This document shows positions 1 through 53,497 of a stretch of DNA of 53,497 nucleotides, one piece after another. The notes below the pieces were generated by a model. The model was given only the letters and a program-made list of their open reading frames with translations, was not told where the DNA came from and made no database searches. The position numbers and the translations under genes are program-made. Numbering within the stretch: position 1 is the stretch's first letter; the number at the start of each line of letters is the position of its first letter. Source of the DNA: Omnitrophica bacterium GWA2_41_15 (GTDB taxonomy: Bacteria; Omnitrophota; Gorgyraeia; Gygaellales; Profunditerraquicolaceae); NCBI GenBank assembly GCA_919901915.1, contig CAKKQB010000026.1:1-53497 (forward strand). The letters run 5' to 3'.

Positions 1-150
1 CTTATTATAAACTAAGCTCTTTTTGCATTAGCAACTTGAACTTAACGGGTTTAAGAACTTTCGTTGCGAAACTTATTTTTTTGATTATAATCAACTGTAA
101 TTGTTGCGACATAATATTTTACCCTCTGGGGCACATAATAATTTTGCGAT

Positions 151-2100
151 TTGGCGGTTACCTTGTTTAACTCCTTAAAACTATATACTACGTTAGCTAT
201 TAACCTTGAGGATATCTTATCCATTCTTGTTGAATTTGGATACAAGAGACAGGAGAGGGTGTCTGAAGAAGGTGATTTTTCCTGCCGGGGCGGGATTATT
301 GATATATTTCCCTTTTCCTTTGAACTACCGATACGCATTGAGTTAGACTTTAACAAAATAGCTTCGATCAAAACCTTTAACCATCTAACCGGCGAACCTG
401 TCTGGGAACACAGTATGGTTATTATCCTTCCCATAAAAAAATCTCACCCATTAAAGCCACAAGGCTATGGTTTGGCTTCCGATAGCCAAAGCCGCAAGCC
501 GTCATCTTTTAGCGAAGAATTTCCTTTGGACAATCTCGTAGATTTAAAAACAGGAGACCACGTTGTCCACAATCAATATGGTATAGGAAAATTTTTAGGC
601 CTAGAAAAAATAAAAATCCTTGATAAATATAAAGATCATTTAGTTATTGAATATGACCTTCAGGAAAAGCTTTATGTCCCGATTGAAGAAATGAATCTGG
701 TACAAAAGTATATTGCCTTCCAAACAAAACAACCAAGGCTTCATAAACTAGGCACAAAAAAATGGCTTAAAGCTAAAGAAAAAGTAAAACGCGGAGTGCA
801 AAAGTTAGCCTTAGACCTTTTATCTTTACAGGCAATGCGTCTTTCGGCAGAAGGGTTTTCCTGCCATACTGATACCGATTGGCAAAAACAATTTGAAGAA
901 TCTTTCCCTTTTGAAGAAACCCCTGACCAGCTCAAGGCAGAACTTGAAGTAAAAAGAGATATGGAATCAATAAAACCAATGGACAGGCTTCTTTGCGGCG
1001 ACGTCGGATACGGAAAAACAGAAGTTGCTATGCGCGCCGCGTTCAAAGCAGTCACAAATAATAAACAGGTAGCTTTTCTTGTACCTACAACAATTTTAGC
1101 AGAACAGCACTATCAAAATTTTTTGTTTAGGATTCAAAATTTTCCTATTAGCATTCAAATGCTTTCAAGATTTAAAACCACGCGTCAACAAAAAGAAACC
1201 ATAAAAGGCCTTGGGCAGGGAACCGTTGATATTGTCATCGGGACACACCGGCTCTTGTCATCTGACATAAAATTCAAAGACTTAGGCCTTGTAATTATAG
1301 ATGAAGAGCAGCGCTTTGGGGTGAAACATAAAGAAAAACTAAAATCTCTAAGGCTTGCCTGCGATGTCTTAACCTTAACCGCGACGCCTATCCCGCGCAC
1401 CCTATATATGAGCTTAATGAACGCGAAAGACCTTTCAATAATCAATACCCCGCCTGAAAATAGATTGCCAATAAAAACCATTGTGGTAGAATATGATGAA
1501 GATTTAATCCGGCAGGCTATCCTTAAAGAAAAAAATAGAAGAGGACAGGTTTTCTTTCTGCATAACCGGGTTAAAGACATAGAAAAAATTAAGAACAGGC
1601 TTACCCGGATTCTGCCAACAGAGATTTCAATAACTTTTGCTCATGGACAAATGAGGCCTAAGTTGTTAGAGGCGGTAATGCGTAAATTTTTAAAAGGTGA
1701 AATTGATTGCTTAGTTTGCACTATGATTATCCAATCAGGCATAGATATACCTAATGCCAATACGATAATTGTAAATAACGCGCATAGATTTGGATTAGCC
1801 GACCTTCACCAGTTACGCGGCAGAGTCGGCAGATTAAATAAACCTGCTTACGCGTATTTTATGATGCCTAAACACGAGGCATTAGAAAATCCGGCGCAAA
1901 AACGGCTTGAAGCGATCCAGGAACACTCCGCGCTGGGCTCAGGTTTTAAAATTGCTATGGAAGATTTAGAGTTAAGAGGCGCGGGCAATCTACTGGGTGA
2001 ACAACAGCACGGATTTATTGCCGCTGTAGGATTTGATTTGTATTGCAGGTTATTGAGAGAAGCAGTTAGCAATTTTAAGAAGGGAGGATACTTCCATTGA
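151..2100 (+). CDS. mfd: Mfd-type transcription-repair coupling factor, compact or 5'-truncated
   Basis: This is an ATP-dependent translocase that removes stalled RNA polymerase and recruits UvrA. Residues 30-95 match the end of the UvrB-homology module (GDFSCRGGIIDIFP). An RNA-polymerase-interacting CarD-like domain follows at about 131-200. The helicase core has Walker A GDVGYGKT near residue 285, a DEEQ box near 383 and LTATPIPRT. At 649 aa it is far shorter than a typical Mfd (about 1100 aa): the first part of the UvrB-like module, the middle domain 3 and the C-terminal TRCF domain are absent, and the protein ends right after the helicase. In-frame stops at 136-141 block upstream extension, so the TTG start at 151 is the earliest possible and is uncertain. 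Bases 1-150 show no Mfd-like coding in the forward frames. Residues 100-120 are a low-complexity insert from a short repeat. UvrB occurs at 25572. The family call is firm; completeness is not. Confidence 0.85.
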   Translation: MAVTLFNSLKLYTTLAINLEDILSILVEFGYKRQERVSEEGDFSCRGGIIDIFPFSFELPIRIELDFNKIASIKTFNHLTGEPVWEHSMVIILPIKKSHPLKPQGYGLASDSQSRKPSSFSEEFPLDNLVDLKTGDHVVHNQYGIGKFLGLEKIKILDKYKDHLVIEYDLQEKLYVPIEEMNLVQKYIAFQTKQPRLHKLGTKKWLKAKEKVKRGVQKLALDLLSLQAMRLSAEGFSCHTDTDWQKQFEESFPFEETPDQLKAELEVKRDMESIKPMDRLLCGDVGYGKTEVAMRAAFKAVTNNKQVAFLVPTTILAEQHYQNFLFRIQNFPISIQMLSRFKTTRQQKETIKGLGQGTVDIVIGTHRLLSSDIKFKDLGLVIIDEEQRFGVKHKEKLKSLRLACDVLTLTATPIPRTLYMSLMNAKDLSIINTPPENRLPIKTIVVEYDEDLIRQAILKEKNRRGQVFFLHNRVKDIEKIKNRLTRILPTEISITFAHGQMRPKLLEAVMRKFLKGEIDCLVCTMIIQSGIDIPNANTIIVNNAHRFGLADLHQLRGRVGRLNKPAYAYFMMPKHEALENPAQKRLEAIQEHSALGSGFKIAMEDLELRGAGNLLGEQQHGFIAAVGFDLYCRLLREAVSNFKKGGYFH

Positions 2101-3053
2101 TTAAAATCAAAAATCAAAAATCAAAAATCAAAATTACAAATAAAAATTCAAAAATTTTAAATCTTGGATTGTCATTTTGCATTTTGATATTTGGATTTTT
2201 AACTCCGTTGCTTGCTCAAGAGAAAATTATCGCTATCGTTAATGATGATATTATTACTTACAAAGACTTAAATGATTTTATTACTTTTACGCGCGTACAG
2301 TTATCCGGAGAATTTAAGGGCAAACAGCTTGAAGAGAAGCTTCAATCTATGAGGCCTGACATGATAGAAAAGTTGATTGAAGACCGCCTTATTCTGCAAG
2401 AAGCAAAGAAAAATAACATTAAAGCGGATGAGAACAGGCTGAAAGCAAAAATAAATGAAATAAAAACACGATATTCAACAGATGCTGATTTTCAAAACAC
2501 GCTGGTTTCTCAAGGCTTAACGCAGGCGGATATAGAAAAAAAGATAAGAGAGCAAATGCTCATGTTCGGCATTGTAGAACAAAAAGTAAAGAGCAAGATC
2601 ATAACCAATCCGGACGAAATTACCAATTTCTATGAGCAGAATAAAGCTACCTTCAGGTCACCGGAAACTCGTCAGTTAGATGTTATAATCCTGGAAAAAG
2701 AGGACACTGCCAAAAGTTTTTCTGACAGCCTAAAAACAGGAAAAAAATTAACTGAATTAACCGCTCAATACCCCGCGACCATAGACAGTCTTACGATTAG
2801 CGAAGAAGAAGAGTTAAAAACAGACGTAAAAAATATCATATTTAAATTAAGCTTAAATGAAGTCTCGCCTCCAACTGAAATCGGAGGGAAATATTATATT
2901 TTTAGGCTTCTAGACATAACAGCCCCTAAGCAACTTAGCCTGCCAGAAACACAAACTAAAATTTCTTCGCTTCTACTTGAAAAGAAAATGCGCGAAGAAA
3001 TGACTAGATGGCTTGATGAGCTCAAGAAAAAATCCTACATTAAAATCATGTAA
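2097..3053 (+). CDS. SurA-like periplasmic chaperone / peptidyl-prolyl isomerase family protein
   Basis: The predicted product is an exported folding factor for outer-membrane or periplasmic proteins. After a basic N-terminus a hydrophobic stretch (about residues 27-40) ends in LLAQ, a plausible signal-peptidase I site. The mature part begins IIAIVNDDIITYKDL, the usual SurA N-terminal signature, followed by a helical chaperone domain (EKLIEDRLILQEA) and a weak parvulin-like region around residues 190-275. The TTG start overlaps the mfd stop by four bases and has a good ribosome site, GGGAGGA, eight to ten bases upstream. The first codons consist of four exact copies of AAAATCA, so the positively charged signal-peptide region is itself repeat-derived. 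I cannot see clear parvulin catalytic residues, so isomerase activity is doubtful; the chaperone role is a family inference. Confidence 0.75.
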   Translation: MIKIKNQKSKIKITNKNSKILNLGLSFCILIFGFLTPLLAQEKIIAIVNDDIITYKDLNDFITFTRVQLSGEFKGKQLEEKLQSMRPDMIEKLIEDRLILQEAKKNNIKADENRLKAKINEIKTRYSTDADFQNTLVSQGLTQADIEKKIREQMLMFGIVEQKVKSKIITNPDEITNFYEQNKATFRSPETRQLDVIILEKEDTAKSFSDSLKTGKKLTELTAQYPATIDSLTISEEEELKTDVKNIIFKLSLNEVSPPTEIGGKYYIFRLLDITAPKQLSLPETQTKISSLLLEKKMREEMTRWLDELKKKSYIKIM

Positions 3054-3061
3054 AATAAAAA

Positions 3062-4081
3062 ATGATTACACAGATTAAAAGAGCCCCTTACGCGGATTAC
3101 AAAAAAAATAGAATCAGGGTTGGTATTACAATGGGAGATCCCTCTGGGATAGGTCCGGCAATAACTTTAAAGGCAATTTGTAAATTGAAGAGGCTGGCTG
3201 ATTTTATAGTTATAGGAGATGGTAACGTTTTGAAAAAAGCTTCAGGCTCTAAGCTTGAGGCTTCAGGCATAAAATTAGTAGATCTAAAAAACGTGCCATG
3301 CAAAAATTTTAAGTTCGGCCAGCTAAAAGCTGAATACGGACACGCGGCAATGGAATACTTGGACACGGCCTTAGATTTACTCAAAAATAAAGAGATTGAC
3401 TGTTTGGTAACTTGCCCTGTTTCTAAAGAAGCCGTAAATCTATCCGGAACCAAGTTTAGCGGCCATACTGAATATTTGGCTGAACATACGCAAACGAAAG
3501 ATTTTGTTATGCTTTTATTAAATAAAAGCCTTAAGATAAGCTTGATAACCAGGCACACTCCATTAAAAGACGTTGCCTCTAAATTAAAAGATGAGATGAT
3601 TTATAAAAATATCCTCCTGACATTTAACGCGATGAGAAAATTATTTTTAATTAAAAACCCGCGCATTGTAGTTTGCGGCCTAAATCCACACGCCTCTGAT
3701 AATGGATTACTCGGCAACGAAGAAAATACAATCATTAAACCCGCGATAGAAAAAATAAAAAATAAACTAGGGGCTTTGATTACCGGCCCGCTTTCAAGCG
3801 ATGTAGCCATCTATAAAACAAGCCAAAAACTCTACGATTGCGCTATTGCTATGTATCATGACCAGGCGCTAATACCGCTAAAACTTTTGCGCGCCGATAC
3901 GGGAGTAAACTTAACATTAGGCCTTCCCTTTATCAGGACATCTCCTCTACACGGCACTGCCTTTGATATTGCCGCAAATCTTGGCCTTGCCAATCCCAAC
4001 TCATTAATTGAGGCAATCAGAGTCGCTGTAAAATGCGTTGTGAACCTTAATAAAACTCTAACCCGCGCATATCCAAATTAG
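3062..4081 (+). CDS. pdxA: 4-hydroxythreonine-4-phosphate dehydrogenase
   Basis: PdxA oxidises 4-phosphohydroxy-L-threonine in the DXP-independent branch that feeds PdxJ in pyridoxal phosphate synthesis; pdxJ is in the same window at 9174. The start region VGITMGDPSGIGPAI, the SGHTEYLA histidine, the GLNPHASDNG histidine and the MYHDQALIPLK histidine are the expected metal and substrate residues. Length (339 aa) is normal. The gene lies 8 bases after the SurA-like gene and is probably co-transcribed. Residues about 60-69 (KASGSKLEASG) come from four 7-bp units at 3239-3266, inserted in frame between conserved strands. The stop codon abuts a 29-bp perfect palindrome. Confidence 0.95.
   Translation: MITQIKRAPYADYKKNRIRVGITMGDPSGIGPAITLKAICKLKRLADFIVIGDGNVLKKASGSKLEASGIKLVDLKNVPCKNFKFGQLKAEYGHAAMEYLDTALDLLKNKEIDCLVTCPVSKEAVNLSGTKFSGHTEYLAEHTQTKDFVMLLLNKSLKISLITRHTPLKDVASKLKDEMIYKNILLTFNAMRKLFLIKNPRIVVCGLNPHASDNGLLGNEENTIIKPAIEKIKNKLGALITGPLSSDVAIYKTSQKLYDCAIAMYHDQALIPLKLLRADTGVNLTLGLPFIRTSPLHGTAFDIAANLGLANPNSLIEAIRVAVKCVVNLNKTLTRAYPN
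3239..3266 (+). repeat. In-frame heptamer array inside pdxA
   Basis: Four consecutive 7-bp units read GCTTCAG, GCTCTAA, GCTTGAG, GCTTCAG. They lie in frame in pdxA and encode a short polar loop. Same period as the arrays in folP, nnrD, thrC, valS and nadC. Confidence 0.7.
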
Positions 4082-4109
4082 TAGAGACGAGGCAATGCCT
4101 CGTCTCTAC
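4081..4109. repeat. 29-bp perfect palindrome, intact copy
   Basis: Two 14-base arms, GTAGAGACGAGGCA and its complement, flank one central base. It starts on the last base of the pdxA stop codon and lies between pdxA and ksgA. It has no T-tract, so it is not a standard terminator. A second copy at 52334-52493 is split at its centre by another element. Confidence 0.9.
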
Positions 4110-4135
4110 CGGATTCCGAATAGAGTTTACCAAAA

Positions 4136-4921
4136 ATGAATGTCCGGCCTAAAAAAAGATTGGGGCAGAATTTTCTGGTAGATAAAAACATCCAGAAAAA
4201 GATTGTCCGTGCCTGTGAATTTAAAGATTCTGACATTGTCCTAGAGATAGGAAGCGGTTACGGAGAACTAACCAAACTGCTCGCGGGAATAGTTCATCAG
4301 GTATTTGCCGTAGAAATTGACCCTTTCTTATGCGAAAGCTCGAAGGATAACTTAAAAGATTTTTCAAATTCGCGGATAATTAATCAAGATATATTGAAAT
4401 TTGATTTAAAAAAATATTTTCACGAAACTGAACAAAAGATCAAAGTAATCGGCAATATTCCTTATTATATTTCCAGCCCTATTATTGAACATCTGATTAA
4501 ATTTAAAGATAAAATCGATAATATTTTTATTACAACACAGAAAGAATTTGCCTTAAGGATGTCGGCTAATCCCGGCTCAAAAGAGTATGGCTCTTTTAGC
4601 CTCTTCACGCAATATTACACTGAACCAAAAATACTTTTCTTAATTAAAAAATTGAGCTTCTACCCAGCCCCCAAAATAGATTCCGCGCTGATAAACATGA
4701 AGGTAAGGCAGGAACCCATAGTAAAGGTAAAAGATGAAAAATTATTTTTTAAAATTACAAGAAGCGCGTTTAACCAAAGAAGAAAAACATTAAGAAACAG
4801 CCTTTCAAACATAATCCCAGCGCGAAAATTAGAACAATTTTTTAGTGAATACGGAATCCCTTGCAATATTCGGCCAGAAGACCTTTCTTTGCAAGATTTT
4901 GCCAATCTGACAAATACTTAA
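4136..4921 (+). CDS. rsmA: 16S rRNA dimethyladenosine transferase
   Basis: RsmA (KsgA) dimethylates two adjacent adenines at the 3' end of 16S rRNA late in small-subunit assembly. The sequence shows KKRLGQNFLVD at the N-terminus, the SAM-binding EIGSGYGELT motif near residue 40, the acidic VFAVEID strand, and the catalytic GNIPYYISSP motif near residue 105. The C-terminal helical domain contains RSAFNQRRKTLRNSL. At 261 aa it is full length. No strong ribosome site is visible ahead of the ATG. It is separated from pdxA by the 4081 palindrome and from ftsH by a promoter. Confidence 0.95.
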   Translation: MNVRPKKRLGQNFLVDKNIQKKIVRACEFKDSDIVLEIGSGYGELTKLLAGIVHQVFAVEIDPFLCESSKDNLKDFSNSRIINQDILKFDLKKYFHETEQKIKVIGNIPYYISSPIIEHLIKFKDKIDNIFITTQKEFALRMSANPGSKEYGSFSLFTQYYTEPKILFLIKKLSFYPAPKIDSALINMKVRQEPIVKVKDEKLFFKITRSAFNQRRKTLRNSLSNIIPARKLEQFFSEYGIPCNIRPEDLSLQDFANLTNT

Positions 4922-4939
4922 AAAAACTTGGGATAATAC

Positions 4940-4968
4940 TTGATTTTAAGGGTATTTACGTATATAAT
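4940..4968 (+). promoter_or_regulatory. Sigma-70-type promoter for ftsH
   Basis: TTGATT at 4940-4945 and TATAAT at 4963-4968 are separated by exactly 17 bases. They lie about 80 bases ahead of the ftsH start in the only sizeable gap of this block. The leader to 5049 is AT-rich. AAAGGA ahead of the ATG serves as ribosome site. Confidence 0.7.
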
Positions 4969-5049
4969 TATTTTTTACAGCTCTTTATAAAATTCGTTCA
5001 ATATGGCCTTTATAAACCCATCTTACATATTTAAGAAAGGACACTAATA

Positions 5050-6909
5050 ATGATAGACGACAAACCTCGCGCTAAGAAAAATAACATTTTTAAACGTTCT
5101 CCTATTAATTGGATTTTAGCATTGATTATCTTCTTCATACTCATAAATTCATTTAAAATTCCTGTCACCGGAGCGCCAAAAGAGTTATCTTACAGTAGTT
5201 TTTATAACGAAATAAAAAATAATCCTGAAAAAATAAAAACAGTAACAAAAACCGAAACTATTCTTCAGGGCGAATATAACGATGGGACAAAATTTTTTGT
5301 GCATATTCCGGAAAATGACCCGGAGATGCTTAGTTTTATGCGCCAAAACCTTAAATCCTTTGACGTAAAACCACCACGCACATTCTGGATAACTTTACTT
5401 TTTAATTTAGGCCCGATTTTATTACTTATATTTTTCTGGTGGCTGATGGCCGCGCGAGGAGAACAAATGGGAAACAAGATTATGGGTTTTACCAAAATGC
5501 AGCCAAAAATACACAATGAAAAAGAAGGGGAAAAAATTACCTTTGATGATGTGGCAGGCGTAGATGAAGCCAAGGAAGAACTCCAGGAGGTTATTGAATT
5601 CTTAAAGGACCCAAAAAAGTTCCAAAAATTAGGCGGAAAAATTCCTAAAGGCGTTTTACTCGTGGGGCCTCCGGGCTGCGGCAAAACTTTAATTGCTAAG
5701 GCTATAGCAGGAGAAGCGGGTGTGCCTTTTTTTAGTATTTCTGGTTCTGATTTTGTAGAGATGTTTGTAGGAGTTGGCGCCAGCCGCGTCCGAGATTTGT
5801 TCGAACAAACCAAGCGAGCCGCTAAAGCCGCGGGTAACAGAGGCGCGATAATATTTATTGATGAAGTAGACGCCGTAGGGCGCTTACGTTTTTCAGGGAT
5901 CGGCGGAGGGCACGATGAAAGAGAGCAGACCTTAAATGCCCTCTTAGTTGAAATGGATGGCTTTGACACACAGCAGGGCATAATTCTTATTGCCGCTACC
6001 AACAGGCCCGACACATTAGATCCCGCGCTTTTGCGCCCGGGAAGATTTGACCGGCACATTATAATGAACTTGGCTGATATAAAAGGCAGGGAAGAAATAC
6101 TTAAGGTCCATACGCGCAAGATAAAAATCGCGCCTGACGTAGACTTAAAATCCATCGCCAGCCAAACATCCGGATTCTCAGGGGCAGATTTAGCTAATCT
6201 CTGCAACGAAGCAGCGCTCCTGGCAGCCAGGTACGATAAAGAATCAATCCAAACGGTTGAATTTGAAAAATCAGTTGAAAGGGTACTGATGGGGCCAGAG
6301 AAAAAGAGTCATATTATATCTAAAAAAGAAAAAGAAATAACAACATTGCATGAATCTGGGCACGCGCTTCTATCTTTGCTCCTGCCGGAAGTAAATCAAC
6401 TCAAAAAAGTCTCTATTATCCCCCGCGGATTAGCCGGAGGTTACACTTTCACCCCGCCGTTTGAAGATAGGCATTACTGGACTAAAGCTGAATTAATCGC
6501 TGAAATTACGCTTATGCTGGGCGGAAGAGTCTCTGAAGAAATAACTTTGGGCGAAATTACAACCGGAGCCCAAAATGATTTAGAAATGGCTACGCAGATG
6601 GCACGGCGCATGATTACCCAATTTGGCATGTCAGATAAATTAGGGCATATCGTGCTAGGACACAAAGAAAGCCTTGTATTTTTAGGCCGGGATTTTATGG
6701 AAGAAAAAAGCTACAGCGAAGAAACCGCGCGGATTATAGACGAAGAAATAAAAAAAATAATAGACACGGCTTATGTAAAAGCAAAAGTTCTATTACAACA
6801 AAATATAGATAAATTAAAAATCTTATCAAAAGCGCTTCTGGAAAAAGAGGTTCTAAACGGAGATGAAGTAAAGCAGCTTTTGGGCATTGATAAAAAGGAT
6901 CTTGTTTGA
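5050..6909 (+). CDS. ftsH: ATP-dependent membrane zinc metalloprotease FtsH
   Basis: FtsH extracts and degrades membrane and short-lived cytosolic proteins. Two membrane helices (about residues 18-35 and 115-138) flank a small periplasmic domain. The AAA module has Walker A GPPGCGKT near residue 206, Walker [12 protein letters not shown], and the second region of homology [20 protein letters not shown]. The zinc site HESGH begins at residue 434, and the third ligand lies in the [10 protein letters not shown] region. At 619 aa it is normal length. The usual HEAGH is HESGH here, with both histidines and the glutamate kept. It has its own promoter and reads into folP with a one-base overlap. Confidence 0.97.
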
Positions 6910-8147
6910 TGATTCGCATCCTCCCTGAATTAAGTCAGAAAGAAATAAAAAAAACGATGGCTTCTATCGGCGTGGATCCTCGTGGTATTAAAATCATGCT
7001 TCCCAAGGCTCTTACGCGCTTAATCAGGATTGATTCAATTTCTAATATTGCGGCAAATATATTAAAACAAGAAATGCTTTCCCTGGGTGGTGACGCGGCT
7101 ATTGCCAGGGATGTTTTAACTTGCAAAACTAAAAAAACAGATTGCCTGTTAATTGGTAATCTTTCCCAATTTAACCGCTTAAGCCAAAAACTTTATAAAC
7201 AACCGTTTAACTTAAACATAGTTGCTGATGATATCTGTCGAGCTTTAAAAAATCATCAAAAAGAAAAATTTACTATAAATTTAGGTCCATATAAACTAAA
7301 TCTGGATACAAGGCCTAAAATCATGGGGATTGTTAATCTTACACCTGATTCATTTAGCGGGGACGGGCTATATTCGTCGTGCGTCGTGCGTCGTGCGTCG
7401 TGCGTCGACAAGGCTATTGATTTTGCAGAGAAAATGGTTAAAGATGGGGCGGATATCATTGACATCGGCGGAGAATCGAGCCGGCCAGGGGCAAAACCTG
7501 TAAGCGTCAAAGAGGAACTCGACAGGACTATCCCAGTGATAAAATTATTGGCTAAAAAAATAAATTTACCTATATCCATTGACACGCGAAGGCAAGAAGT
7601 TGCTCAAGCCGCTTTAGATAATGGCGCGGTCATTGTAAATGATATTACGGGCTTAAAGAACCCCAAAATGGCAAAAATAATCGCGCATTATAAAGCAGGG
7701 ATAATTATAATGCACATGAAAGGCTCTCCTGCCACTATGCAGGTAAAAACGCTATATAATTCTCTAATCACTGATATCTTAGAGTATTTGCGCGATGCCA
7801 TAAGCAGGGCAGAAGACGCTGGCATTGATAGAGAAAAAATTATTGTTGATCCGGGCATAGGTTTTGGAAAAACATTTGAGCATAATTTGGAAATATTAAA
7901 AAACCTTTCTGATTTTAAGGTTTTAGGCAGACCCATACTGGCAGGCACATCAAGAAAGTCTTTTATCGGTAAAATTTTAAATACCCTTCCGCGAGAAAGG
8001 GTTTCCGGAACAATAGCTTCATGTATTTTAGCAGCTAAATCTGGCGCGCGAATACTAAGGGTTCACGATGTCAAAGAAACAAAACAAGCTTTTGAAGTCA
8101 TGAATGCCATAAACGAAGAACGCAAAACTAGTTTATCAAAAATCTAA
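6909..8147 (+). CDS. folP: Dihydropteroate synthase with N-terminal extension
   Basis: FolP joins p-aminobenzoate to the pterin pyrophosphate in folate synthesis. The catalytic TIM barrel begins near residue 137 with MGIVNLTPDSFS, then GADIIDIGGESSRPGA and the SIDT strand. About 130 residues precede it, with LKQEMLSLGGDAA and LLIGNLSQF; an N-terminal extension of this type occurs in other bacterial DHPS proteins and its role is unknown to me. I chose ATG 6909, which overlaps the ftsH stop as TGATG, over a TTG one codon earlier. Inside the loop after NLTPDSFSGDGLY lies an in-frame array of CGTCGTG units that adds about 11 residues ([11 protein letters not shown]) close to the active-site loop. 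Confidence 0.93.
   Translation: MIRILPELSQKEIKKTMASIGVDPRGIKIMLPKALTRLIRIDSISNIAANILKQEMLSLGGDAAIARDVLTCKTKKTDCLLIGNLSQFNRLSQKLYKQPFNLNIVADDICRALKNHQKEKFTINLGPYKLNLDTRPKIMGIVNLTPDSFSGDGLYSSCVVRRASCVDKAIDFAEKMVKDGADIIDIGGESSRPGAKPVSVKEELDRTIPVIKLLAKKINLPISIDTRRQEVAQAALDNGAVIVNDITGLKNPKMAKIIAHYKAGIIIMHMKGSPATMQVKTLYNSLITDILEYLRDAISRAEDAGIDREKIIVDPGIGFGKTFEHNLEILKNLSDFKVLGRPILAGTSRKSFIGKILNTLPRERVSGTIASCILAAKSGARILRVHDVKETKQAFEVMNAINEERKTSLSKI
7375..7407 (+). repeat. CGTCGTG heptamer array inside folP
   Basis: Four perfect CGTCGTG units plus five bases (4.7 copies) lie in frame in folP. Read on the other strand this is the same ACGCACG heptamer found in thrC, nnrD and nadC. Confidence 0.9.
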
Positions 8148-8914
8148 TGACAAATTTTATCTTTTTATGGAAACCTATTGTTGAGATAAGCATCCTTTGG
8201 TTCATATTCTATCATGTTATGCTTTTCTTTGAAGGCACGCCCGCGGCGCAGGTCTTACGCGGCATCGGCCTGCTTCTAATAAGTTTTTTTCTTTTTCAGA
8301 AACTGGGCTTAGAGAAACTTGGGTTAGATGTGCTTGATTGGTTATTGACGGAATTATTAGGTATTTCGGTTATTACTATTTTAATTATTTTCCATCCGGA
8401 AATAAGGCAGGGTCTGGCGCGCATAGGGCGTAAACGCATCTTTTTAACAACCTTAAAAGAAGAAGAAATAGACTCTATACTAAAGGAAATAGGGAGGGCA
8501 ATAGAGAATTTATCAAAACGAAAAATCGGGGCATTAATTGCCGTAGAAAAAAATGAATCGTTAAGAACCTACATCGAAAGGGGCGCCTTGATAGATGCCT
8601 GCATAAGTTCAGACTTAATTGAAACAATTTTTACTCCAAACAATCCGCTACACGACGGCGGTTTAATTATCCAAAATGGCCGATTGACAGCTGCCGGATG
8701 TTTATTTCCGCTTACGCAAAACCAACACTTAAGCCGCATGTTCGGAACAAGGCATCGCGCCGCGTTAGGCCTAAGCGAAGAAACCGACGCGATTATTATA
8801 GTTGTCTCTGAAGAGAGGCAAGATATATCTTTAGTATATCAGGGAAAACTAAATAAGGATTTGTCCCGCGAAGATCTTTTTTTTAAGATTAAGGACATTT
8901 TAAAAACCGGATAA
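8147..8914 (+). CDS. cdaA: Diadenylate cyclase CdaA (c-di-AMP synthase)
   Basis: CdaA condenses two ATP into cyclic di-AMP, a messenger for potassium and osmotic balance and cell-wall stress. Three N-terminal hydrophobic helices (to about residue 85) are followed by the DAC domain. Catalytic motifs are NPLHDGG (canonically DGA; the third position is Gly here) and GTRHRAALG. The ATG overlaps the folP stop as TAATG, so the two are translationally coupled. The usual partner, the YbbR-domain regulator CdaR, appears only as a 47-residue piece directly downstream. Confidence 0.93.
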   Translation: MTNFIFLWKPIVEISILWFIFYHVMLFFEGTPAAQVLRGIGLLLISFFLFQKLGLEKLGLDVLDWLLTELLGISVITILIIFHPEIRQGLARIGRKRIFLTTLKEEEIDSILKEIGRAIENLSKRKIGALIAVEKNESLRTYIERGALIDACISSDLIETIFTPNNPLHDGGLIIQNGRLTAAGCLFPLTQNQHLSRMFGTRHRAALGLSEETDAIIIVVSEERQDISLVYQGKLNKDLSREDLFFKIKDILKTG

Positions 8915-8919
8915 GAACA

Positions 8920-8949
8920 AAACGAAAGTTCTTGTTGAGACTTTCGTTT
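8920..8949. repeat. Short inverted repeat after cdaA
   Basis: AAACGAAAG and CTTTCGTTT flank a 12-base loop. The core AACGAAAGTTC also occurs at 42617 and, on the opposite strand, near 56. No T-tract follows, so a terminator role is unlikely. Confidence 0.45.
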
Positions 8950-8966
8950 CTAAACACGAATTAAAA

Positions 8967-9110
8967 ATGCCTAAAAGAAAAGTCACTCTTGGTAGCAGGA
9001 TTCTACATTTTTTTACTAATCACCCATGGCTTAAGATTATCGCGCTTATACTTACTATTTTAGTTTGGTTTTATGTAAAAAGAGAGATTGTCACGCATGT
9101 TAATAATTAG
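8967..9110 (+). CDS. Truncated CdaR/YbbR-like membrane peptide
   Basis: This is a 47-residue reading frame. It begins MPKRKVTLGS and contains NHPWLKIIALILTILVWFYV, which closely resembles the N-terminal membrane anchor of YbbR-domain proteins (CdaR) encoded next to cdaA in many bacteria. It stops right after the membrane segment, so the extracytoplasmic YbbR repeats are missing. Either the regulator has been lost and only its anchor remains, or the short peptide still contacts CdaA in the membrane. There is no clear ribosome site (TTAAAA before the ATG). The identification rests on position and the tryptophan-rich anchor pattern. Confidence 0.55.
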   Translation: MPKRKVTLGSRILHFFTNHPWLKIIALILTILVWFYVKREIVTHVNN

Positions 9111-9173
9111 TGGTTAGTGGTAAACGAAGAGAGAGAAAATAAATTAAAAATTGAGACGAAAAAAAATAACAAA

Positions 9174-9887
9174 ATGCCTAAATTAGGTGTAAATATAGAC
9201 CATGTGGCAACCTTAAGACAAGCGCGCGGCGGCATTGAACCTGAACCTGTATTTGCCGCCTTTATCTGCGAATCTTGCGGAGCAAACTCAATTGTCGCGC
9301 ACTTAAGGGAAGACCGCAGGCACATGAAAGAGCGAGATTTATATATTTTAAAAGAAACGGTTAAATCCAGATTAAACTTAGAGATGTCCACATCAACTGA
9401 AATTGTTGATATTGCCTGCAAAGTAAAGCCAGATCAAGCTACGCTTGTACCGGAAAAAAGGCAGGAAATAACTACCGAAGGCGGTTTAGATATTTTATCT
9501 AATTTTAAGAAAATAAAAATAACGATAGCAAAATTAAAAAAACAAGGCATAGTTGTAAGCTTATTCATTGACCCGGACAAATCGCAAATTGACGCCTCAA
9601 AAAAAGTTGGCGCCAATATGATAGAACTGCATACTGGCCGATATGCTAACGCGAAGAATCCCACGGCCAAAGATAAATATTTCAAAGAAATCCAGGATGC
9701 GGTTAATTATGCCAGGAAAAAAGGTTTAATAGTAAACGCTGGTCATGGCCTTGACTACTATAATGTGTCAAGGATTGCCCAGATAGAAGGAATAGAAGAA
9801 TTAAATATCGGTTATTCTATTGTATGCCGCGCTGTTTTGGTAGGCCTAGATCGCGCGGTGCGAGAGATGCAAACCTTAATCTCATGA
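9174..9887 (+). CDS. pdxJ: Pyridoxine 5'-phosphate synthase
   Basis: PdxJ condenses the PdxA product with deoxyxylulose 5-phosphate to form PNP. The canonical start KLGVNIDHVATLRQAR fixes the ATG at 9174; a GTG at 9117 would add 19 unconserved lysine-rich residues. Other family motifs are AHLREDRRH, LNLEMS, TLVPEKR, ELHTGRYA and NAGHGLDY. Length is 237 aa, as usual for the family. Together with pdxA at 3062 it indicates the DXP-dependent B6 route. The stop overlaps the acpS start as ATGA. Confidence 0.96.
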   Translation: MPKLGVNIDHVATLRQARGGIEPEPVFAAFICESCGANSIVAHLREDRRHMKERDLYILKETVKSRLNLEMSTSTEIVDIACKVKPDQATLVPEKRQEITTEGGLDILSNFKKIKITIAKLKKQGIVVSLFIDPDKSQIDASKKVGANMIELHTGRYANAKNPTAKDKYFKEIQDAVNYARKKGLIVNAGHGLDYYNVSRIAQIEGIEELNIGYSIVCRAVLVGLDRAVREMQTLIS

Positions 9888-10240
9888 TCATCGGAACAGG
9901 CACAGACATAACCGAAGTTAAACGCTTAAAACAAGCGGTAGAAAAATGGGGTACGGTTTTCCTAAATCGCGTATTTACTAAAAAAGAACTGGAAAACGCG
10001 AAGACACGAGGCAGTTTATACCAACATCTCGCGGGAAGATTCGCGGCAAAAGAAGCAATTTTTAAGGCATTGGGCGATAAAAATCTGGCATGGAAAGACG
10101 CGCAAATTTTGAATAATAAAGAGGGCAAGCCTTTTTGTGAAATTCTAAATGGTAAGGGTAAAAAAATAGACATACATATATCTATTTCACATGTGAAAAA
10201 TTATGCGACTGCCTTCGCTATTATTACAGAGAAAGCCTGA
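9884..10240 (+). CDS. acpS: Holo-[acyl-carrier-protein] synthase
   Basis: AcpS transfers 4'-phosphopantetheine from CoA to acyl carrier protein. The start MIIGTGTDITEVKRL at 9884 fits the family; an upstream frame to 9824 is arginine-rich shadow of pdxJ. Conserved residues include the GTDI aspartate, the GRFAAKEAIFKAL glutamate and lysine, and SISHVKNYA. Length is 118 aa. It overlaps pdxJ by 4 bases and nnrD by 38, so it sits in a tightly packed operon. Confidence 0.94.
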   Translation: MIIGTGTDITEVKRLKQAVEKWGTVFLNRVFTKKELENAKTRGSLYQHLAGRFAAKEAIFKALGDKNLAWKDAQILNNKEGKPFCEILNGKGKKIDIHISISHVKNYATAFAIITEKA

Positions 10241-11066
10241 CAGCCACAAAGGCGATTTTGGGCATATTTTTATCTTAGCCGGCTCGACAAGATTTTCCGG
10301 CGCTGGCGTATTATGCGCCAGCGCGGCAATGCGCTCAGGCGCTGGTTTAGTTACTTTAGGTATTCCCAAAAGCATAACAGGAGCAATAATAAAAATAAAA
10401 CCTAAAGAGGTAATGCTACTCCCTTTACCCGAAACAAGTAACGGCGCGTTTTGCCTAAGCGGTTATAAAAAAATTAAGGATTTTATAAAAAATGTTGCTA
10501 TAATAGTTATCGGTCCTGGCCTTACGCAAAATAAATCAACGCAAGGTTTAACGCGAAAACTAATTGCAAGTATTAATAAGCCTATAGTAGTTGACGCTGA
10601 CGCGCTCAGTGCTTTAGCGGGATATTTGAAAATTTTACGCACTACGCATTACGCACTACGCACGACGATAATGACTCCGCACCCGGGAGAAATGGCTAAA
10701 TTATTAGAAGACAGCGTAAAAAACATCCAAAACAACAGAAAACAGATTGCCAAAAAATTCGCTCTTAATTATAAAGTGACTGTAGTTTTAAAAGGACATA
10801 ACACGATAGTTGCCGATTATCAAGGCAACTTCTATACTAATAAAACGGGAAATCCCGGAATGGCCACCGCGGGAAGCGGTGATGTCTTAACCGGAATGAT
10901 CGCGGCTTTTTTGGGCCAAGGGCTTAAGCCGTTTGAAGCGACAAAATACGCAGTTTGGCTTCATGGCATAGCCGGAGACTTGGCGGCGAAAGAAAAAACG
11001 CAAATAAGCTTAATTGCCTCGGATATAATAGATAAGATTCCGGAGGCGATTAAAAAAAATAGTTAA
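10203..11066 (+). CDS. nnrD: ADP/ATP-dependent NAD(P)H-hydrate dehydratase
   Basis: NnrD repairs damaged hydrated NAD(P)H. Family motifs are RKPDSHKGDFG, AGSTRFSGAG, VVDADAL, TPHPGEMAKLL and NPGMATAGSGDVLTG, which holds the catalytic aspartate. The epimerase half NnrE, often fused, is absent here. The ATG at 10203 lies inside acpS; starting later would cut the conserved KPDSHKGD segment. Between VVDADALSALAGYLK and MTPHPGE sits a repeat-encoded insert, ILRTTHYALRTT, from four ACGCNNN units. Length is 287 aa. Confidence 0.93.
   Translation: MRLPSLLLQRKPDSHKGDFGHIFILAGSTRFSGAGVLCASAAMRSGAGLVTLGIPKSITGAIIKIKPKEVMLLPLPETSNGAFCLSGYKKIKDFIKNVAIIVIGPGLTQNKSTQGLTRKLIASINKPIVVDADALSALAGYLKILRTTHYALRTTIMTPHPGEMAKLLEDSVKNIQNNRKQIAKKFALNYKVTVVLKGHNTIVADYQGNFYTNKTGNPGMATAGSGDVLTGMIAAFLGQGLKPFEATKYAVWLHGIAGDLAAKEKTQISLIASDIIDKIPEAIKKNS
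10637..10667 (+). repeat. ACGCNNN heptamer array inside nnrD
   Basis: Units ACGCACT, ACGCATT, ACGCACT, ACGCACG and a final ACG are placed in frame just before the conserved TPHPGE motif. The peptide LRTTHYALRTT resembles those encoded by the arrays in thrC and nadC. Confidence 0.9.
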
Positions 11067-11067
11067 A

Positions 11068-11484
11068 ATGGCTATCACAAAACAAAAAGGCGATATAGCA
11101 GAAGCATTTGTCACATATTTATTAAAACAAAATGGTTTTAATGTTCTTATTCCTTGGGGCGAAGATAATAGGTACGATCTTGTTACCGAGAAAAATGGAA
11201 TTTTTAAGCGTATTCAAGTTAAATATGCCACTCCTAAAAACGACGTAGTCGAAATAAGAGTAAGGAGCTGTAATAATTACAATATTATACATTATTCATC
11301 TAAAGATATAGACCTTATTGCCGCATATTCTCCTGAAGGGAACAAAGTTTATTTTGTTCCGCTAAATGGCATTAAGAATAGAAGTACGCATAAATTGCGA
11401 TTAAGACCGACTAAGAATAAACAAAAGAAATTTGTAGTTATGGCTTCAAAATATGAATCAAGATTTGATTTACTTGAAAAATAA
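11068..11484 (+). CDS. PD-(D/E)XK endonuclease-like protein (homing-endonuclease-type fold)
   Basis: This 138-residue protein begins KQKGDIAEAFVTYLLKQNGF, continues with GEDNRYDLV and has RIQVK, then IDLIAAY and VYFVPLN. The spaced E, YDLV aspartate and QVK give a PD-(D/E)XK pattern with Q in place of the usual acid. The order resembles the small nuclease family that includes the tRNA-intron homing enzyme I-Ssp6803I; this likeness is from memory and not searched. It starts one base after nnrD and ends four bases before tRNA-Thr. No intron is visible in that tRNA or the next. It may be a solitary homing or repair nuclease, or a decayed selfish gene that is still open. Confidence 0.65.
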   Translation: MAITKQKGDIAEAFVTYLLKQNGFNVLIPWGEDNRYDLVTEKNGIFKRIQVKYATPKNDVVEIRVRSCNNYNIIHYSSKDIDLIAAYSPEGNKVYFVPLNGIKNRSTHKLRLRPTKNKQKKFVVMASKYESRFDLLEK

Positions 11485-11488
11485 TCTT

Positions 11489-11561
11489 GCTGGCGTAGCT
11501 CAGTTGGTAGAGCTCCTCACTTGTAATGAGGGGGTCACCCGTTCAATTCGGGTCGCCAGCT
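11489..11561 (+). tRNA. tRNA-Thr (TGT)
   Basis: The acceptor GCTGGCG pairs with CGCCAGC. The D arm is GCTCAGTTGGTAGAGC, the anticodon loop CTTGTAA with TGT, and the T arm GTTCAATTC. Discriminator T at 11561, with no CCA encoded. No intron. Confidence 0.96.
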
Positions 11562-11569
11562 TTAATTAT

Positions 11570-11655
11570 GGGCAGGTACCTAAGCGGCCAAAAGGGACAG
11601 ACTGTAAATCTGTTGCACTTGTGCTTCGGGGGTCCGAATCCCTCCCTGCCCACCA
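11570..11655 (+). tRNA. tRNA-Tyr (GTA), CCA encoded
   Basis: The acceptor GGGCAGG pairs with CCTGCCC. The anticodon GTA lies in CTGTAAA. A long variable arm (class II) precedes GGTCCGAATCC. Discriminator A is followed by CCA at 11653-11655, which is also the first part of the 11-bp arm of the next hairpin, so the CCA may be coincidental. Confidence 0.95.
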
Positions 11656-11760
11656 TTTTTTGCAAAGCAAAAAATGGTAGAACAATAGAGCAATAGACAA
11701 TAGAGCAATAGAAAAACAAAAACTCAATTGCGGTCTATTTTCTATTGCTCTATTGTTCTA
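11653..11760. repeat. Two perfect hairpins between tRNA genes
   Basis: The first (11653-11677) has 11-bp arms CCATTTTTTGC / GCAAAAAATGG around AAA. The second has 19-bp perfect arms at 11678-11696 and 11742-11760, built from CAATAGA-type units of seven or eight bases, around an AT-rich loop. This is the inverted-array layout seen in other gaps of this window. The first could slow transcription, but it lacks a T-tract outside the stem. Confidence 0.8.
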
Positions 11761-11846
11761 AGGATAGTATCTACGACTGTTCATTTAAAAAATGAAAGAA
11801 TAAGGGGTTGGGTCACGACGAAATTCGTCTGGACTCAACAAGCTGC

Positions 11847-11917
11847 GCGGGAGTAGTTCAATGGTAGAACAACAGCCTTCCAAGCTGTATATGGGGGTTC
11901 GATTCCCCTCTTCCGCT
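11847..11917 (+). tRNA. tRNA-Gly (TCC)
   Basis: The acceptor GCGGGAG pairs with CTTCCGC (one G-T pair). The anticodon loop CTTCCAA carries TCC, and the T arm contains GGTTCGATTCC. Discriminator T. It ends eight bases before the start codon of the PilZ-GpsA gene. Confidence 0.95.
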
Positions 11918-11925
11918 TTATAAAC

Positions 11926-13326
11926 ATGGAATATATATATAGAGATTCGGAACGCAGGAGATTTGTAAGATTAGGGCGCGTAACTCCTATTGATTACAAA
12001 ATTTGTAAAGAAAAGGCTATTTTAAAATTATTAGAAGGTTATACGGTAAATATAAGCCAGAGCGGATTATTCTGCAATATAAGAGAGAAGGTTAACAAAG
12101 GCGATATCGTCTGGCTTTCTTTTGACCGGCAAACTTTACATATTTACGAAGAAATTGAAAAACGAGTTTTAATCCACCAAAATGGCGTCCTCGGAAAAGT
12201 AGTCAGGATCGAACCAAAGAAACACGGCTCATACGGCATAGGAGTTCAGTTTATCATCCGCCATGAAAATAATTTAGCTGATTTTTCATTATTCGGAAAG
12301 AAACTCCCAAAAATCCAAAAAAATAAAGAAACAAAATTAAATATCAGCGTCTTAGGCGATGGCGGCTGGGGCACAACGCTAGCAATTTTACTTTCCAAAA
12401 AAGCCTTCAAAGTGACTATCTGGGGGGCATTCGCGGATTATGTTTCCCATGTTGATAAAAAAAGAGAAAATGAAAAATTTCTTCCCGGAATCAAGATTCC
12501 CAAGGAGATAGAAATTACCCACGATTTAAAAAACGCTCTTGAGAAAAAAGACCTGATAATCCTGGCGATACCTTCTCAACATATCCGGAAAACCCTTATA
12601 AAAATTAAACAATTGGGTAATTTTAACCAGACAGTATTTTTAAGCGCCAGCAAAGGCATAGAAATCGAATCCCTTAAACGGATGTCTGAAGTAATACAAG
12701 AAGAACTGGGTAAGGTAAAACTGGCAGTGCTTTCCGGCCCAACTATTGCCCATGAGGTAGCTACTGGCATTCCTACGGTGGCTGTAATCGCGGGCGCTGA
12801 TGAAGAAGTAAGAAAATATCTACAGGGTATTTTTACGACTAATAGATTCAGAATTTATACCAACGAAGATGTAACTGGAGTTGAATTAGGCGGCAGCCTT
12901 AAGAATATCATTGCCATAGCCTGCGGCATTTCCGACGGGCTTGGCTTTGGCGCGAACACCAAAGCCGCTCTTTTATGCCGAGGGTTAACTGAAATTTCCA
13001 GGCTTGGGGCTGCTATGAAAGCTAAGGTAAGCACGTTCAGCGGAATAAGCGGATTAGGTGATTTAGTAACAACCTGTGTTAGCCCTTATAGCAGAAACAA
13101 ATTTGTAGGCGAACAAATCGGCAAGGGCAAATCATTAAAACAAATTCTCTCGCATATGCAGATGGTAGCGGAAGGAATACCTACTACAAAATCGGCGTAT
13201 TTATTAAGCTTAAAACATAATGTAGATATGCCTATAACCAAGGAAATCTACAATGTCCTTTATAAAAACAAGTCTCCTCTTTTAGCCCTTGAAGATTTAA
13301 TGACAAGGGAGAGAAAAGAGGAATAA
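11926..13326 (+). CDS. gpsA: PilZ domain fused to glycerol-3-phosphate dehydrogenase [NAD(P)+]
   Basis: The C-terminal 330 residues are a complete GpsA, which makes sn-glycerol 3-phosphate for phospholipids. They show the NAD motif GDGGWGTTLA from about residue 144, the SASKGIE strand, SGPTIAHEVA, the catalytic lysine in GGSLKNIIAIACG and TFSGISGLGDL. The N-terminal 115 residues form a PilZ domain: ERRRFVR carries the RxxxR c-di-GMP signature, NISQSGLF the (D/N)xSxxG signature, then VLGKVVRIEP and GIGVQF. A short linker (about 116-137) joins them without a stop. Standard GpsA is about 330 aa, so the 466 aa fusion is unusual and suggests c-di-GMP control of lipid precursor supply (inference). 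No ribosome site is visible between tRNA-Gly and the ATG. A stand-alone PilZ gene lies downstream. Confidence 0.93.
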   Translation: MEYIYRDSERRRFVRLGRVTPIDYKICKEKAILKLLEGYTVNISQSGLFCNIREKVNKGDIVWLSFDRQTLHIYEEIEKRVLIHQNGVLGKVVRIEPKKHGSYGIGVQFIIRHENNLADFSLFGKKLPKIQKNKETKLNISVLGDGGWGTTLAILLSKKAFKVTIWGAFADYVSHVDKKRENEKFLPGIKIPKEIEITHDLKNALEKKDLIILAIPSQHIRKTLIKIKQLGNFNQTVFLSASKGIEIESLKRMSEVIQEELGKVKLAVLSGPTIAHEVATGIPTVAVIAGADEEVRKYLQGIFTTNRFRIYTNEDVTGVELGGSLKNIIAIACGISDGLGFGANTKAALLCRGLTEISRLGAAMKAKVSTFSGISGLGDLVTTCVSPYSRNKFVGEQIGKGKSLKQILSHMQMVAEGIPTTKSAYLLSLKHNVDMPITKEIYNVLYKNKSPLLALEDLMTRERKEE

Positions 13327-13331
13327 AAAGA

Positions 13332-13387
13332 TAGCGTATAGCGGATAAATAAAAGCAAGTAAATTTTCTACTATACGCTATACGCTA
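13332..13387. repeat. Inverted heptamer array before tRNA-Pro
   Basis: TAGCGTA TAGCGGA on the left face TATACGC TATACGC TA on the right across a 26-base AT-rich spacer. It occupies the whole gap between gpsA and tRNA-Pro. Same family as 15189, 16331 and 48349. Confidence 0.85.
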
Positions 13388-13392
13388 AATAC

Positions 13393-13467
13393 CGGGGAGT
13401 AGCGCAGTTTGGCTAGCGCGTTTGAATGGGGTTCAAAAGGTCGTGGGTTCAAGTCCCACCTCCCCGA
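13393..13467 (+). tRNA. tRNA-Pro (GGG)
   Basis: The acceptor CGGGGAG pairs with CTCCCCG. The anticodon loop ATGGGGT carries GGG and G37, on a TTTGA/TCAAA stem. The T arm is GGGTTCAAGTCCC. Discriminator A; no CCA encoded. Confidence 0.95.
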
Positions 13468-13521
13468 CTAATATTGTAATTTAACAGAGCCATTAAACCT
13501 ACTATATAATGGAGGTGTAAA

Positions 13522-13887
13522 ATGACATATCAGGGCATAGAAAGGCGCAAGCATCCGCGAATAAGCGGACGCTTCATTGTATCATACCGGATATTAGAAA
13601 ACGCGGACGCGGAAAGCAAAAGAGATATAACCCAAACCAAAAATATTAGCCTTGGCGGAATGCTTCTTACCACAAACAGGGGATTTAGGCCCAAGACAAG
13701 CCTTGCTATAGAAATCAGGCTGCCTTTTGACCCTAACCCTATAATGCTAATCGGCAGGGTTATTGAATCGCGTCAAATTGTAGAGAATTTAATTTATGAC
13801 ACCCGGTTAATGTTCCTTGCGGTAGACGAACAACACAGGCATGCCATTGAACAAACCGTTAGACATCACACAAAAAAAGAGGACTAA
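13522..13887 (+). CDS. Stand-alone PilZ domain protein
   Basis: This 121-residue protein is almost entirely one PilZ domain, a c-di-GMP receptor. It shows ERRKHPR (RxxxR) near residue 8, NISLGGMLL ((D/N)xSxxG) near 43, and the strand LIGRVIESR. A good ribosome site, GGAGGTG, precedes the ATG. TATAAT at 13505-13510 directly abuts that site, so transcription from it would leave almost no leader; I do not count it as a proven promoter. It follows tRNA-Pro and precedes hom by two bases. With the PilZ-GpsA fusion upstream it forms a pair of possible c-di-GMP receptors; its target is unknown. Confidence 0.88.
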   Translation: MTYQGIERRKHPRISGRFIVSYRILENADAESKRDITQTKNISLGGMLLTTNRGFRPKTSLAIEIRLPFDPNPIMLIGRVIESRQIVENLIYDTRLMFLAVDEQHRHAIEQTVRHHTKKED

Positions 13888-13889
13888 GC

Positions 13890-15185
13890 ATGAAAAAAAT
13901 AAATCTAGGCCTCATAGGATTTGGCAATGTGGGTTCAGGCGTGGTAAAGATTCTACATGAAAGAAAAACTTTTTTAAAAGATAAGATAGGAATAGAAATA
14001 AATATTAAAAAAATATGCGACAAAGATATCGCTACTAAAAGAAACATAGGCCTTGACAAACAACTACTTACTAAAAACGCCAGCGACATCATAGATGACC
14101 CGCAGATTGATATTGTAATTGAATTAATAGGCGGAATTCACCCCGCGAAAGAATTTATTATTGAAACCTTAAAAAAAGGAAAAAGCGTAGTAACCGCCAA
14201 TAAAGCGCTCCTCGCGCAGTATGGCCAGGAATTATTTGCCTTGGCTCTTGACCACAGCAAAAATATTTATTTTGAAGCTTCGGTTGGCGCGGGTATCCCG
14301 ATAATAAAATCCCTGCGTGAAGGGCTCGCGGCAAACAAGTTTAATAGTATTTTCGGAATTTTAAACGGGACATCCAACTTCATACTTTCCCGAATGTCGG
14401 GGGAAAATTGTTCATTTGAAGACGCGCTCAAAGAAGCGAAATTAAAAGGTTTCGCGGAAAAAGATCCTACCCTCGATATAGAAGGCATTGACTCAGCGCA
14501 TAAATTAGCGTTACTCGCGTATCTATGTTTTGGAAAATTAGTAAAATTAGAAAACATATCTATTGAAGGGATTTCCCAAATATCACTTTCTGATGTTAAT
14601 TACGCGCATGAATTAGGATTTGAGATAAAATTATTAGCGATTGCCAAAAAAGAAAGCGATGAGCTGGAGATCAGGGTTCATCCGACACTTATACCGAAAA
14701 CACATCTTTTATCATCGGTAACCGCGGTTAATAACGCGATTTACGTATCTAGCGACTTAGCAGGCAATCTTCTATTTTATGGACCAGGAGCAGGTCAACT
14801 TTGCGCCGCTTCCGCGGTAGTCGCGGATGTGATAGACTTAATTCAAGATATCAAAGCAGGCCTTTTCAGGCCAACTTTAAATATCATACCTGACAAATCC
14901 ATAAAAAGACTGCGCAATATTAATGAATTTGAAAGCAGGTGTTATGTTCGCCTAATGGCCGTAGATAAACCAGGAGTCCTGGCAAAGATTTCCGGAATAT
15001 TGGCTAAACTAGGAATCAGCATCGCTTCTGTTACGCAAAAAGAGAGAAATAGGGCCCATATAGTTCCAATCGTAATGATAACACACGAAGCAAAAGAAAA
15101 GAATCTACGAACCGCGCTTAACTTAATAGACCGATTAGACGCGATTAAAGAAAAAACAGTAGCAATAAGAATAGAGGACGTATAA
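13890..15185 (+). CDS. hom: Homoserine dehydrogenase
   Basis: Hom reduces aspartate semialdehyde to homoserine, the branch point to threonine and methionine. Motifs are the Rossmann GFGNVGSGV, VVTANKALLA with its catalytic-region lysine, GILNGTSNFIL, and EKDPTLDIEGIDSAHKL. A C-terminal ACT domain (about 350-425, VDKPGVLAKISGILAK) implies feedback control by an amino acid, commonly threonine. Length 431 aa is normal for the monofunctional ACT-containing form. GAGGA ahead of the ATG is the ribosome site. It heads the threonine block with thrC, the apgM homologue and lysC. Confidence 0.96.
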   Translation: MKKINLGLIGFGNVGSGVVKILHERKTFLKDKIGIEINIKKICDKDIATKRNIGLDKQLLTKNASDIIDDPQIDIVIELIGGIHPAKEFIIETLKKGKSVVTANKALLAQYGQELFALALDHSKNIYFEASVGAGIPIIKSLREGLAANKFNSIFGILNGTSNFILSRMSGENCSFEDALKEAKLKGFAEKDPTLDIEGIDSAHKLALLAYLCFGKLVKLENISIEGISQISLSDVNYAHELGFEIKLLAIAKKESDELEIRVHPTLIPKTHLLSSVTAVNNAIYVSSDLAGNLLFYGPGAGQLCAASAVVADVIDLIQDIKAGLFRPTLNIIPDKSIKRLRNINEFESRCYVRLMAVDKPGVLAKISGILAKLGISIASVTQKERNRAHIVPIVMITHEAKEKNLRTALNLIDRLDAIKEKTVAIRIEDV

Positions 15186-15188
15186 AAA

Positions 15189-15243
15189 TAGCGGATAGCG
15201 TAGAGCGGATAGTTTTTTCTATACACTATACGCTATACGCTAA
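15189..15243. repeat. Inverted heptamer array between hom and thrC
   Basis: TAGCGGA TAGCGTA GAGCGGA TAG on the left pairs with TATACAC TATACGC TATACGC TA on the right. The right arm ends seven bases before the thrC ATG, where a ribosome site would be expected. None is visible. Confidence 0.88.
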
Positions 15244-15249
15244 AATAAA

Positions 15250-16326
15250 ATGAATTATCAAGGTATAATTGAAAAGTATAAGAGATATCTTCCTGTGACA
15301 AATAAAACTCCCATAATTACTTTAAAAGAGGGTAATACTCCTTTAATTTATTCGGGTTGTTTAAGTAATCTGATTGGCAAGGGATTTGAGGTTTATTTAA
15401 AATACGAGGGATTAAATCCAACGGGTTCATTCAAAGACAGGGGCATGACCCTGTCGATATCTAAAGCCTGCGAAGAAGGCTCAAAGGCAGTGATGTGCGC
15501 TTCTACCGGGAATACATCTGCTTCAGCAGCGGCTTATGCTGCCAAGGCAGGCATTAAATGCATCGTACTTATTCCCTCCGGAGCAATCGCATTAGGCAAA
15601 CTTAGCCAGGCATTAATTCACGGCGCGCTGGTTCTAGCTATAGATGGCAACTTTGACAATGCTTTAGAATTAGCAAAAGAAATCACCAAAAGTTATCCCA
15701 TAACATTAGTTAACTCCTTAAATCCTTACCGCATTGAAGGCCAAAAAACCGCAAGTTTTGAAATTTGCGATTACTTAGGTTCAGCGCCTGATTTTCAGGC
15801 TATACCAGTAGGTAACGCCGGAAATATCACTGCTTACTGGAAAGGATACAAAGAATACAAAGATTTAGGTAAAATCAGAAAATTACCGGTTATGTTAGGT
15901 TTCCAGGCCCAAGGCGCCGCGCCCATCGTTAAAGGGCATCCAATAAAAAATCCTAAAACCATTGCTACCGCCATACGCATTGGCAATCCCGCAAGCTGGA
16001 AACAAGCAGAAGAGGCCCGCGATGAATCCGGTGGCCTGATTGATATGGTTTCAGATAGAGAGATAATCTCTGCCTATAAATTATTAGCAGCAAAAGAAGG
16101 CGTCTTTGTTGAACCCGCCTCAGCCGCTTCTGTTGCCGGGCTCCTAAAATTAGCAAACCAGGGATATTTTAAACGCACGACGCACGACGCACGACGCACG
16201 ACGAAAATAGTCTGCATCCTAACCGGCCATGGCCTAAAAGATCCAGACAGAGCAATAAAAATTATAAAACAGCCAAAAATAGTGAGAGCGGATTTAAAGG
16301 CAGTGTTAAGAGAAATAGGTTATTGA
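15250..16326 (+). CDS. thrC: Threonine synthase
   Basis: ThrC converts O-phosphohomoserine to threonine with PLP. The PLP lysine lies in [11 protein letters not shown] near residue 60; the phosphate-binding [19 protein letters not shown] and the late [11 protein letters not shown] are typical. Length is 358 aa. Residues about 309-318 ([10 protein letters not shown]) are encoded by an ACGCACG array between the helix [10 protein letters not shown] and the strand KIVCILTG, so the insert sits in a loop. The ATG follows directly on the heptamer hairpin with no clear Shine-Dalgarno sequence. Confidence 0.95.
16173..16203 (+). repeat. ACGCACG heptamer array inside thrC
   Basis: Four perfect ACGCACG units plus ACG. 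Because seven is not a multiple of three, the array is read in all three phases and gives [10 protein letters not shown]. It is the cleanest coding example of the family. Confidence 0.95.
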
Positions 16327-16330
16327 AAAT

Positions 16331-16385
16331 TAGCGTATAGCGTTTAGCGAATAGTAAAAACCTATACGCTATACGCTATACGCTA
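16331..16385. repeat. Inverted heptamer array between thrC and coaB
   Basis: TAGCGTA TAGCGTT TAGCGAA TAG faces three TATACGC units plus TA across a spacer of about nine bases. It ends four bases before the coaB ATG and fills the gap. Confidence 0.9.
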
Positions 16386-16389
16386 ACAA

Positions 16390-17022
16390 ATGTGTTTAAA
16401 AAATAAACGTATTCTCATCACCGCCGGTCCGACCTGGGTTCCTATAGATAAAGTCAGAGTAATCAGTAATATTGCCACGGGTCAAACGGGAATTTTGTTG
16501 GCAGAAAAATTGCAAAGGTTGGGCGCTAAAGTTACTCTTTTATTAGGCCCCGCGGAAACTTATTATTTAAACAAAAATATAAAACTGATGCGTTTCAAAT
16601 TCTTTGATGAGTTAAAAAATAAACTCATAAAAGAACTGAAAACTAAAAAATACGATATTTTAATACATTCGGTCGCAGTTTCAGATTATAAGCCTGCAAA
16701 AGTTTACAGACAAAAGGTTGAATCAGGTATTAAAAATTTAACACTTAAGCTGACGCCTACGGTAAAGATTATAGACTTGATAAGGAAAGCTAACCCAGAT
16801 ATATTTTTGGTTGGATTTAAATATGAGCCGGATGCGGATAAAAATTTACTTATAAAAGAAACAAACAAATTAATTCAACGCTCAAAACTTAATTTGACAG
16901 TAGCAAACAGTATAATAGGAGGAAGATATAAAGCCTACATTATAAACAAAGATACCCATTGTGGGCCATTTTTAAATAAAAACGCGATGTGCGATAATCT
17001 AATAAAAATACTACAGGCATAA
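16390..17022 (+). CDS. coaB: Phosphopantothenoylcysteine synthetase (stand-alone CoaB domain)
   Basis: CoaB ligates cysteine to 4'-phosphopantothenate in CoA synthesis. It starts RILITAGPTWVPIDKVRVI, the CoaB entry motif, with SNIATGQTG (canonically SS(G)KMG), AVSDYKPAK and FLVGFKYE. At 210 aa only the synthetase half is present; the flavin decarboxylase CoaC, usually fused upstream, is not in the window. The canonical AGGTxEPID appears as AGPTWVPID. The neighbours are threonine genes, so the placement is not functional. There is no visible ribosome site after the heptamer hairpin. Confidence 0.85.
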   Translation: MCLKNKRILITAGPTWVPIDKVRVISNIATGQTGILLAEKLQRLGAKVTLLLGPAETYYLNKNIKLMRFKFFDELKNKLIKELKTKKYDILIHSVAVSDYKPAKVYRQKVESGIKNLTLKLTPTVKIIDLIRKANPDIFLVGFKYEPDADKNLLIKETNKLIQRSKLNLTVANSIIGGRYKAYIINKDTHCGPFLNKNAMCDNLIKILQA

Positions 17023-17038
17023 GCCTGCAGAAATACGG

Positions 17039-17191
17039 CGGAGATTTTCAAGTGAAAAAGGGTGGGCAAGCCCACCCCTACGTGGCAATACGTAGGAATT
17101 ATGTAGCGATTCGCGTAGGGGCGAGCTTGCTCGCCCAAAACAGAAATTATAAGATAATTTCTAAGCGAATTACGGAGATTTTCAGGTGAAA
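17039..17191. repeat. Palindromic element flanked by a 19-bp direct repeat at the apgM start
   Basis: A 19-base sequence beginning CGGAGATTTTCA occurs at 17039-17057 and again at 17173-17191 (18/19 identical); the second copy holds the ribosome site and GTG start of apgM. Between the copies are hairpins with arms GGGTGGGC/GCCCACCC (17060-17077) and GGGCGAGC/GCTCGCCC (17119-17136), and a long-range pair CCCCTACG/CGTAGGGG. Confidence 0.8.
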
Positions 17192-18385
17192 TACATCATT
17201 ATCGTCGGCGATGGAATGGCGGATTACCCTTTAAAGGAACTTGGCGAACGCACCCCTTTAGAAGCAGCGCATACTCCAAATATGGATTATATCGCAAAAA
17301 ATGGAATACTAGGCCGCGTCCAAACAATTCCTGAGAAAATGAACCCTGCCTCTGATGTGGCAAATCTTTCTATAATCGGATATGACCCTAAAGAATATTA
17401 CACCGGAAGAGGGCCGCTTGAGGCGGCAAATCTGGGCGTTGAATTAGAGGCTGATGATGTAGCTTTTCGTTGTAATTTAATTACTATATCTGAAGATACT
17501 CTGACAGATTATAGCGCCGGGCACATAAGTTCTGAAGAAGCAGCGATACTAATAAAATTTATTGACCAGAAATTAGGGACAGACAGAATAAAGTTTTATC
17601 CAGGAATAAGTTACAGGCATTTAATGCTGGTAAAAAGAGGCTCCGAAGAGCGCCTAGAGGCTTTAAAATGCAGCGCTCCCCATGATATCATAGGCCAATC
17701 TTTCTCAAAAAATATGCCAAAAGGAAATGACGCGGATATTCTAATAAAACTAATGACGGAATCACGCCTCCTCTTAGAAAAACATGAAATAAACCAAGTT
17801 CGGCTGGATCTAAAAGAAAATCCGGCTAATATGATTTGGCTTTGGGGCCAGGGGAAAAAGCCTGCCTTGCCGAAGTTTGTAGATAAATACGGCCTTAAAG
17901 GAAGCGTCATATCCGCGGTTGACTTAATAAAAGGCATGGGAAAAATTTTAGGGCTTAACGTAATAAATGTTCCGGGGGCAACCGGATATTATGATACTGA
18001 CTATAAAAGCAAGGCAAGGGCGGCGCTAGAGTCTCTTAAAAATAATGATTTTGTATTTGTGCATATAGAAGCGCCTGATGAAGCAGGGCACAACGGAGAC
18101 TTAAGAGAAAAAATAACTGCCATTGAAAAAATTGATCAATTAATTGTAGGCCAAATCTTAGCCGCTTTTAGGAATAAAAAAGATGATTTCAGGATTCTAG
18201 TTTTACCTGACCACCCAACTCCAATTTCAATTCGAACACATACGCAAGAACCGGTGATTTTTGGAATGTTTGGAAAAAATATAATTCCTAAAGGTTCCAC
18301 AAGCTATTGCGAAAAAGAAGCGGAAAAGTCAGAGCTTTATTTTGATAAAGGATATGAGCTGATGAAATACTTTATCAGCGGATAG
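17186..18385 (+). CDS. apgM: ApgM-type cofactor-independent phosphoglycerate mutase homologue
   Basis: A member of the archaeal-type alkaline-phosphatase-superfamily mutases: IIIVGDGMADYPL holds the first metal aspartate, then TPNMDYIAKNG, NPASDVANLSIIGYDP with the phospho-serine region, HIEAPDEAGHNGDL and VLPDHPTP. Length 399 aa is normal. The ordinary role is interconversion of 2- and 3-phosphoglycerate. However, it lies among hom, thrC and lysC and no thrB kinase is present. Comparative genomics has proposed that apgM relatives in such clusters replace homoserine kinase, and I consider that role equally likely. The GTG start has GGAG eight bases upstream. Confidence 0.9.
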   Translation: MKYIIIVGDGMADYPLKELGERTPLEAAHTPNMDYIAKNGILGRVQTIPEKMNPASDVANLSIIGYDPKEYYTGRGPLEAANLGVELEADDVAFRCNLITISEDTLTDYSAGHISSEEAAILIKFIDQKLGTDRIKFYPGISYRHLMLVKRGSEERLEALKCSAPHDIIGQSFSKNMPKGNDADILIKLMTESRLLLEKHEINQVRLDLKENPANMIWLWGQGKKPALPKFVDKYGLKGSVISAVDLIKGMGKILGLNVINVPGATGYYDTDYKSKARAALESLKNNDFVFVHIEAPDEAGHNGDLREKITAIEKIDQLIVGQILAAFRNKKDDFRILVLPDHPTPISIRTHTQEPVIFGMFGKNIIPKGSTSYCEKEAEKSELYFDKGYELMKYFISG

Positions 18386-18403
18386 CGCAAAGCCTCCTCC
18401 TAT

Positions 18404-18565
18404 ATGAATAATAATAAATTATTTTTTAGTGTTGTCATATTTGCTGTTTTGATAAAACTCATATTATTTTCTATCGTTACAGTTTACGCGCCGGAATACA
18501 AGTTCGAAAATGACAGCCCTAGCTATATAAATACTGCTACAATGTTGTATCAAAAAGGAAGATAG
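18404..18565 (+). pseudogene. Remnant: N-terminus of a membrane protein, possibly a GT39-type glycosyltransferase
   Basis: A 53-residue frame begins MNNNKLFFSVVIFAVLIK, has one hydrophobic helix, then YEFENDSPSYINTA-like residues and stops. The helix plus an ENDSPSYI segment resembles the start of multi-spanning lipid-linked sugar transferases. The rest of the gene is missing, so it looks like a deletion remnant. Confidence 0.45.
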
Positions 18566-18734
18566 GTTTGGTTTTGAGCCAGAGTTTACCGCTAAAGTAG
18601 CAAAATTGAGATTGCGGATATATGAGGTCGGCATTTCATATTATGGAAGGACCTACGCGGAAGGTAAAAAAATAAACTGGAAAGATGGGGTCAGCGCAAT
18701 CTGGTGCATATTAAGGTACAATTTATTTATTTAA
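18561..18734 (+). pseudogene. Remnant: C-terminus of a family 2 glycosyltransferase
   Basis: The frame reads FGFEPEFTAKVAKLRLRIYE, then VGISYYGRTYAEGKKINWKDG and ends with WCILRYNLFI and a stop. This is typical of the C-terminus of dolichyl-phosphate-mannose-synthase-like glycosyltransferases. It has no start codon and overlaps the end of the previous remnant, so a deletion probably fused two neighbouring genes. Confidence 0.7.
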
Positions 18735-18840
18735 AAAAGAACTTGAACTGGTACAAAATTCTCCAGATGTTCTGATAAAAGAAGAAGTACTCCTCCCATT
18801 TGGGATTTTGATAATGAACTCTTTAATTATAAAGGAAACT

Positions 18841-20061
18841 ATGCCTAAAGGTTTAATTGTGCAGAAATTTGGCGGTTCGTCCGTGGCTAATATTGAACGC
18901 ATACAGAATGTAGCCAAAAGAGTCGCAAGTTACAAAAAACAAGGATACTCTCTTGTGGTAATCGTTTCCGCGTTAGGAGACACAACTGATGAGTTAATTG
19001 AATTAGCAAATAAAATCACTACCACGCCATCAGAACGCGAAATGGACATGCTTCTTTCCACAGGAGAACAAATCTCTGTGGCATTATTAGCTATGGCGAT
19101 ACAAAAATTAGGTTTTAAGGCTATATCTTTTACCGGAGCGCAAGTTGGAATCATTACCGATACGAGCCACACGCGCGCCCGGATTATAAAAATAAACACG
19201 GATAAGATCAATGAAGAATTAAAAAATGGCAAAATTGTCATTGTCGCGGGATTCCAGGGAGTCACCTTAACTCACGACATTACTACTTTAGGCCGCGGCG
19301 GTTCAGATTTAACGGCGGTAGCTTTAGCCAAAGAATTAGCAGCGGTTGAATGCGAAATCTATACTGATGTAGAAGGTATTTACACAACTGATCCCCGAAT
19401 AGAGCCAAAAGCAAAAAAGATAAACGAAATCACTTATGACGAAATGCTTGAGATGGCTTCATTAGGCGCGCAGGTAATGCAAGTCCGCTCCATTGAGGTT
19501 GCCAAAAAGTTCAATGTGCCCATACACGTGCGTTCATCTTTTTCAAAAAATCCGGGAACTATGATTATTAAGGAGGTTAAGAGAATGGAAGAAGTAGTCG
19601 TCAGCAGTGTAACTATAAACAAAAACGAAGCGAAAATTACAATTTGCGATGTTCCTGATCAACCCGGAGCAGCGGCAAAAATATTTAAAGAACTCTCCGA
19701 TAGCGGAATAAGCGTCGATATGATCGTGCAAAACGTAAGCCACACGCGCAAAACCGATATCTCTTTTACTATAGCTAAAACAGACGCGCATAAAGCAATA
19801 AAGTTTACAAATAAAGCCGCCAAAAATATTGGAACAGGAGAGGTTATATTAGATAAAGATATTGCCCGTATTTCAATAATAGGTGTAGGGATGAAATCCC
19901 ATTTTGGCGTAGCAGCCAAAATGTTTGAGGTGTTGGCAGAAAACAAAATTAATATTGAAATGATTTCAACCTCAGACATAAGCATCTCCTGTATCATAAA
20001 GAAAAAATTTGCCGAGTCCGCGGTAAGGGCATTACATGAGAAATTCGGATTAGGAAAATAA
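18841..20061 (+). CDS. lysC: Aspartate kinase
   Basis: LysC phosphorylates aspartate, the first step to lysine, threonine and methionine. The ATG at 18841 gives the standard LIVQKFGGSSVANIERI start, preceded by AAGGA; an in-frame start at 18808 adds only unconserved residues. The kinase domain contains ALGDTTDELI, LLSTGEQIS, FQGVT and GRGGSDLTAVALA. Two ACT domains follow (from about residue 262: ITICDVPDQPGAAAKIF, then ISIIGVGMKSHFGVAAK) for feedback binding. Length 406 aa matches monofunctional aspartokinases. The upstream 100 bases hold remnants of other genes. An internal start is listed separately. Confidence 0.96.
   Translation: MPKGLIVQKFGGSSVANIERIQNVAKRVASYKKQGYSLVVIVSALGDTTDELIELANKITTTPSEREMDMLLSTGEQISVALLAMAIQKLGFKAISFTGAQVGIITDTSHTRARIIKINTDKINEELKNGKIVIVAGFQGVTLTHDITTLGRGGSDLTAVALAKELAAVECEIYTDVEGIYTTDPRIEPKAKKINEITYDEMLEMASLGAQVMQVRSIEVAKKFNVPIHVRSSFSKNPGTMIIKEVKRMEEVVVSSVTINKNEAKITICDVPDQPGAAAKIFKELSDSGISVDMIVQNVSHTRKTDISFTIAKTDAHKAIKFTNKAAKNIGTGEVILDKDIARISIIGVGMKSHFGVAAKMFEVLAENKINIEMISTSDISISCIIKKKFAESAVRALHEKFGLGK
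19571..20061 (+). promoter_or_regulatory. Internal ribosome site and in-frame start for a LysC beta subunit
   Basis: AGGAGG at 19571-19576 stands eight bases ahead of an in-frame ATG at 19585. Initiation there would give a 158-residue protein (start MEEVVVSSVTINKN) made of the two ACT domains only. Alpha/beta aspartokinases with exactly this overlap are known in Bacillus and Corynebacterium. The perfect Shine-Dalgarno inside a coding region supports it. Confidence 0.7.
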
Positions 20062-20063
20062 AT

Positions 20064-20137
20064 CGTCATGCGTATTGCGTATTGCGCGTAATAACTTTAA
20101 CGCACGACGCACAACGCAATACGCACAACGCGCAACG
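20064..20137. repeat. Heptamer array between lysC and citramalate synthase
   Basis: The left arm holds GCGTATT-type units and the right arm ACGCACG, ACGCACA, ACGCAAT units, an imperfect inverted repeat. It ends about ten bases before the Shine-Dalgarno of the next gene, so here the ribosome site is preserved. Confidence 0.8.
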
Positions 20138-20152
20138 AAATCTGGAGGAGAA

Positions 20153-21721
20153 ATGAAGGTTATTCTATACGATACTACCTTACGCGACGGCAGTCAAGGG
20201 GAAGGGATTTCTTATTCGGTTACAGATAAAATCCGTATCACAAAAGAATTGGATGAATTAGGAATCCACTATATCGAAGGAGGCTGGCCGGGCTCTAACC
20301 CTAAAGATATGGAATTTTATTTGGAAATGACAAAAGCTCCTCTTAAAAACGCCCAATTAACAGCTTTTGGCTCAACCCGAAAAGCTAATACCAAAGCCGC
20401 GGATGATAATAATCTTAGAGCTCTTGTAAAATCACAGGCAAAGGTTATAACTATCTTCGGAAAAACATGGGATTTGCACATTACAGATGTCTTAAAAACT
20501 ACACTCGCGGAAAACTTAAATATGATTAAGGATTCCGTAAGTTTCCTTGTTTCCCAGGGCCTTACTGTATTCTATGACGCGGAACACTTTTTTGACGCGT
20601 ATAAAGCGAACAAAGAATATAGCTTAGAGTGCCTCTTTAGCGCGCAAAATTCAGGCGCTAAGGCAGTTGTTTTATGCGACACAAATGGCGGAACCCTTAC
20701 TTCCGAAATTTTAAAGGTAGTCGCGAAAATTCGCCCTCAAATAAAAGTCAACTTAGGTATCCATTGCCATAACGACGCTGGCCTTGCTGTGGCAAATTCC
20801 ATTGCCGCGGTAGAAGCAGGAGCTGATATGGTACAAGGAACAATTAACGGATATGGCGAAAGATGCGGAAACGCGGACTTAATTCCTATTATCGGAAACT
20901 TAAAGATAAAATTAGGCATTGACTGTATTCACAGCGATAAACTAAAAGACTTAACGCGCGTTTCCCATTTTGTCAGCGAGATAAGCAATATGAAACAAAT
21001 GAGCAATCAACCCTATACAGGTTCTTCCGCGTTCGCGCATAAAGGCGGGGTGCATATTAACGCGGTAATGAAAAACCCTAAAACCTACGAACACATTGAA
21101 CCGGCGCTTATAGGAAACCGGCGCAGGATTCTGGTCTCTGAATTGGCGGGTAAAACCGGCGTATTAATCCGCGCTAAAGACTTAGACTTAGATTTAAACA
21201 AAGAAGACCCTAAAACAAAAAAAATCCTAAAAACTATACAGGCCCTTGAAAATCAAGGGTATCATTTTGAAGCGGCAGAAGCCAGCTTTGAATTGTTAAT
21301 GAAAAAAACTCTCGCGAAATACAAAAAATTCTTTGACTTAGAAAGTTTTCGCGTAACAATAGAAAAACTATCAGATAAAAAAATTACTTCAGAAGCAATT
21401 ATTAAACTAAAGGTAAACGGAATAAAGGAGCATACTGCCGCGGAAGGGGATGGTCCGGTAAATGCTTTAGATAATGCCCTTCGCAAGGCATTGAAAGATT
21501 TCTATCCGACATTAGCAAAAATGCATCTTTCAGATTTCAAGGTGCGCGTTCTAGATGAAAAAACAGGCACAGCGGCCCGCGTGCGCGTTCTGATTCAATC
21601 ACAGGATGAAACAGACACTTGGAATACAATCGGCGTTCACGAAAACATCATCGAAGCCAGCTGGCAAGCGCTCGTTGATAGCGTAGAGTATAAATTATTA
21701 AAAGACAAGGCCACAAAATAA
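20153..21721 (+). CDS. cimA: (R)-citramalate synthase
   Basis: The predicted reaction condenses pyruvate with acetyl-CoA, giving the threonine-independent route to 2-oxobutyrate and isoleucine. The ATG at 20153 follows GGAGGAG; a longer frame from 20075 would translate the heptamer array. Motifs are LYDTTLRDGSQGEGISYSV, IEGGWPGSNPKD, HCHNDAGLAVANS, the GYGERCGNADL segment and HKGGVHINAV. The C-terminal regulatory domain (about 400-520) includes GDGPVNALDNALRKAL. Length 522 aa fits CimA of the LeuA-related type better than LeuA itself, but homologues such as homocitrate synthase cannot be excluded without comparison. Confidence 0.88.
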   Translation: MKVILYDTTLRDGSQGEGISYSVTDKIRITKELDELGIHYIEGGWPGSNPKDMEFYLEMTKAPLKNAQLTAFGSTRKANTKAADDNNLRALVKSQAKVITIFGKTWDLHITDVLKTTLAENLNMIKDSVSFLVSQGLTVFYDAEHFFDAYKANKEYSLECLFSAQNSGAKAVVLCDTNGGTLTSEILKVVAKIRPQIKVNLGIHCHNDAGLAVANSIAAVEAGADMVQGTINGYGERCGNADLIPIIGNLKIKLGIDCIHSDKLKDLTRVSHFVSEISNMKQMSNQPYTGSSAFAHKGGVHINAVMKNPKTYEHIEPALIGNRRRILVSELAGKTGVLIRAKDLDLDLNKEDPKTKKILKTIQALENQGYHFEAAEASFELLMKKTLAKYKKFFDLESFRVTIEKLSDKKITSEAIIKLKVNGIKEHTAAEGDGPVNALDNALRKALKDFYPTLAKMHLSDFKVRVLDEKTGTAARVRVLIQSQDETDTWNTIGVHENIIEASWQALVDSVEYKLLKDKATK

Positions 21722-21767
21722 GTCTGATATCAGGCATTTAGAAAAATTATTAAAATGAAAATTGAAA

Positions 21768-24710
21768 ATGGAAATCCCATCCCAATATAACCCCAAAGAG
21801 ACTGAAGATAAGTGGTATAAGTTCTGGGAAGAGAAGAATTTATTTTCCGCTAAATCCAATCCTGCCAAAAAACCATTCTGCGTAGTTATCCCTCCGCCGA
21901 ATGTTACCGGAATCCTGCATATGGGACACGCCCTGAATAATACTATTCAGGATATCCTTATCCGCTATCATCGTATGAAAGGCGAAGAGGCCCTTTGGAT
22001 GCCGGGAACTGACCATGCTGGAATTGCTACTCAAAATATGGTAGAAAAAGCTCTCGCTAAGGAAGGCTTAAAACGACAGGATTTAGGAAGAGAAAAACTC
22101 CTGGAAAGAGTTTGGCTTTGGAAGGAACAGTATGGCTCAACCATTATCCACCAACTAAAAAAATTAGGCGCGTCAAGCGACTGGTCAAGAACGCGCTTTA
22201 CTATGGACGAAGAATATTCAAAGGCAGTGGTAGAGGTATTTGTTGAGCTTTACGAAAAAGACTTAATTTATCAGGGAAATTATATTATTAACTGGTGTCC
22301 GCGCTGTCAAACCGCGCTATCCGATGAAGAAGCGCCGCATCGGGAAATACAGGGAAATCTGTATTATTTAAGATATCCATTAAAAGATGTTAGCCAGTTA
22401 GCCAGTGAGTCGGTTTGCCGGTTAACGGATGAACGGGCAAAAGGATTAACGGATAAACCGGCAAACCGGCAAACCGGCAAACCGGCAAACTACATTGTCG
22501 TTGCGACAACGCGTCCTGAAACAATGCTCGGAGATACCGCGGTAGCGGTTAATCCTAAAGACAAGCGATACAAAAATCTTATTGGAAAAACCCTGATTTT
22601 ACCTTTAGTGAATAAGGAAATAAAAATAATCGCGGATAGCATGGTTGATATGAAATTCGGCACAGGCGCGGTAAAGGTTACACCCGCTCACGACCCTAAC
22701 GACTATGCGTTAGGCAAGAAGCATAATCTTGAATTCATCAATGTCCTGCATCCTGATGGCCGCATGAATGAAAACGCTCTTGATTACCGGGATATGGACA
22801 GATTTGAGGCAAGAGAAGTTATCTTAGAAGACTTAAAGGAAAAAGGATTATTAGAAAAAGTTGAGCCTCACCAGTTATCCGCGGGCCATTGTTACCGCTG
22901 CCATACCATAATTGAACCTTATTTATCCAAGCAATGGTTCGTAAAGATGAAACCCTTATCCAAACCCGCATTGGAAGTGGTTAAAAATGGTAGGATTAAA
23001 TTTTATCCTAAACGCTGGACTAAGGTGTATCTTAACTGGATGGAAAATATTCAGGACTGGTGCATATCAAGGCAGATTTGGTGGGGACATCGGCTTCCTG
23101 TTTATTATTGTAAGAATTGCATGGAGACAGGAAACCTAAATTCAAAATTAAAAATTAAAAAATCTCCCGACAAAGTCGAGATCCCGATAAAGCCTCGGGA
23201 AAAGTTAGAAGATGGTATTATAGTCTCGAGAACAAAACCGGAAAAATGTCCTTACTGCGGCTCAACTGATATATATCAAGACGAAGATGTCTTAGATACA
23301 TGGTTTTCCTCGTGGCTTTGGCCTTTTGCTACGTTTGGCTGGCCTTTTCAGCAATCAGCAATCAGCTGTCAGCCGTCAGCTGAAGATTTAAAGCTGAAAG
23401 CTGAAAGCCGAAAGCTAAAAGCTGATCTAAATTATTTTTATCCCACTTCAGTCCTCGTAACTGCTCCAGAAATTATCTTCTTCTGGGTGGCGCGTATGAT
23501 AATGGCGGGATTAGAATTTATGAAAGAAATTCCCTTTAAAGATGTATACATACACGGCACGGTGCGCGACAGCCAAGGCAAAAAAATGTCTAAATCTTTA
23601 GGGAATATTATTGACCCCCTAGAGATAATAAATGATTACGGCACAGACGCGTTACGTTTTAGCCTAATATCAATAACTACCCAAGGCCAAGACGTATTTT
23701 TATCTAAAGAAAAGTTCGAGCAGGGGAGAAATTTTGCCAATAAAATCTGGAATGCCTCCCGATTTATTTTAATGAATGCGCATCTAGAGAACACACCTCT
23801 AAACGCACATTTGCATCTAGAGGTGTGCCCTCTAGATGCAAATGATATTGTCAATCGCTGGATATTGAGCAGATTCTATTCAACGTTAGAAAAAGTAAAT
23901 AAGTATTTAGAGACCTACAAGTTTAATGAGGCCGCCAATGCTTTGTATGCTTTTTTCTGGCATGAATTCTGCGATTGGTATCTAGAACTGGTTAAACCAG
24001 CCCTAGTTAACAGTGAACAGTTAACAGCTGAGAGCAAAAAGCAAAAAGAACAAACGCATTTGATCATGTGTGAAGTATTAGAAAAGTTTTTAAGGGCGCT
24101 ACATCCTTTTATGCCTTTTGTGACCGAGGAAATTTGGCAAAAATTAAACGAATCACAAATCACGAATCGCAAACTGCCAGCAAGCATCATGATTCAAGCT
24201 TGGCCGCATACACAAAGCCAGATAATTGATAAAAAACTAGAAAAACAGACGCAAACTATATTTGATGTGATTAAAGAAATACGGAATTTGCGCGGCTCCA
24301 TTGAACTAAAAGCCGGCCAAAAAGTCACTATTTCTCTTTATCCCCACACAAAAGCTAAATACAAATTATTTGAGCGCAATACGGATTTAATTATAAATTT
24401 GGCTAAATTAGAGGCTTTAAAGATTCTTGTTTCAAACGCAAGGCCGCCTGCGACGATTAGCGCTGTAATTACTGATATTGACATATATCTGCATTTTAAC
24501 GGACTACTTGATATCACTAAAGAAAAGGATAAAATAAGCAAAAAAATAAATGAATTGGAAAAAACCAAGAACTCAAAAGAACAAAGAATGGAAAATTCTG
24601 AATTCGTTAAAAAAGCGCCAAAAGAAATAGTAGAAAAAGAAAAAGAAAGCATCCTGGAGCTAAAAGACTCTCTAAAACGTTTGGAGAAAATGTTAAATGA
24701 ATTACGCTAA
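21768..24710 (+). CDS. valS: Valyl-tRNA synthetase with several repeat-encoded insertions
   Basis: ValS charges tRNA-Val. The HIGH-like motif HMGH lies in PPNVTGILHMGHALN; the editing domain has VVATTRPETMLGDTAVAV; the KMSKS motif is in GKKMSKSLGN; a C-terminal coiled coil (about 900-980) ends the protein. ATG 21768 gives the usual start EIPSQYNPKETEDKWYKFW; a TTG two codons earlier is the alternative. At 980 aa it is about 100 longer than usual because five or six low-complexity inserts interrupt it: before YIVVATTRPET, after the YYCKNC zinc segment, before YFYPTSVLV, near residue 675, before the anticodon-binding helices and near residue 795. All are in frame at loop positions. It overlaps nadC by 14 bases. 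Confidence 0.95.
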   Translation: MEIPSQYNPKETEDKWYKFWEEKNLFSAKSNPAKKPFCVVIPPPNVTGILHMGHALNNTIQDILIRYHRMKGEEALWMPGTDHAGIATQNMVEKALAKEGLKRQDLGREKLLERVWLWKEQYGSTIIHQLKKLGASSDWSRTRFTMDEEYSKAVVEVFVELYEKDLIYQGNYIINWCPRCQTALSDEEAPHREIQGNLYYLRYPLKDVSQLASESVCRLTDERAKGLTDKPANRQTGKPANYIVVATTRPETMLGDTAVAVNPKDKRYKNLIGKTLILPLVNKEIKIIADSMVDMKFGTGAVKVTPAHDPNDYALGKKHNLEFINVLHPDGRMNENALDYRDMDRFEAREVILEDLKEKGLLEKVEPHQLSAGHCYRCHTIIEPYLSKQWFVKMKPLSKPALEVVKNGRIKFYPKRWTKVYLNWMENIQDWCISRQIWWGHRLPVYYCKNCMETGNLNSKLKIKKSPDKVEIPIKPREKLEDGIIVSRTKPEKCPYCGSTDIYQDEDVLDTWFSSWLWPFATFGWPFQQSAISCQPSAEDLKLKAESRKLKADLNYFYPTSVLVTAPEIIFFWVARMIMAGLEFMKEIPFKDVYIHGTVRDSQGKKMSKSLGNIIDPLEIINDYGTDALRFSLISITTQGQDVFLSKEKFEQGRNFANKIWNASRFILMNAHLENTPLNAHLHLEVCPLDANDIVNRWILSRFYSTLEKVNKYLETYKFNEAANALYAFFWHEFCDWYLELVKPALVNSEQLTAESKKQKEQTHLIMCEVLEKFLRALHPFMPFVTEEIWQKLNESQITNRKLPASIMIQAWPHTQSQIIDKKLEKQTQTIFDVIKEIRNLRGSIELKAGQKVTISLYPHTKAKYKLFERNTDLIINLAKLEALKILVSNARPPATISAVITDIDIYLHFNGLLDITKEKDKISKKINELEKTKNSKEQRMENSEFVKKAPKEIVEKEKESILELKDSLKRLEKMLNELR
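22388..22490 (+). repeat. Repeat insert 1 in valS (8-bp unit)
   Basis: Four exact AAACCGGC units (22455-22486) follow a degenerate inverted counterpart containing CGGTTTGCCGGTT. The insert adds about 35 residues between RYPLKD and YIVVATTRPET, at the edge of the editing domain. Confidence 0.85.
23145..23200 (+). repeat. Repeat insert 2 in valS
   Basis: A run of ATTCAAA and ATTAAAA heptamers is followed by a small hairpin with TCCCGA and TCGGGA arms. It encodes the lysine-rich segment between the zinc-ribbon pair YYCKNC and IVSRTKPEKCPYCG. Confidence 0.7.
23353..23426 (+). repeat. Repeat insert 3 in valS: ten consecutive 7-bp units
   Basis: Units AATCAGC, AATCAGC, TGTCAGC, CGTCAGC, TGAAGAT, TTAAAGC, TGAAAGC, TGAAAGC, CGAAAGC, TAAAAGC keep perfect seven-base register. 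They encode a polar loop just before YFYPTSVLVTAPE. Confidence 0.9.
23781..23838. repeat. Repeat insert 4 in valS: coding hairpin
   Basis: 21-base arms at 23781-23801 and 23818-23838 match at 19 of 21 positions and would form a strong mRNA hairpin within the coding sequence. They encode ENTPLNAHLHLEVCPLDA. Confidence 0.85.
24008..24049 (+). repeat. Repeat insert 5 in valS
   Basis: TAACAGT, GAACAGT, TAACAGC, TGAGAGC, AAAAAGC, AAAAAGA: six heptamers in register inside the region after EFCDWYLELVKPAL. Confidence 0.8.
24148..24175 (+). repeat. Repeat insert 6 in valS
   Basis: ACGAATC, ACAAATC, ACGAATC, GCAAACT: four heptamers after the conserved PFVTEEIWQKL helix. Confidence 0.75.
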
Positions 24711-25572
24711 AACACCGGAAACCAAAAATATTATTCTAAAGGCATTAAGAGAAGACATCGGAAAAAAGGACATCACCACCGCGATGATTATTCCTAAAGA
24801 TAAACGCGTAAAGGCAGCTTTATTAGCCAAAGAAAACTGTACGATTTGCGGGATAGCCTTAGCAGGTGAAATATTTAAAACTCAAGATAAAGGAATAAAA
24901 TTTAAGTCCGTCTTTTCAGACGGCCAAAAAATAAAAAATGGCCAAATTATCGCTTATATTGAAGGTAAAGCGCGAAGCATATTAGCAGCTGAAAGGGTGG
25001 CCTTGAATTTTTTAAGCCTGCTCTCAGGCATTGCCACAAAAACAAGAACCTACACTGATAAAGTAAAGCCGTTCAAAGTAAAAATTCTGGATACCCGGAA
25101 AACTATACCCGGTTTAAGAGAATTGGAAAAATATGCCGTAAGAATTGGCGGAGGCTTTAATCACAGGTTCAGCTTAGATGAAATGATACTGATTAAAGAT
25201 AATCATCTTATTGTGTCCTGCGCTATGCGCCCTGCGCAATGCATTAAAAAAATTATTAAAAATATTAAAAAAAAGTTGTCCAAAAATATAAAATTGGAGA
25301 TAGAAGTAAAAAATTTAAAAGAATTTCAAGAAGCGCTAAGAGAGAATCCCGATATTATAATGTTAGACAATATGAAAATATCCGATATAAAGAAAGCGGT
25401 TGCTCTTGAACGCAATACGCACGACGCAATACGCACGACGCTAATAGAGGCCTCCGGCGGAATCACCCTAAAAAATATCAGAAAAATCGCCTCTTGCGGC
25501 GTTGATATGATTTCTATCGGCGCGTTAACCCATTCCGTATCCTCCGTAGATATAAGCCTTGAATTTTTATAA
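24697..25572 (+). CDS. nadC: Nicotinate-nucleotide pyrophosphorylase (carboxylating)
   Basis: NadC makes nicotinate mononucleotide from quinolinate and PRPP. Motifs are AERVALNFLSLLSGIAT, ILDTRKTIPGLRELEKYAV, RIGGGFNHRFSLDEMILIKDNH, EIEVKN and LEASGGI (IEASGGITLKNI here). Length 291 aa is slightly above usual because of two heptamer inserts: residues about 174-184 (SCAMRPAQCIK) after IKDNHLIV, and about 245-255 (RNTHDAIRTT) between KKAVALE and LIEASGG. It starts inside the end of valS and its stop overlaps the uvrB start as TAATG. Confidence 0.96.
   Translation: MNYAKTPETKNIILKALREDIGKKDITTAMIIPKDKRVKAALLAKENCTICGIALAGEIFKTQDKGIKFKSVFSDGQKIKNGQIIAYIEGKARSILAAERVALNFLSLLSGIATKTRTYTDKVKPFKVKILDTRKTIPGLRELEKYAVRIGGGFNHRFSLDEMILIKDNHLIVSCAMRPAQCIKKIIKNIKKKLSKNIKLEIEVKNLKEFQEALRENPDIIMLDNMKISDIKKAVALERNTHDAIRTTLIEASGGITLKNIRKIASCGVDMISIGALTHSVSSVDISLEFL
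25218..25245 (+). repeat. Heptamer array inside nadC, first
   Basis: CTGCGCT, ATGCGCC, CTGCGCA, ATGCATT lie in frame after the active-site KDNH segment. The TGCGC core is a variant of the GCGT/ACGC family. Confidence 0.75.
25430..25460 (+). repeat. Heptamer array inside nadC, second
   Basis: ACGCAAT, ACGCACG, ACGCAAT, ACGCACG, ACG: an exact alternation of two unit types. Translated NTHDAIRTT, close to the thrC insert. Confidence 0.93.
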
Positions 25573-27572
25573 TGGAAAAGTTTAAACTTGTTTCTGATTT
25601 CTCGCCCTGCGGAGACCAGCCAAGGGCAATCAAAGAATTAACTAAATCTATCCTATCAGGGGAAAAATATCAGACGCTTTTAGGCGTAACCGGCTCAGGC
25701 AAAACCTTTACTTTAGCCAATACAATCGCCAATTTAAATCTGCCCACATTGGTAATTTCTCACAACAAAACTCTGGCCGCTCAATTATATTCAGAGTTTA
25801 AGGAATTTTTTCCTCATAACGCGGTAGAATATTTCGTCAGCTATTACGATTATTATCAACCAGAAGCTTACATTCCTTCTACCGATACGTATATTGAAAA
25901 AGATGCTTCTATTAACGACAGGTTAGACCGCCTAAGACTTTCTTCAACCAGCTCGCTTATGAGCAGAAGGGACGTCATAGTCATTGCTTCCGTATCATGC
26001 ATATACAATTTAGGCTCTCCTGACGATTACCGCCAATCATTAGTTTTTATTGAAAAGGGGCAAACTATCTGGCGCGACAGCCTTATTTCAAAGCTTATCA
26101 GGATACAATACGAAAGAAACGATTATGAATTCACCCGCGGCAAATTAAGGGCAAGGGGGGACGTCTTAGAGATATTCCCATCTTACCAGGAGAAAGCGTT
26201 ACGGATAGAATTCTTCGGCGACAAAATAGAAAAGATTATCGAAATAGATCCCATATCAGCTAAAATATTAAATTCACTGGAAAGAATAGCGATATATCCT
26301 GCTAAACATTTTATTGTTAATAACGACAGGATTCCCGCGGCAGTCAAATCCATAGAACAGGAATTAGAAGACAGGCTTAAATTTCTGTTAGGCAAAAATA
26401 AATTATTGGAAGCACAGCGCTTAGAATCCCGCACTCATTACGACATAGAAATGTTGAAAGAAACAGGTTACTGCCACGGCATTGAAAATTACTCCCGCCA
26501 TCTCTGTGGCAAAACGCCCGGAGTAAGGCCGCATTGCCTGATTGATTATTTCGAAAAAGATTTTCTTACTGTAATTGACGAATCGCACATAACTATACCT
26601 CAAATAAAAGGCATGTACTCAGGCGACCGCGCCAGAAAAGAGACACTGATTGAATATGGTTTTAGACTACCTTCCTGTTTAGATAACAGGCCCTTAAAAC
26701 AAATTGAGTTTAATAAACTTATAAAGAAAACGGTTTTTGTATCTGCCACGCCTTCTGAATATGAACTCAAAAAAAGCCGCGAGCTAACAATTGAACAAAT
26801 AATCAGGCCTACTGGCTTAGTAGACCCTGAAATTATCGTAAGGCCAGCGGAAGGTCAAATAGAAGACCTGATCAACGAAATAAATAAACGCGAAAAACGC
26901 GATGAACGGGTTCTGGTAACCACTTTAACCAAAAGAATGGCTGAAGACCTGACAAATTATTTACAAGAAAAAGGATTGAAGGTAAGATACCTGCACTCGG
27001 AAATTCAGACTATGGAACGCTCAAAAATCCTAAAGGAATTAAGACAAAAAAAATTTGATTGCTTAGTAGGAATAAATTTATTAAGGGAAGGCCTGGATTT
27101 ACCTGAGGTTTCATTGGTAGCGATTATAGACGCGGATAAAGAAGGATTTTTACGTTCCCGAACCAGCTTAATTCAGGTTGCCGGGCGCGCGGCGCGTAAC
27201 ATAAACGGAACAGTAATTATGTACGCGGACACAGTAACCAATTCAATGAAAAAAGCAATTAACGAAAGTAGCCGCAGAAGAAAAATCCAGTTAGAGTTTA
27301 ATAAAAAAAATAATATCTCCGCGCGTTCAATTCAAAAAGCGATAAAAGGAGGGATTGAGGATTTACTCGAAGCGGAAGAATTTGTGGCTAATCTTACCGG
27401 CGAAGAAAGAGATGGGTATGAATTAAGAAAATATACGGCGGAATTAGTTTATGAAATGGAACTGGCAGCAAGAAATTTACAGTTTGAAAAAGCGGCAGTT
27501 TTAAGAGACCGGATAAAAGAATTAAACCCGTTGAAATCAAAGAGTTCTGGATTCCCGCTTTCGCGGGAATGA
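25572..27572 (+). CDS. uvrB: Excinuclease ABC subunit B
   Basis: UvrB is the damage-verifying helicase of nucleotide excision repair. It shows Walker A GVTGSGKT near residue 39, the beta-hairpin YYDYYQPEAYIP, DRLDRLR, the VIDESH box, the helicase end LLREGLDLPEVSLVAI and RAARN, and a UVR domain (MELAARNLQFEKAAVLRDRIKEL). Length 666 aa is normal. The last ten residues (KSSGFPLSRE) and the TGA stop are encoded by a dispersed palindrome of the CCCGCTTTCGCGGG type rather than by family sequence, so the original C-terminus was replaced. Confidence 0.97.
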   Translation: MEKFKLVSDFSPCGDQPRAIKELTKSILSGEKYQTLLGVTGSGKTFTLANTIANLNLPTLVISHNKTLAAQLYSEFKEFFPHNAVEYFVSYYDYYQPEAYIPSTDTYIEKDASINDRLDRLRLSSTSSLMSRRDVIVIASVSCIYNLGSPDDYRQSLVFIEKGQTIWRDSLISKLIRIQYERNDYEFTRGKLRARGDVLEIFPSYQEKALRIEFFGDKIEKIIEIDPISAKILNSLERIAIYPAKHFIVNNDRIPAAVKSIEQELEDRLKFLLGKNKLLEAQRLESRTHYDIEMLKETGYCHGIENYSRHLCGKTPGVRPHCLIDYFEKDFLTVIDESHITIPQIKGMYSGDRARKETLIEYGFRLPSCLDNRPLKQIEFNKLIKKTVFVSATPSEYELKKSRELTIEQIIRPTGLVDPEIIVRPAEGQIEDLINEINKREKRDERVLVTTLTKRMAEDLTNYLQEKGLKVRYLHSEIQTMERSKILKELRQKKFDCLVGINLLREGLDLPEVSLVAIIDADKEGFLRSRTSLIQVAGRAARNINGTVIMYADTVTNSMKKAINESSRRRKIQLEFNKKNNISARSIQKAIKGGIEDLLEAEEFVANLTGEERDGYELRKYTAELVYEMELAARNLQFEKAAVLRDRIKELNPLKSKSSGFPLSRE

Positions 27573-27739
27573 CACTAAGGGTCTGTTGCGAAATGCCTGC
27601 AAATTGTCATTCCCCGGCTTGACTGGGGAACCCAGAAGTTTTTTGTCGTCGAGCCCCATTGTTTCTGTATTCCGGCTTTCGCAGGAATGACACTTTTATG
27701 GTGTTTTGCAACAATTCCACTAAAACCAAATTGCGGCAC
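27540..27739. repeat. Cluster of dispersed palindromes between uvrB and coaX
   Basis: It contains ATTCCCGC/GCGGGAAT (27552-27571, overlapping the uvrB end), ATTCCCCGG with TGGGGAAC, and ATTCCGGCTTTCGCAGGAAT. A GGTCTGTTGCGAAATGCC end at about 27581 resembles the ends of the IS at 28531 and the element at 53284. No gene is visible in this gap. Confidence 0.75.
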
Positions 27740-27766
27740 AGTCTCTTTTGACAGCTCGGAGGCATT

Positions 27767-28567
27767 ATGTTATTAGCTATTGATATCGGCAACACTAATA
27801 TAAGTTTCGGTATTTTTAAGGATAAGACGCTCTTAAAGAAATTTGATATTCCCACAAAAACCTACAGCCTAAAACAGCTGAAAAACTCTTTAGGAAGATT
27901 AAAAATCCAAGACAGCATTATCTGCAGTGTTGTTCCAAAGGCTGTCAAATTATTAGAAAAGAATCTAATGTCCATATTAGGACACAAGCCTCATATTATA
28001 GGTAAAGACATAACCGTACCAATAAAGAATCTCTACCGAAACCCCAGGCAAGTTGGCTCTGACCGGTTAGTTAATGCCTACGCGGGGATTATGCTTTATG
28101 GTTTACCTCGCGGAGAAACCGAGGGCTGCCCCTTAATCTTGATTGATTTTGGCACAGCCATCACCTTTGACGTAGTATCTAAAAACAAAGAGTATATGGG
28201 CGGCATGATTTTACCCGGGCTAAGCATCTCTTTAGACGCCCTCGCCCAAAAAACTGCCCTTTTGCCTAAAATAAGGCTTGAAAAACCAAGAGAATTTATT
28301 GGCAAAGACACAAAAAATAGCATGCTTAGCGGAATAGTTTATGGTTTTAGCGGCCTGACTGATGATTTAGTAAAAAAACTCAAAGATAAAATAGAAAAAA
28401 ACGCGATAGTTATCGGAACAGGCGGAAGCGCTGGCTTAATTAAAAAATACTCAAAAGAAATCAGCAAAATAGACACGAACTTAACGCTTAAAGGATTAAA
28501 CTTGATTTTTATAACGCAAAAAATAAATAAAGGGGCTGTTGCGAAATGCCATTTTTCGTCATCCTGA
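27767..28567 (+). CDS. coaX: Type III pantothenate kinase
   Basis: CoaX phosphorylates pantothenate, the first step to CoA; coaB is at 16390. Motifs are LLAIDIGNTNISFGIF, the DRLVNAYAG segment, LIDFGTAITFDVV and GGMILPGL, with IGTGGSAGLI near the end. GGAGG precedes the ATG. Length 266 aa. The last 11 residues (GAVAKCHFSSS) are encoded by the terminal repeat of an inserted element that begins near 28531, so the native C-terminus ended near ITQKINK. Confidence 0.95.
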   Translation: MLLAIDIGNTNISFGIFKDKTLLKKFDIPTKTYSLKQLKNSLGRLKIQDSIICSVVPKAVKLLEKNLMSILGHKPHIIGKDITVPIKNLYRNPRQVGSDRLVNAYAGIMLYGLPRGETEGCPLILIDFGTAITFDVVSKNKEYMGGMILPGLSISLDALAQKTALLPKIRLEKPREFIGKDTKNSMLSGIVYGFSGLTDDLVKKLKDKIEKNAIVIGTGGSAGLIKKYSKEISKIDTNLTLKGLNLIFITQKINKGAVAKCHFSSS

Positions 28568-29420
28568 GCGAAGCGAAGGATCTTATCGACGTCAAGATTC
28601 TTCGGCCTTTGGCCTCAGAATGGGCATAATTATCAGAAAATGTTGTTGCCAAATGTTGTAAATTGTTGTAAATAAATAAGTTAAAAAGAAAAAACTTGGA
28701 GTCAAGGAGGTTTGACAATGATAAAAAAAACATTGCCCAGTTTGTTCATCAAAAAATGTTATTTTGTTTGGTAAAACATCTTTACACAAACAACGTTTCA
28801 AATGTACAAAATGCCAAAAAACTTTTATTTGGAAAGAACGAATAAATAAACAGCATAATGAAAAACACTGGTTTGATCTTTGGGTCATAGAAGGTTATTC
28901 CATACGACAGCTTTGTTGCATATCGGGTTATAGTATAGCCAAACTTACAAGAATAAAAGACTTTTGGTTAAACAAAGAACCGCCTGTTCTTTTAAATAGC
29001 ATCTATAGAATAGCCAGATACCTTCTTTTTGATGGCGCCTATTTCCATAAAAAAGGTTATTTAATTATTATTATGGATAATAGTCTTAAGAAAGTACTGC
29101 ATTACGCATATATTGACAAAGAAAGCTACTATAACGTTTATCCGATACTTCTATATTTAAAAGAACAAGGCTTAATGCCCAAAGCAGTAACGCTCGACGG
29201 ACATATAACGATTATGAAGGCTATACGTGAAATCTGGCCTTCAATCATTATGCAGCGATGCTTATACCATATTCAACGCCAAGGGCTTTCATGGTTAAGG
29301 ATATATCCTAAAACAAATGCTGGTAAAGCCCTTAGAATATTGCTGAATTCTTTGACAAATATCAAAACTGAAAATGACAAAAATATATTTCTAAAACAAT
29401 ATCTCAACTATTTCCCTTGA
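28531..29420 (+). mobile_element. Decayed insertion sequence, IS256/IS1249-like
   Basis: The left end GGGGCTGTTGCGAAATGCC at about 28532 matches the arms of the palindromic element at 53284. A frameshifted, C-terminally truncated transposase follows. No matching right end is found before glyS at 29454, so the element has lost its 3' part. It overlaps the coaX 3' end. The family is assigned by transposase motifs only. Confidence 0.65.
28718..29420 (+). pseudogene. Transposase, frameshifted and truncated
   Basis: A ribosome site AAGGAGG and ATG at 28718 start MIKKT, but the frame stops after 17 codons. Shifting by one base within the run of eight A (28723-28730) continues into CPVCSSKNVILFGKTSLHKQ and FKCTKCQKTF, an N-terminal zinc ribbon with two CxxC pairs. 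The core has FDGAYFHKKGYLIIIMDN, VTLDGHITIMKAI and QRCLYHIQRQG, resembling mutator-type (IS256/IS1249) catalytic blocks. It ends at 29420 without the C-terminal third, so it is almost certainly inactive. The open part alone is 28764-29420 (218 aa). Confidence 0.75.
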
Positions 29421-29453
29421 CTTTTATAGAGATTTACGTTAAAAATATAGGTT

Positions 29454-30758
29454 ATGGCTGAGAATTTAATGGACAAGGTTATATCTTTATGCAAGCGCAG
29501 AGGCTTTATCTTTCAATCATCCGAAATCTATGGAGGATTAAGCAATACATGGGATTACGGACCTTATGGCGTAGAACTAAAAAATAACGTAAAACGCGCC
29601 TGGTGGCAAGCCTGTGTCTACGAAAGAGATAATATCTTTGGTATAGACGCGGCAATCTTAATGCATCCAAAAACATGGGAGGCATCAGGGCATATTCAGA
29701 ATTTCTTTGACATAAAAAAAGACTGCCTATCCTGCAAAAGATGGTTTAAAGAAACAGACCTAACAGATAAAAATAAATGCCCTGAATGTGGAGCAGGATT
29801 AACGGAAGGCAAGCCGTTTAACCTTATGTTCAAAACTCATCAGGGACCGGTAGAGGAAAACGCGAACATAGTCTATCTTAGGCCGGAAACAGCCCAAGGC
29901 ATATTTGTAAATTTCTTAAATATCTTAGACTCAAAACATCCTAAACTTCCTTTTGGCATAGCTCAAATAGGCAAGTCGTTTCGCAATGAAATCACGCCAG
30001 GAAATTTTATCTTTCGTACGCGCGAATTTGAACAGATGGAGATAGAATATTTTGTCAGGCCGCAAGAAGCAGATAAAGCATTAGAAGATTGGATTGAATC
30101 GCGTTTTAATTGGTATATTAATTTAGGCATAAAAAAAGATAACTTAAGAAAAAGGCCGCATGCGAAAGAAGAGCTTGCCCATTACTCTAAGGCCTGCACA
30201 GACCTGGAATATAATTTCCCTTTCGGTTGGTCAGAATTAGAGGGAATTGCCAACAGGACCGATTTTGATTTAAAACAGCATACGCAATTCAGCGCGAAAG
30301 AATTAACGTATTTTGATGACGTAACAAAAGAACGGCTTTATCCGTACATCATAGAGCCTTCAGGCGGAGTAGACAGGAGCATATTGGCATTTTTAGCGAA
30401 CGCTTATTTTGAAGAAAAAGTAAGAGATGCTACGCGCGTAGTTTTAAAATTACATAAAGATTTAACGCCGATAAAAGTCGCGGTACTGCCGCTTTTAAAA
30501 AATCGCGATGAAATTACCGCGCTGGCAAAAAAAATAACATCTGACCTAAAAAAACATTTCGTTACTGTCTATGACGACACGGCAAGCATCGGCAAGCTTT
30601 ATCGCAGGCAGGATGAGGTAGGGACTTTATATTGCGTTACTGTAGATGTGCAGTCTTTGGAAGATAAACAAATTACAGTGCGGGATAGAGACACAATGTT
30701 ACAGGAACGAATCAACATCGACAGAATAAAGGAGTATCTACAAGACAAGCTATCATAA
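29454..30758 (+). CDS. glyS: Glycyl-tRNA synthetase, single-chain type
   Basis: It charges tRNA-Gly. This is the homodimeric form (common in eukaryotes, archaea and some bacteria), not the alpha2beta2 bacterial enzyme. Motifs are KRRGFIFQSSEIYGG, WDYGPYGVELKNNVK, RPETAQGIFVNF, SFRNEITP, FRTREFEQMEIEYF and EPSGGVDRSILAF, plus a C-terminal anticodon-binding domain (from about 340). A zinc-finger-like insert has CxxC pairs (CLSCKRW and CPECGAG). Length 434 aa. It sits just after the broken IS; the start has only a weak ribosome site. Confidence 0.96.
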   Translation: MAENLMDKVISLCKRRGFIFQSSEIYGGLSNTWDYGPYGVELKNNVKRAWWQACVYERDNIFGIDAAILMHPKTWEASGHIQNFFDIKKDCLSCKRWFKETDLTDKNKCPECGAGLTEGKPFNLMFKTHQGPVEENANIVYLRPETAQGIFVNFLNILDSKHPKLPFGIAQIGKSFRNEITPGNFIFRTREFEQMEIEYFVRPQEADKALEDWIESRFNWYINLGIKKDNLRKRPHAKEELAHYSKACTDLEYNFPFGWSELEGIANRTDFDLKQHTQFSAKELTYFDDVTKERLYPYIIEPSGGVDRSILAFLANAYFEEKVRDATRVVLKLHKDLTPIKVAVLPLLKNRDEITALAKKITSDLKKHFVTVYDDTASIGKLYRRQDEVGTLYCVTVDVQSLEDKQITVRDRDTMLQERINIDRIKEYLQDKLS

Positions 30759-30833
30759 CAATTCACCCCACACTTCCGTGCGGGGAATTCTGTAGGCAAA
30801 AGTCTACGGCAATAATAAGAAAGGAACACGGTA

Positions 30834-33587
30834 ATGGCTAAGAAATATGTTTACTTCTTCGGTGGCGCAAAGGCGGATGGGAAAGAAAGCATGAAAAATC
30901 TTCTTGGCGGTAAAGGCGCGAACCTGGCTGAAATGGCCGGAAACAAGGACTTAAAACTTCCAGTTCCGCCGGGCTTCACAATCACCACCGACGTTTGCGC
31001 GCATTATTATAAAAATAAGAAAAAATATCCAAAAGGTCTGAAAGAAGAAGCTTTAAAAGCGATGGAAAAAATAGAAAAACTTATGGATCGAAAATTCGGC
31101 GATCCAAATAATCCGCTTTTAGTTTCTGTGCGTTCGGGCGCCCGGCGCTCAATGCCCGGCATGATGGAGACAGTCTTAAATGTCGGCTTAACCGAAAAGA
31201 CTATTCCCGGATTAATAAACACGAGCGGCGGAAACAAACGTTTTGTTTATGATGCTTACCGCAGGCTTATCATGATGTATTCCGACGTAGTAATGGAAAA
31301 GGCAGGCGGCATCGAGCCTAAAGATGACGAATCCGGAATCCGCAAGCAGTTAGAAAAAATAATGAGCGGTATGAAAAAAGAAAAGAACTACACTACGGAT
31401 ACGCAATTAAACGCCGACGATCTGAAAGAACTTTGCGGATTATTCAAACTAAAAATCAAAGAGGTCTTAAAAAAAGATTTTCCTGACGACCACTGGAAAC
31501 AACTCTGGGGCGGTATCGGAGCGGTATTTTCTTCATGGAACGGAAAACGCGCTATAAGTTACAGAAGAATTGAACGCATCCCTGATGAGTGGGGGACAGC
31601 GATTAATGTGCAAACTATGGTTTTCGGCAATATGGGCAATGATTCCGCCACCGGCGTGGCATTTACCCGCAATCCCGGAACCGGTGAAAATAAATTTTAC
31701 GGTGAATATTTAATTAACGCGCAAGGAGAGGATATAGTTGCTGGAATTCGCACGCCCGGGCCTATAAATGAATATTCAAAATCAGAACACAACAAAGACA
31801 TGTTAACCTTAGAAAAAGTAATGCCAGAAATCTACAAAGAACTTTTTTCTATCCAAAAACGCCTGGAAAAGCATTACCGCGACATGCAGGATATTGAATT
31901 TACTATTGAAAAAAACAAGCTCTTCATGCTGCAGTGCCGTGTAGGAAAACGCAATGGCCCGGCAGCAGTGCGAATGAGCCTGGAAATGACAAAAGAAAAA
32001 TTCATCACCAAAGAAGAGGCCTTGATGCGCGTTACACCAAGCCAACTGGATGAACTCCTGCATCCAATAATCGACCCTAAAGAAGAAATCGCGCATAAGC
32101 TGCTTATCAAAGGCCTTCCTGCAGGGCCAGGGGGAGCAAACGGACAAGTCGTATTTTCCGCTAAAGACGCGATGGAGTGGGTAAAAACCGGCAAAAAAGT
32201 AATACTTGTGCGCGAAGAGACTAACCCTGAAGACGTGGAAGGAATGCGCGTGGCAGAAGCAATTTTAACTGCACGGGGAGGAATGACCTCTCACGCGGCC
32301 TTAGTTGCTAGAGGCTGGGGAAAATGCTGTATCGTGGGTTGCAACGGCCTGCATGTTGATTATGAAAAAAAAGAGATCCTTGTTGACGGTAAAACAATAA
32401 AAGAAGGGGATTGGCTTACCTTAAACGGTAGCAAAGGAAATGTCTACGAAGGCAAGCTTGCCATGATAGACGCGTCTGAAGAAAATAAAATATTGATGGA
32501 TTTCCTAAAACTTTGCGACTCAGTTAAAAAATTAGGAGTCCGCACTAATGCCGATACACCAGAAGATGCTGCCAAGGCAAGGCAATTCGGCGCTGAAGGA
32601 ATAGGCCTGTTTAGGACAGAGCATATGTTTTACGGTAAAGGTTCTGATGAGCCGCTTTTCTACCTGCGCAAAATGATTATTTCAAAGACTCAGGAAGAAA
32701 GAAAACTAGCCCTGGATGAATTATTCCCATATGTCAAAAAAGACATCAAAGCTACATTAGAGGCGATGGACGGCTTCCCGGTAGTAATCCGCTTGCTTGA
32801 TCCTCCATTACATGAATTTGTTCCGCGCCAGCAAATAAAACTTGAACAACTCGCGGCGGATTTAAAAATAAACATGGAAGAGCTTTCAAAACGCGCTGAT
32901 GCCTTGCATGAGTCTAACCCGATGATGGGCCACCGCGGAGTGCGCTTAGGAGTTACGTATCCTGAAATAAGCGCGATGCAGATACGCGCGATATTTGAAG
33001 CCGCGGCAGAACTAATCAAAGAAGAAAAAAAACCTTACCCTGAAATTATGGTTCCCGTGGTTTGCGATGTCAATGAATTAAAAGATCAATTTTCAATAGT
33101 AAAAGAGGTTTACGGACAGACCCTAAAAAAATATAACATCAAAAAAATTAAATATATGTTTGGCACAATGATTGAGATTCCGCGCGCCTCCTTTGTGGCG
33201 GATAAACTCGCGGAAGTTACGGAATTTTTCTCGTATGGCACAAACGATATGACGCAAATGGGTTTTGGGTTCTCACGCGATGATATTGGCGGTTTTCTGC
33301 CGGAATACCTTAAAAAAAATATATTACCGGAAGACCCATTTCAAAGCATTGACCAGGAAGGAATCGGCGAACTCATAAAAATAGGCATTGAACGCGGCCG
33401 CAAAACCCGCAAGAATCTAGAAATAGGTATCTGCGGCGAACACGGAGGAGAGCCGCGGTCAGTAGAATTTTGTTTCCACGTAGGCATGAACTACGTAAGC
33501 TGTTCGCCATTTAGGGTCCCGATCGCGAAATTAGCAGCGGCGCAAGCCGTTCTTAAAACGAATAAAAATAAAACTTACAAACTCTAA
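30834..33587 (+). CDS. ppdK: Pyruvate, phosphate dikinase
   Basis: PPDK interconverts pyruvate + ATP + phosphate and PEP + AMP + PPi, serving reversible glycolysis with pyrophosphate. Domains in order: ATP-grasp (GGKGANLAEMAG, VRSGARRSMPGMMETVLNVG), the swivelling phosphohistidine domain (ILTARGGMTSHAALVARGWG, His near residue 486), and the C-terminal PEP barrel (GLFRTEHMF, GTNDMTQMGFG, GICGEHGGEP and the final YVSCSPFRVPIA with catalytic Cys). Length 917 aa is typical. AAAGGA precedes the ATG. The 75 bases upstream hold two small hairpins (CCCCACAC/GTGCGGGG and GTAGGC/GTCTAC). Confidence 0.97.
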   Translation: MAKKYVYFFGGAKADGKESMKNLLGGKGANLAEMAGNKDLKLPVPPGFTITTDVCAHYYKNKKKYPKGLKEEALKAMEKIEKLMDRKFGDPNNPLLVSVRSGARRSMPGMMETVLNVGLTEKTIPGLINTSGGNKRFVYDAYRRLIMMYSDVVMEKAGGIEPKDDESGIRKQLEKIMSGMKKEKNYTTDTQLNADDLKELCGLFKLKIKEVLKKDFPDDHWKQLWGGIGAVFSSWNGKRAISYRRIERIPDEWGTAINVQTMVFGNMGNDSATGVAFTRNPGTGENKFYGEYLINAQGEDIVAGIRTPGPINEYSKSEHNKDMLTLEKVMPEIYKELFSIQKRLEKHYRDMQDIEFTIEKNKLFMLQCRVGKRNGPAAVRMSLEMTKEKFITKEEALMRVTPSQLDELLHPIIDPKEEIAHKLLIKGLPAGPGGANGQVVFSAKDAMEWVKTGKKVILVREETNPEDVEGMRVAEAILTARGGMTSHAALVARGWGKCCIVGCNGLHVDYEKKEILVDGKTIKEGDWLTLNGSKGNVYEGKLAMIDASEENKILMDFLKLCDSVKKLGVRTNADTPEDAAKARQFGAEGIGLFRTEHMFYGKGSDEPLFYLRKMIISKTQEERKLALDELFPYVKKDIKATLEAMDGFPVVIRLLDPPLHEFVPRQQIKLEQLAADLKINMEELSKRADALHESNPMMGHRGVRLGVTYPEISAMQIRAIFEAAAELIKEEKKPYPEIMVPVVCDVNELKDQFSIVKEVYGQTLKKYNIKKIKYMFGTMIEIPRASFVADKLAEVTEFFSYGTNDMTQMGFGFSRDDIGGFLPEYLKKNILPEDPFQSIDQEGIGELIKIGIERGRKTRKNLEIGICGEHGGEPRSVEFCFHVGMNYVSCSPFRVPIAKLAAAQAVLKTNKNKTYKL

Positions 33588-33589
33588 CC

Positions 33590-34414
33590 ATGGACGCTTT
33601 TAGAATTTACTTAAAAGAAATAAGGCACATATCCTTATTAACCCCTGAACAAGAAACAAAATTATCCGAAAGGATAAAAAAAGGGGATGACCACGCGCGC
33701 AAAGAAATGATCCGCGCAAACTTGCGTTTAGTAATTAATGTGGCCAAAAAATATTTATACCTGGGTATACCTTTATCGGATTTGGTTGAAGAAGGAAACC
33801 TCGGGCTGATGAAAGCCGTTGATAAATTCAATTCCAAAAGAGGTTACCGCTTTTCAACGTATGCTATCTGGTGGATTAGGCAAAGCATTACGCGCTCAAT
33901 AGCAGACCAGGGAAGAATGATTCGTGTTCCTGTTTATATAAATGACCTGATTGTTAAATGGAAAAAGGAACGCCGGCAATTAACCCAAAAGCTCAAACGC
34001 ATACCCACTAACAATGAAATCGCCAAGAAAATGCGGTTGTCAAAAGATAAGCTAGAACAGGTAAATTTCTGGATGTCGAACACAGTCTCATCTATGGAAA
34101 CACCTATTGCCACAGAAGGCGAAAATCAGATTTCGGATTTAATTGAAGACAAGAATACCGCGCCTCCTGACGACGGAATTAGCCGTTTTTTTAATAAAGA
34201 AAAAATAGATAGTCTTTTAGAAATAATGAGCCCAATAGAAAAAAATATTTTGAGCCTGCGTTTTGGCTTAAATGATACCAAAGTTCATACCTTAGCAAAA
34301 ATTGCCAAAAAATATAAAGTTTCCCGCGAAAGGATACGCCAGATAGAAGAATCATCCTTAAAAAAACTAAAAAAGTTCACTCAACAACAACAAAAACAGG
34401 GAAGAGAGTTATAG
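33590..34414 (+). CDS. Sigma-70 family RNA polymerase sigma factor, RpoD-like
   Basis: Regions in order: 1.2 (DAFRIYLKEIRHISLLTPEQE), 2 (RANLRLVINVAKKY, DLVEEGNLGLMKAVDKF, YRFSTYAIWWIRQSITRSI), 3 (RIPTNNEIAKKMRLS) and 4 (ILSLRFGLND, KYKVSRERIRQIEESSLKKLK). At 274 aa it lacks the long N-terminal domain of the main housekeeping factor, so it is a group 1 short form or a group 2 alternative factor; I cannot decide which. It begins two bases after ppdK with no clear ribosome site, which suggests translational coupling. Confidence 0.92.
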   Translation: MDAFRIYLKEIRHISLLTPEQETKLSERIKKGDDHARKEMIRANLRLVINVAKKYLYLGIPLSDLVEEGNLGLMKAVDKFNSKRGYRFSTYAIWWIRQSITRSIADQGRMIRVPVYINDLIVKWKKERRQLTQKLKRIPTNNEIAKKMRLSKDKLEQVNFWMSNTVSSMETPIATEGENQISDLIEDKNTAPPDDGISRFFNKEKIDSLLEIMSPIEKNILSLRFGLNDTKVHTLAKIAKKYKVSRERIRQIEESSLKKLKKFTQQQQKQGREL

Positions 34415-34433
34415 AATTATTCTGGGATTTTTT

Positions 34434-34507
34434 GCCCCTGTAGCTCATAAGGATAGAGCGACAGTTTCCTAAACTGTGCGCGGCAGGTTCGATTCCTGCC
34501 AGGGGCA
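34434..34507 (+). tRNA. tRNA-Arg (CCT)
   Basis: The acceptor GCCCCTG pairs with CAGGGGC. The anticodon loop TTCCTAA gives CCT on an ACAGT/ACTGT stem. The T arm is GGTTCGATTCC. Discriminator A; no CCA encoded. Confidence 0.95.
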
Positions 34508-34516
34508 CAAATACTT

Positions 34517-35170
34517 ATGTACAACCTTCATTCTCATTCCTTATTAAGTGATGGCGCCTTGCTTCCTTCTGAAATCGCCATCCGATTTTTATCCGAAGGC
34601 TACAAGGCAATCGCGATTACGGATCATGTTGATTACAGCAATATCGAATCAACGGTAGAGGCGATTTTAAAATTTTGCCGGCGCTGGCCAAAAAATATTC
34701 CGATAAAAATCATGCCGGGAATTGAATTAACCCATATCCCGCTTAACCAATTTAAACCTTTAAGCAAATTCGCCAGGAAAAAAGGCATCAAGGTTATTGT
34801 TGCCCATGGCGAAACTACGGTTGAGCCGGTAATTAAGGGGACTAACCGCGCGGCATTAGAAGCGGATATTGATATTTTGGCGCATCCCGGCAAGATCAAC
34901 GACGCGGATACGAAACTAGCAAAAAGAAAAAATATATTTTTGGAGATAACCAGCCGCAAAGGCCACTCTAATACAAATTCATTTGTCGCGAAACAAGCCT
35001 TAAAGTTTGGCGCGAAACTAATTCTAAACATAGACAGTCATAAACCAGAAGATATCATTAATCCAAAACAATTAATCGAAATCGCCCGCAAGGCAGGATT
35101 AAGCGGACAGGAAATAAATAAAATTTACAAGAATGTGGAAAAGTTTATAAACACGTATAAATCCGTGTGA
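34517..35170 (+). CDS. PHP-domain metal-dependent phosphoesterase
   Basis: The N-terminal YNLHSHSLLSDG gives the HxH metal pair, followed by AIAITDHVDYSN, IPGIELTH-like residues (IMPGIELTH), VIVAHGETT and ILAHPGK, ending with LILNIDSHKPED. These are the ordered metal-ligand motifs of the PHP superfamily in its YcdX / histidinol-phosphatase-like branch. Length 217 aa means a single domain. The substrate cannot be told: HisK-type phosphatase, trinucleotide phosphatase or nucleic-acid related are all possible. It lies just after tRNA-Arg. Confidence 0.85.
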   Translation: MYNLHSHSLLSDGALLPSEIAIRFLSEGYKAIAITDHVDYSNIESTVEAILKFCRRWPKNIPIKIMPGIELTHIPLNQFKPLSKFARKKGIKVIVAHGETTVEPVIKGTNRAALEADIDILAHPGKINDADTKLAKRKNIFLEITSRKGHSNTNSFVAKQALKFGAKLILNIDSHKPEDIINPKQLIEIARKAGLSGQEINKIYKNVEKFINTYKSV

Positions 35171-35217
35171 ATCCGTATTTTTATCCGTGTTTATCCGTGT
35201 TTAAAAAAGGAGGCCAA

Positions 35218-35676
35218 ATGAAAAAAATTTTATTATCTGTGTTTTTGTGTTCGTGTACTCTCGCGCTATTCGGCTGCGTTACTGCTACCACCTCTGGCAA
35301 AAATACGTCAAAAGAATCCGCGCCGTTAGAGCCGCAAGCCGCGTTAAGATTCCTCGATGTTCCGATCCCTTTAGGCTTTAAAGCGTTAAATGAAAAATCA
35401 TATTCTTTTGAAACTTCAGGGGTACGCGTAGGCGTGCTAAAGTATCAAGGTAAAGCAAACCCTGATCTAGTGGTTAGCTTCTACAAAGAACAGATGCCTA
35501 TGTACAATTGGAATCTTCTGAATATCATAGAATACGGCAACCGCTTGTTAAATTTTGACCGCGAAAACGAAACCTGTGTAATCGAATTAGCAATACAAGG
35601 AAGCAGTGTTACTATTACGATTTCATTAGGCCCTAAGCCTTTAACTACCAAAAAACTAAATAAGCCTATAAAATAA
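35218..35676 (+). CDS. Predicted lipoprotein of unknown function
   Basis: The ATG at 35218 follows AAGGAGG; a GTG at 35167 would place unconserved residues ahead of the signal. The signal peptide MKKILLSVFLCSCTLALFGC ends in the lipobox LFGC, so the mature protein starts at a lipidated cysteine near residue 20. The 130-residue remainder has VPIPLGFKAL, a GVRVGVLKYQG strand and VVSFYKEQMPMYNW, an alpha/beta pattern resembling small envelope lipoproteins annotated only as hypothetical. The 50 bases before it are an array of ATCCGTGTTT-like units. Confidence 0.8.
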   Translation: MKKILLSVFLCSCTLALFGCVTATTSGKNTSKESAPLEPQAALRFLDVPIPLGFKALNEKSYSFETSGVRVGVLKYQGKANPDLVVSFYKEQMPMYNWNLLNIIEYGNRLLNFDRENETCVIELAIQGSSVTITISLGPKPLTTKKLNKPIK

Positions 35677-35699
35677 CAGCTCCTATACCCCATCATTCA

Positions 35700-35905
35700 A
35701 GCTGTGCCACAATAGTAAAATGCGTATCATTGCGAGCGAAGCGCGTTACCCCGACGGGTTGCCATCTCAACGGGTTGTCACCCCGATAAAAGTCAAGGAC
35801 CAAGCGTCACCCCGACGAAAATCGGGGTCCAGTAATTTTCGCGCTCCCGGATTCTGGATTCCGGTTTTCACCGGAATGACGAGGAATGTTGTTGGAATGA
35901 CGGAA
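35700..35905. repeat. Cluster of dispersed palindromic repeats, no gene
   Basis: It contains ACCCCGACGAAAATCGGGGT, GATTCTGGATTCC and ATTCCGGTTTTCACCGGAAT, followed by ATGACG. These are three types of the same short hairpin family also at 27552, 43803 and 52379. The open frame 35720-35950 is made of these repeats. Confidence 0.85.
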
Positions 35906-35946
35906 GAATATATTTACCAAATATTTACTGACCCAGATATTATACA

Positions 35947-36771
35947 ATGAAAAATAAAATTCTTATCTTTGGTAATGGTTTTATCGGCAAAAGGCTTCAG
36001 GAAAGCCTGGACGCGGACATATCAGACAAAAGGATATCTTCATTCCATGACATAAAAGAGGAAATCGCCTCTCATAAACCAAAAATTATCATAAATTGCA
36101 TTGGATATACGGGCATTCGCAATGTTGACGATTGCGAATTAGATAAGAATAAAACTATCTTTTCCAATACTTTTATACCTATCCTTATGGCCGAAGAGGC
36201 GCTAAGAAATAAAATTAAACTTATTCATATCTCAAGCGGCTGTATTTATCACTATGATTACGCTGAAGACAAACCCATAAAAGAAGAAAAGGCGCAAAAT
36301 TTCCTTGACTTATATTACAGTCGAACTAAGATTTATGCTGAGCGCTCATTAGAGCCGCTACTCCCTAAAGCTAACATCCTTATACCACGAATCAGAATCC
36401 CTTTAGATAACCGTCCGCATCCGCGAAACATACTCACGAAACTTATTAACTATAAGAAAATTATCGATGCCCCAAATTCAATTACCTATATTCCGGATTT
36501 TATTCAAGCATTAAAACACCTGATAAAAATAGACGCAAGAGGCCTTTATAATGTAGTTAACAAGGGAGGCCTTTACTATTCTGAGCTTTTAGATATTTAC
36601 GCGAAATATGTTCCGAATTTCAAATATAAAATTCTTGATTATAAACAACTCAAACTAACACGAACCAATCTGATTCTATCAACCAATAAAATAGAACGAA
36701 CCGGCTTTAATATCAGGCGCGTAAAGGAGGTACTGGAAGAATGCGTGCGAAACTACATAAAATACTCATAA
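35947..36771 (+). CDS. NAD(P)-dependent nucleotide-sugar reductase, RmlD-like
   Basis: An extended SDR: the N-terminal ILIFGNGFIGKRLQ nucleotide motif, KIIINCIGYTGIRNVDDCE, the HISSGCIYHYD strand, and YYSRTKIYAE with the catalytic YxxxK. The pattern resembles dTDP-4-dehydrorhamnose reductase and related epimerases. Length 274 aa is normal. It overlaps the RmlB-like gene by 31 bases, so the pair probably makes a dTDP- or other NDP-deoxysugar in two consecutive steps. The exact product sugar cannot be read from the sequence. Confidence 0.75.
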   Translation: MKNKILIFGNGFIGKRLQESLDADISDKRISSFHDIKEEIASHKPKIIINCIGYTGIRNVDDCELDKNKTIFSNTFIPILMAEEALRNKIKLIHISSGCIYHYDYAEDKPIKEEKAQNFLDLYYSRTKIYAERSLEPLLPKANILIPRIRIPLDNRPHPRNILTKLINYKKIIDAPNSITYIPDFIQALKHLIKIDARGLYNVVNKGGLYYSELLDIYAKYVPNFKYKILDYKQLKLTRTNLILSTNKIERTGFNIRRVKEVLEECVRNYIKYS

Positions 36772-38792
36772 CCGGAGGGGCGGGATTCATCGGCAGTGAA
36801 TTTACGCGCCAAGCGGTAAAAAAGGGTTTTAAAATTATAGTTGTTGATAAATTAACTTACGCCGGAGATTTAAGGCGGTTAAAAGAAGTTAGCGGTAAAT
36901 ACAAATTTTACAAAACGGATATTTCTGACAAAAATAAAATTGAAACTATATTTAAGCAAGAAAAGCCAAACGTAGTTTTAAATTTCGCCGCGGAGACTCA
37001 CGTAGACCGCAGCATCAAAGACGCTTCACCATTTATTGATACTAACGTAAAAGGGACACAAGTTCTTTTAGATATTTCAAAAAAATACGATATAGGAAAA
37101 TTTATTCATATTAGTTGTTATGACGAAAAAACAAAAGCTTTAACAACCAAAGGTTTAAAAACATATGAAGAATTAAGAGTAGGAGATAAAGTTTTTTCAT
37201 TAAACCCTTTAAATCAAGAAGTAGAAATTAAGCCTGTTGAAAAGGTAATTATCCAACATTATAAAGGTAAAATGTTTCATTTTAAGAATAAAAGAATTGA
37301 TTTATTAGTAACTCCTAATCACAAAATGTTTATTATTAATACAAGCAAAAAAAATAAAAAACTACTTATCGAGACAGCGGAAAAAGCAAGCAGAAGAAGC
37401 ATTTTTTATCTACCGGAAGGACACTGGGTAGGCAGGGAGAATAAGGAACATTTTCACATAGAAGGCCACGGTTTAGTCAAAACGGAAGATTTAATGTATA
37501 TTTTAGGAATCTTTATCGGAGATGGATTTATTGCTTACCAAGAAAAAGAAGTGGAAACAAAGAGCGGCTTGAATAGAAAAAATTTCCTTAAAAATTGCAG
37601 GGATGACTTTACCGGTAGATTTAAAAAAATAGAGAAGCAGTGCGATTATAAAACTAAGCGCTGTGGTTACAGAATATTTTTTGACATTCCAGAAAATGAT
37701 AAATGCCGTAAAAAAGTAGAAGAAACGTTGTCTAATTTAGGCATAAAGTACCATTCACATAAAGGGAAGGCAGGAACGCATTTATATTTTACATCAAAAG
37801 TATTCATGGAATTTTTTGCCCAATGTGGACACGGAGCATATAACAAACATATCCCACAATGGGCATTAAATTATTCACCCACATACTTAAAGCATTTATT
37901 AAAAGGATTACTGGATTCTGATGGCTCACGCGGAGTCATATACCATACCGTTTCTAAAAAATTGGTTTCGGATATTTGTGAACTTTGTATAAAATTAAAT
38001 CTTAAACCATCCATACATAAAAGGCATGCTAAAAGCTTTCTGTGTAGCAGGAAAATAGAAAGTGATGCGTATTATATTTTTATTGCCAATACCCAGAAAT
38101 CAATAATCCGCCAAAGAAATAAAATAATTGATTACAATGGGAAGATTTGGTGCCTAAAAATTAAAGATAATAAGAATTTTTTGGTTGAAAGAAATGGTAA
38201 ACTTGATTTTTGTGGAAATACAGACGAAGTATACGGAGAGATAAGAAAGGGTAAATTTACTGAGCAATCACCGCTTAAGCCCAATAGCCCGTACGCTGCT
38301 TCTAAAGCAGCAGCAGACTTACTTCTAAAATCATATATTCGGACATATTCATTTCCGGGTATAATCGTTCGGCTTTCAAATAATTATGGCCCTTGGCAAT
38401 ACCCCGAAAAACTTATACCTTTAGCAATTTTAAAGGCGCTAAAAAATAAAAAAATACCCCTATATGCCCAAGGCAAAAATATAAGGGAATGGCTCTATGT
38501 CCAAGATGCCGTTTGCGCCATACTTGAAGTTTTAAAAAAAGGTAAAAAGGGCGAGATTTACAATATCGGCAGTAATCAAGAAAAACAGAACATCACGGTT
38601 ATAAGGGATATCTTAAGAATTCTAAATAAAAAAGAAGAGCTGATTCAATTTGTAAAAGACCGGCCCGGCCATGACATAAGGTATAAGCTTAACTCTAGAA
38701 AAATATCAAAAGAAACCGGCTGGAAACCTTTAGTTAATTTTGAACAAGGATTAAGAGACACTGTGAATTGGTATATAAAACACAATACGTAA
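36741..38792 (+). CDS. rfbB: dTDP-glucose 4,6-dehydratase (RmlB-like) interrupted by an intein
   Basis: The host protein makes the 4-keto-6-deoxy sugar intermediate of dTDP-deoxyhexoses. The N-extein (residues 1-125) has LITGGAGFIGSEF, NFAAETHVDRS and KFIHIS; the C-extein (494-683) begins TDEVYGE and continues with SPYAASKAAADLL (YxxxK), RLSNNYGPWQYPEKLIPLA and RPGHDIRYKL. Joining them restores the invariant HISTDEVYG motif and a 315-residue enzyme of normal length. The 368-residue intein lies exactly between S and T of that motif. The ATG has AAAGGAGGT ten bases upstream and overlaps the previous gene by 31 bases. Family homologues that act on CDP- or UDP-sugars cannot be excluded. Confidence 0.93.
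   Translation: MRAKLHKILITGGAGFIGSEFTRQAVKKGFKIIVVDKLTYAGDLRRLKEVSGKYKFYKTDISDKNKIETIFKQEKPNVVLNFAAETHVDRSIKDASPFIDTNVKGTQVLLDISKKYDIGKFIHISCYDEKTKALTTKGLKTYEELRVGDKVFSLNPLNQEVEIKPVEKVIIQHYKGKMFHFKNKRIDLLVTPNHKMFIINTSKKNKKLLIETAEKASRRSIFYLPEGHWVGRENKEHFHIEGHGLVKTEDLMYILGIFIGDGFIAYQEKEVETKSGLNRKNFLKNCRDDFTGRFKKIEKQCDYKTKRCGYRIFFDIPENDKCRKKVEETLSNLGIKYHSHKGKAGTHLYFTSKVFMEFFAQCGHGAYNKHIPQWALNYSPTYLKHLLKGLLDSDGSRGVIYHTVSKKLVSDICELCIKLNLKPSIHKRHAKSFLCSRKIESDAYYIFIANTQKSIIRQRNKIIDYNGKIWCLKIKDNKNFLVERNGKLDFCGNTDEVYGEIRKGKFTEQSPLKPNSPYAASKAAADLLLKSYIRTYSFPGIIVRLSNNYGPWQYPEKLIPLAILKALKNKKIPLYAQGKNIREWLYVQDAVCAILEVLKKGKKGEIYNIGSNQEKQNITVIRDILRILNKKEELIQFVKDRPGHDIRYKLNSRKISKETGWKPLVNFEQGLRDTVNWYIKHNT
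37116..38219 (+). other. Intein with LAGLIDADG homing endonuclease (368 aa)
   Basis: Residue 1 is Cys (CYDEKTKALTTKG), followed by block A features (GDKVFSLN) and the block B TPNH histidine motif at intein residues 66-69. Two LAGLIDADG blocks, ILGIFIGDG (129-137) and LLKGLLDSDG (261-270), mark a DOD endonuclease. The C-terminal splicing blocks are IWCLKIKDNKNFLVERNG and FCGN, with terminal Asn and Thr as first C-extein residue. The penultimate residue is Gly, not the usual His. The DNA is visibly poorer in CG dinucleotides than the host gene. The open frame and intact blocks suggest an active or recently active intein. Confidence 0.93.
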
Positions 38793-38905
38793 TCAGAGGA
38801 GGTAAAGATTTCTCGTCGTTTCACTCCTCGAAATGACAAAGCTTATAATACGCGCTAATGCTATCCTTAGACTGTCATCTCGACCAAAGGGAGAAATCTT
38901 AACAA
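38793..38905. repeat. Intergenic repeats before the SemiSWEET gene
   Basis: It holds AAAGATTTCTCGTCG...CGAAATGAC and TGTCATCTCGACCAAAGGGAGAAATCTT, inverted copies of one dispersed motif (GATTTCTC / GAGAAATC) about 75 bases apart. GGGAGAAATC lies ahead of the next ATG. No gene. Confidence 0.6.
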
Positions 38906-39166
38906 ATGATCTGGACAATTATTGGTTTCAGCGCCGCGACATTAACCATGTTTGCTTTTATCCCGCAGATTATAAAAATAATAAAAACTAAATCCGCCAA
39001 AGACGTAAGCCTGATCACCCTGCTTCAACTTTTTTTAGGCGTTTCATTATGGATTGTTTACGGAATACACCTAAAAGATTCTATCATAATCATTGCTAAC
39101 AGCGTAACCATTTTAACTCTAATCATACTATTATGCCTCTATTGTAATTACAGGAAAAAGGCTTGA
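38906..39166 (+). CDS. SemiSWEET-type sugar transporter
   Basis: This is an 86-residue membrane protein with three helices (about residues 4-22, 36-56, 60-80). It has the MtN3/PQ-loop pattern: FAFIPQIIKIIKTKSAKDVS contains the PQ motif, and SLWIVYGIHLKDS lies before helix 3. Bacterial SemiSWEETs dimerise to move small sugars down a gradient. It sits between sugar-nucleotide and glycosyltransferase genes; a link to their sugar supply is inference only. Confidence 0.85.
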   Translation: MIWTIIGFSAATLTMFAFIPQIIKIIKTKSAKDVSLITLLQLFLGVSLWIVYGIHLKDSIIIIANSVTILTLIILLCLYCNYRKKA

Positions 39167-39258
39167 TACTTTATCATATTAAATGTTACTAAGAGCATTG
39201 ATTTACCCGTTTTCCTCGAAACCTATTGCAAAATCACCAATTAAAAAGTTAAAATAAA

Positions 39259-40086
39259 ATGATTGACGTTTCGGTAATTATTACCACCAGAGACGAAGAA
39301 AATAATATTAAAAACTGCCTCACATCAATAGAAAGACAGTCTTATCCGAAAAACAGGGTTGAGATAATTGTAGTTGATAACAATTCTAGCGATAAGACTA
39401 AGGAAATCTCTGGTAGATATACGGATAAAATTTACAACTACGGTCCGGAACGGTCAGCGCAGAGAAATTTCGGAATAAAAAATGCCTTTGGAAAATACGT
39501 ATTATACTTAGACGCGGATATGATTTTATCTGAAGGGGTTATTGCCGAATGTGTTAATAAATGTGAAGAAAGCGGTCTTTTAGCTTTATATATACCCGAG
39601 AGAATTATCGGAACAGGGTTTTGGATTAGGGTTAGAGATTTTGAAAGGGGTTTTTATAACGCTACAGTCATAGACTGCGTTAGGTTTATCCGCAGGGATA
39701 AATTTTTAGAAATTAAGGGATTTGATGAAAATTTAACCGGTCCGGAGGACTGGGATTTAGATAGAAGAATTAGGAAGGCAGGGGTAGTTGATATTATAGA
39801 TTCGCCTATTTATCATAATGAAGGCAGATTTTGCTTACAAAAATATCTAAATAAGAAGAAGTATTACGCTACTGATTTTAGAAATTATATCGGCAAGTGG
39901 GGAAAAGACGACTATATTATAAAAAAACAATTTGGGTTTTGGTACCGCTTATTTGGAGTTTTTATTGAAAATGGAAAATGGAAAAAAACATTGGCGCATC
40001 TCGGTTTAGCTTCAGGGATGATTGCGTTAAAATATATGGTGGGAATATTCCACATAAAACAAAAATTCATAGATGAAAATAAATAA
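39259..40086 (+). CDS. Family 2 glycosyltransferase
   Basis: A GT-A fold starts at VSVIITTRDEENNIKNCL, with the VEIIVVDNNSSDKT strand, the DXD metal site in YVLYLDADMIL near residue 84, and GFDENLTGPEDWDLDRR at the acceptor side. It then has a C-terminal part ending in a weakly hydrophobic helix (about 245-265). Length 275 aa. It probably adds a sugar during cell-surface glycan assembly on the cytosolic face. Donor and acceptor are unknown. It overlaps the following methyltransferase by 14 bases. Confidence 0.88.
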   Translation: MIDVSVIITTRDEENNIKNCLTSIERQSYPKNRVEIIVVDNNSSDKTKEISGRYTDKIYNYGPERSAQRNFGIKNAFGKYVLYLDADMILSEGVIAECVNKCEESGLLALYIPERIIGTGFWIRVRDFERGFYNATVIDCVRFIRRDKFLEIKGFDENLTGPEDWDLDRRIRKAGVVDIIDSPIYHNEGRFCLQKYLNKKKYYATDFRNYIGKWGKDDYIIKKQFGFWYRLFGVFIENGKWKKTLAHLGLASGMIALKYMVGIFHIKQKFIDENK

Positions 40087-40786
40087 GTGCCCAAGAAAAC
40101 ATATACATTATTATATCGATGAGATCCCTGAGTTATTAGATAGTCTTTTCAAGAATAATATCAATTTTGAAAACATAGCAGATTTAGGATGTGGGGACGG
40201 CGCTATCCTTTTTGCCCTGTCAAAAAAGGGATATTTACAAAACATAAAAACCATTTTCGCCCTAGATATATCCGCGGAACGAATTGATGCCGTCAGGAAA
40301 ATAGATGAGAAAATTACATGTCAGGTTGCTGACGTTTCTAACCTAAACATAATACAAGATAATTTCTTAGATTTAGTAATTTCAAATCAAGTTATCGAAC
40401 ATATTCCAGATGAAGATAGATTTGTTAAAGAAATGTCAAGGGTTTTGCGGCCACACGGATTATTGTACCTTTCAACGGTATTCAAGAAGTGGTACGGTTG
40501 GTATTTCTACCGAAATTCTCAAGACGCATGGGTTCTCGATCCCGCTCATTTAAGAGAATATACGCAAGAGGAAAATCTTTTAGACATTATAAAAAAATAT
40601 AATTTCTCGGTCATTAAAAACAGGAAACATCTGCAATGGTTTCCTGTAACGGATTTTTTTTGTAAAAGATTGGGGCTAAGTAGGCGGATATATCAAAATA
40701 AGATCATACGTTATTTAAGGATGTTTAAGATTCCTATACCGGGTTATTATAATTGGGAAATGCTTTTGGTGAAGGGTTTATCATGA
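40073..40786 (+). CDS. Class I SAM-dependent methyltransferase
   Basis: The SAM-binding motif IADLGCGDGAILFAL lies near residue 38, an acidic FALDISAERI follows, then VISNQVIEHIPDEDRFVKEM and VLRPHGLLYLSTV. This is the UbiE/methyltransf_11 layout. Length 237 aa. Lying between two glycosyltransferases with overlapping ends on both sides, it likely methylates a glycan or lipid-linked sugar (inference). The start codon lies within the end of the previous gene. Confidence 0.85.
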   Translation: MKINKCPRKHIHYYIDEIPELLDSLFKNNINFENIADLGCGDGAILFALSKKGYLQNIKTIFALDISAERIDAVRKIDEKITCQVADVSNLNIIQDNFLDLVISNQVIEHIPDEDRFVKEMSRVLRPHGLLYLSTVFKKWYGWYFYRNSQDAWVLDPAHLREYTQEENLLDIIKKYNFSVIKNRKHLQWFPVTDFFCKRLGLSRRIYQNKIIRYLRMFKIPIPGYYNWEMLLVKGLS

Positions 40787-41772
40787 AAGAGAGGATTAGT
40801 GTTTGTATCCCAACCTATAACGCGGCAGAGACTATTCAAAAGACAGTGGAATCTGTTTTACGGCAGACATTCACAGATTTTGAACTTGTAATAGTTGATA
40901 ACGCTTCAACGGATAATACAGTTTTGATAATTCGTGATATCAAAGACGTACGAATAAAATTATATATAAATGAGGCAAATGTCGGCTGCGGAAAAAATTT
41001 AGAAGCGTGTAAAGAAAAGGCAACCGGCGATATTCTTTTTTATATCTGTTCAGACGATTTGGCAAGAGAGGATGCTCTTCAAAAGGTAACCGATGCCTTT
41101 GAGATGGCTAACGATATTGGAATTGTTATCAGGCCGTATTTTTGGTTTATCAAAAGTATCGATCGCCCGGTAAGAGTTACCAAGCAATTTGTAAGTAATG
41201 AAATAGTTTCGATTCATGATTCTTACGATAAAATAAAAGACGTGATCGCGTTAGCAGACCAAATATCCGGAATAGCATTAAGAAAGAAGTACATGGTTAC
41301 TTTCTTTGAAAATCGGGTGTTTATTGAAATGGCAAGCATGGTCGCTGATATGCTAAAGCGCTGTAAGGCAATCATTTTAAAAGATAATATTGTCGGCGTA
41401 AGAATTTTGAATAATGAGTCTATGGGTAGCGACGTTTATAAGGAATCTCCGTTATTATCTTGGGTACAATTAATAAGTTCAACGTTTTCAGAAACGCGAT
41501 ACGCGAATTTAAAAAAATATTTAATTAACAATTTCCTATCAAGAAATTATATTGGGTTAGTTCAGATTAAAAACTTTGGAGGCATGGCGAAGCTTCTTAC
41601 CGAAATATTTTATTTAATAAAATTTAGGCGGAAAAATCTTTTAAGCTTTCAATTTTGGTTTTTTAGCTTAGGAACAATACTTACGCCAAGATTCATATTA
41701 AGAAAAATGGTGTCATTTTATAAAAATGAAGTGAGCGGTAGATTGATTTCGTTAAGACAAAAAAGGAGCTAA
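40783..41772 (+). CDS. Family 2 glycosyltransferase
   Basis: The ATG at 40783 overlaps the previous stop as ATGA and gives RISVCIPTYNAAETIQKTV; a TTG at 40753 would add ten residues from the upstream gene. The GT-A core has FELVIVDNASTDNTV and ILFYICSDDLAREDAL with the SDD acidic site. The C-terminal half is basic and helical (FLSRNYIGL, RRKNLLSFQFWFF), suggesting membrane association. Length is 329 aa. It is probably part of the same surface-glycan assembly line. Confidence 0.87.
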   Translation: MKERISVCIPTYNAAETIQKTVESVLRQTFTDFELVIVDNASTDNTVLIIRDIKDVRIKLYINEANVGCGKNLEACKEKATGDILFYICSDDLAREDALQKVTDAFEMANDIGIVIRPYFWFIKSIDRPVRVTKQFVSNEIVSIHDSYDKIKDVIALADQISGIALRKKYMVTFFENRVFIEMASMVADMLKRCKAIILKDNIVGVRILNNESMGSDVYKESPLLSWVQLISSTFSETRYANLKKYLINNFLSRNYIGLVQIKNFGGMAKLLTEIFYLIKFRRKNLLSFQFWFFSLGTILTPRFILRKMVSFYKNEVSGRLISLRQKRS

Positions 41773-41774
41773 AT

Positions 41775-42551
41775 ATGAAAGTTGTAATTCTTGCCGGGGG
41801 CAGAGGAACAAGGATAAGCGAAGAAACTGAGGTTTTGCCAAAACCCATGATTGAAATTGGAGGCAAACCAATAATTTGGCATATTATGAAATTATATTCT
41901 TATTATGGTTTTAATGATTTTATTATCTGCCTGGGGTATAAAGGTTACCTGATAAAGGAATATTTCTCTCATTATTTTATGCATATGAGTGATATAACTA
42001 TTGATCTATCTAAGAACAAAACAAAAATTCATACCACTGCCTCTGAACCATGGAAGATCACCTTAGTGGATACCGGTTTAGAAACAATGACCGGAAGCAG
42101 GCTTAAGAGGGCCCAAAAATATATTGGAAATCAAACTTTTCTTTTAACCTACGGTGACGGTTTAGCTGATATCAACATAAGAAAACTGACCCAATTTCAC
42201 AAAAAGAACAAGAAACTAGCGACACTAACCGCTATTCAAAACGCGGGAAGATTCGGGGTGCTAAATATAAATTCGAGAAACAATGTTTCTTCTTTTCTAG
42301 AAAAGCCGAAAAACGAAGAAGGATGGATCAATGGTGGTTTCTTTGTCCTTGAACCGGAAATATTTAATTATATAGATAATCCTAATACTATCGTCTGGGA
42401 AAAAGAACCCCTTGAGAAACTATCAAAGCAGGGGAAATTATGCGCTTATAAACATAGCGGTTTTTGGGGATGCATGGATACTTTAAGGGATAAAATAAGT
42501 TTCGAGAAAGCATGGCTTTCCGGAGCCACTCCTTGGAAAATATGGAAATAA
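41775..42551 (+). CDS. rfbF: Glucose-1-phosphate cytidylyltransferase
   Basis: RfbF (DdhA) makes CDP-glucose, the entry to CDP-3,6-dideoxyhexoses. The start VVILAGGRGTRISEETEVLP is the nucleotidyltransferase signature, followed by KPMIEIGGKPIIWHIMKLYS, GYKGYLIKEYF, TYGDGLADINI and EKPKNEEGWINGGFFVLEP. The EETEVLPKPM and WINGGFF features separate it from dTDP- and UDP-sugar enzymes. Length 258 aa is typical. AAGGAG precedes the ATG. RfbH and a YerE-like enzyme downstream confirm the CDP-sugar context. Confidence 0.93.
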   Translation: MKVVILAGGRGTRISEETEVLPKPMIEIGGKPIIWHIMKLYSYYGFNDFIICLGYKGYLIKEYFSHYFMHMSDITIDLSKNKTKIHTTASEPWKITLVDTGLETMTGSRLKRAQKYIGNQTFLLTYGDGLADINIRKLTQFHKKNKKLATLTAIQNAGRFGVLNINSRNNVSSFLEKPKNEEGWINGGFFVLEPEIFNYIDNPNTIVWEKEPLEKLSKQGKLCAYKHSGFWGCMDTLRDKISFEKAWLSGATPWKIWK

Positions 42552-42577
42552 AGACCCTAAACAAGAAAAACGGTTCT

Positions 42578-42829
42578 TTCGTATTTAAGGTAGTGCGGAG
42601 TAACAATTATCAGATAACGAAAGTTCCTGTTTGCGCGCAATTAGAAATTTTTTTGCCATAAGCGCGCAAGGATTTACGACGAGTTGAAGCACTTCTTTTT
42701 TACGTAAGTCACTGCGAAAACGAGGAGTAAATCGTAGCGCACGGCAAAAAATTTCGTGCGCAAACAGGAACTTTCGTTATCCGGTTGCTTATTAAAGAGT
42801 TGGGGATATTTCTTAACCTTAAATACGAA
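42578..42829. repeat. 250-bp nested palindrome, MITE-like
   Basis: Outer arms TTCGTATTTAAGGT (42578-42591) and its complement (42816-42829) are 14-base perfect inverted repeats. Inside them, 24-base perfect arms beginning GATAACGAAAGTTCCTG lie at 42613-42636 and 42758-42781. Between these are weaker pairs (GATTTACGACG with AGTAAATCGT). The outer right arm runs into the A of the next start codon. No reading frame of note; it fills the gap where a CDP-glucose 4,6-dehydratase could have been. Confidence 0.85.
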
Positions 42830-43794
42830 TGACCCAAAAAAACAATATATTTAACCGAAAAAAGATATTGATTACCGGCGCTACTGGATTTATCGGTTCA
42901 AACCTACTACGATATTTTATAAAAAAGGGAGCAGATATACATATATTTACCCGTAAAGAATCGGACAAGTGGAGGATAAGAGATATTTTACCTAGAGTCA
43001 AAGAGTTTAGGGTGGATTTGACTGACAAAGATGACTTAAATAGGATTATGGCAAAAATAAACCCTCAAATTATCCTACATACTGCTGTTTACGGAAATTT
43101 CCCGGATCATTCTGATCCAAAACGCATAATGAATATTAATTTTAAAGGAACTCTCAATCTTATTGATAGCTGCAAAAAGCTTGATCTTGAACTTTTTATA
43201 AATTCGGGTTCCTCTTCAGAATACGGCCCCAAATTTCATCCTATAAATGAAGAGAGCCCATTAAAACCACTTGGCCCATACGGAGCCTCAAAAGTAGCAG
43301 CAAGCCTATATGCGCGGAAAATCGCGCAGGCCTATAAAAAATCCATCATCACGTTAAGGCTGTTTTCTCCTTATGGGTATTTTGAAGATGCCAACAGACT
43401 GATCCCCTCCGTAATTCTATCATGCCTTAGAGGCAAAAGGCTTAAATTATCTTCCCCTTATTCTGTGAGAGATTTCATTTTTATAGAAGATGTCGTAGAT
43501 GCTTACGTTAAAGCGTTTGAGAATAAAGAGACTGCTTCGGGAGAGATTTTTAATATAGGGTCCGGTTCACAGCACACAGTAAGACACGTTGTAAATAGAA
43601 TAATCCGCTTAACCGGCAGCAAAATAAAACCTGAATGGGATTCTTTGGATAACCCCAGAATAGAGCCAAAGCATTGGCAGGCAAACATACGCAAAGCCAA
43701 AGAGAAATTACATTGGTTACCGGCAGAGAGCATGGATAAAGGTTTATCAAAAACCATTAATTGGTTTAAGCGAAATATTGATTTATATAATTAA
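42829..43794 (+). CDS. NAD(P)-dependent epimerase/reductase of the CDP-sugar cluster
   Basis: An extended SDR with ILITGATGFIGSNLLRYF, ILHTAVYGNFPDHSDP, the catalytic SGSSSEYGPK strand (Ser in place of the dehydratase Thr-Asp-Glu) and YGASKVAASLYARK (YxxxK). It lacks the TDEVYG or TSDKCY motifs of 4,6-dehydratases, so a 4-keto reductase or epimerase such as an abequose/paratose synthase or YerF-like enzyme is more likely. Length 321 aa. The start ATG is created at the edge of the palindrome, with no visible ribosome site. Confidence 0.75.
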   Translation: MTQKNNIFNRKKILITGATGFIGSNLLRYFIKKGADIHIFTRKESDKWRIRDILPRVKEFRVDLTDKDDLNRIMAKINPQIILHTAVYGNFPDHSDPKRIMNINFKGTLNLIDSCKKLDLELFINSGSSSEYGPKFHPINEESPLKPLGPYGASKVAASLYARKIAQAYKKSIITLRLFSPYGYFEDANRLIPSVILSCLRGKRLKLSSPYSVRDFIFIEDVVDAYVKAFENKETASGEIFNIGSGSQHTVRHVVNRIIRLTGSKIKPEWDSLDNPRIEPKHWQANIRKAKEKLHWLPAESMDKGLSKTINWFKRNIDLYN

Positions 43795-43799
43795 CAAGG

Positions 43800-43937
43800 G
43801 GCTCTGGATTCCGGTTTTCACCGGAATGACGGAAGAGACAACGTCACTCCGGCGAAAAAATTAACCGTCACCCCGGCGAAAGCCGGGGTCCAGAAAAGAT
43901 AAGGCTCTGCTGGATTCCGGTTTTCACCGGAATGACG
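43800..43937. repeat. Dispersed hairpin repeats ahead of the YerE-like gene
   Basis: Two copies of ATTCCGGTTTTCACCGGAAT with ATGACG, near 43809 and 43916, flank a CACCCCGGCGAAAGCCGGGG hairpin. Together they make up the whole gap. The last copy ends about 15 bases before the next ATG. Confidence 0.85.
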
Positions 43938-43947
43938 AAATATCACG

Positions 43948-45702
43948 ATGAAACGACACATGAAATTATCTGATTTTATAGTTGAATTTCTGGAACAAAA
44001 TAAAATTACTTCGGTTTTTGAGCTTTCTGGCGGCAGTATAATTCATATTTTAGACTCACTGCATAAAAAAAAGAAAATCGGAATTATCTCAATGCACCAC
44101 GAACAGGCCGCGGCAATCGCCGCCGAAGGTTTTGCCAGGTCTAAAGGAAGTATAGGTGTTGCCATGGCAACCAGCGGCCCGGGCGCTACAAATATGATTA
44201 CCGGGATTGCCAGCTGTTTTTTTGATTCTATACCGTGCGTATTTATTACCGGACAAGTTAATACCTATGAATTTAAATTTAGCAAACCGGTAAGGCAAAT
44301 AGGTTTCCAGGAAACTGATATCGTCTCTATTGTCAGGCCTATTGTAAAATACGCGCAACTTGTCAGTGAACCGAACAAAATAAGATACTATCTGGAAAAG
44401 GCTTTTTATCTGGCGCGAGAAGGTAGGTCCGGGCCAGTACTTTTGGACATACCAATGAATATACAGCGCTCAAATATTATCCCCAAACGATTAAAGCCAT
44501 TTAAGAAACCAGTTATAAGAAAAAACCGTTACGACATCAATACTAAAATTCAAGAATCCATCAAAGCGTTATCCTTATCTTCGCGGCCGGTTATTTTAGC
44601 CGGAGGAGGAGTAAACCTTTCCAACGCGCGGAAAGACTTAAAAAGTTTTGTTGAAAAGACCGGAATACCCGTGGTAACCAGCTTGATGGGCATTGATGCT
44701 TTTCCTCATAACAACCGGTTTTTTTGCGGAATGTTAGGCGTTTATGGTAACCGTTACGCTAATCTTACGGTTGCTAATTCTGACTTAATCCTTGCGCTTG
44801 GCACAAGGCTTGATACGCGCCAAACAGGGACAAACCCAAAGACCTTTGCCAGAAATGCAAAGATAATACACGTAGATATAGATAAAAATGAGCTTAACAA
44901 TAAGGTGCGAGCAGATATAGCAATAGAAACCGATATAAAAGTTTTCCTAACAGCACTGAATAAAACTTTAAAGAAATTCGATAAAACCAAACTTGCTGAA
45001 TGGCAAAAAAGGATATCCGATTATAAAAAAAATTATCCTTCATTCCTGCTTCCTAAAAAAACACACATAAACCCTAATTTTTTTATTAATAAACTTTCCG
45101 GATTTCTTCCGGATAACGCTATTATATGCGCTGACATAGGACAGAATCAAATATGGACCGCCCAATCTATCCTTCTTAAGGAAAACATGCGTTTCCTTAC
45201 GCAGGGAGGTATGGGCGCTATGGGCTCAGCTTTACCTATGGCTGTTGGCGCGTCATTTGCCTATCCAAAAAAAACCATCATTGCCATCTGCGGTGACGGC
45301 GGATTCCAGCTAAATAGCCAAGAACTAGAAACTATTTACCATCATAATCTGCCTGTAAAAATAATAATTATAAATAATTCCTGTTACGGCATGGTAAGAC
45401 AGTTCCAGAAACAGTATTTTAATTCTGTTTTTCAGTCGACAGTGATCGGATACAGTTCTCCTGATTTCCGCAAGCTCGCCATGGCCTATAAAATTAAGGC
45501 GTTGAAAATAACTGTTAATTCTCAAATCTCCAAAGCTTGCAAATGGCTTTTTAAGGATGCTAAACCAGCATTATTAGAAGTAAAAATTCCCAGTCATATT
45601 CAAGTTTTCCCGAAATTATCAGTAGGCAGACCGATTGAAGACCAAGACCCTCTTTTGCCGCGCAATGAATTTAAAACCCTAATAATTAAAGGAAACAAAT
45701 GA
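43948..45702 (+). CDS. ThDP-dependent acetolactate-synthase-like enzyme, YerE-like
   Basis: Three-domain ThDP enzyme: the PYR domain has FELSGGSIIHILDSL and the catalytic glutamate in ISMHHEQAAAIAAEGFARS; the middle domain has ILAGGGVNLSNARK; the PP domain has the cofactor motif GDGGFQLNSQELETI...NN, ending NNSCYGMVRQFQ. Length 584 aa. Housekeeping acetolactate synthase has a small-subunit partner, absent here. Location between RfbF and RfbH points to YerE, the flavoenzyme that transfers a two-carbon unit from pyruvate to CDP-4-keto-3,6-dideoxyglucose in yersiniose synthesis. The overlap (ATGA) with rfbH supports joint function; substrate specificity is inference. Confidence 0.8.
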   Translation: MKRHMKLSDFIVEFLEQNKITSVFELSGGSIIHILDSLHKKKKIGIISMHHEQAAAIAAEGFARSKGSIGVAMATSGPGATNMITGIASCFFDSIPCVFITGQVNTYEFKFSKPVRQIGFQETDIVSIVRPIVKYAQLVSEPNKIRYYLEKAFYLAREGRSGPVLLDIPMNIQRSNIIPKRLKPFKKPVIRKNRYDINTKIQESIKALSLSSRPVILAGGGVNLSNARKDLKSFVEKTGIPVVTSLMGIDAFPHNNRFFCGMLGVYGNRYANLTVANSDLILALGTRLDTRQTGTNPKTFARNAKIIHVDIDKNELNNKVRADIAIETDIKVFLTALNKTLKKFDKTKLAEWQKRISDYKKNYPSFLLPKKTHINPNFFINKLSGFLPDNAIICADIGQNQIWTAQSILLKENMRFLTQGGMGAMGSALPMAVGASFAYPKKTIIAICGDGGFQLNSQELETIYHHNLPVKIIIINNSCYGMVRQFQKQYFNSVFQSTVIGYSSPDFRKLAMAYKIKALKITVNSQISKACKWLFKDAKPALLEVKIPSHIQVFPKLSVGRPIEDQDPLLPRNEFKTLIIKGNK

Positions 45703-47021
45703 ACAAACAAACTACGTTAAAAAAAGAAATAATCAAAAAAGTGCGCGCGTTCTACAAAGCCGGCCGCGAAAAATCGAATTTTTCCCCAGGCAAAACGATT
45801 ATAAATTATGCCGGCAGGGTTTATGATGAAAAAGAAATGGTCTGCCTTGTGGATTCCGCGCTTGATTTCTGGCTTACTGCCGGCAAGTACGCGAATAAAT
45901 TTGAAAAAGGCCTTGCTAATTTCTTGGGAATTAAATACTGCCTTTTAACAAATTCCGGATCTTCGGCTAACCTTTTGGCAATTTCCGCGCTAACCTCTCC
46001 TTTATTAAAAAACAGGCGATTAAAACCGGGCGATGAGATTATTACTACAGCCTGTGGTTTTCCTACTACGCTTAATCCTATTTTACAGAATAAGCTCGTG
46101 CCTGTGTTTATCGATGTAGAATTGGGGACATATAATATACAGGTTAAAAAAATAGAAAACGCTATTACTAAAAAAACAAAAGCTATATTCATCGCGCATA
46201 CATTAGGCAACCCGGCCAATTTAGAAAAAATTATGAAGGTGGCAAAAAAATATAACCTTTGGCTGTGCGAAGATAATTGTGATAGCTTAGGTTCAAAATA
46301 TAAAGGTAAGCATACCGGAACATTCGGTGATATTTCTACTTGTAGTTTTTTTCCGGCTCACCATATTACTATGGGGGAGGGTGGAGCAGTTTTAACTGAT
46401 AACCCGCTGTTAAAAAAAATACTAATGTCTTTTCGTGACTGGGGAAGGGATTGCTGTTGCGAGACTGGAAGAAATAACACTTGCGGGAATAGATTCTCTC
46501 AAAAATTCGGAGAACTACCATACGGATATGATCACAAATATGTTTATTCCCATATAGGATACAATTTAAAAGTTACTGATATGCAGGCGGCAATAGGCGT
46601 TGCCCAACTTAAAAAACTACCACTTTTCATTAAAAAAAGAAGGGGCAATTTTAGTTTTCTTTATAAAAACCTTCGCAAGCATGAGAAAAATATTATTCTT
46701 CCGATATGGGATAAAAATTCCGAACCTAGCTGGTTTGGATTCCCTATTTTAGTAAAAAGCTCTTCGCCTTTAAGTCGAGATGAAATAGTAAATTACCTCG
46801 AGAAAAACAGAATCGCTACCCGCATGCTCTTCGGAGGGAATTTAACTAAGCAGCCGGCATACCAAAATATAAAATTTAGAGTAACAGGGGGGTTGGCAAA
46901 TACTGACCTAGTTATGAACAGGCTTTTCTGGATAGGCATATACCCCGGACTGACGAAAGAAAAATTACAGTTTATAGCCCAAAAATTCTCCGAATTATTT
47001 AAGCTGCGCATGCGCATATGA
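45699..47021 (+). CDS. rfbH: CDP-4-keto-6-deoxyglucose-3-dehydrase (E1)
   Basis: RfbH (DdhC) removes the C3 hydroxyl using PMP and a [2Fe-2S] cluster. It resembles DegT/DnrJ aminotransferases but the PLP lysine is replaced by His: FFPAHHITMGEGGAVLT. The cluster cysteines are in RDWGRDCCCETGRNNTCGNR. Other marks are NSGSSANLLA, TTACGFPTTLNPI and CEDNCDSLGSKY. Length 440 aa is normal. Its reductase partner E3 (DdhD) is not in the window. It starts in the YerE-like stop and its own stop overlaps the next gene, forming a coupled trio. Confidence 0.94.
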   Translation: MNKQTTLKKEIIKKVRAFYKAGREKSNFSPGKTIINYAGRVYDEKEMVCLVDSALDFWLTAGKYANKFEKGLANFLGIKYCLLTNSGSSANLLAISALTSPLLKNRRLKPGDEIITTACGFPTTLNPILQNKLVPVFIDVELGTYNIQVKKIENAITKKTKAIFIAHTLGNPANLEKIMKVAKKYNLWLCEDNCDSLGSKYKGKHTGTFGDISTCSFFPAHHITMGEGGAVLTDNPLLKKILMSFRDWGRDCCCETGRNNTCGNRFSQKFGELPYGYDHKYVYSHIGYNLKVTDMQAAIGVAQLKKLPLFIKKRRGNFSFLYKNLRKHEKNIILPIWDKNSEPSWFGFPILVKSSSPLSRDEIVNYLEKNRIATRMLFGGNLTKQPAYQNIKFRVTGGLANTDLVMNRLFWIGIYPGLTKEKLQFIAQKFSELFKLRMRI

Positions 47022-48232
47022 GCAAAATCTTCTTTATCGCTAATAACAACATCGGCGATTCCGGATTAAGCGGAGGGGACAGGATATTCATAGAGTTTGC
47101 CAGGAGCTGGAAAGAAAAAACAGCTCTTTATATAATCGGCTCTGAAGAAGCTCTCACAATATGTAAACGTGAAGGGCTCACCGGAGTCGCGTTCCTGAAA
47201 ACCTGCGGCAAACTCGGGCTAAAAAATGTTTTTTCCTTATCAGCCATATTCAGAAATTTCTTTAAAAAATTTATCAACGGCTGTTTATTTATCATAAAAA
47301 ACAGAAAACTTGTTAAGACTTGTTCGCATGTTTATTCGGTCTCTGATTTCTACCCTGATTCTTTCCCTGCCTTTATAATAAAGTTATTAAATCCCAAAGT
47401 TAAATGGATTGCCGGGTTTTATCTCTTTGCTCCCGCGCCATGCGCGCGCGACAATCCCTATAAGGGCAAAGATATTTTCAGGGGTATTCTCTATTGGTTG
47501 TCGCAAAAACCGATTTACTGGATAATAAATAAATACGCGGATATCGTGTTTGTTACTTCTGAACCTGACCGGATAAAATTTATAACAAGCGCGAGAAACC
47601 CATCTAAAGTATTGGCAATAAGGGGAGGTGTGGATATATCCGCGGCGAACAGGTATCTGAATAGCCAAAAAGTTATCCCTGTTTCAGAGAGAAAGTATGA
47701 CGCCTGTTTTCAGGGAAGGTTTCATGTTCAGAAAGGCGTATTAGCATTGATAGATATCTGGAAGATTGTGGTAGAAGAAATGTCCGATGCCACGCTCGCC
47801 ATGATTGGCAATGGTTCTCTTGAAACCGAAGTAATGAACAGGATCAAACAATATGGCTTGCAAAATAATGTTTGTTTGCTTGGCTTCTTGGACGGAGAAG
47901 CCAAATTTGATATTTTCAAGCAGAGCAAGATTGTTTTGCATCCGGCTACATTTGACAGTGGAGGCATGTCCGCGGCAGAGGCAATGGCATGGGGGCTACC
48001 GGGAGTAAGTTTTGATTTAGCCTGCCTGCGGACATATTACCCCAGAGGCATGGTTAAAATCCCGATGTTTGATTATGGTAAATTTGCTCACGAGATCATC
48101 CATCTTTTGTCCGATAAAAAGTATTACGAGCAGATTGCCTTCGCGGCCAGAAGCCTGATTATCAGCGAATGGGATTGGCGCAAACAAGCTGAAGATATTT
48201 TCAAGAAAGTATTTAAAACTATAAATAGTTAA
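47018..48232 (+). CDS. Family 4 (group 1) glycosyltransferase
   Basis: A GT-B enzyme: the N-terminal FFIANNNIGDSGLSGGDRIF glycine-rich loop, and a C-terminal domain with GRFHVQKGVLALIDIW, LAMIGNGSLE and the donor-binding HPATFDSGGMSAAEAMAWGLP (the EX7E region). Length 404 aa. Because it is co-translated with rfbH (ATGA overlap), it is a good candidate for transferring the CDP-linked dideoxy sugar to the growing glycan. This is inference from position only. Confidence 0.87.
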   Translation: MSKIFFIANNNIGDSGLSGGDRIFIEFARSWKEKTALYIIGSEEALTICKREGLTGVAFLKTCGKLGLKNVFSLSAIFRNFFKKFINGCLFIIKNRKLVKTCSHVYSVSDFYPDSFPAFIIKLLNPKVKWIAGFYLFAPAPCARDNPYKGKDIFRGILYWLSQKPIYWIINKYADIVFVTSEPDRIKFITSARNPSKVLAIRGGVDISAANRYLNSQKVIPVSERKYDACFQGRFHVQKGVLALIDIWKIVVEEMSDATLAMIGNGSLETEVMNRIKQYGLQNNVCLLGFLDGEAKFDIFKQSKIVLHPATFDSGGMSAAEAMAWGLPGVSFDLACLRTYYPRGMVKIPMFDYGKFAHEIIHLLSDKKYYEQIAFAARSLIISEWDWRKQAEDIFKKVFKTINS

Positions 48233-48291
48233 CACTGAAAAGCCCTATATTTTGCCTAATTTGTAGGGGCTTGATTTATCAAGCCCGTTAT

Positions 48292-48334
48292 CTCTTGTAG
48301 GGGTCGGATAAATCCGACCCCTACAAGAGGTTTT
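48292..48334. terminator. Perfect 18-bp hairpin with short T-run
   Basis: Arms CTCTTGTAGGGGTCGGAT and complement (48292-48309, 48312-48329) around AA are followed by GGTTTTTAGG. It may end the polysaccharide operon. It is also one of the dispersed GTAGGGG palindromes, and a second hairpin (GGGCTTGA/TCAAGCCC) lies just before it near 48268. Confidence 0.55.
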
Positions 48335-48348
48335 TAGGATTAACTAAA

Positions 48349-48396
48349 TAGCGTATAACGCAAATTTACTACTATACGCTCTACGCTCCACGTTAA
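48349..48396. repeat. Inverted heptamer array before the radical SAM gene
   Basis: TAGCGTA then TAACGCA on the left; TATACGC TCTACGC TCCACGT on the right. The right arm ends three to five bases before the ATG at 48399, leaving no Shine-Dalgarno site, as at thrC and coaB. Confidence 0.8.
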
Positions 48397-48398
48397 AA

Positions 48399-49907
48399 AT
48401 GGAAACCTTTGATGTTGTGCTTTTTTCTCCTCCTTCGAGGATGATAAATCATTATCGGCCTCCGGTGGGCTTGTTGTATGTAGGAGGGTATCTTACGCGT
48501 ATGGGCTTGAGAGTAAAAATTATAGATATCCCCATAGAAAAACAAGTGCGCGATAAACAGTTTTTTAATAATATAGACCTAACGATAAAAAATATTCATA
48601 ACAGGATGATTGACGAGTTTAAAAAACTAACCACTAAAATAGTAGGCATCTCCTGTTATACGCCTGAATATTTTGAAGTCCTTGAATTAGCTAAAGATAT
48701 CCGCGAAGTCAATAGTTCGTGTAAGATTATAACCGGAGGCATACACCCGACGCTTTATCCAAAAGACTTTTTTGATAATAATGAACATCTTATTGATATC
48801 TGCGTTATTGGGGAAGGAGAAGTTACCACATACGAGTTGATTGAAAATTTACTCGGCAGAAGCAATAAAACATTGAGCCAAATAAAAGGCATCGCGTACC
48901 GTCAGGAAGGCTCGAGGAATATCATTACTACGGAAAGCAGAAAGGCGGCTGTTAATCTCGATGAGATATCATACCCTGATTACAGCCTAATAGATACGCG
49001 CTATTACTCTAACGCTAATCCCTATGCTATACGCGGAGTATTTTTGCGTTCAATGTATCTTTCCGCCACGCGCGGATGCCCATCGCAATGCACATTTTGC
49101 GTTGCCAAAAAACTACGCCAATTTTTCGGGACAGGCAGGATGCGCAGCGCAAGCGGCCTGATAAAAGAGCTGAAATTTCTAAAAGCAGAATACTCCATAG
49201 ATTCCTTTTATCTTGTGGACGACCTTTTCACCGTAAACAAAAAAAATGTAACGGAATTTTGCCGGGCGTTCGGTAAAGAACATCTCGGCCTTATTTGGGG
49301 CTGCTCTTCAAAGGTTTCCACTTTAAATGAGGAAATGCTCAAAGTAATGAGCGAGGCCGGATGCGTTCAGATAGATTTCGGAGTTGAAAGAGGCTCTGAC
49401 GCGGCGCTTGACATCGCGCGTAAAGGCCAAAGTATTGATATGATTAAAAACATCTTCTACCTTTGCCATAAATACGGTATCAGAACTTTTGCCAATATGC
49501 TGGTGAACCTACCCCAGGAAAAAGAAGAAGATTTGAATGATATAATACGATTACTGAATGTTATAAAACCGCAAGTAACCAGCATAAACATATTCACCCC
49601 TTATCCGGGCACAGAAATATATGAAAATGCCGGTTACAAATTTCTTAAAGAAGAATTTTCAGATCTTTCTAAAGACGTAACTAAACTGATAAAAACAAAA
49701 CCCGAGAAGTTTAAATTCTCTGATCACAATATAGATTTAGGACAATGGGTAAGAATTTACTCAAAACGTTATAACTGCGTACTGCCTAATTTAAGATTTT
49801 ATTTTACCTGGAAATACTGGAAAACGATTTTGAAATCCCAAAAAAAACTTAATTACTTAAGCCAGTTTAACCTTCTTATCAGGGAATTTATAAATCAAAA
49901 ATTTTAA
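48399..49907 (+). CDS. Radical SAM protein with B12-binding-like N-terminal domain
   Basis: The N-terminal part (to about residue 190) has VVLFSPPSRM, PPVGLLYVGGYLTRMGLRV and ITGGIHPTLYPKDFF, like cobalamin-binding domains. The radical SAM core has ATRGCPSQCTFCVAK with the CxxxCxxC cluster ligands, VDDLF and DFGVERGSD. Length 502 aa. Enzymes of this group methylate or rearrange unreactive carbons in lipids and natural products; the substrate here is unknown. It follows the polysaccharide genes after a hairpin, is followed four bases later by a methyltransferase, and is related to the gene at 50802. Confidence 0.88.
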   Translation: METFDVVLFSPPSRMINHYRPPVGLLYVGGYLTRMGLRVKIIDIPIEKQVRDKQFFNNIDLTIKNIHNRMIDEFKKLTTKIVGISCYTPEYFEVLELAKDIREVNSSCKIITGGIHPTLYPKDFFDNNEHLIDICVIGEGEVTTYELIENLLGRSNKTLSQIKGIAYRQEGSRNIITTESRKAAVNLDEISYPDYSLIDTRYYSNANPYAIRGVFLRSMYLSATRGCPSQCTFCVAKKLRQFFGTGRMRSASGLIKELKFLKAEYSIDSFYLVDDLFTVNKKNVTEFCRAFGKEHLGLIWGCSSKVSTLNEEMLKVMSEAGCVQIDFGVERGSDAALDIARKGQSIDMIKNIFYLCHKYGIRTFANMLVNLPQEKEEDLNDIIRLLNVIKPQVTSINIFTPYPGTEIYENAGYKFLKEEFSDLSKDVTKLIKTKPEKFKFSDHNIDLGQWVRIYSKRYNCVLPNLRFYFTWKYWKTILKSQKKLNYLSQFNLLIREFINQKF

Positions 49908-49911
49908 AATT

Positions 49912-50805
49912 ATGCTTTGTCTAATCTGCGAGAGCCCCAATATTACTAAAATATTTGACACGGTTAATACGCACGGCAGGCACACTTTGGATAAATCCAA
50001 AAAATTCGCTATCCACCGCTGTAATAACTGCGGGGTAATCTTTGTCGGCGGAGTTATTATAAATGACGAATACTTCTCCATGTATTATCCGAGCGATTAT
50101 TACGCAAGCCCGACAAGGAACGGCCTCGTCAATCAAATACTAGAATTGCTTGGAAAGACGCTCATAGGTTTTAAAGAAATAGACATCCTTAAGCATTTTA
50201 AATCACTAAATAATGCTAAAATTAAAATACTTGATATAGGCTGTGGATCAGGGGAATTCTTGGCTAATATAAGTTCTCGTGTATTTGAGAAATACGGACT
50301 GGAAATAAATCCGCAAGGCGCCGCAAGGTGCAGGCAGAGGAACATTAGAGTTTTCAACAAGGAGTTAAAGGAAGTTGGGTTCGAGCCAGATTCGTTTGAT
50401 GTGATCACTATGTGGCACGTGCTCGAGCATCTCGATAATCCCGCGGACCTTTTGCTGGAAGCGCGTAGAATTCTAAAAACTAACGGCATACTGATAATTG
50501 CCACTCCGAATACTGATTCCTTAGGATTTAGATACGGCCGTAAAAATTGGTTTCATCTGGATTCTCCCAGGCACCTTATTTTATATAACCGTTTAGCCTT
50601 GAGTTTACTTTTAGCTAAAACCGGATTTAAGATTAAGGGCCTTAAAAACATTTTCTGCGATTTTCCACTCGACCTTTTCTGGTCATTAAGAAAATCTAAA
50701 CGCAGGTATTTTATTTACCCGCTATATCCGTTTTTTAAAATATTAAGCTCTGAAACTTTTCTTGTAACAGCCAGAAAACAAGATGAAGATCAAGGTAAAA
50801 AATGA
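49912..50805 (+). CDS. SAM-dependent methyltransferase with N-terminal zinc ribbon
   Basis: The first 45 residues carry two cysteine pairs, CLICES and CNNCGV, a zinc ribbon usual in sugar C-methyltransferase-like and related proteins. The methyltransferase domain has ILDIGCGSGEFLANI near residue 105, YGLEINPQGAARCR, DSFDVITMWHVLEHLDNP and LKTNGILIIATPN. Length is 297 aa. Between two radical SAM genes and with a four-base overlap (ATGA) to the second, it probably works with them on one lipid or sugar product. Confidence 0.85.
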   Translation: MLCLICESPNITKIFDTVNTHGRHTLDKSKKFAIHRCNNCGVIFVGGVIINDEYFSMYYPSDYYASPTRNGLVNQILELLGKTLIGFKEIDILKHFKSLNNAKIKILDIGCGSGEFLANISSRVFEKYGLEINPQGAARCRQRNIRVFNKELKEVGFEPDSFDVITMWHVLEHLDNPADLLLEARRILKTNGILIIATPNTDSLGFRYGRKNWFHLDSPRHLILYNRLALSLLLAKTGFKIKGLKNIFCDFPLDLFWSLRKSKRRYFIYPLYPFFKILSSETFLVTARKQDEDQGKK

Positions 50806-52242
50806 GTGATGTAGTCTTTATACACAGCCCTTTATTGCTTTATAAAAACGCGGATGAAAAAGCGCGGTTTAGAAGCCATGGCGGGGATGAAAAATCAATC
50901 TGCCCCCTTGGGGATACTTTATCTTGCCTCTTATCTTAAAAAATACGGTCATACGGTTAAAATCATTGATGTCGCGGCTGAAAATAAAACACTAGTAGAT
51001 ATAATAGAGATAATAAAAACGGAAAATCCTAAAATAATCGGCATCTCTTCCATGGCTACCAGTATTATGTCGGCAGTTAATCTCGCGAAGCACATAAAAG
51101 AGAGGTTCGGAGACAAATTCCAGATTGGCTTAGGAGGAGTTCATCTTTGCGTTGACCCGACATTCATTAACAGGTTTCCTGTATTTGATTTCGGCGTAAC
51201 AGGAGAAGGAGAAAAGACATTTGAAAAATTAGTCTGCCGGGCAAAGAAAGGCGAGAAGATAAGGGGACTGATACAGGGAGAAATAACTGAAGATCTCGAC
51301 GCATTACCTTTCCCCGCCAGAGAGATGATAGAGACAAGAATTTATTTAAGGGAAGAGCAGATGAATTTTGAAGTTCCGGCCGCAGGCATCTTAGGTTCGC
51401 GCGGGTGTCCATTTTTATGCGCTTTTTGCTGTATACCGGCTATAGGCCATAAAGTAAGAATCCGGTCAGCTAAAAACGTTGTGGATGAGATGGAACAGAT
51501 TTACGACCAATGCCGCGGCAGTTATAGTTTTGTGGATGATTGTTTTATCCTTAATAAAATTCGCATATTAGAGTTCTGTCAGGAAATTGTGGACTCTAAA
51601 ATGAAAGTTAAATTTATCGGTTCCACAAGGGCAAATACCCTGGACAGAGAAATTGTAAAGGCTTTAAGCAGGGCAGGGTGCACTGATCTTTATTTCGGGG
51701 TTGAATCCGGAAGCGAAAGAGTGCGTAACCAAATAATAAAGAAAAACCTTTCCAATAAACAGATAGCCGGCGCAATACGCCTTTGCCGGGAATACAGGAT
51801 AATGACTAACCTGTTTCTAATGGTGGGATTTCCCACGGAAACAAAAAGCGAGATGATGGAGACAGTCCGGATTGGAAAAAAAGTAAAAGCGGATATTATA
51901 GGCATACATATAACCATTCCGTCTCCGGGAACCGAAATTTTTCGTTACGCGGTAGATCATAAGATGATACCCGCTGACATAGTGGACAAGTATGCCCGTG
52001 GTGAGCTGGGCGACGGATTTAGAAATGCCTGGTCGCTTTTTGTCCCAGAGAACTTTACTCTCGCCGACCTGATAAATATAAAAAAAAAGGCATATATATC
52101 TTTTTATCTGGATATTGCATGGTGGATACGCAGAGTAAGAACATGGTTTTTAATATCCGGAAAATTTAAAGAAGATTTAAAGTTATTCAAAATAGCCTTC
52201 CACGTATTCAGGACAGGAGGCACTAAAGGACAGTTGTCGTAA
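50802..52242 (+). CDS. Radical SAM/B12-binding protein with an apparent frameshift
   Basis: ATG 50802 overlaps the previous stop and reads MSDVVFIHSPLLLYKNADEK, a proper family start. After SHGGDEKSIC it leaves frame within the run of five C at 50903-50907 and would stop at about 50940. Removing one C joins it to PLGILYLASYLKKYG, exactly the family motif, and to the open frame (50854-52242) with ILGSRGCPFLCAFCCIP (CxxxCxxC), FVDDCF and YFGVESGSERV. Either the gene is a recent pseudogene or the assembly has a homopolymer error; the downstream 462 residues are otherwise intact. Paralogue of the gene at 48399. Confidence 0.82.
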
Positions 52243-52333
52243 AAATGTAACGGGTAATAGAACAGAACCCGTGGAAGAGTTGCCTCTTGCCTGAAAAAAT
52301 GTACGGAAGCGACAACCTTGCCCACGTATTCAC

Positions 52334-52493
52334 GTAGAGACGAGGCAATCAGACTGTGTCACAATTGTTAAAAACTCGTCATTCCGGCGAAAGCCGGAAT
52401 CCAGGTTAATAACATCTCATGGATTCCGGATTAAAACATTCCGGAATGACGGTTTTTCTTAATTGCGACACAGTCTGAATGCCTCGTCTCTAC
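52334..52493. mobile_element. 130-bp MITE-like element inserted in the centre of a palindrome
   Basis: The outer arms GTAGAGACGAGGCA and complement equal the intact 29-bp palindrome at 4081. Its centre holds an element at 52349-52478 with inverted ends TCAGACTGTGTCACAATT and AATTGCGACACAGTCTGA (17 of 18 matching). Inside are CATTCCGGCGAAAGCCGGAA and related hairpins, so three repeat families are nested. The gap 52243-52652 holds no gene; it also contains ACGGGT/ACCCGT near 52250. Confidence 0.85.
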
Positions 52494-52566
52494 CAAAATC
52501 ATCACCATTACCAAAACCACTAGTTTTAGAGTCTAACCCCACTTTATATTATTTTAAAGATAATAC

Positions 52567-52595
52567 TTGACTTTGTTCCCCAGATGAGATACAAT
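52567..52595 (+). promoter_or_regulatory. Sigma-70-type promoter for the toxin-antitoxin pair
   Basis: TTGACT at 52567-52572 and TACAAT at 52590-52595 are 17 bases apart, 58 bases ahead of the antitoxin ATG. The leader contains AGGAGGG as ribosome site. Antitoxin autorepression at this site is expected from the family, but no clear operator palindrome is seen. Confidence 0.7.
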
Positions 52596-52652
52596 TTAAT
52601 TGAAGAAGACGCTAAGATAGCACATAAATAACAAATAGGAGGGAACTAAGCG

Positions 52653-52913
52653 ATGACCAAAACAGCAATGATAAGAGCCAGGACAGAACCACAATTAAAA
52701 AATAAAGTAGAAAAAATTTTTCATCTTTTGGGATTATCGTCAAGCGAGGCTATTAATTTATTTTTTAGGCAAGTAAGTTTACAAAAAGGCTTGCCATTTG
52801 AAGTAAAAATCCCCAACAACGTTACTGCCAAAGCAATAAAAGATGTAGAAAAACATCGCGGCTTAACTAAGTGTAAAGATGCCCAAGGTATGTTTAAAAA
52901 ATTAGGAATTTAA
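52653..52913 (+). CDS. RelB/DinJ-family antitoxin
   Basis: An 86-residue protein with an N-terminal ribbon-helix-helix start (TAMIRARTEPQLKNKVEKIF) and the LGLSSSEAINLFFRQVSLQKGLPFEV segment, which is the DinJ consensus. The C-terminal half would wrap the toxin. It should bind its own promoter as dimer and neutralise the downstream YafQ-like toxin. It has its own promoter and a strong ribosome site (AGGAGGG), and the toxin follows five bases later. Confidence 0.92.
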   Translation: MTKTAMIRARTEPQLKNKVEKIFHLLGLSSSEAINLFFRQVSLQKGLPFEVKIPNNVTAKAIKDVEKHRGLTKCKDAQGMFKKLGI

Positions 52914-52918
52914 ATATA

Positions 52919-53188
52919 ATGCTTAAGCCTATTTATACCAGGCAATTTAATAAAGACGTCAAACGTAGCCAAAAACGAGGTAAAGATTTAAAGATATTAA
53001 AAGAAATAATATTTCTTTTAATAAGAAAAAATAATCTCCCTGTTAAGAATAAAGACCATAAACTGGGAGGAAGTTTTAACGAATACAGAGAATGTCATAT
53101 AGAACCAGATTGGTTATTAATTTACAAAATAGAAACGGAAAATATATTTTTCGTGAGAACCGGAACGCATTCTGATTTATTTAAATAA
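52919..53188 (+). CDS. YafQ-family mRNA interferase toxin
   Basis: An 89-residue RelE-superfamily ribonuclease. It has KPIYTRQFNKDVKRSQKRG at the N-terminus, KDHKLGGSFNEYRECHIEPD with the H and D residues used by YafQ, WLLIYKI, and the terminal RTGTHSDLFK with the last catalytic histidine. Expected to cut ribosome-bound mRNA when freed from the antitoxin. Length and all visible key residues are intact, so the pair looks functional. It lies among mobile repeats near the window end. Confidence 0.93.
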   Translation: MLKPIYTRQFNKDVKRSQKRGKDLKILKEIIFLLIRKNNLPVKNKDHKLGGSFNEYRECHIEPDWLLIYKIETENIFFVRTGTHSDLFK

Positions 53189-53277
53189 TTAACATTAAAT
53201 TCCGGGAACAGCTGCCATATTTGTGGAATCTTTGTATAAAAAAGGGCTCTGGCTTGCCCTGCGAATTATCCAAATCA

Positions 53278-53337
53278 TCACATGGGACTGTTGCGGAATG
53301 ACGAAAAATGGCATTCCGCAACAGTCCCTCACATGGG
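53278..53337. mobile_element. Short palindromic element with 9-bp target duplication
   Basis: 17-base perfect arms GGGACTGTTGCGGAATG (53284-53300) and complement (53312-53328) enclose an 11-base spacer. TCACATGGG occurs directly on both sides (53278-53286 and 53329-53337). The arms plus spacer match the left end of the decayed IS near 28532. This looks like a MITE of the IS256-type element, for which 8-9 bp duplications are usual. Confidence 0.85.
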
Positions 53338-53497
53338 TCGTCACGTAGAGGCGGAACAAGCTCCGCCCAAAAAAAAATCGAATCTTCCTTTCGGGACGGA
53401 TGAATAAGTATTTTCTTTTTCGGAATCAAAATGCGGTGTATCGAGACAAATGTCTTGAGCAGCTAATTTTTAGGGTTTTTAGGGAGGGTTTTTAGGG
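53338..53497. other. Gene-free window end with repeats
   Basis: Contains a GGCGGAACAAGCTCCGCC hairpin near 53351 and a terminal run of TTTTTAGGG units (53469-53497). No convincing coding frame; the minus-strand frame 53181-53429 is built on the repeats. Confidence 0.6.

Follow-up and report, generated by a model that had tools for sequence, protein, structure and literature searches.

Results

A PilZ domain and GpsA in a single reading frame

The window, by which we mean the whole 53,497-nt stretch of DNA analysed here, carries a gene in which a PilZ domain is joined to a glycerol-3-phosphate dehydrogenase (GpsA). The features that bear on this gene, all on the + strand, are as follows.

11847..11917, +: tRNA-Gly(TCC), found by ARAGORN and Rfam
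11926..13326 (stop included), +: pilZ-gpsA fusion gene, 466 aa, a single open frame; the same fusion is present in a second species
11950..12258, +: PilZ domain, aa 9-111; PF07238 match, with the motif intact in 48/48 orthologues
12259..12336, +: linker, approximately aa 112-137 (~25 aa), variable in sequence and length, predicted to be flexible from pLDDT and from comparison with the second species
12337..13323, +: GpsA, aa 138-466, complete; PF01210 and PF07479 matches, match to the solved structure 1z82, single match in the genome
13481..13510, +: promoter-like TTAACA-18-TATAAT upstream of PilZ2; 11/12 consensus positions, the best site of the region, by consensus match only
13522..13887, +: PilZ2, a second, stand-alone PilZ gene, 121 aa; PF07238, 36.2 bits
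13890..15185, +: homoserine dehydrogenase gene (hom), assigned from sequence and synteny

The initial annotation had described a complete PilZ domain continuous with a complete GpsA, and this description holds: translation of 11926-13326 (+) gives 466 codons without an internal stop, Pfam matches all three domains within this one frame, and every c-di-GMP motif residue is kept. Eight nucleotides separate the end of the tRNA-Gly from the start codon, and no ribosome-binding-like motif is seen before it; several ordinary genes here likewise have none. Since ATG, GTG and TTG are all absent from the linker in this genome, GpsA alone would not easily be made in this organism, and the fusion is the only expected form.

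By domain and motif tests, the GpsA half is a complete NAD(P)H-dependent glycerol-3-phosphate dehydrogenase. Pfam places NAD_Gly3P_dh_N at aa 140-294 (158.9 bits) and NAD_Gly3P_dh_C at aa 315-454 (185.3 bits), the NCBIfam model of the GpsA subfamily, NF000942, scores 412 bits over aa 139-466 (cut-off 257), and the solved GpsA 1z82 aligns end to end with aa 137-466 (E 3.8e-69). The nucleotide-binding GxGxWG-type motif is present, as are the conserved residues of KGIE, KN, GDLVTTC and SRN. GDGGWG, K243, K326-N327, D379, T382-T383 and R390-N391 are invariant in an alignment of 26 sequences; catalytic roles are known for residues of these motifs in GpsA. The enzyme is thus like other members of NF000942 and its solved relative 1z82 in being complete with conserved motifs, and differs from them in its added N-terminal PilZ domain and linker. 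The window's genome, 96% complete, shows no gpsA other than the fused gene. PlsY is also encoded in this genome, on another contig than the fusion.

The PilZ half has the sequence features of a c-di-GMP receptor

PF07238 matches the fusion with 39.8 bits against a cut-off of 22.5, and the c-di-GMP motif is present as RxxxR (R11, R15) and [N/D]xSxxG (N42, S44, G47). We use the name PilZG for the stand-alone orthologue of the fusion's PilZ region (residues 1-120). All 48 PilZG orthologues match PF07238, and in all 48 sequences R11, R15, S44 and G47 are invariant while position 42 is N or D. The fused proteins of the two species differ at a few usually conserved positions (C74 to Y, Y18 to R). 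The window's genome has 8 PilZ and 9 GGDEF domains, and GGDEF domains occur in 108 of 108 genomes of the family; their presence suggests a host that makes c-di-GMP. Judged by its motif, the PilZ domain of the fusion most likely binds this messenger. It shares both the RxxxR and [N/D]xSxxG motif and an above-cut-off PF07238 score with known PilZ receptors such as YcgR, PlzA and the C-terminal PilZ domain of BcsA, and differs from them in having a soluble enzyme of lipid-precursor synthesis as its output partner and an extra helix (aa 68-77) in its model.

This model of the PilZ domain is mostly beta (pLDDT 77), with the helix lying between strands. A Foldseek search with it returned no match at an E-value of 0.001 or better; all scores were weak, c-di-GMP-bound BcsA (4p00) having the highest probability among the matches listed (0.60), with PP4397 and MotI weaker. 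A profile search of PDB sequences with the PilZ domain found no PilZ. The two-domain model of the fusion is good for GpsA but poor in confidence for PilZ, and no contact between the domains can be claimed from it. Given these weak fold matches, the PDB profile result and the poor PilZ half of the fusion model, structure carries no claim here. The predicted unstructured stretch at aa 112-135, where pLDDT falls below 50, supports a flexible tether and says nothing on contacts.

Two further open frames came up in these domain searches. Another PilZ match in the window's genome (G000:C12:14835-15119) lies in a 677-aa open frame and is possibly a further PilZ fusion, and a GGDEF match in a relative (G017:C2:82064-82540) lies in a 70,450-aa open frame that is either a giant protein or a contig oddity.

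The fusion occurs in a second species and both halves are maintained

The fusion recurs, likewise in one frame and 78% identical, in Candidatus Omnitrophota isolate Yes70-23 (G006), a separate MAG from a second species of the genus. The initial annotation had allowed that relatives might have separate genes and that the fusion might be an assembly artefact. Relatives do indeed have separate genes, as described below; an assembly artefact is ruled out by the identical arrangement in the second MAG. Between the two species dN/dS is ~0.09 for the PilZ half and ~0.12 for the GpsA half (Nei-Gojobori; dS is ~1, near saturation), whereas the linkers are 44% identical with gaps and differ in length. 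Both halves are maintained under purifying selection while the linker drifts. The linker of the second species keeps an ATG at the position where gpsA begins in relatives, which could allow a certain amount of GpsA to be made in free form.

A separate, overlapping PilZG-gpsA pair is the older arrangement

We searched for PilZG in other genomes with a closer subset of PilZG proteins as the query, the alignment of all PilZG being too diverse; the named relatives are nearly all Omnitrophota. Within the family, PilZG mostly stands as a gene of its own, ~120-170 codons long, with gpsA following directly. Among 58 distinct unfused loci, 56 have a spacing of -23 to +15 nt between the PilZG stop and the start of gpsA, the genes usually overlapping by 4, 8, 11 or 14 nt, and the overlapping genes are probably translationally coupled in most relatives. 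The pair is also found outside the family, in five others (f2, f8, f36, f40 and f50). By contrast with this wide distribution of the pair, only the two species described above, among 384 genomes drawn from the phylum, showed a PilZG domain within an open frame longer than 450 aa, and the ~150 GpsA open frames among the matches listed phylum-wide are all at most 378 aa. On these sequence comparisons the overlapping PilZG-gpsA pair is older than the fusion, which is confined to one genus and does not represent a general architecture. Most relatives have the two genes overlapping in different frames, and a small indel would then be enough to fuse them.

Two wider patterns were considered and rejected. 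Frames of 458-516 aa in six genomes (G020, G072, G102, G103, G026 and G107) resembled independent fusions; each has a stop between the genes or, in G072, a frameshifted PilZ. Weaker PilZ matches (27-41% identity) in f9, f15, f17 and other families had no gpsA in the flanks fetched, which argues against a phylum-wide pairing of PilZ with gpsA.

The association between the two genes is not absolute. PilZG is absent beside an intact gpsA in G035, G062, G074 and most of genus g55, and at these loci the order thymidylate synthase-like gene, gpsA, PilZ2, hom, thrC is kept where it can be read. Conversely, G279 has a PilZG orthologue (G279:C63:8448-8789; L070, L041) with 56% identity and an acidic tail but with no gpsA downstream, and no GpsA was detected in the whole of this 95% complete genome. 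In G072 (locus L004), PilZG is frameshifted after ~92 codons beside an intact gpsA, which may reflect a decaying copy or a sequencing error.

PilZ2 is coupled to hom within a conserved block

The initial annotation had also noted a second PilZ gene nearby and read it as part of a local c-di-GMP theme. PilZ2 is a real PilZ gene by its Pfam score, but it is probably a unit separate from the fusion: it lies behind a tRNA and the promoter-like site, and it is coupled to hom. From the PilZ2 stop to the hom start is -4 to +4 nt in most loci, in the window and its relatives, such that PilZ2-hom (13522-15185) is a possible parallel pair of a PilZ protein with a metabolic enzyme. The coupling of PilZ2 to hom is as tight as that of PilZG to gpsA, which makes coupling by itself weak evidence, not specific for GpsA. 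Moreover, the order thymidylate synthase, PilZG, gpsA, PilZ2, hom, thrC is conserved in relatives as a whole block, and being neighbours is therefore not enough to establish a functional link.

In most relatives the thymidylate synthase-like gene (PF00303) precedes PilZG, and in G006 it comes directly after tRNA-Gly. It is gone from this site in the window's genome, leaving the fusion 8 nt after the tRNA, and the rest of that genome yielded no relative of the G006 protein.

Discussion

The fusion, together with the overlapping neighbour genes of relatives, suggests, without proving, that c-di-GMP tunes membrane-lipid synthesis in these uncultured Omnitrophota. The reading that we favour, and which we consider nearly as probable as its opposite, is that PilZ and GpsA form a regulatory pair of old standing in one part of the Omnitrophota, joined here into a single chain, with c-di-GMP tuning GpsA. 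Most relatives encode a small PilZG just upstream of gpsA and overlapping it; in this genus the stop codon and the frame offset would have been lost, joining the two proteins through a flexible linker. The PilZ domain would bind c-di-GMP and, so bound, might contact the tethered GpsA and alter its activity or assembly, so that c-di-GMP would set the supply of sn-glycerol-3-phosphate to the acyltransferase PlsY and hence phospholipid synthesis. The effect might be either activation or inhibition. The narrower proposal, that c-di-GMP controls GpsA directly and allosterically through a dedicated PilZ subunit, conserved in part of the Omnitrophota and covalent in one genus, is possible but leans to the doubtful side.

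A regulatory pair is supported by the one-frame fusion in two species with no second gpsA, by the coupled arrangement at 56 of 58 loci, by the intact motif and the purifying selection on both halves, and by the presence of GGDEF proteins and PlsY. It is weakened by the several losses of PilZG with gpsA retained, and by the genome that has PilZG without a detected gpsA. The fusion is more specific evidence than gene adjacency, but it comes from one genus.

These same weaknesses speak for a near-neutral origin of the fusion, which we judge rather doubtful but a serious contender. PilZG would then have another target and share an operon with gpsA by history or expression level, a small indel would have joined the overlapping genes, and the PilZ domain would bind c-di-GMP for its own purpose with GpsA as a mere carrier. 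Ancestral overlap makes such joining cheap, restriction to a single genus fits an event of this kind, and the conservation of the whole block from thymidylate synthase to thrC, with an equally tight coupling between PilZ2 and hom, means that adjacency need not reflect function. Nonetheless, gpsA stays immediately downstream of PilZG across several families though the flanks vary, as with the thymidylate synthase-like gene lost from the window's genome, and the fusion involves the sole GpsA copy and has been kept to 78% identity under purifying selection.

PilZ proteins commonly act through protein contacts, and a c-di-GMP-bound PilZ domain might instead recruit GpsA to the membrane, to PlsY or to a surface structure; glycerol-3-phosphate would then be made at its place of use, with catalysis unchanged. 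The predicted flexible linker would suit such tethering better than tight allostery, and PlsY is present; however, the fusion sequence shows no membrane segment or targeting signal and plsY is on a different contig, and we consider this explanation unlikely. Least likely, and in our view very improbable, is that the PilZ domain is degenerate or non-binding, or that the fusion is an artefact of assembly or frame reading. The start codon 8 nt after a tRNA with no ribosome-binding-like motif, and the C74 to Y and Y18 to R changes in the fused pair, could be taken in its favour, but the fusion is common to two separate MAGs, all motif residues are kept, dN/dS of the PilZ half is 0.09, and a motif of this kind is missing from several ordinary genes here as well.

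c-di-GMP is best known for effects on motility, surface polymers and gene expression. If the regulatory reading is true, c-di-GMP control of GpsA would be a direct second-messenger switch on membrane-lipid synthesis, with a receptor on the phospholipid-backbone enzyme tying membrane growth directly to a lifestyle signal. The initial annotation knew of no characterised protein with this architecture, and we likewise found none among open-licence papers, whether as a PilZ-GpsA fusion or as a gene pair, although absence there is not proof; nor did we find open-licence papers on c-di-GMP in Omnitrophota. The nearest parallels are of two kinds. CsdK1 and CsdK2 of Myxococcus xanthus are PilZ-DnaK chaperones (PMC10313047), and like the fusion described here they place a PilZ domain on a housekeeping protein, a chaperone in their case and a metabolic enzyme in ours; the fusions are unrelated. 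In Borrelia, the PilZ c-di-GMP receptor PlzA affects expression of the glp operon (PMC8929704), which also ties a PilZ receptor to glycerol and glycerol-3-phosphate metabolism, but PlzA is a separate protein acting on expression and is not fused to GpsA. The PilZG-gpsA pair offers many natural variants, fused, separate and with PilZ lost, for comparison in vitro.

Repeat elements

Besides tRNAs, no riboswitch or other RNA family was found within the window. An intergenic repeat, ATACGCTATACGCTA, occurs at 13332-13387, 15221-15242 and 16331-16385 in 7 copies (at most 1 mismatch; 0 expected), with copies inverted at two of the three sites. The inverted repeat at 11685-11753, ATAGAGCAATAGA, is a different one. 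In two relatives (L012 and L035) GpsA itself has in-frame inserts that translate as PACRQAG / PACRQTGLPAGQAG, in the manner of a palindromic repeat element invading coding sequence.
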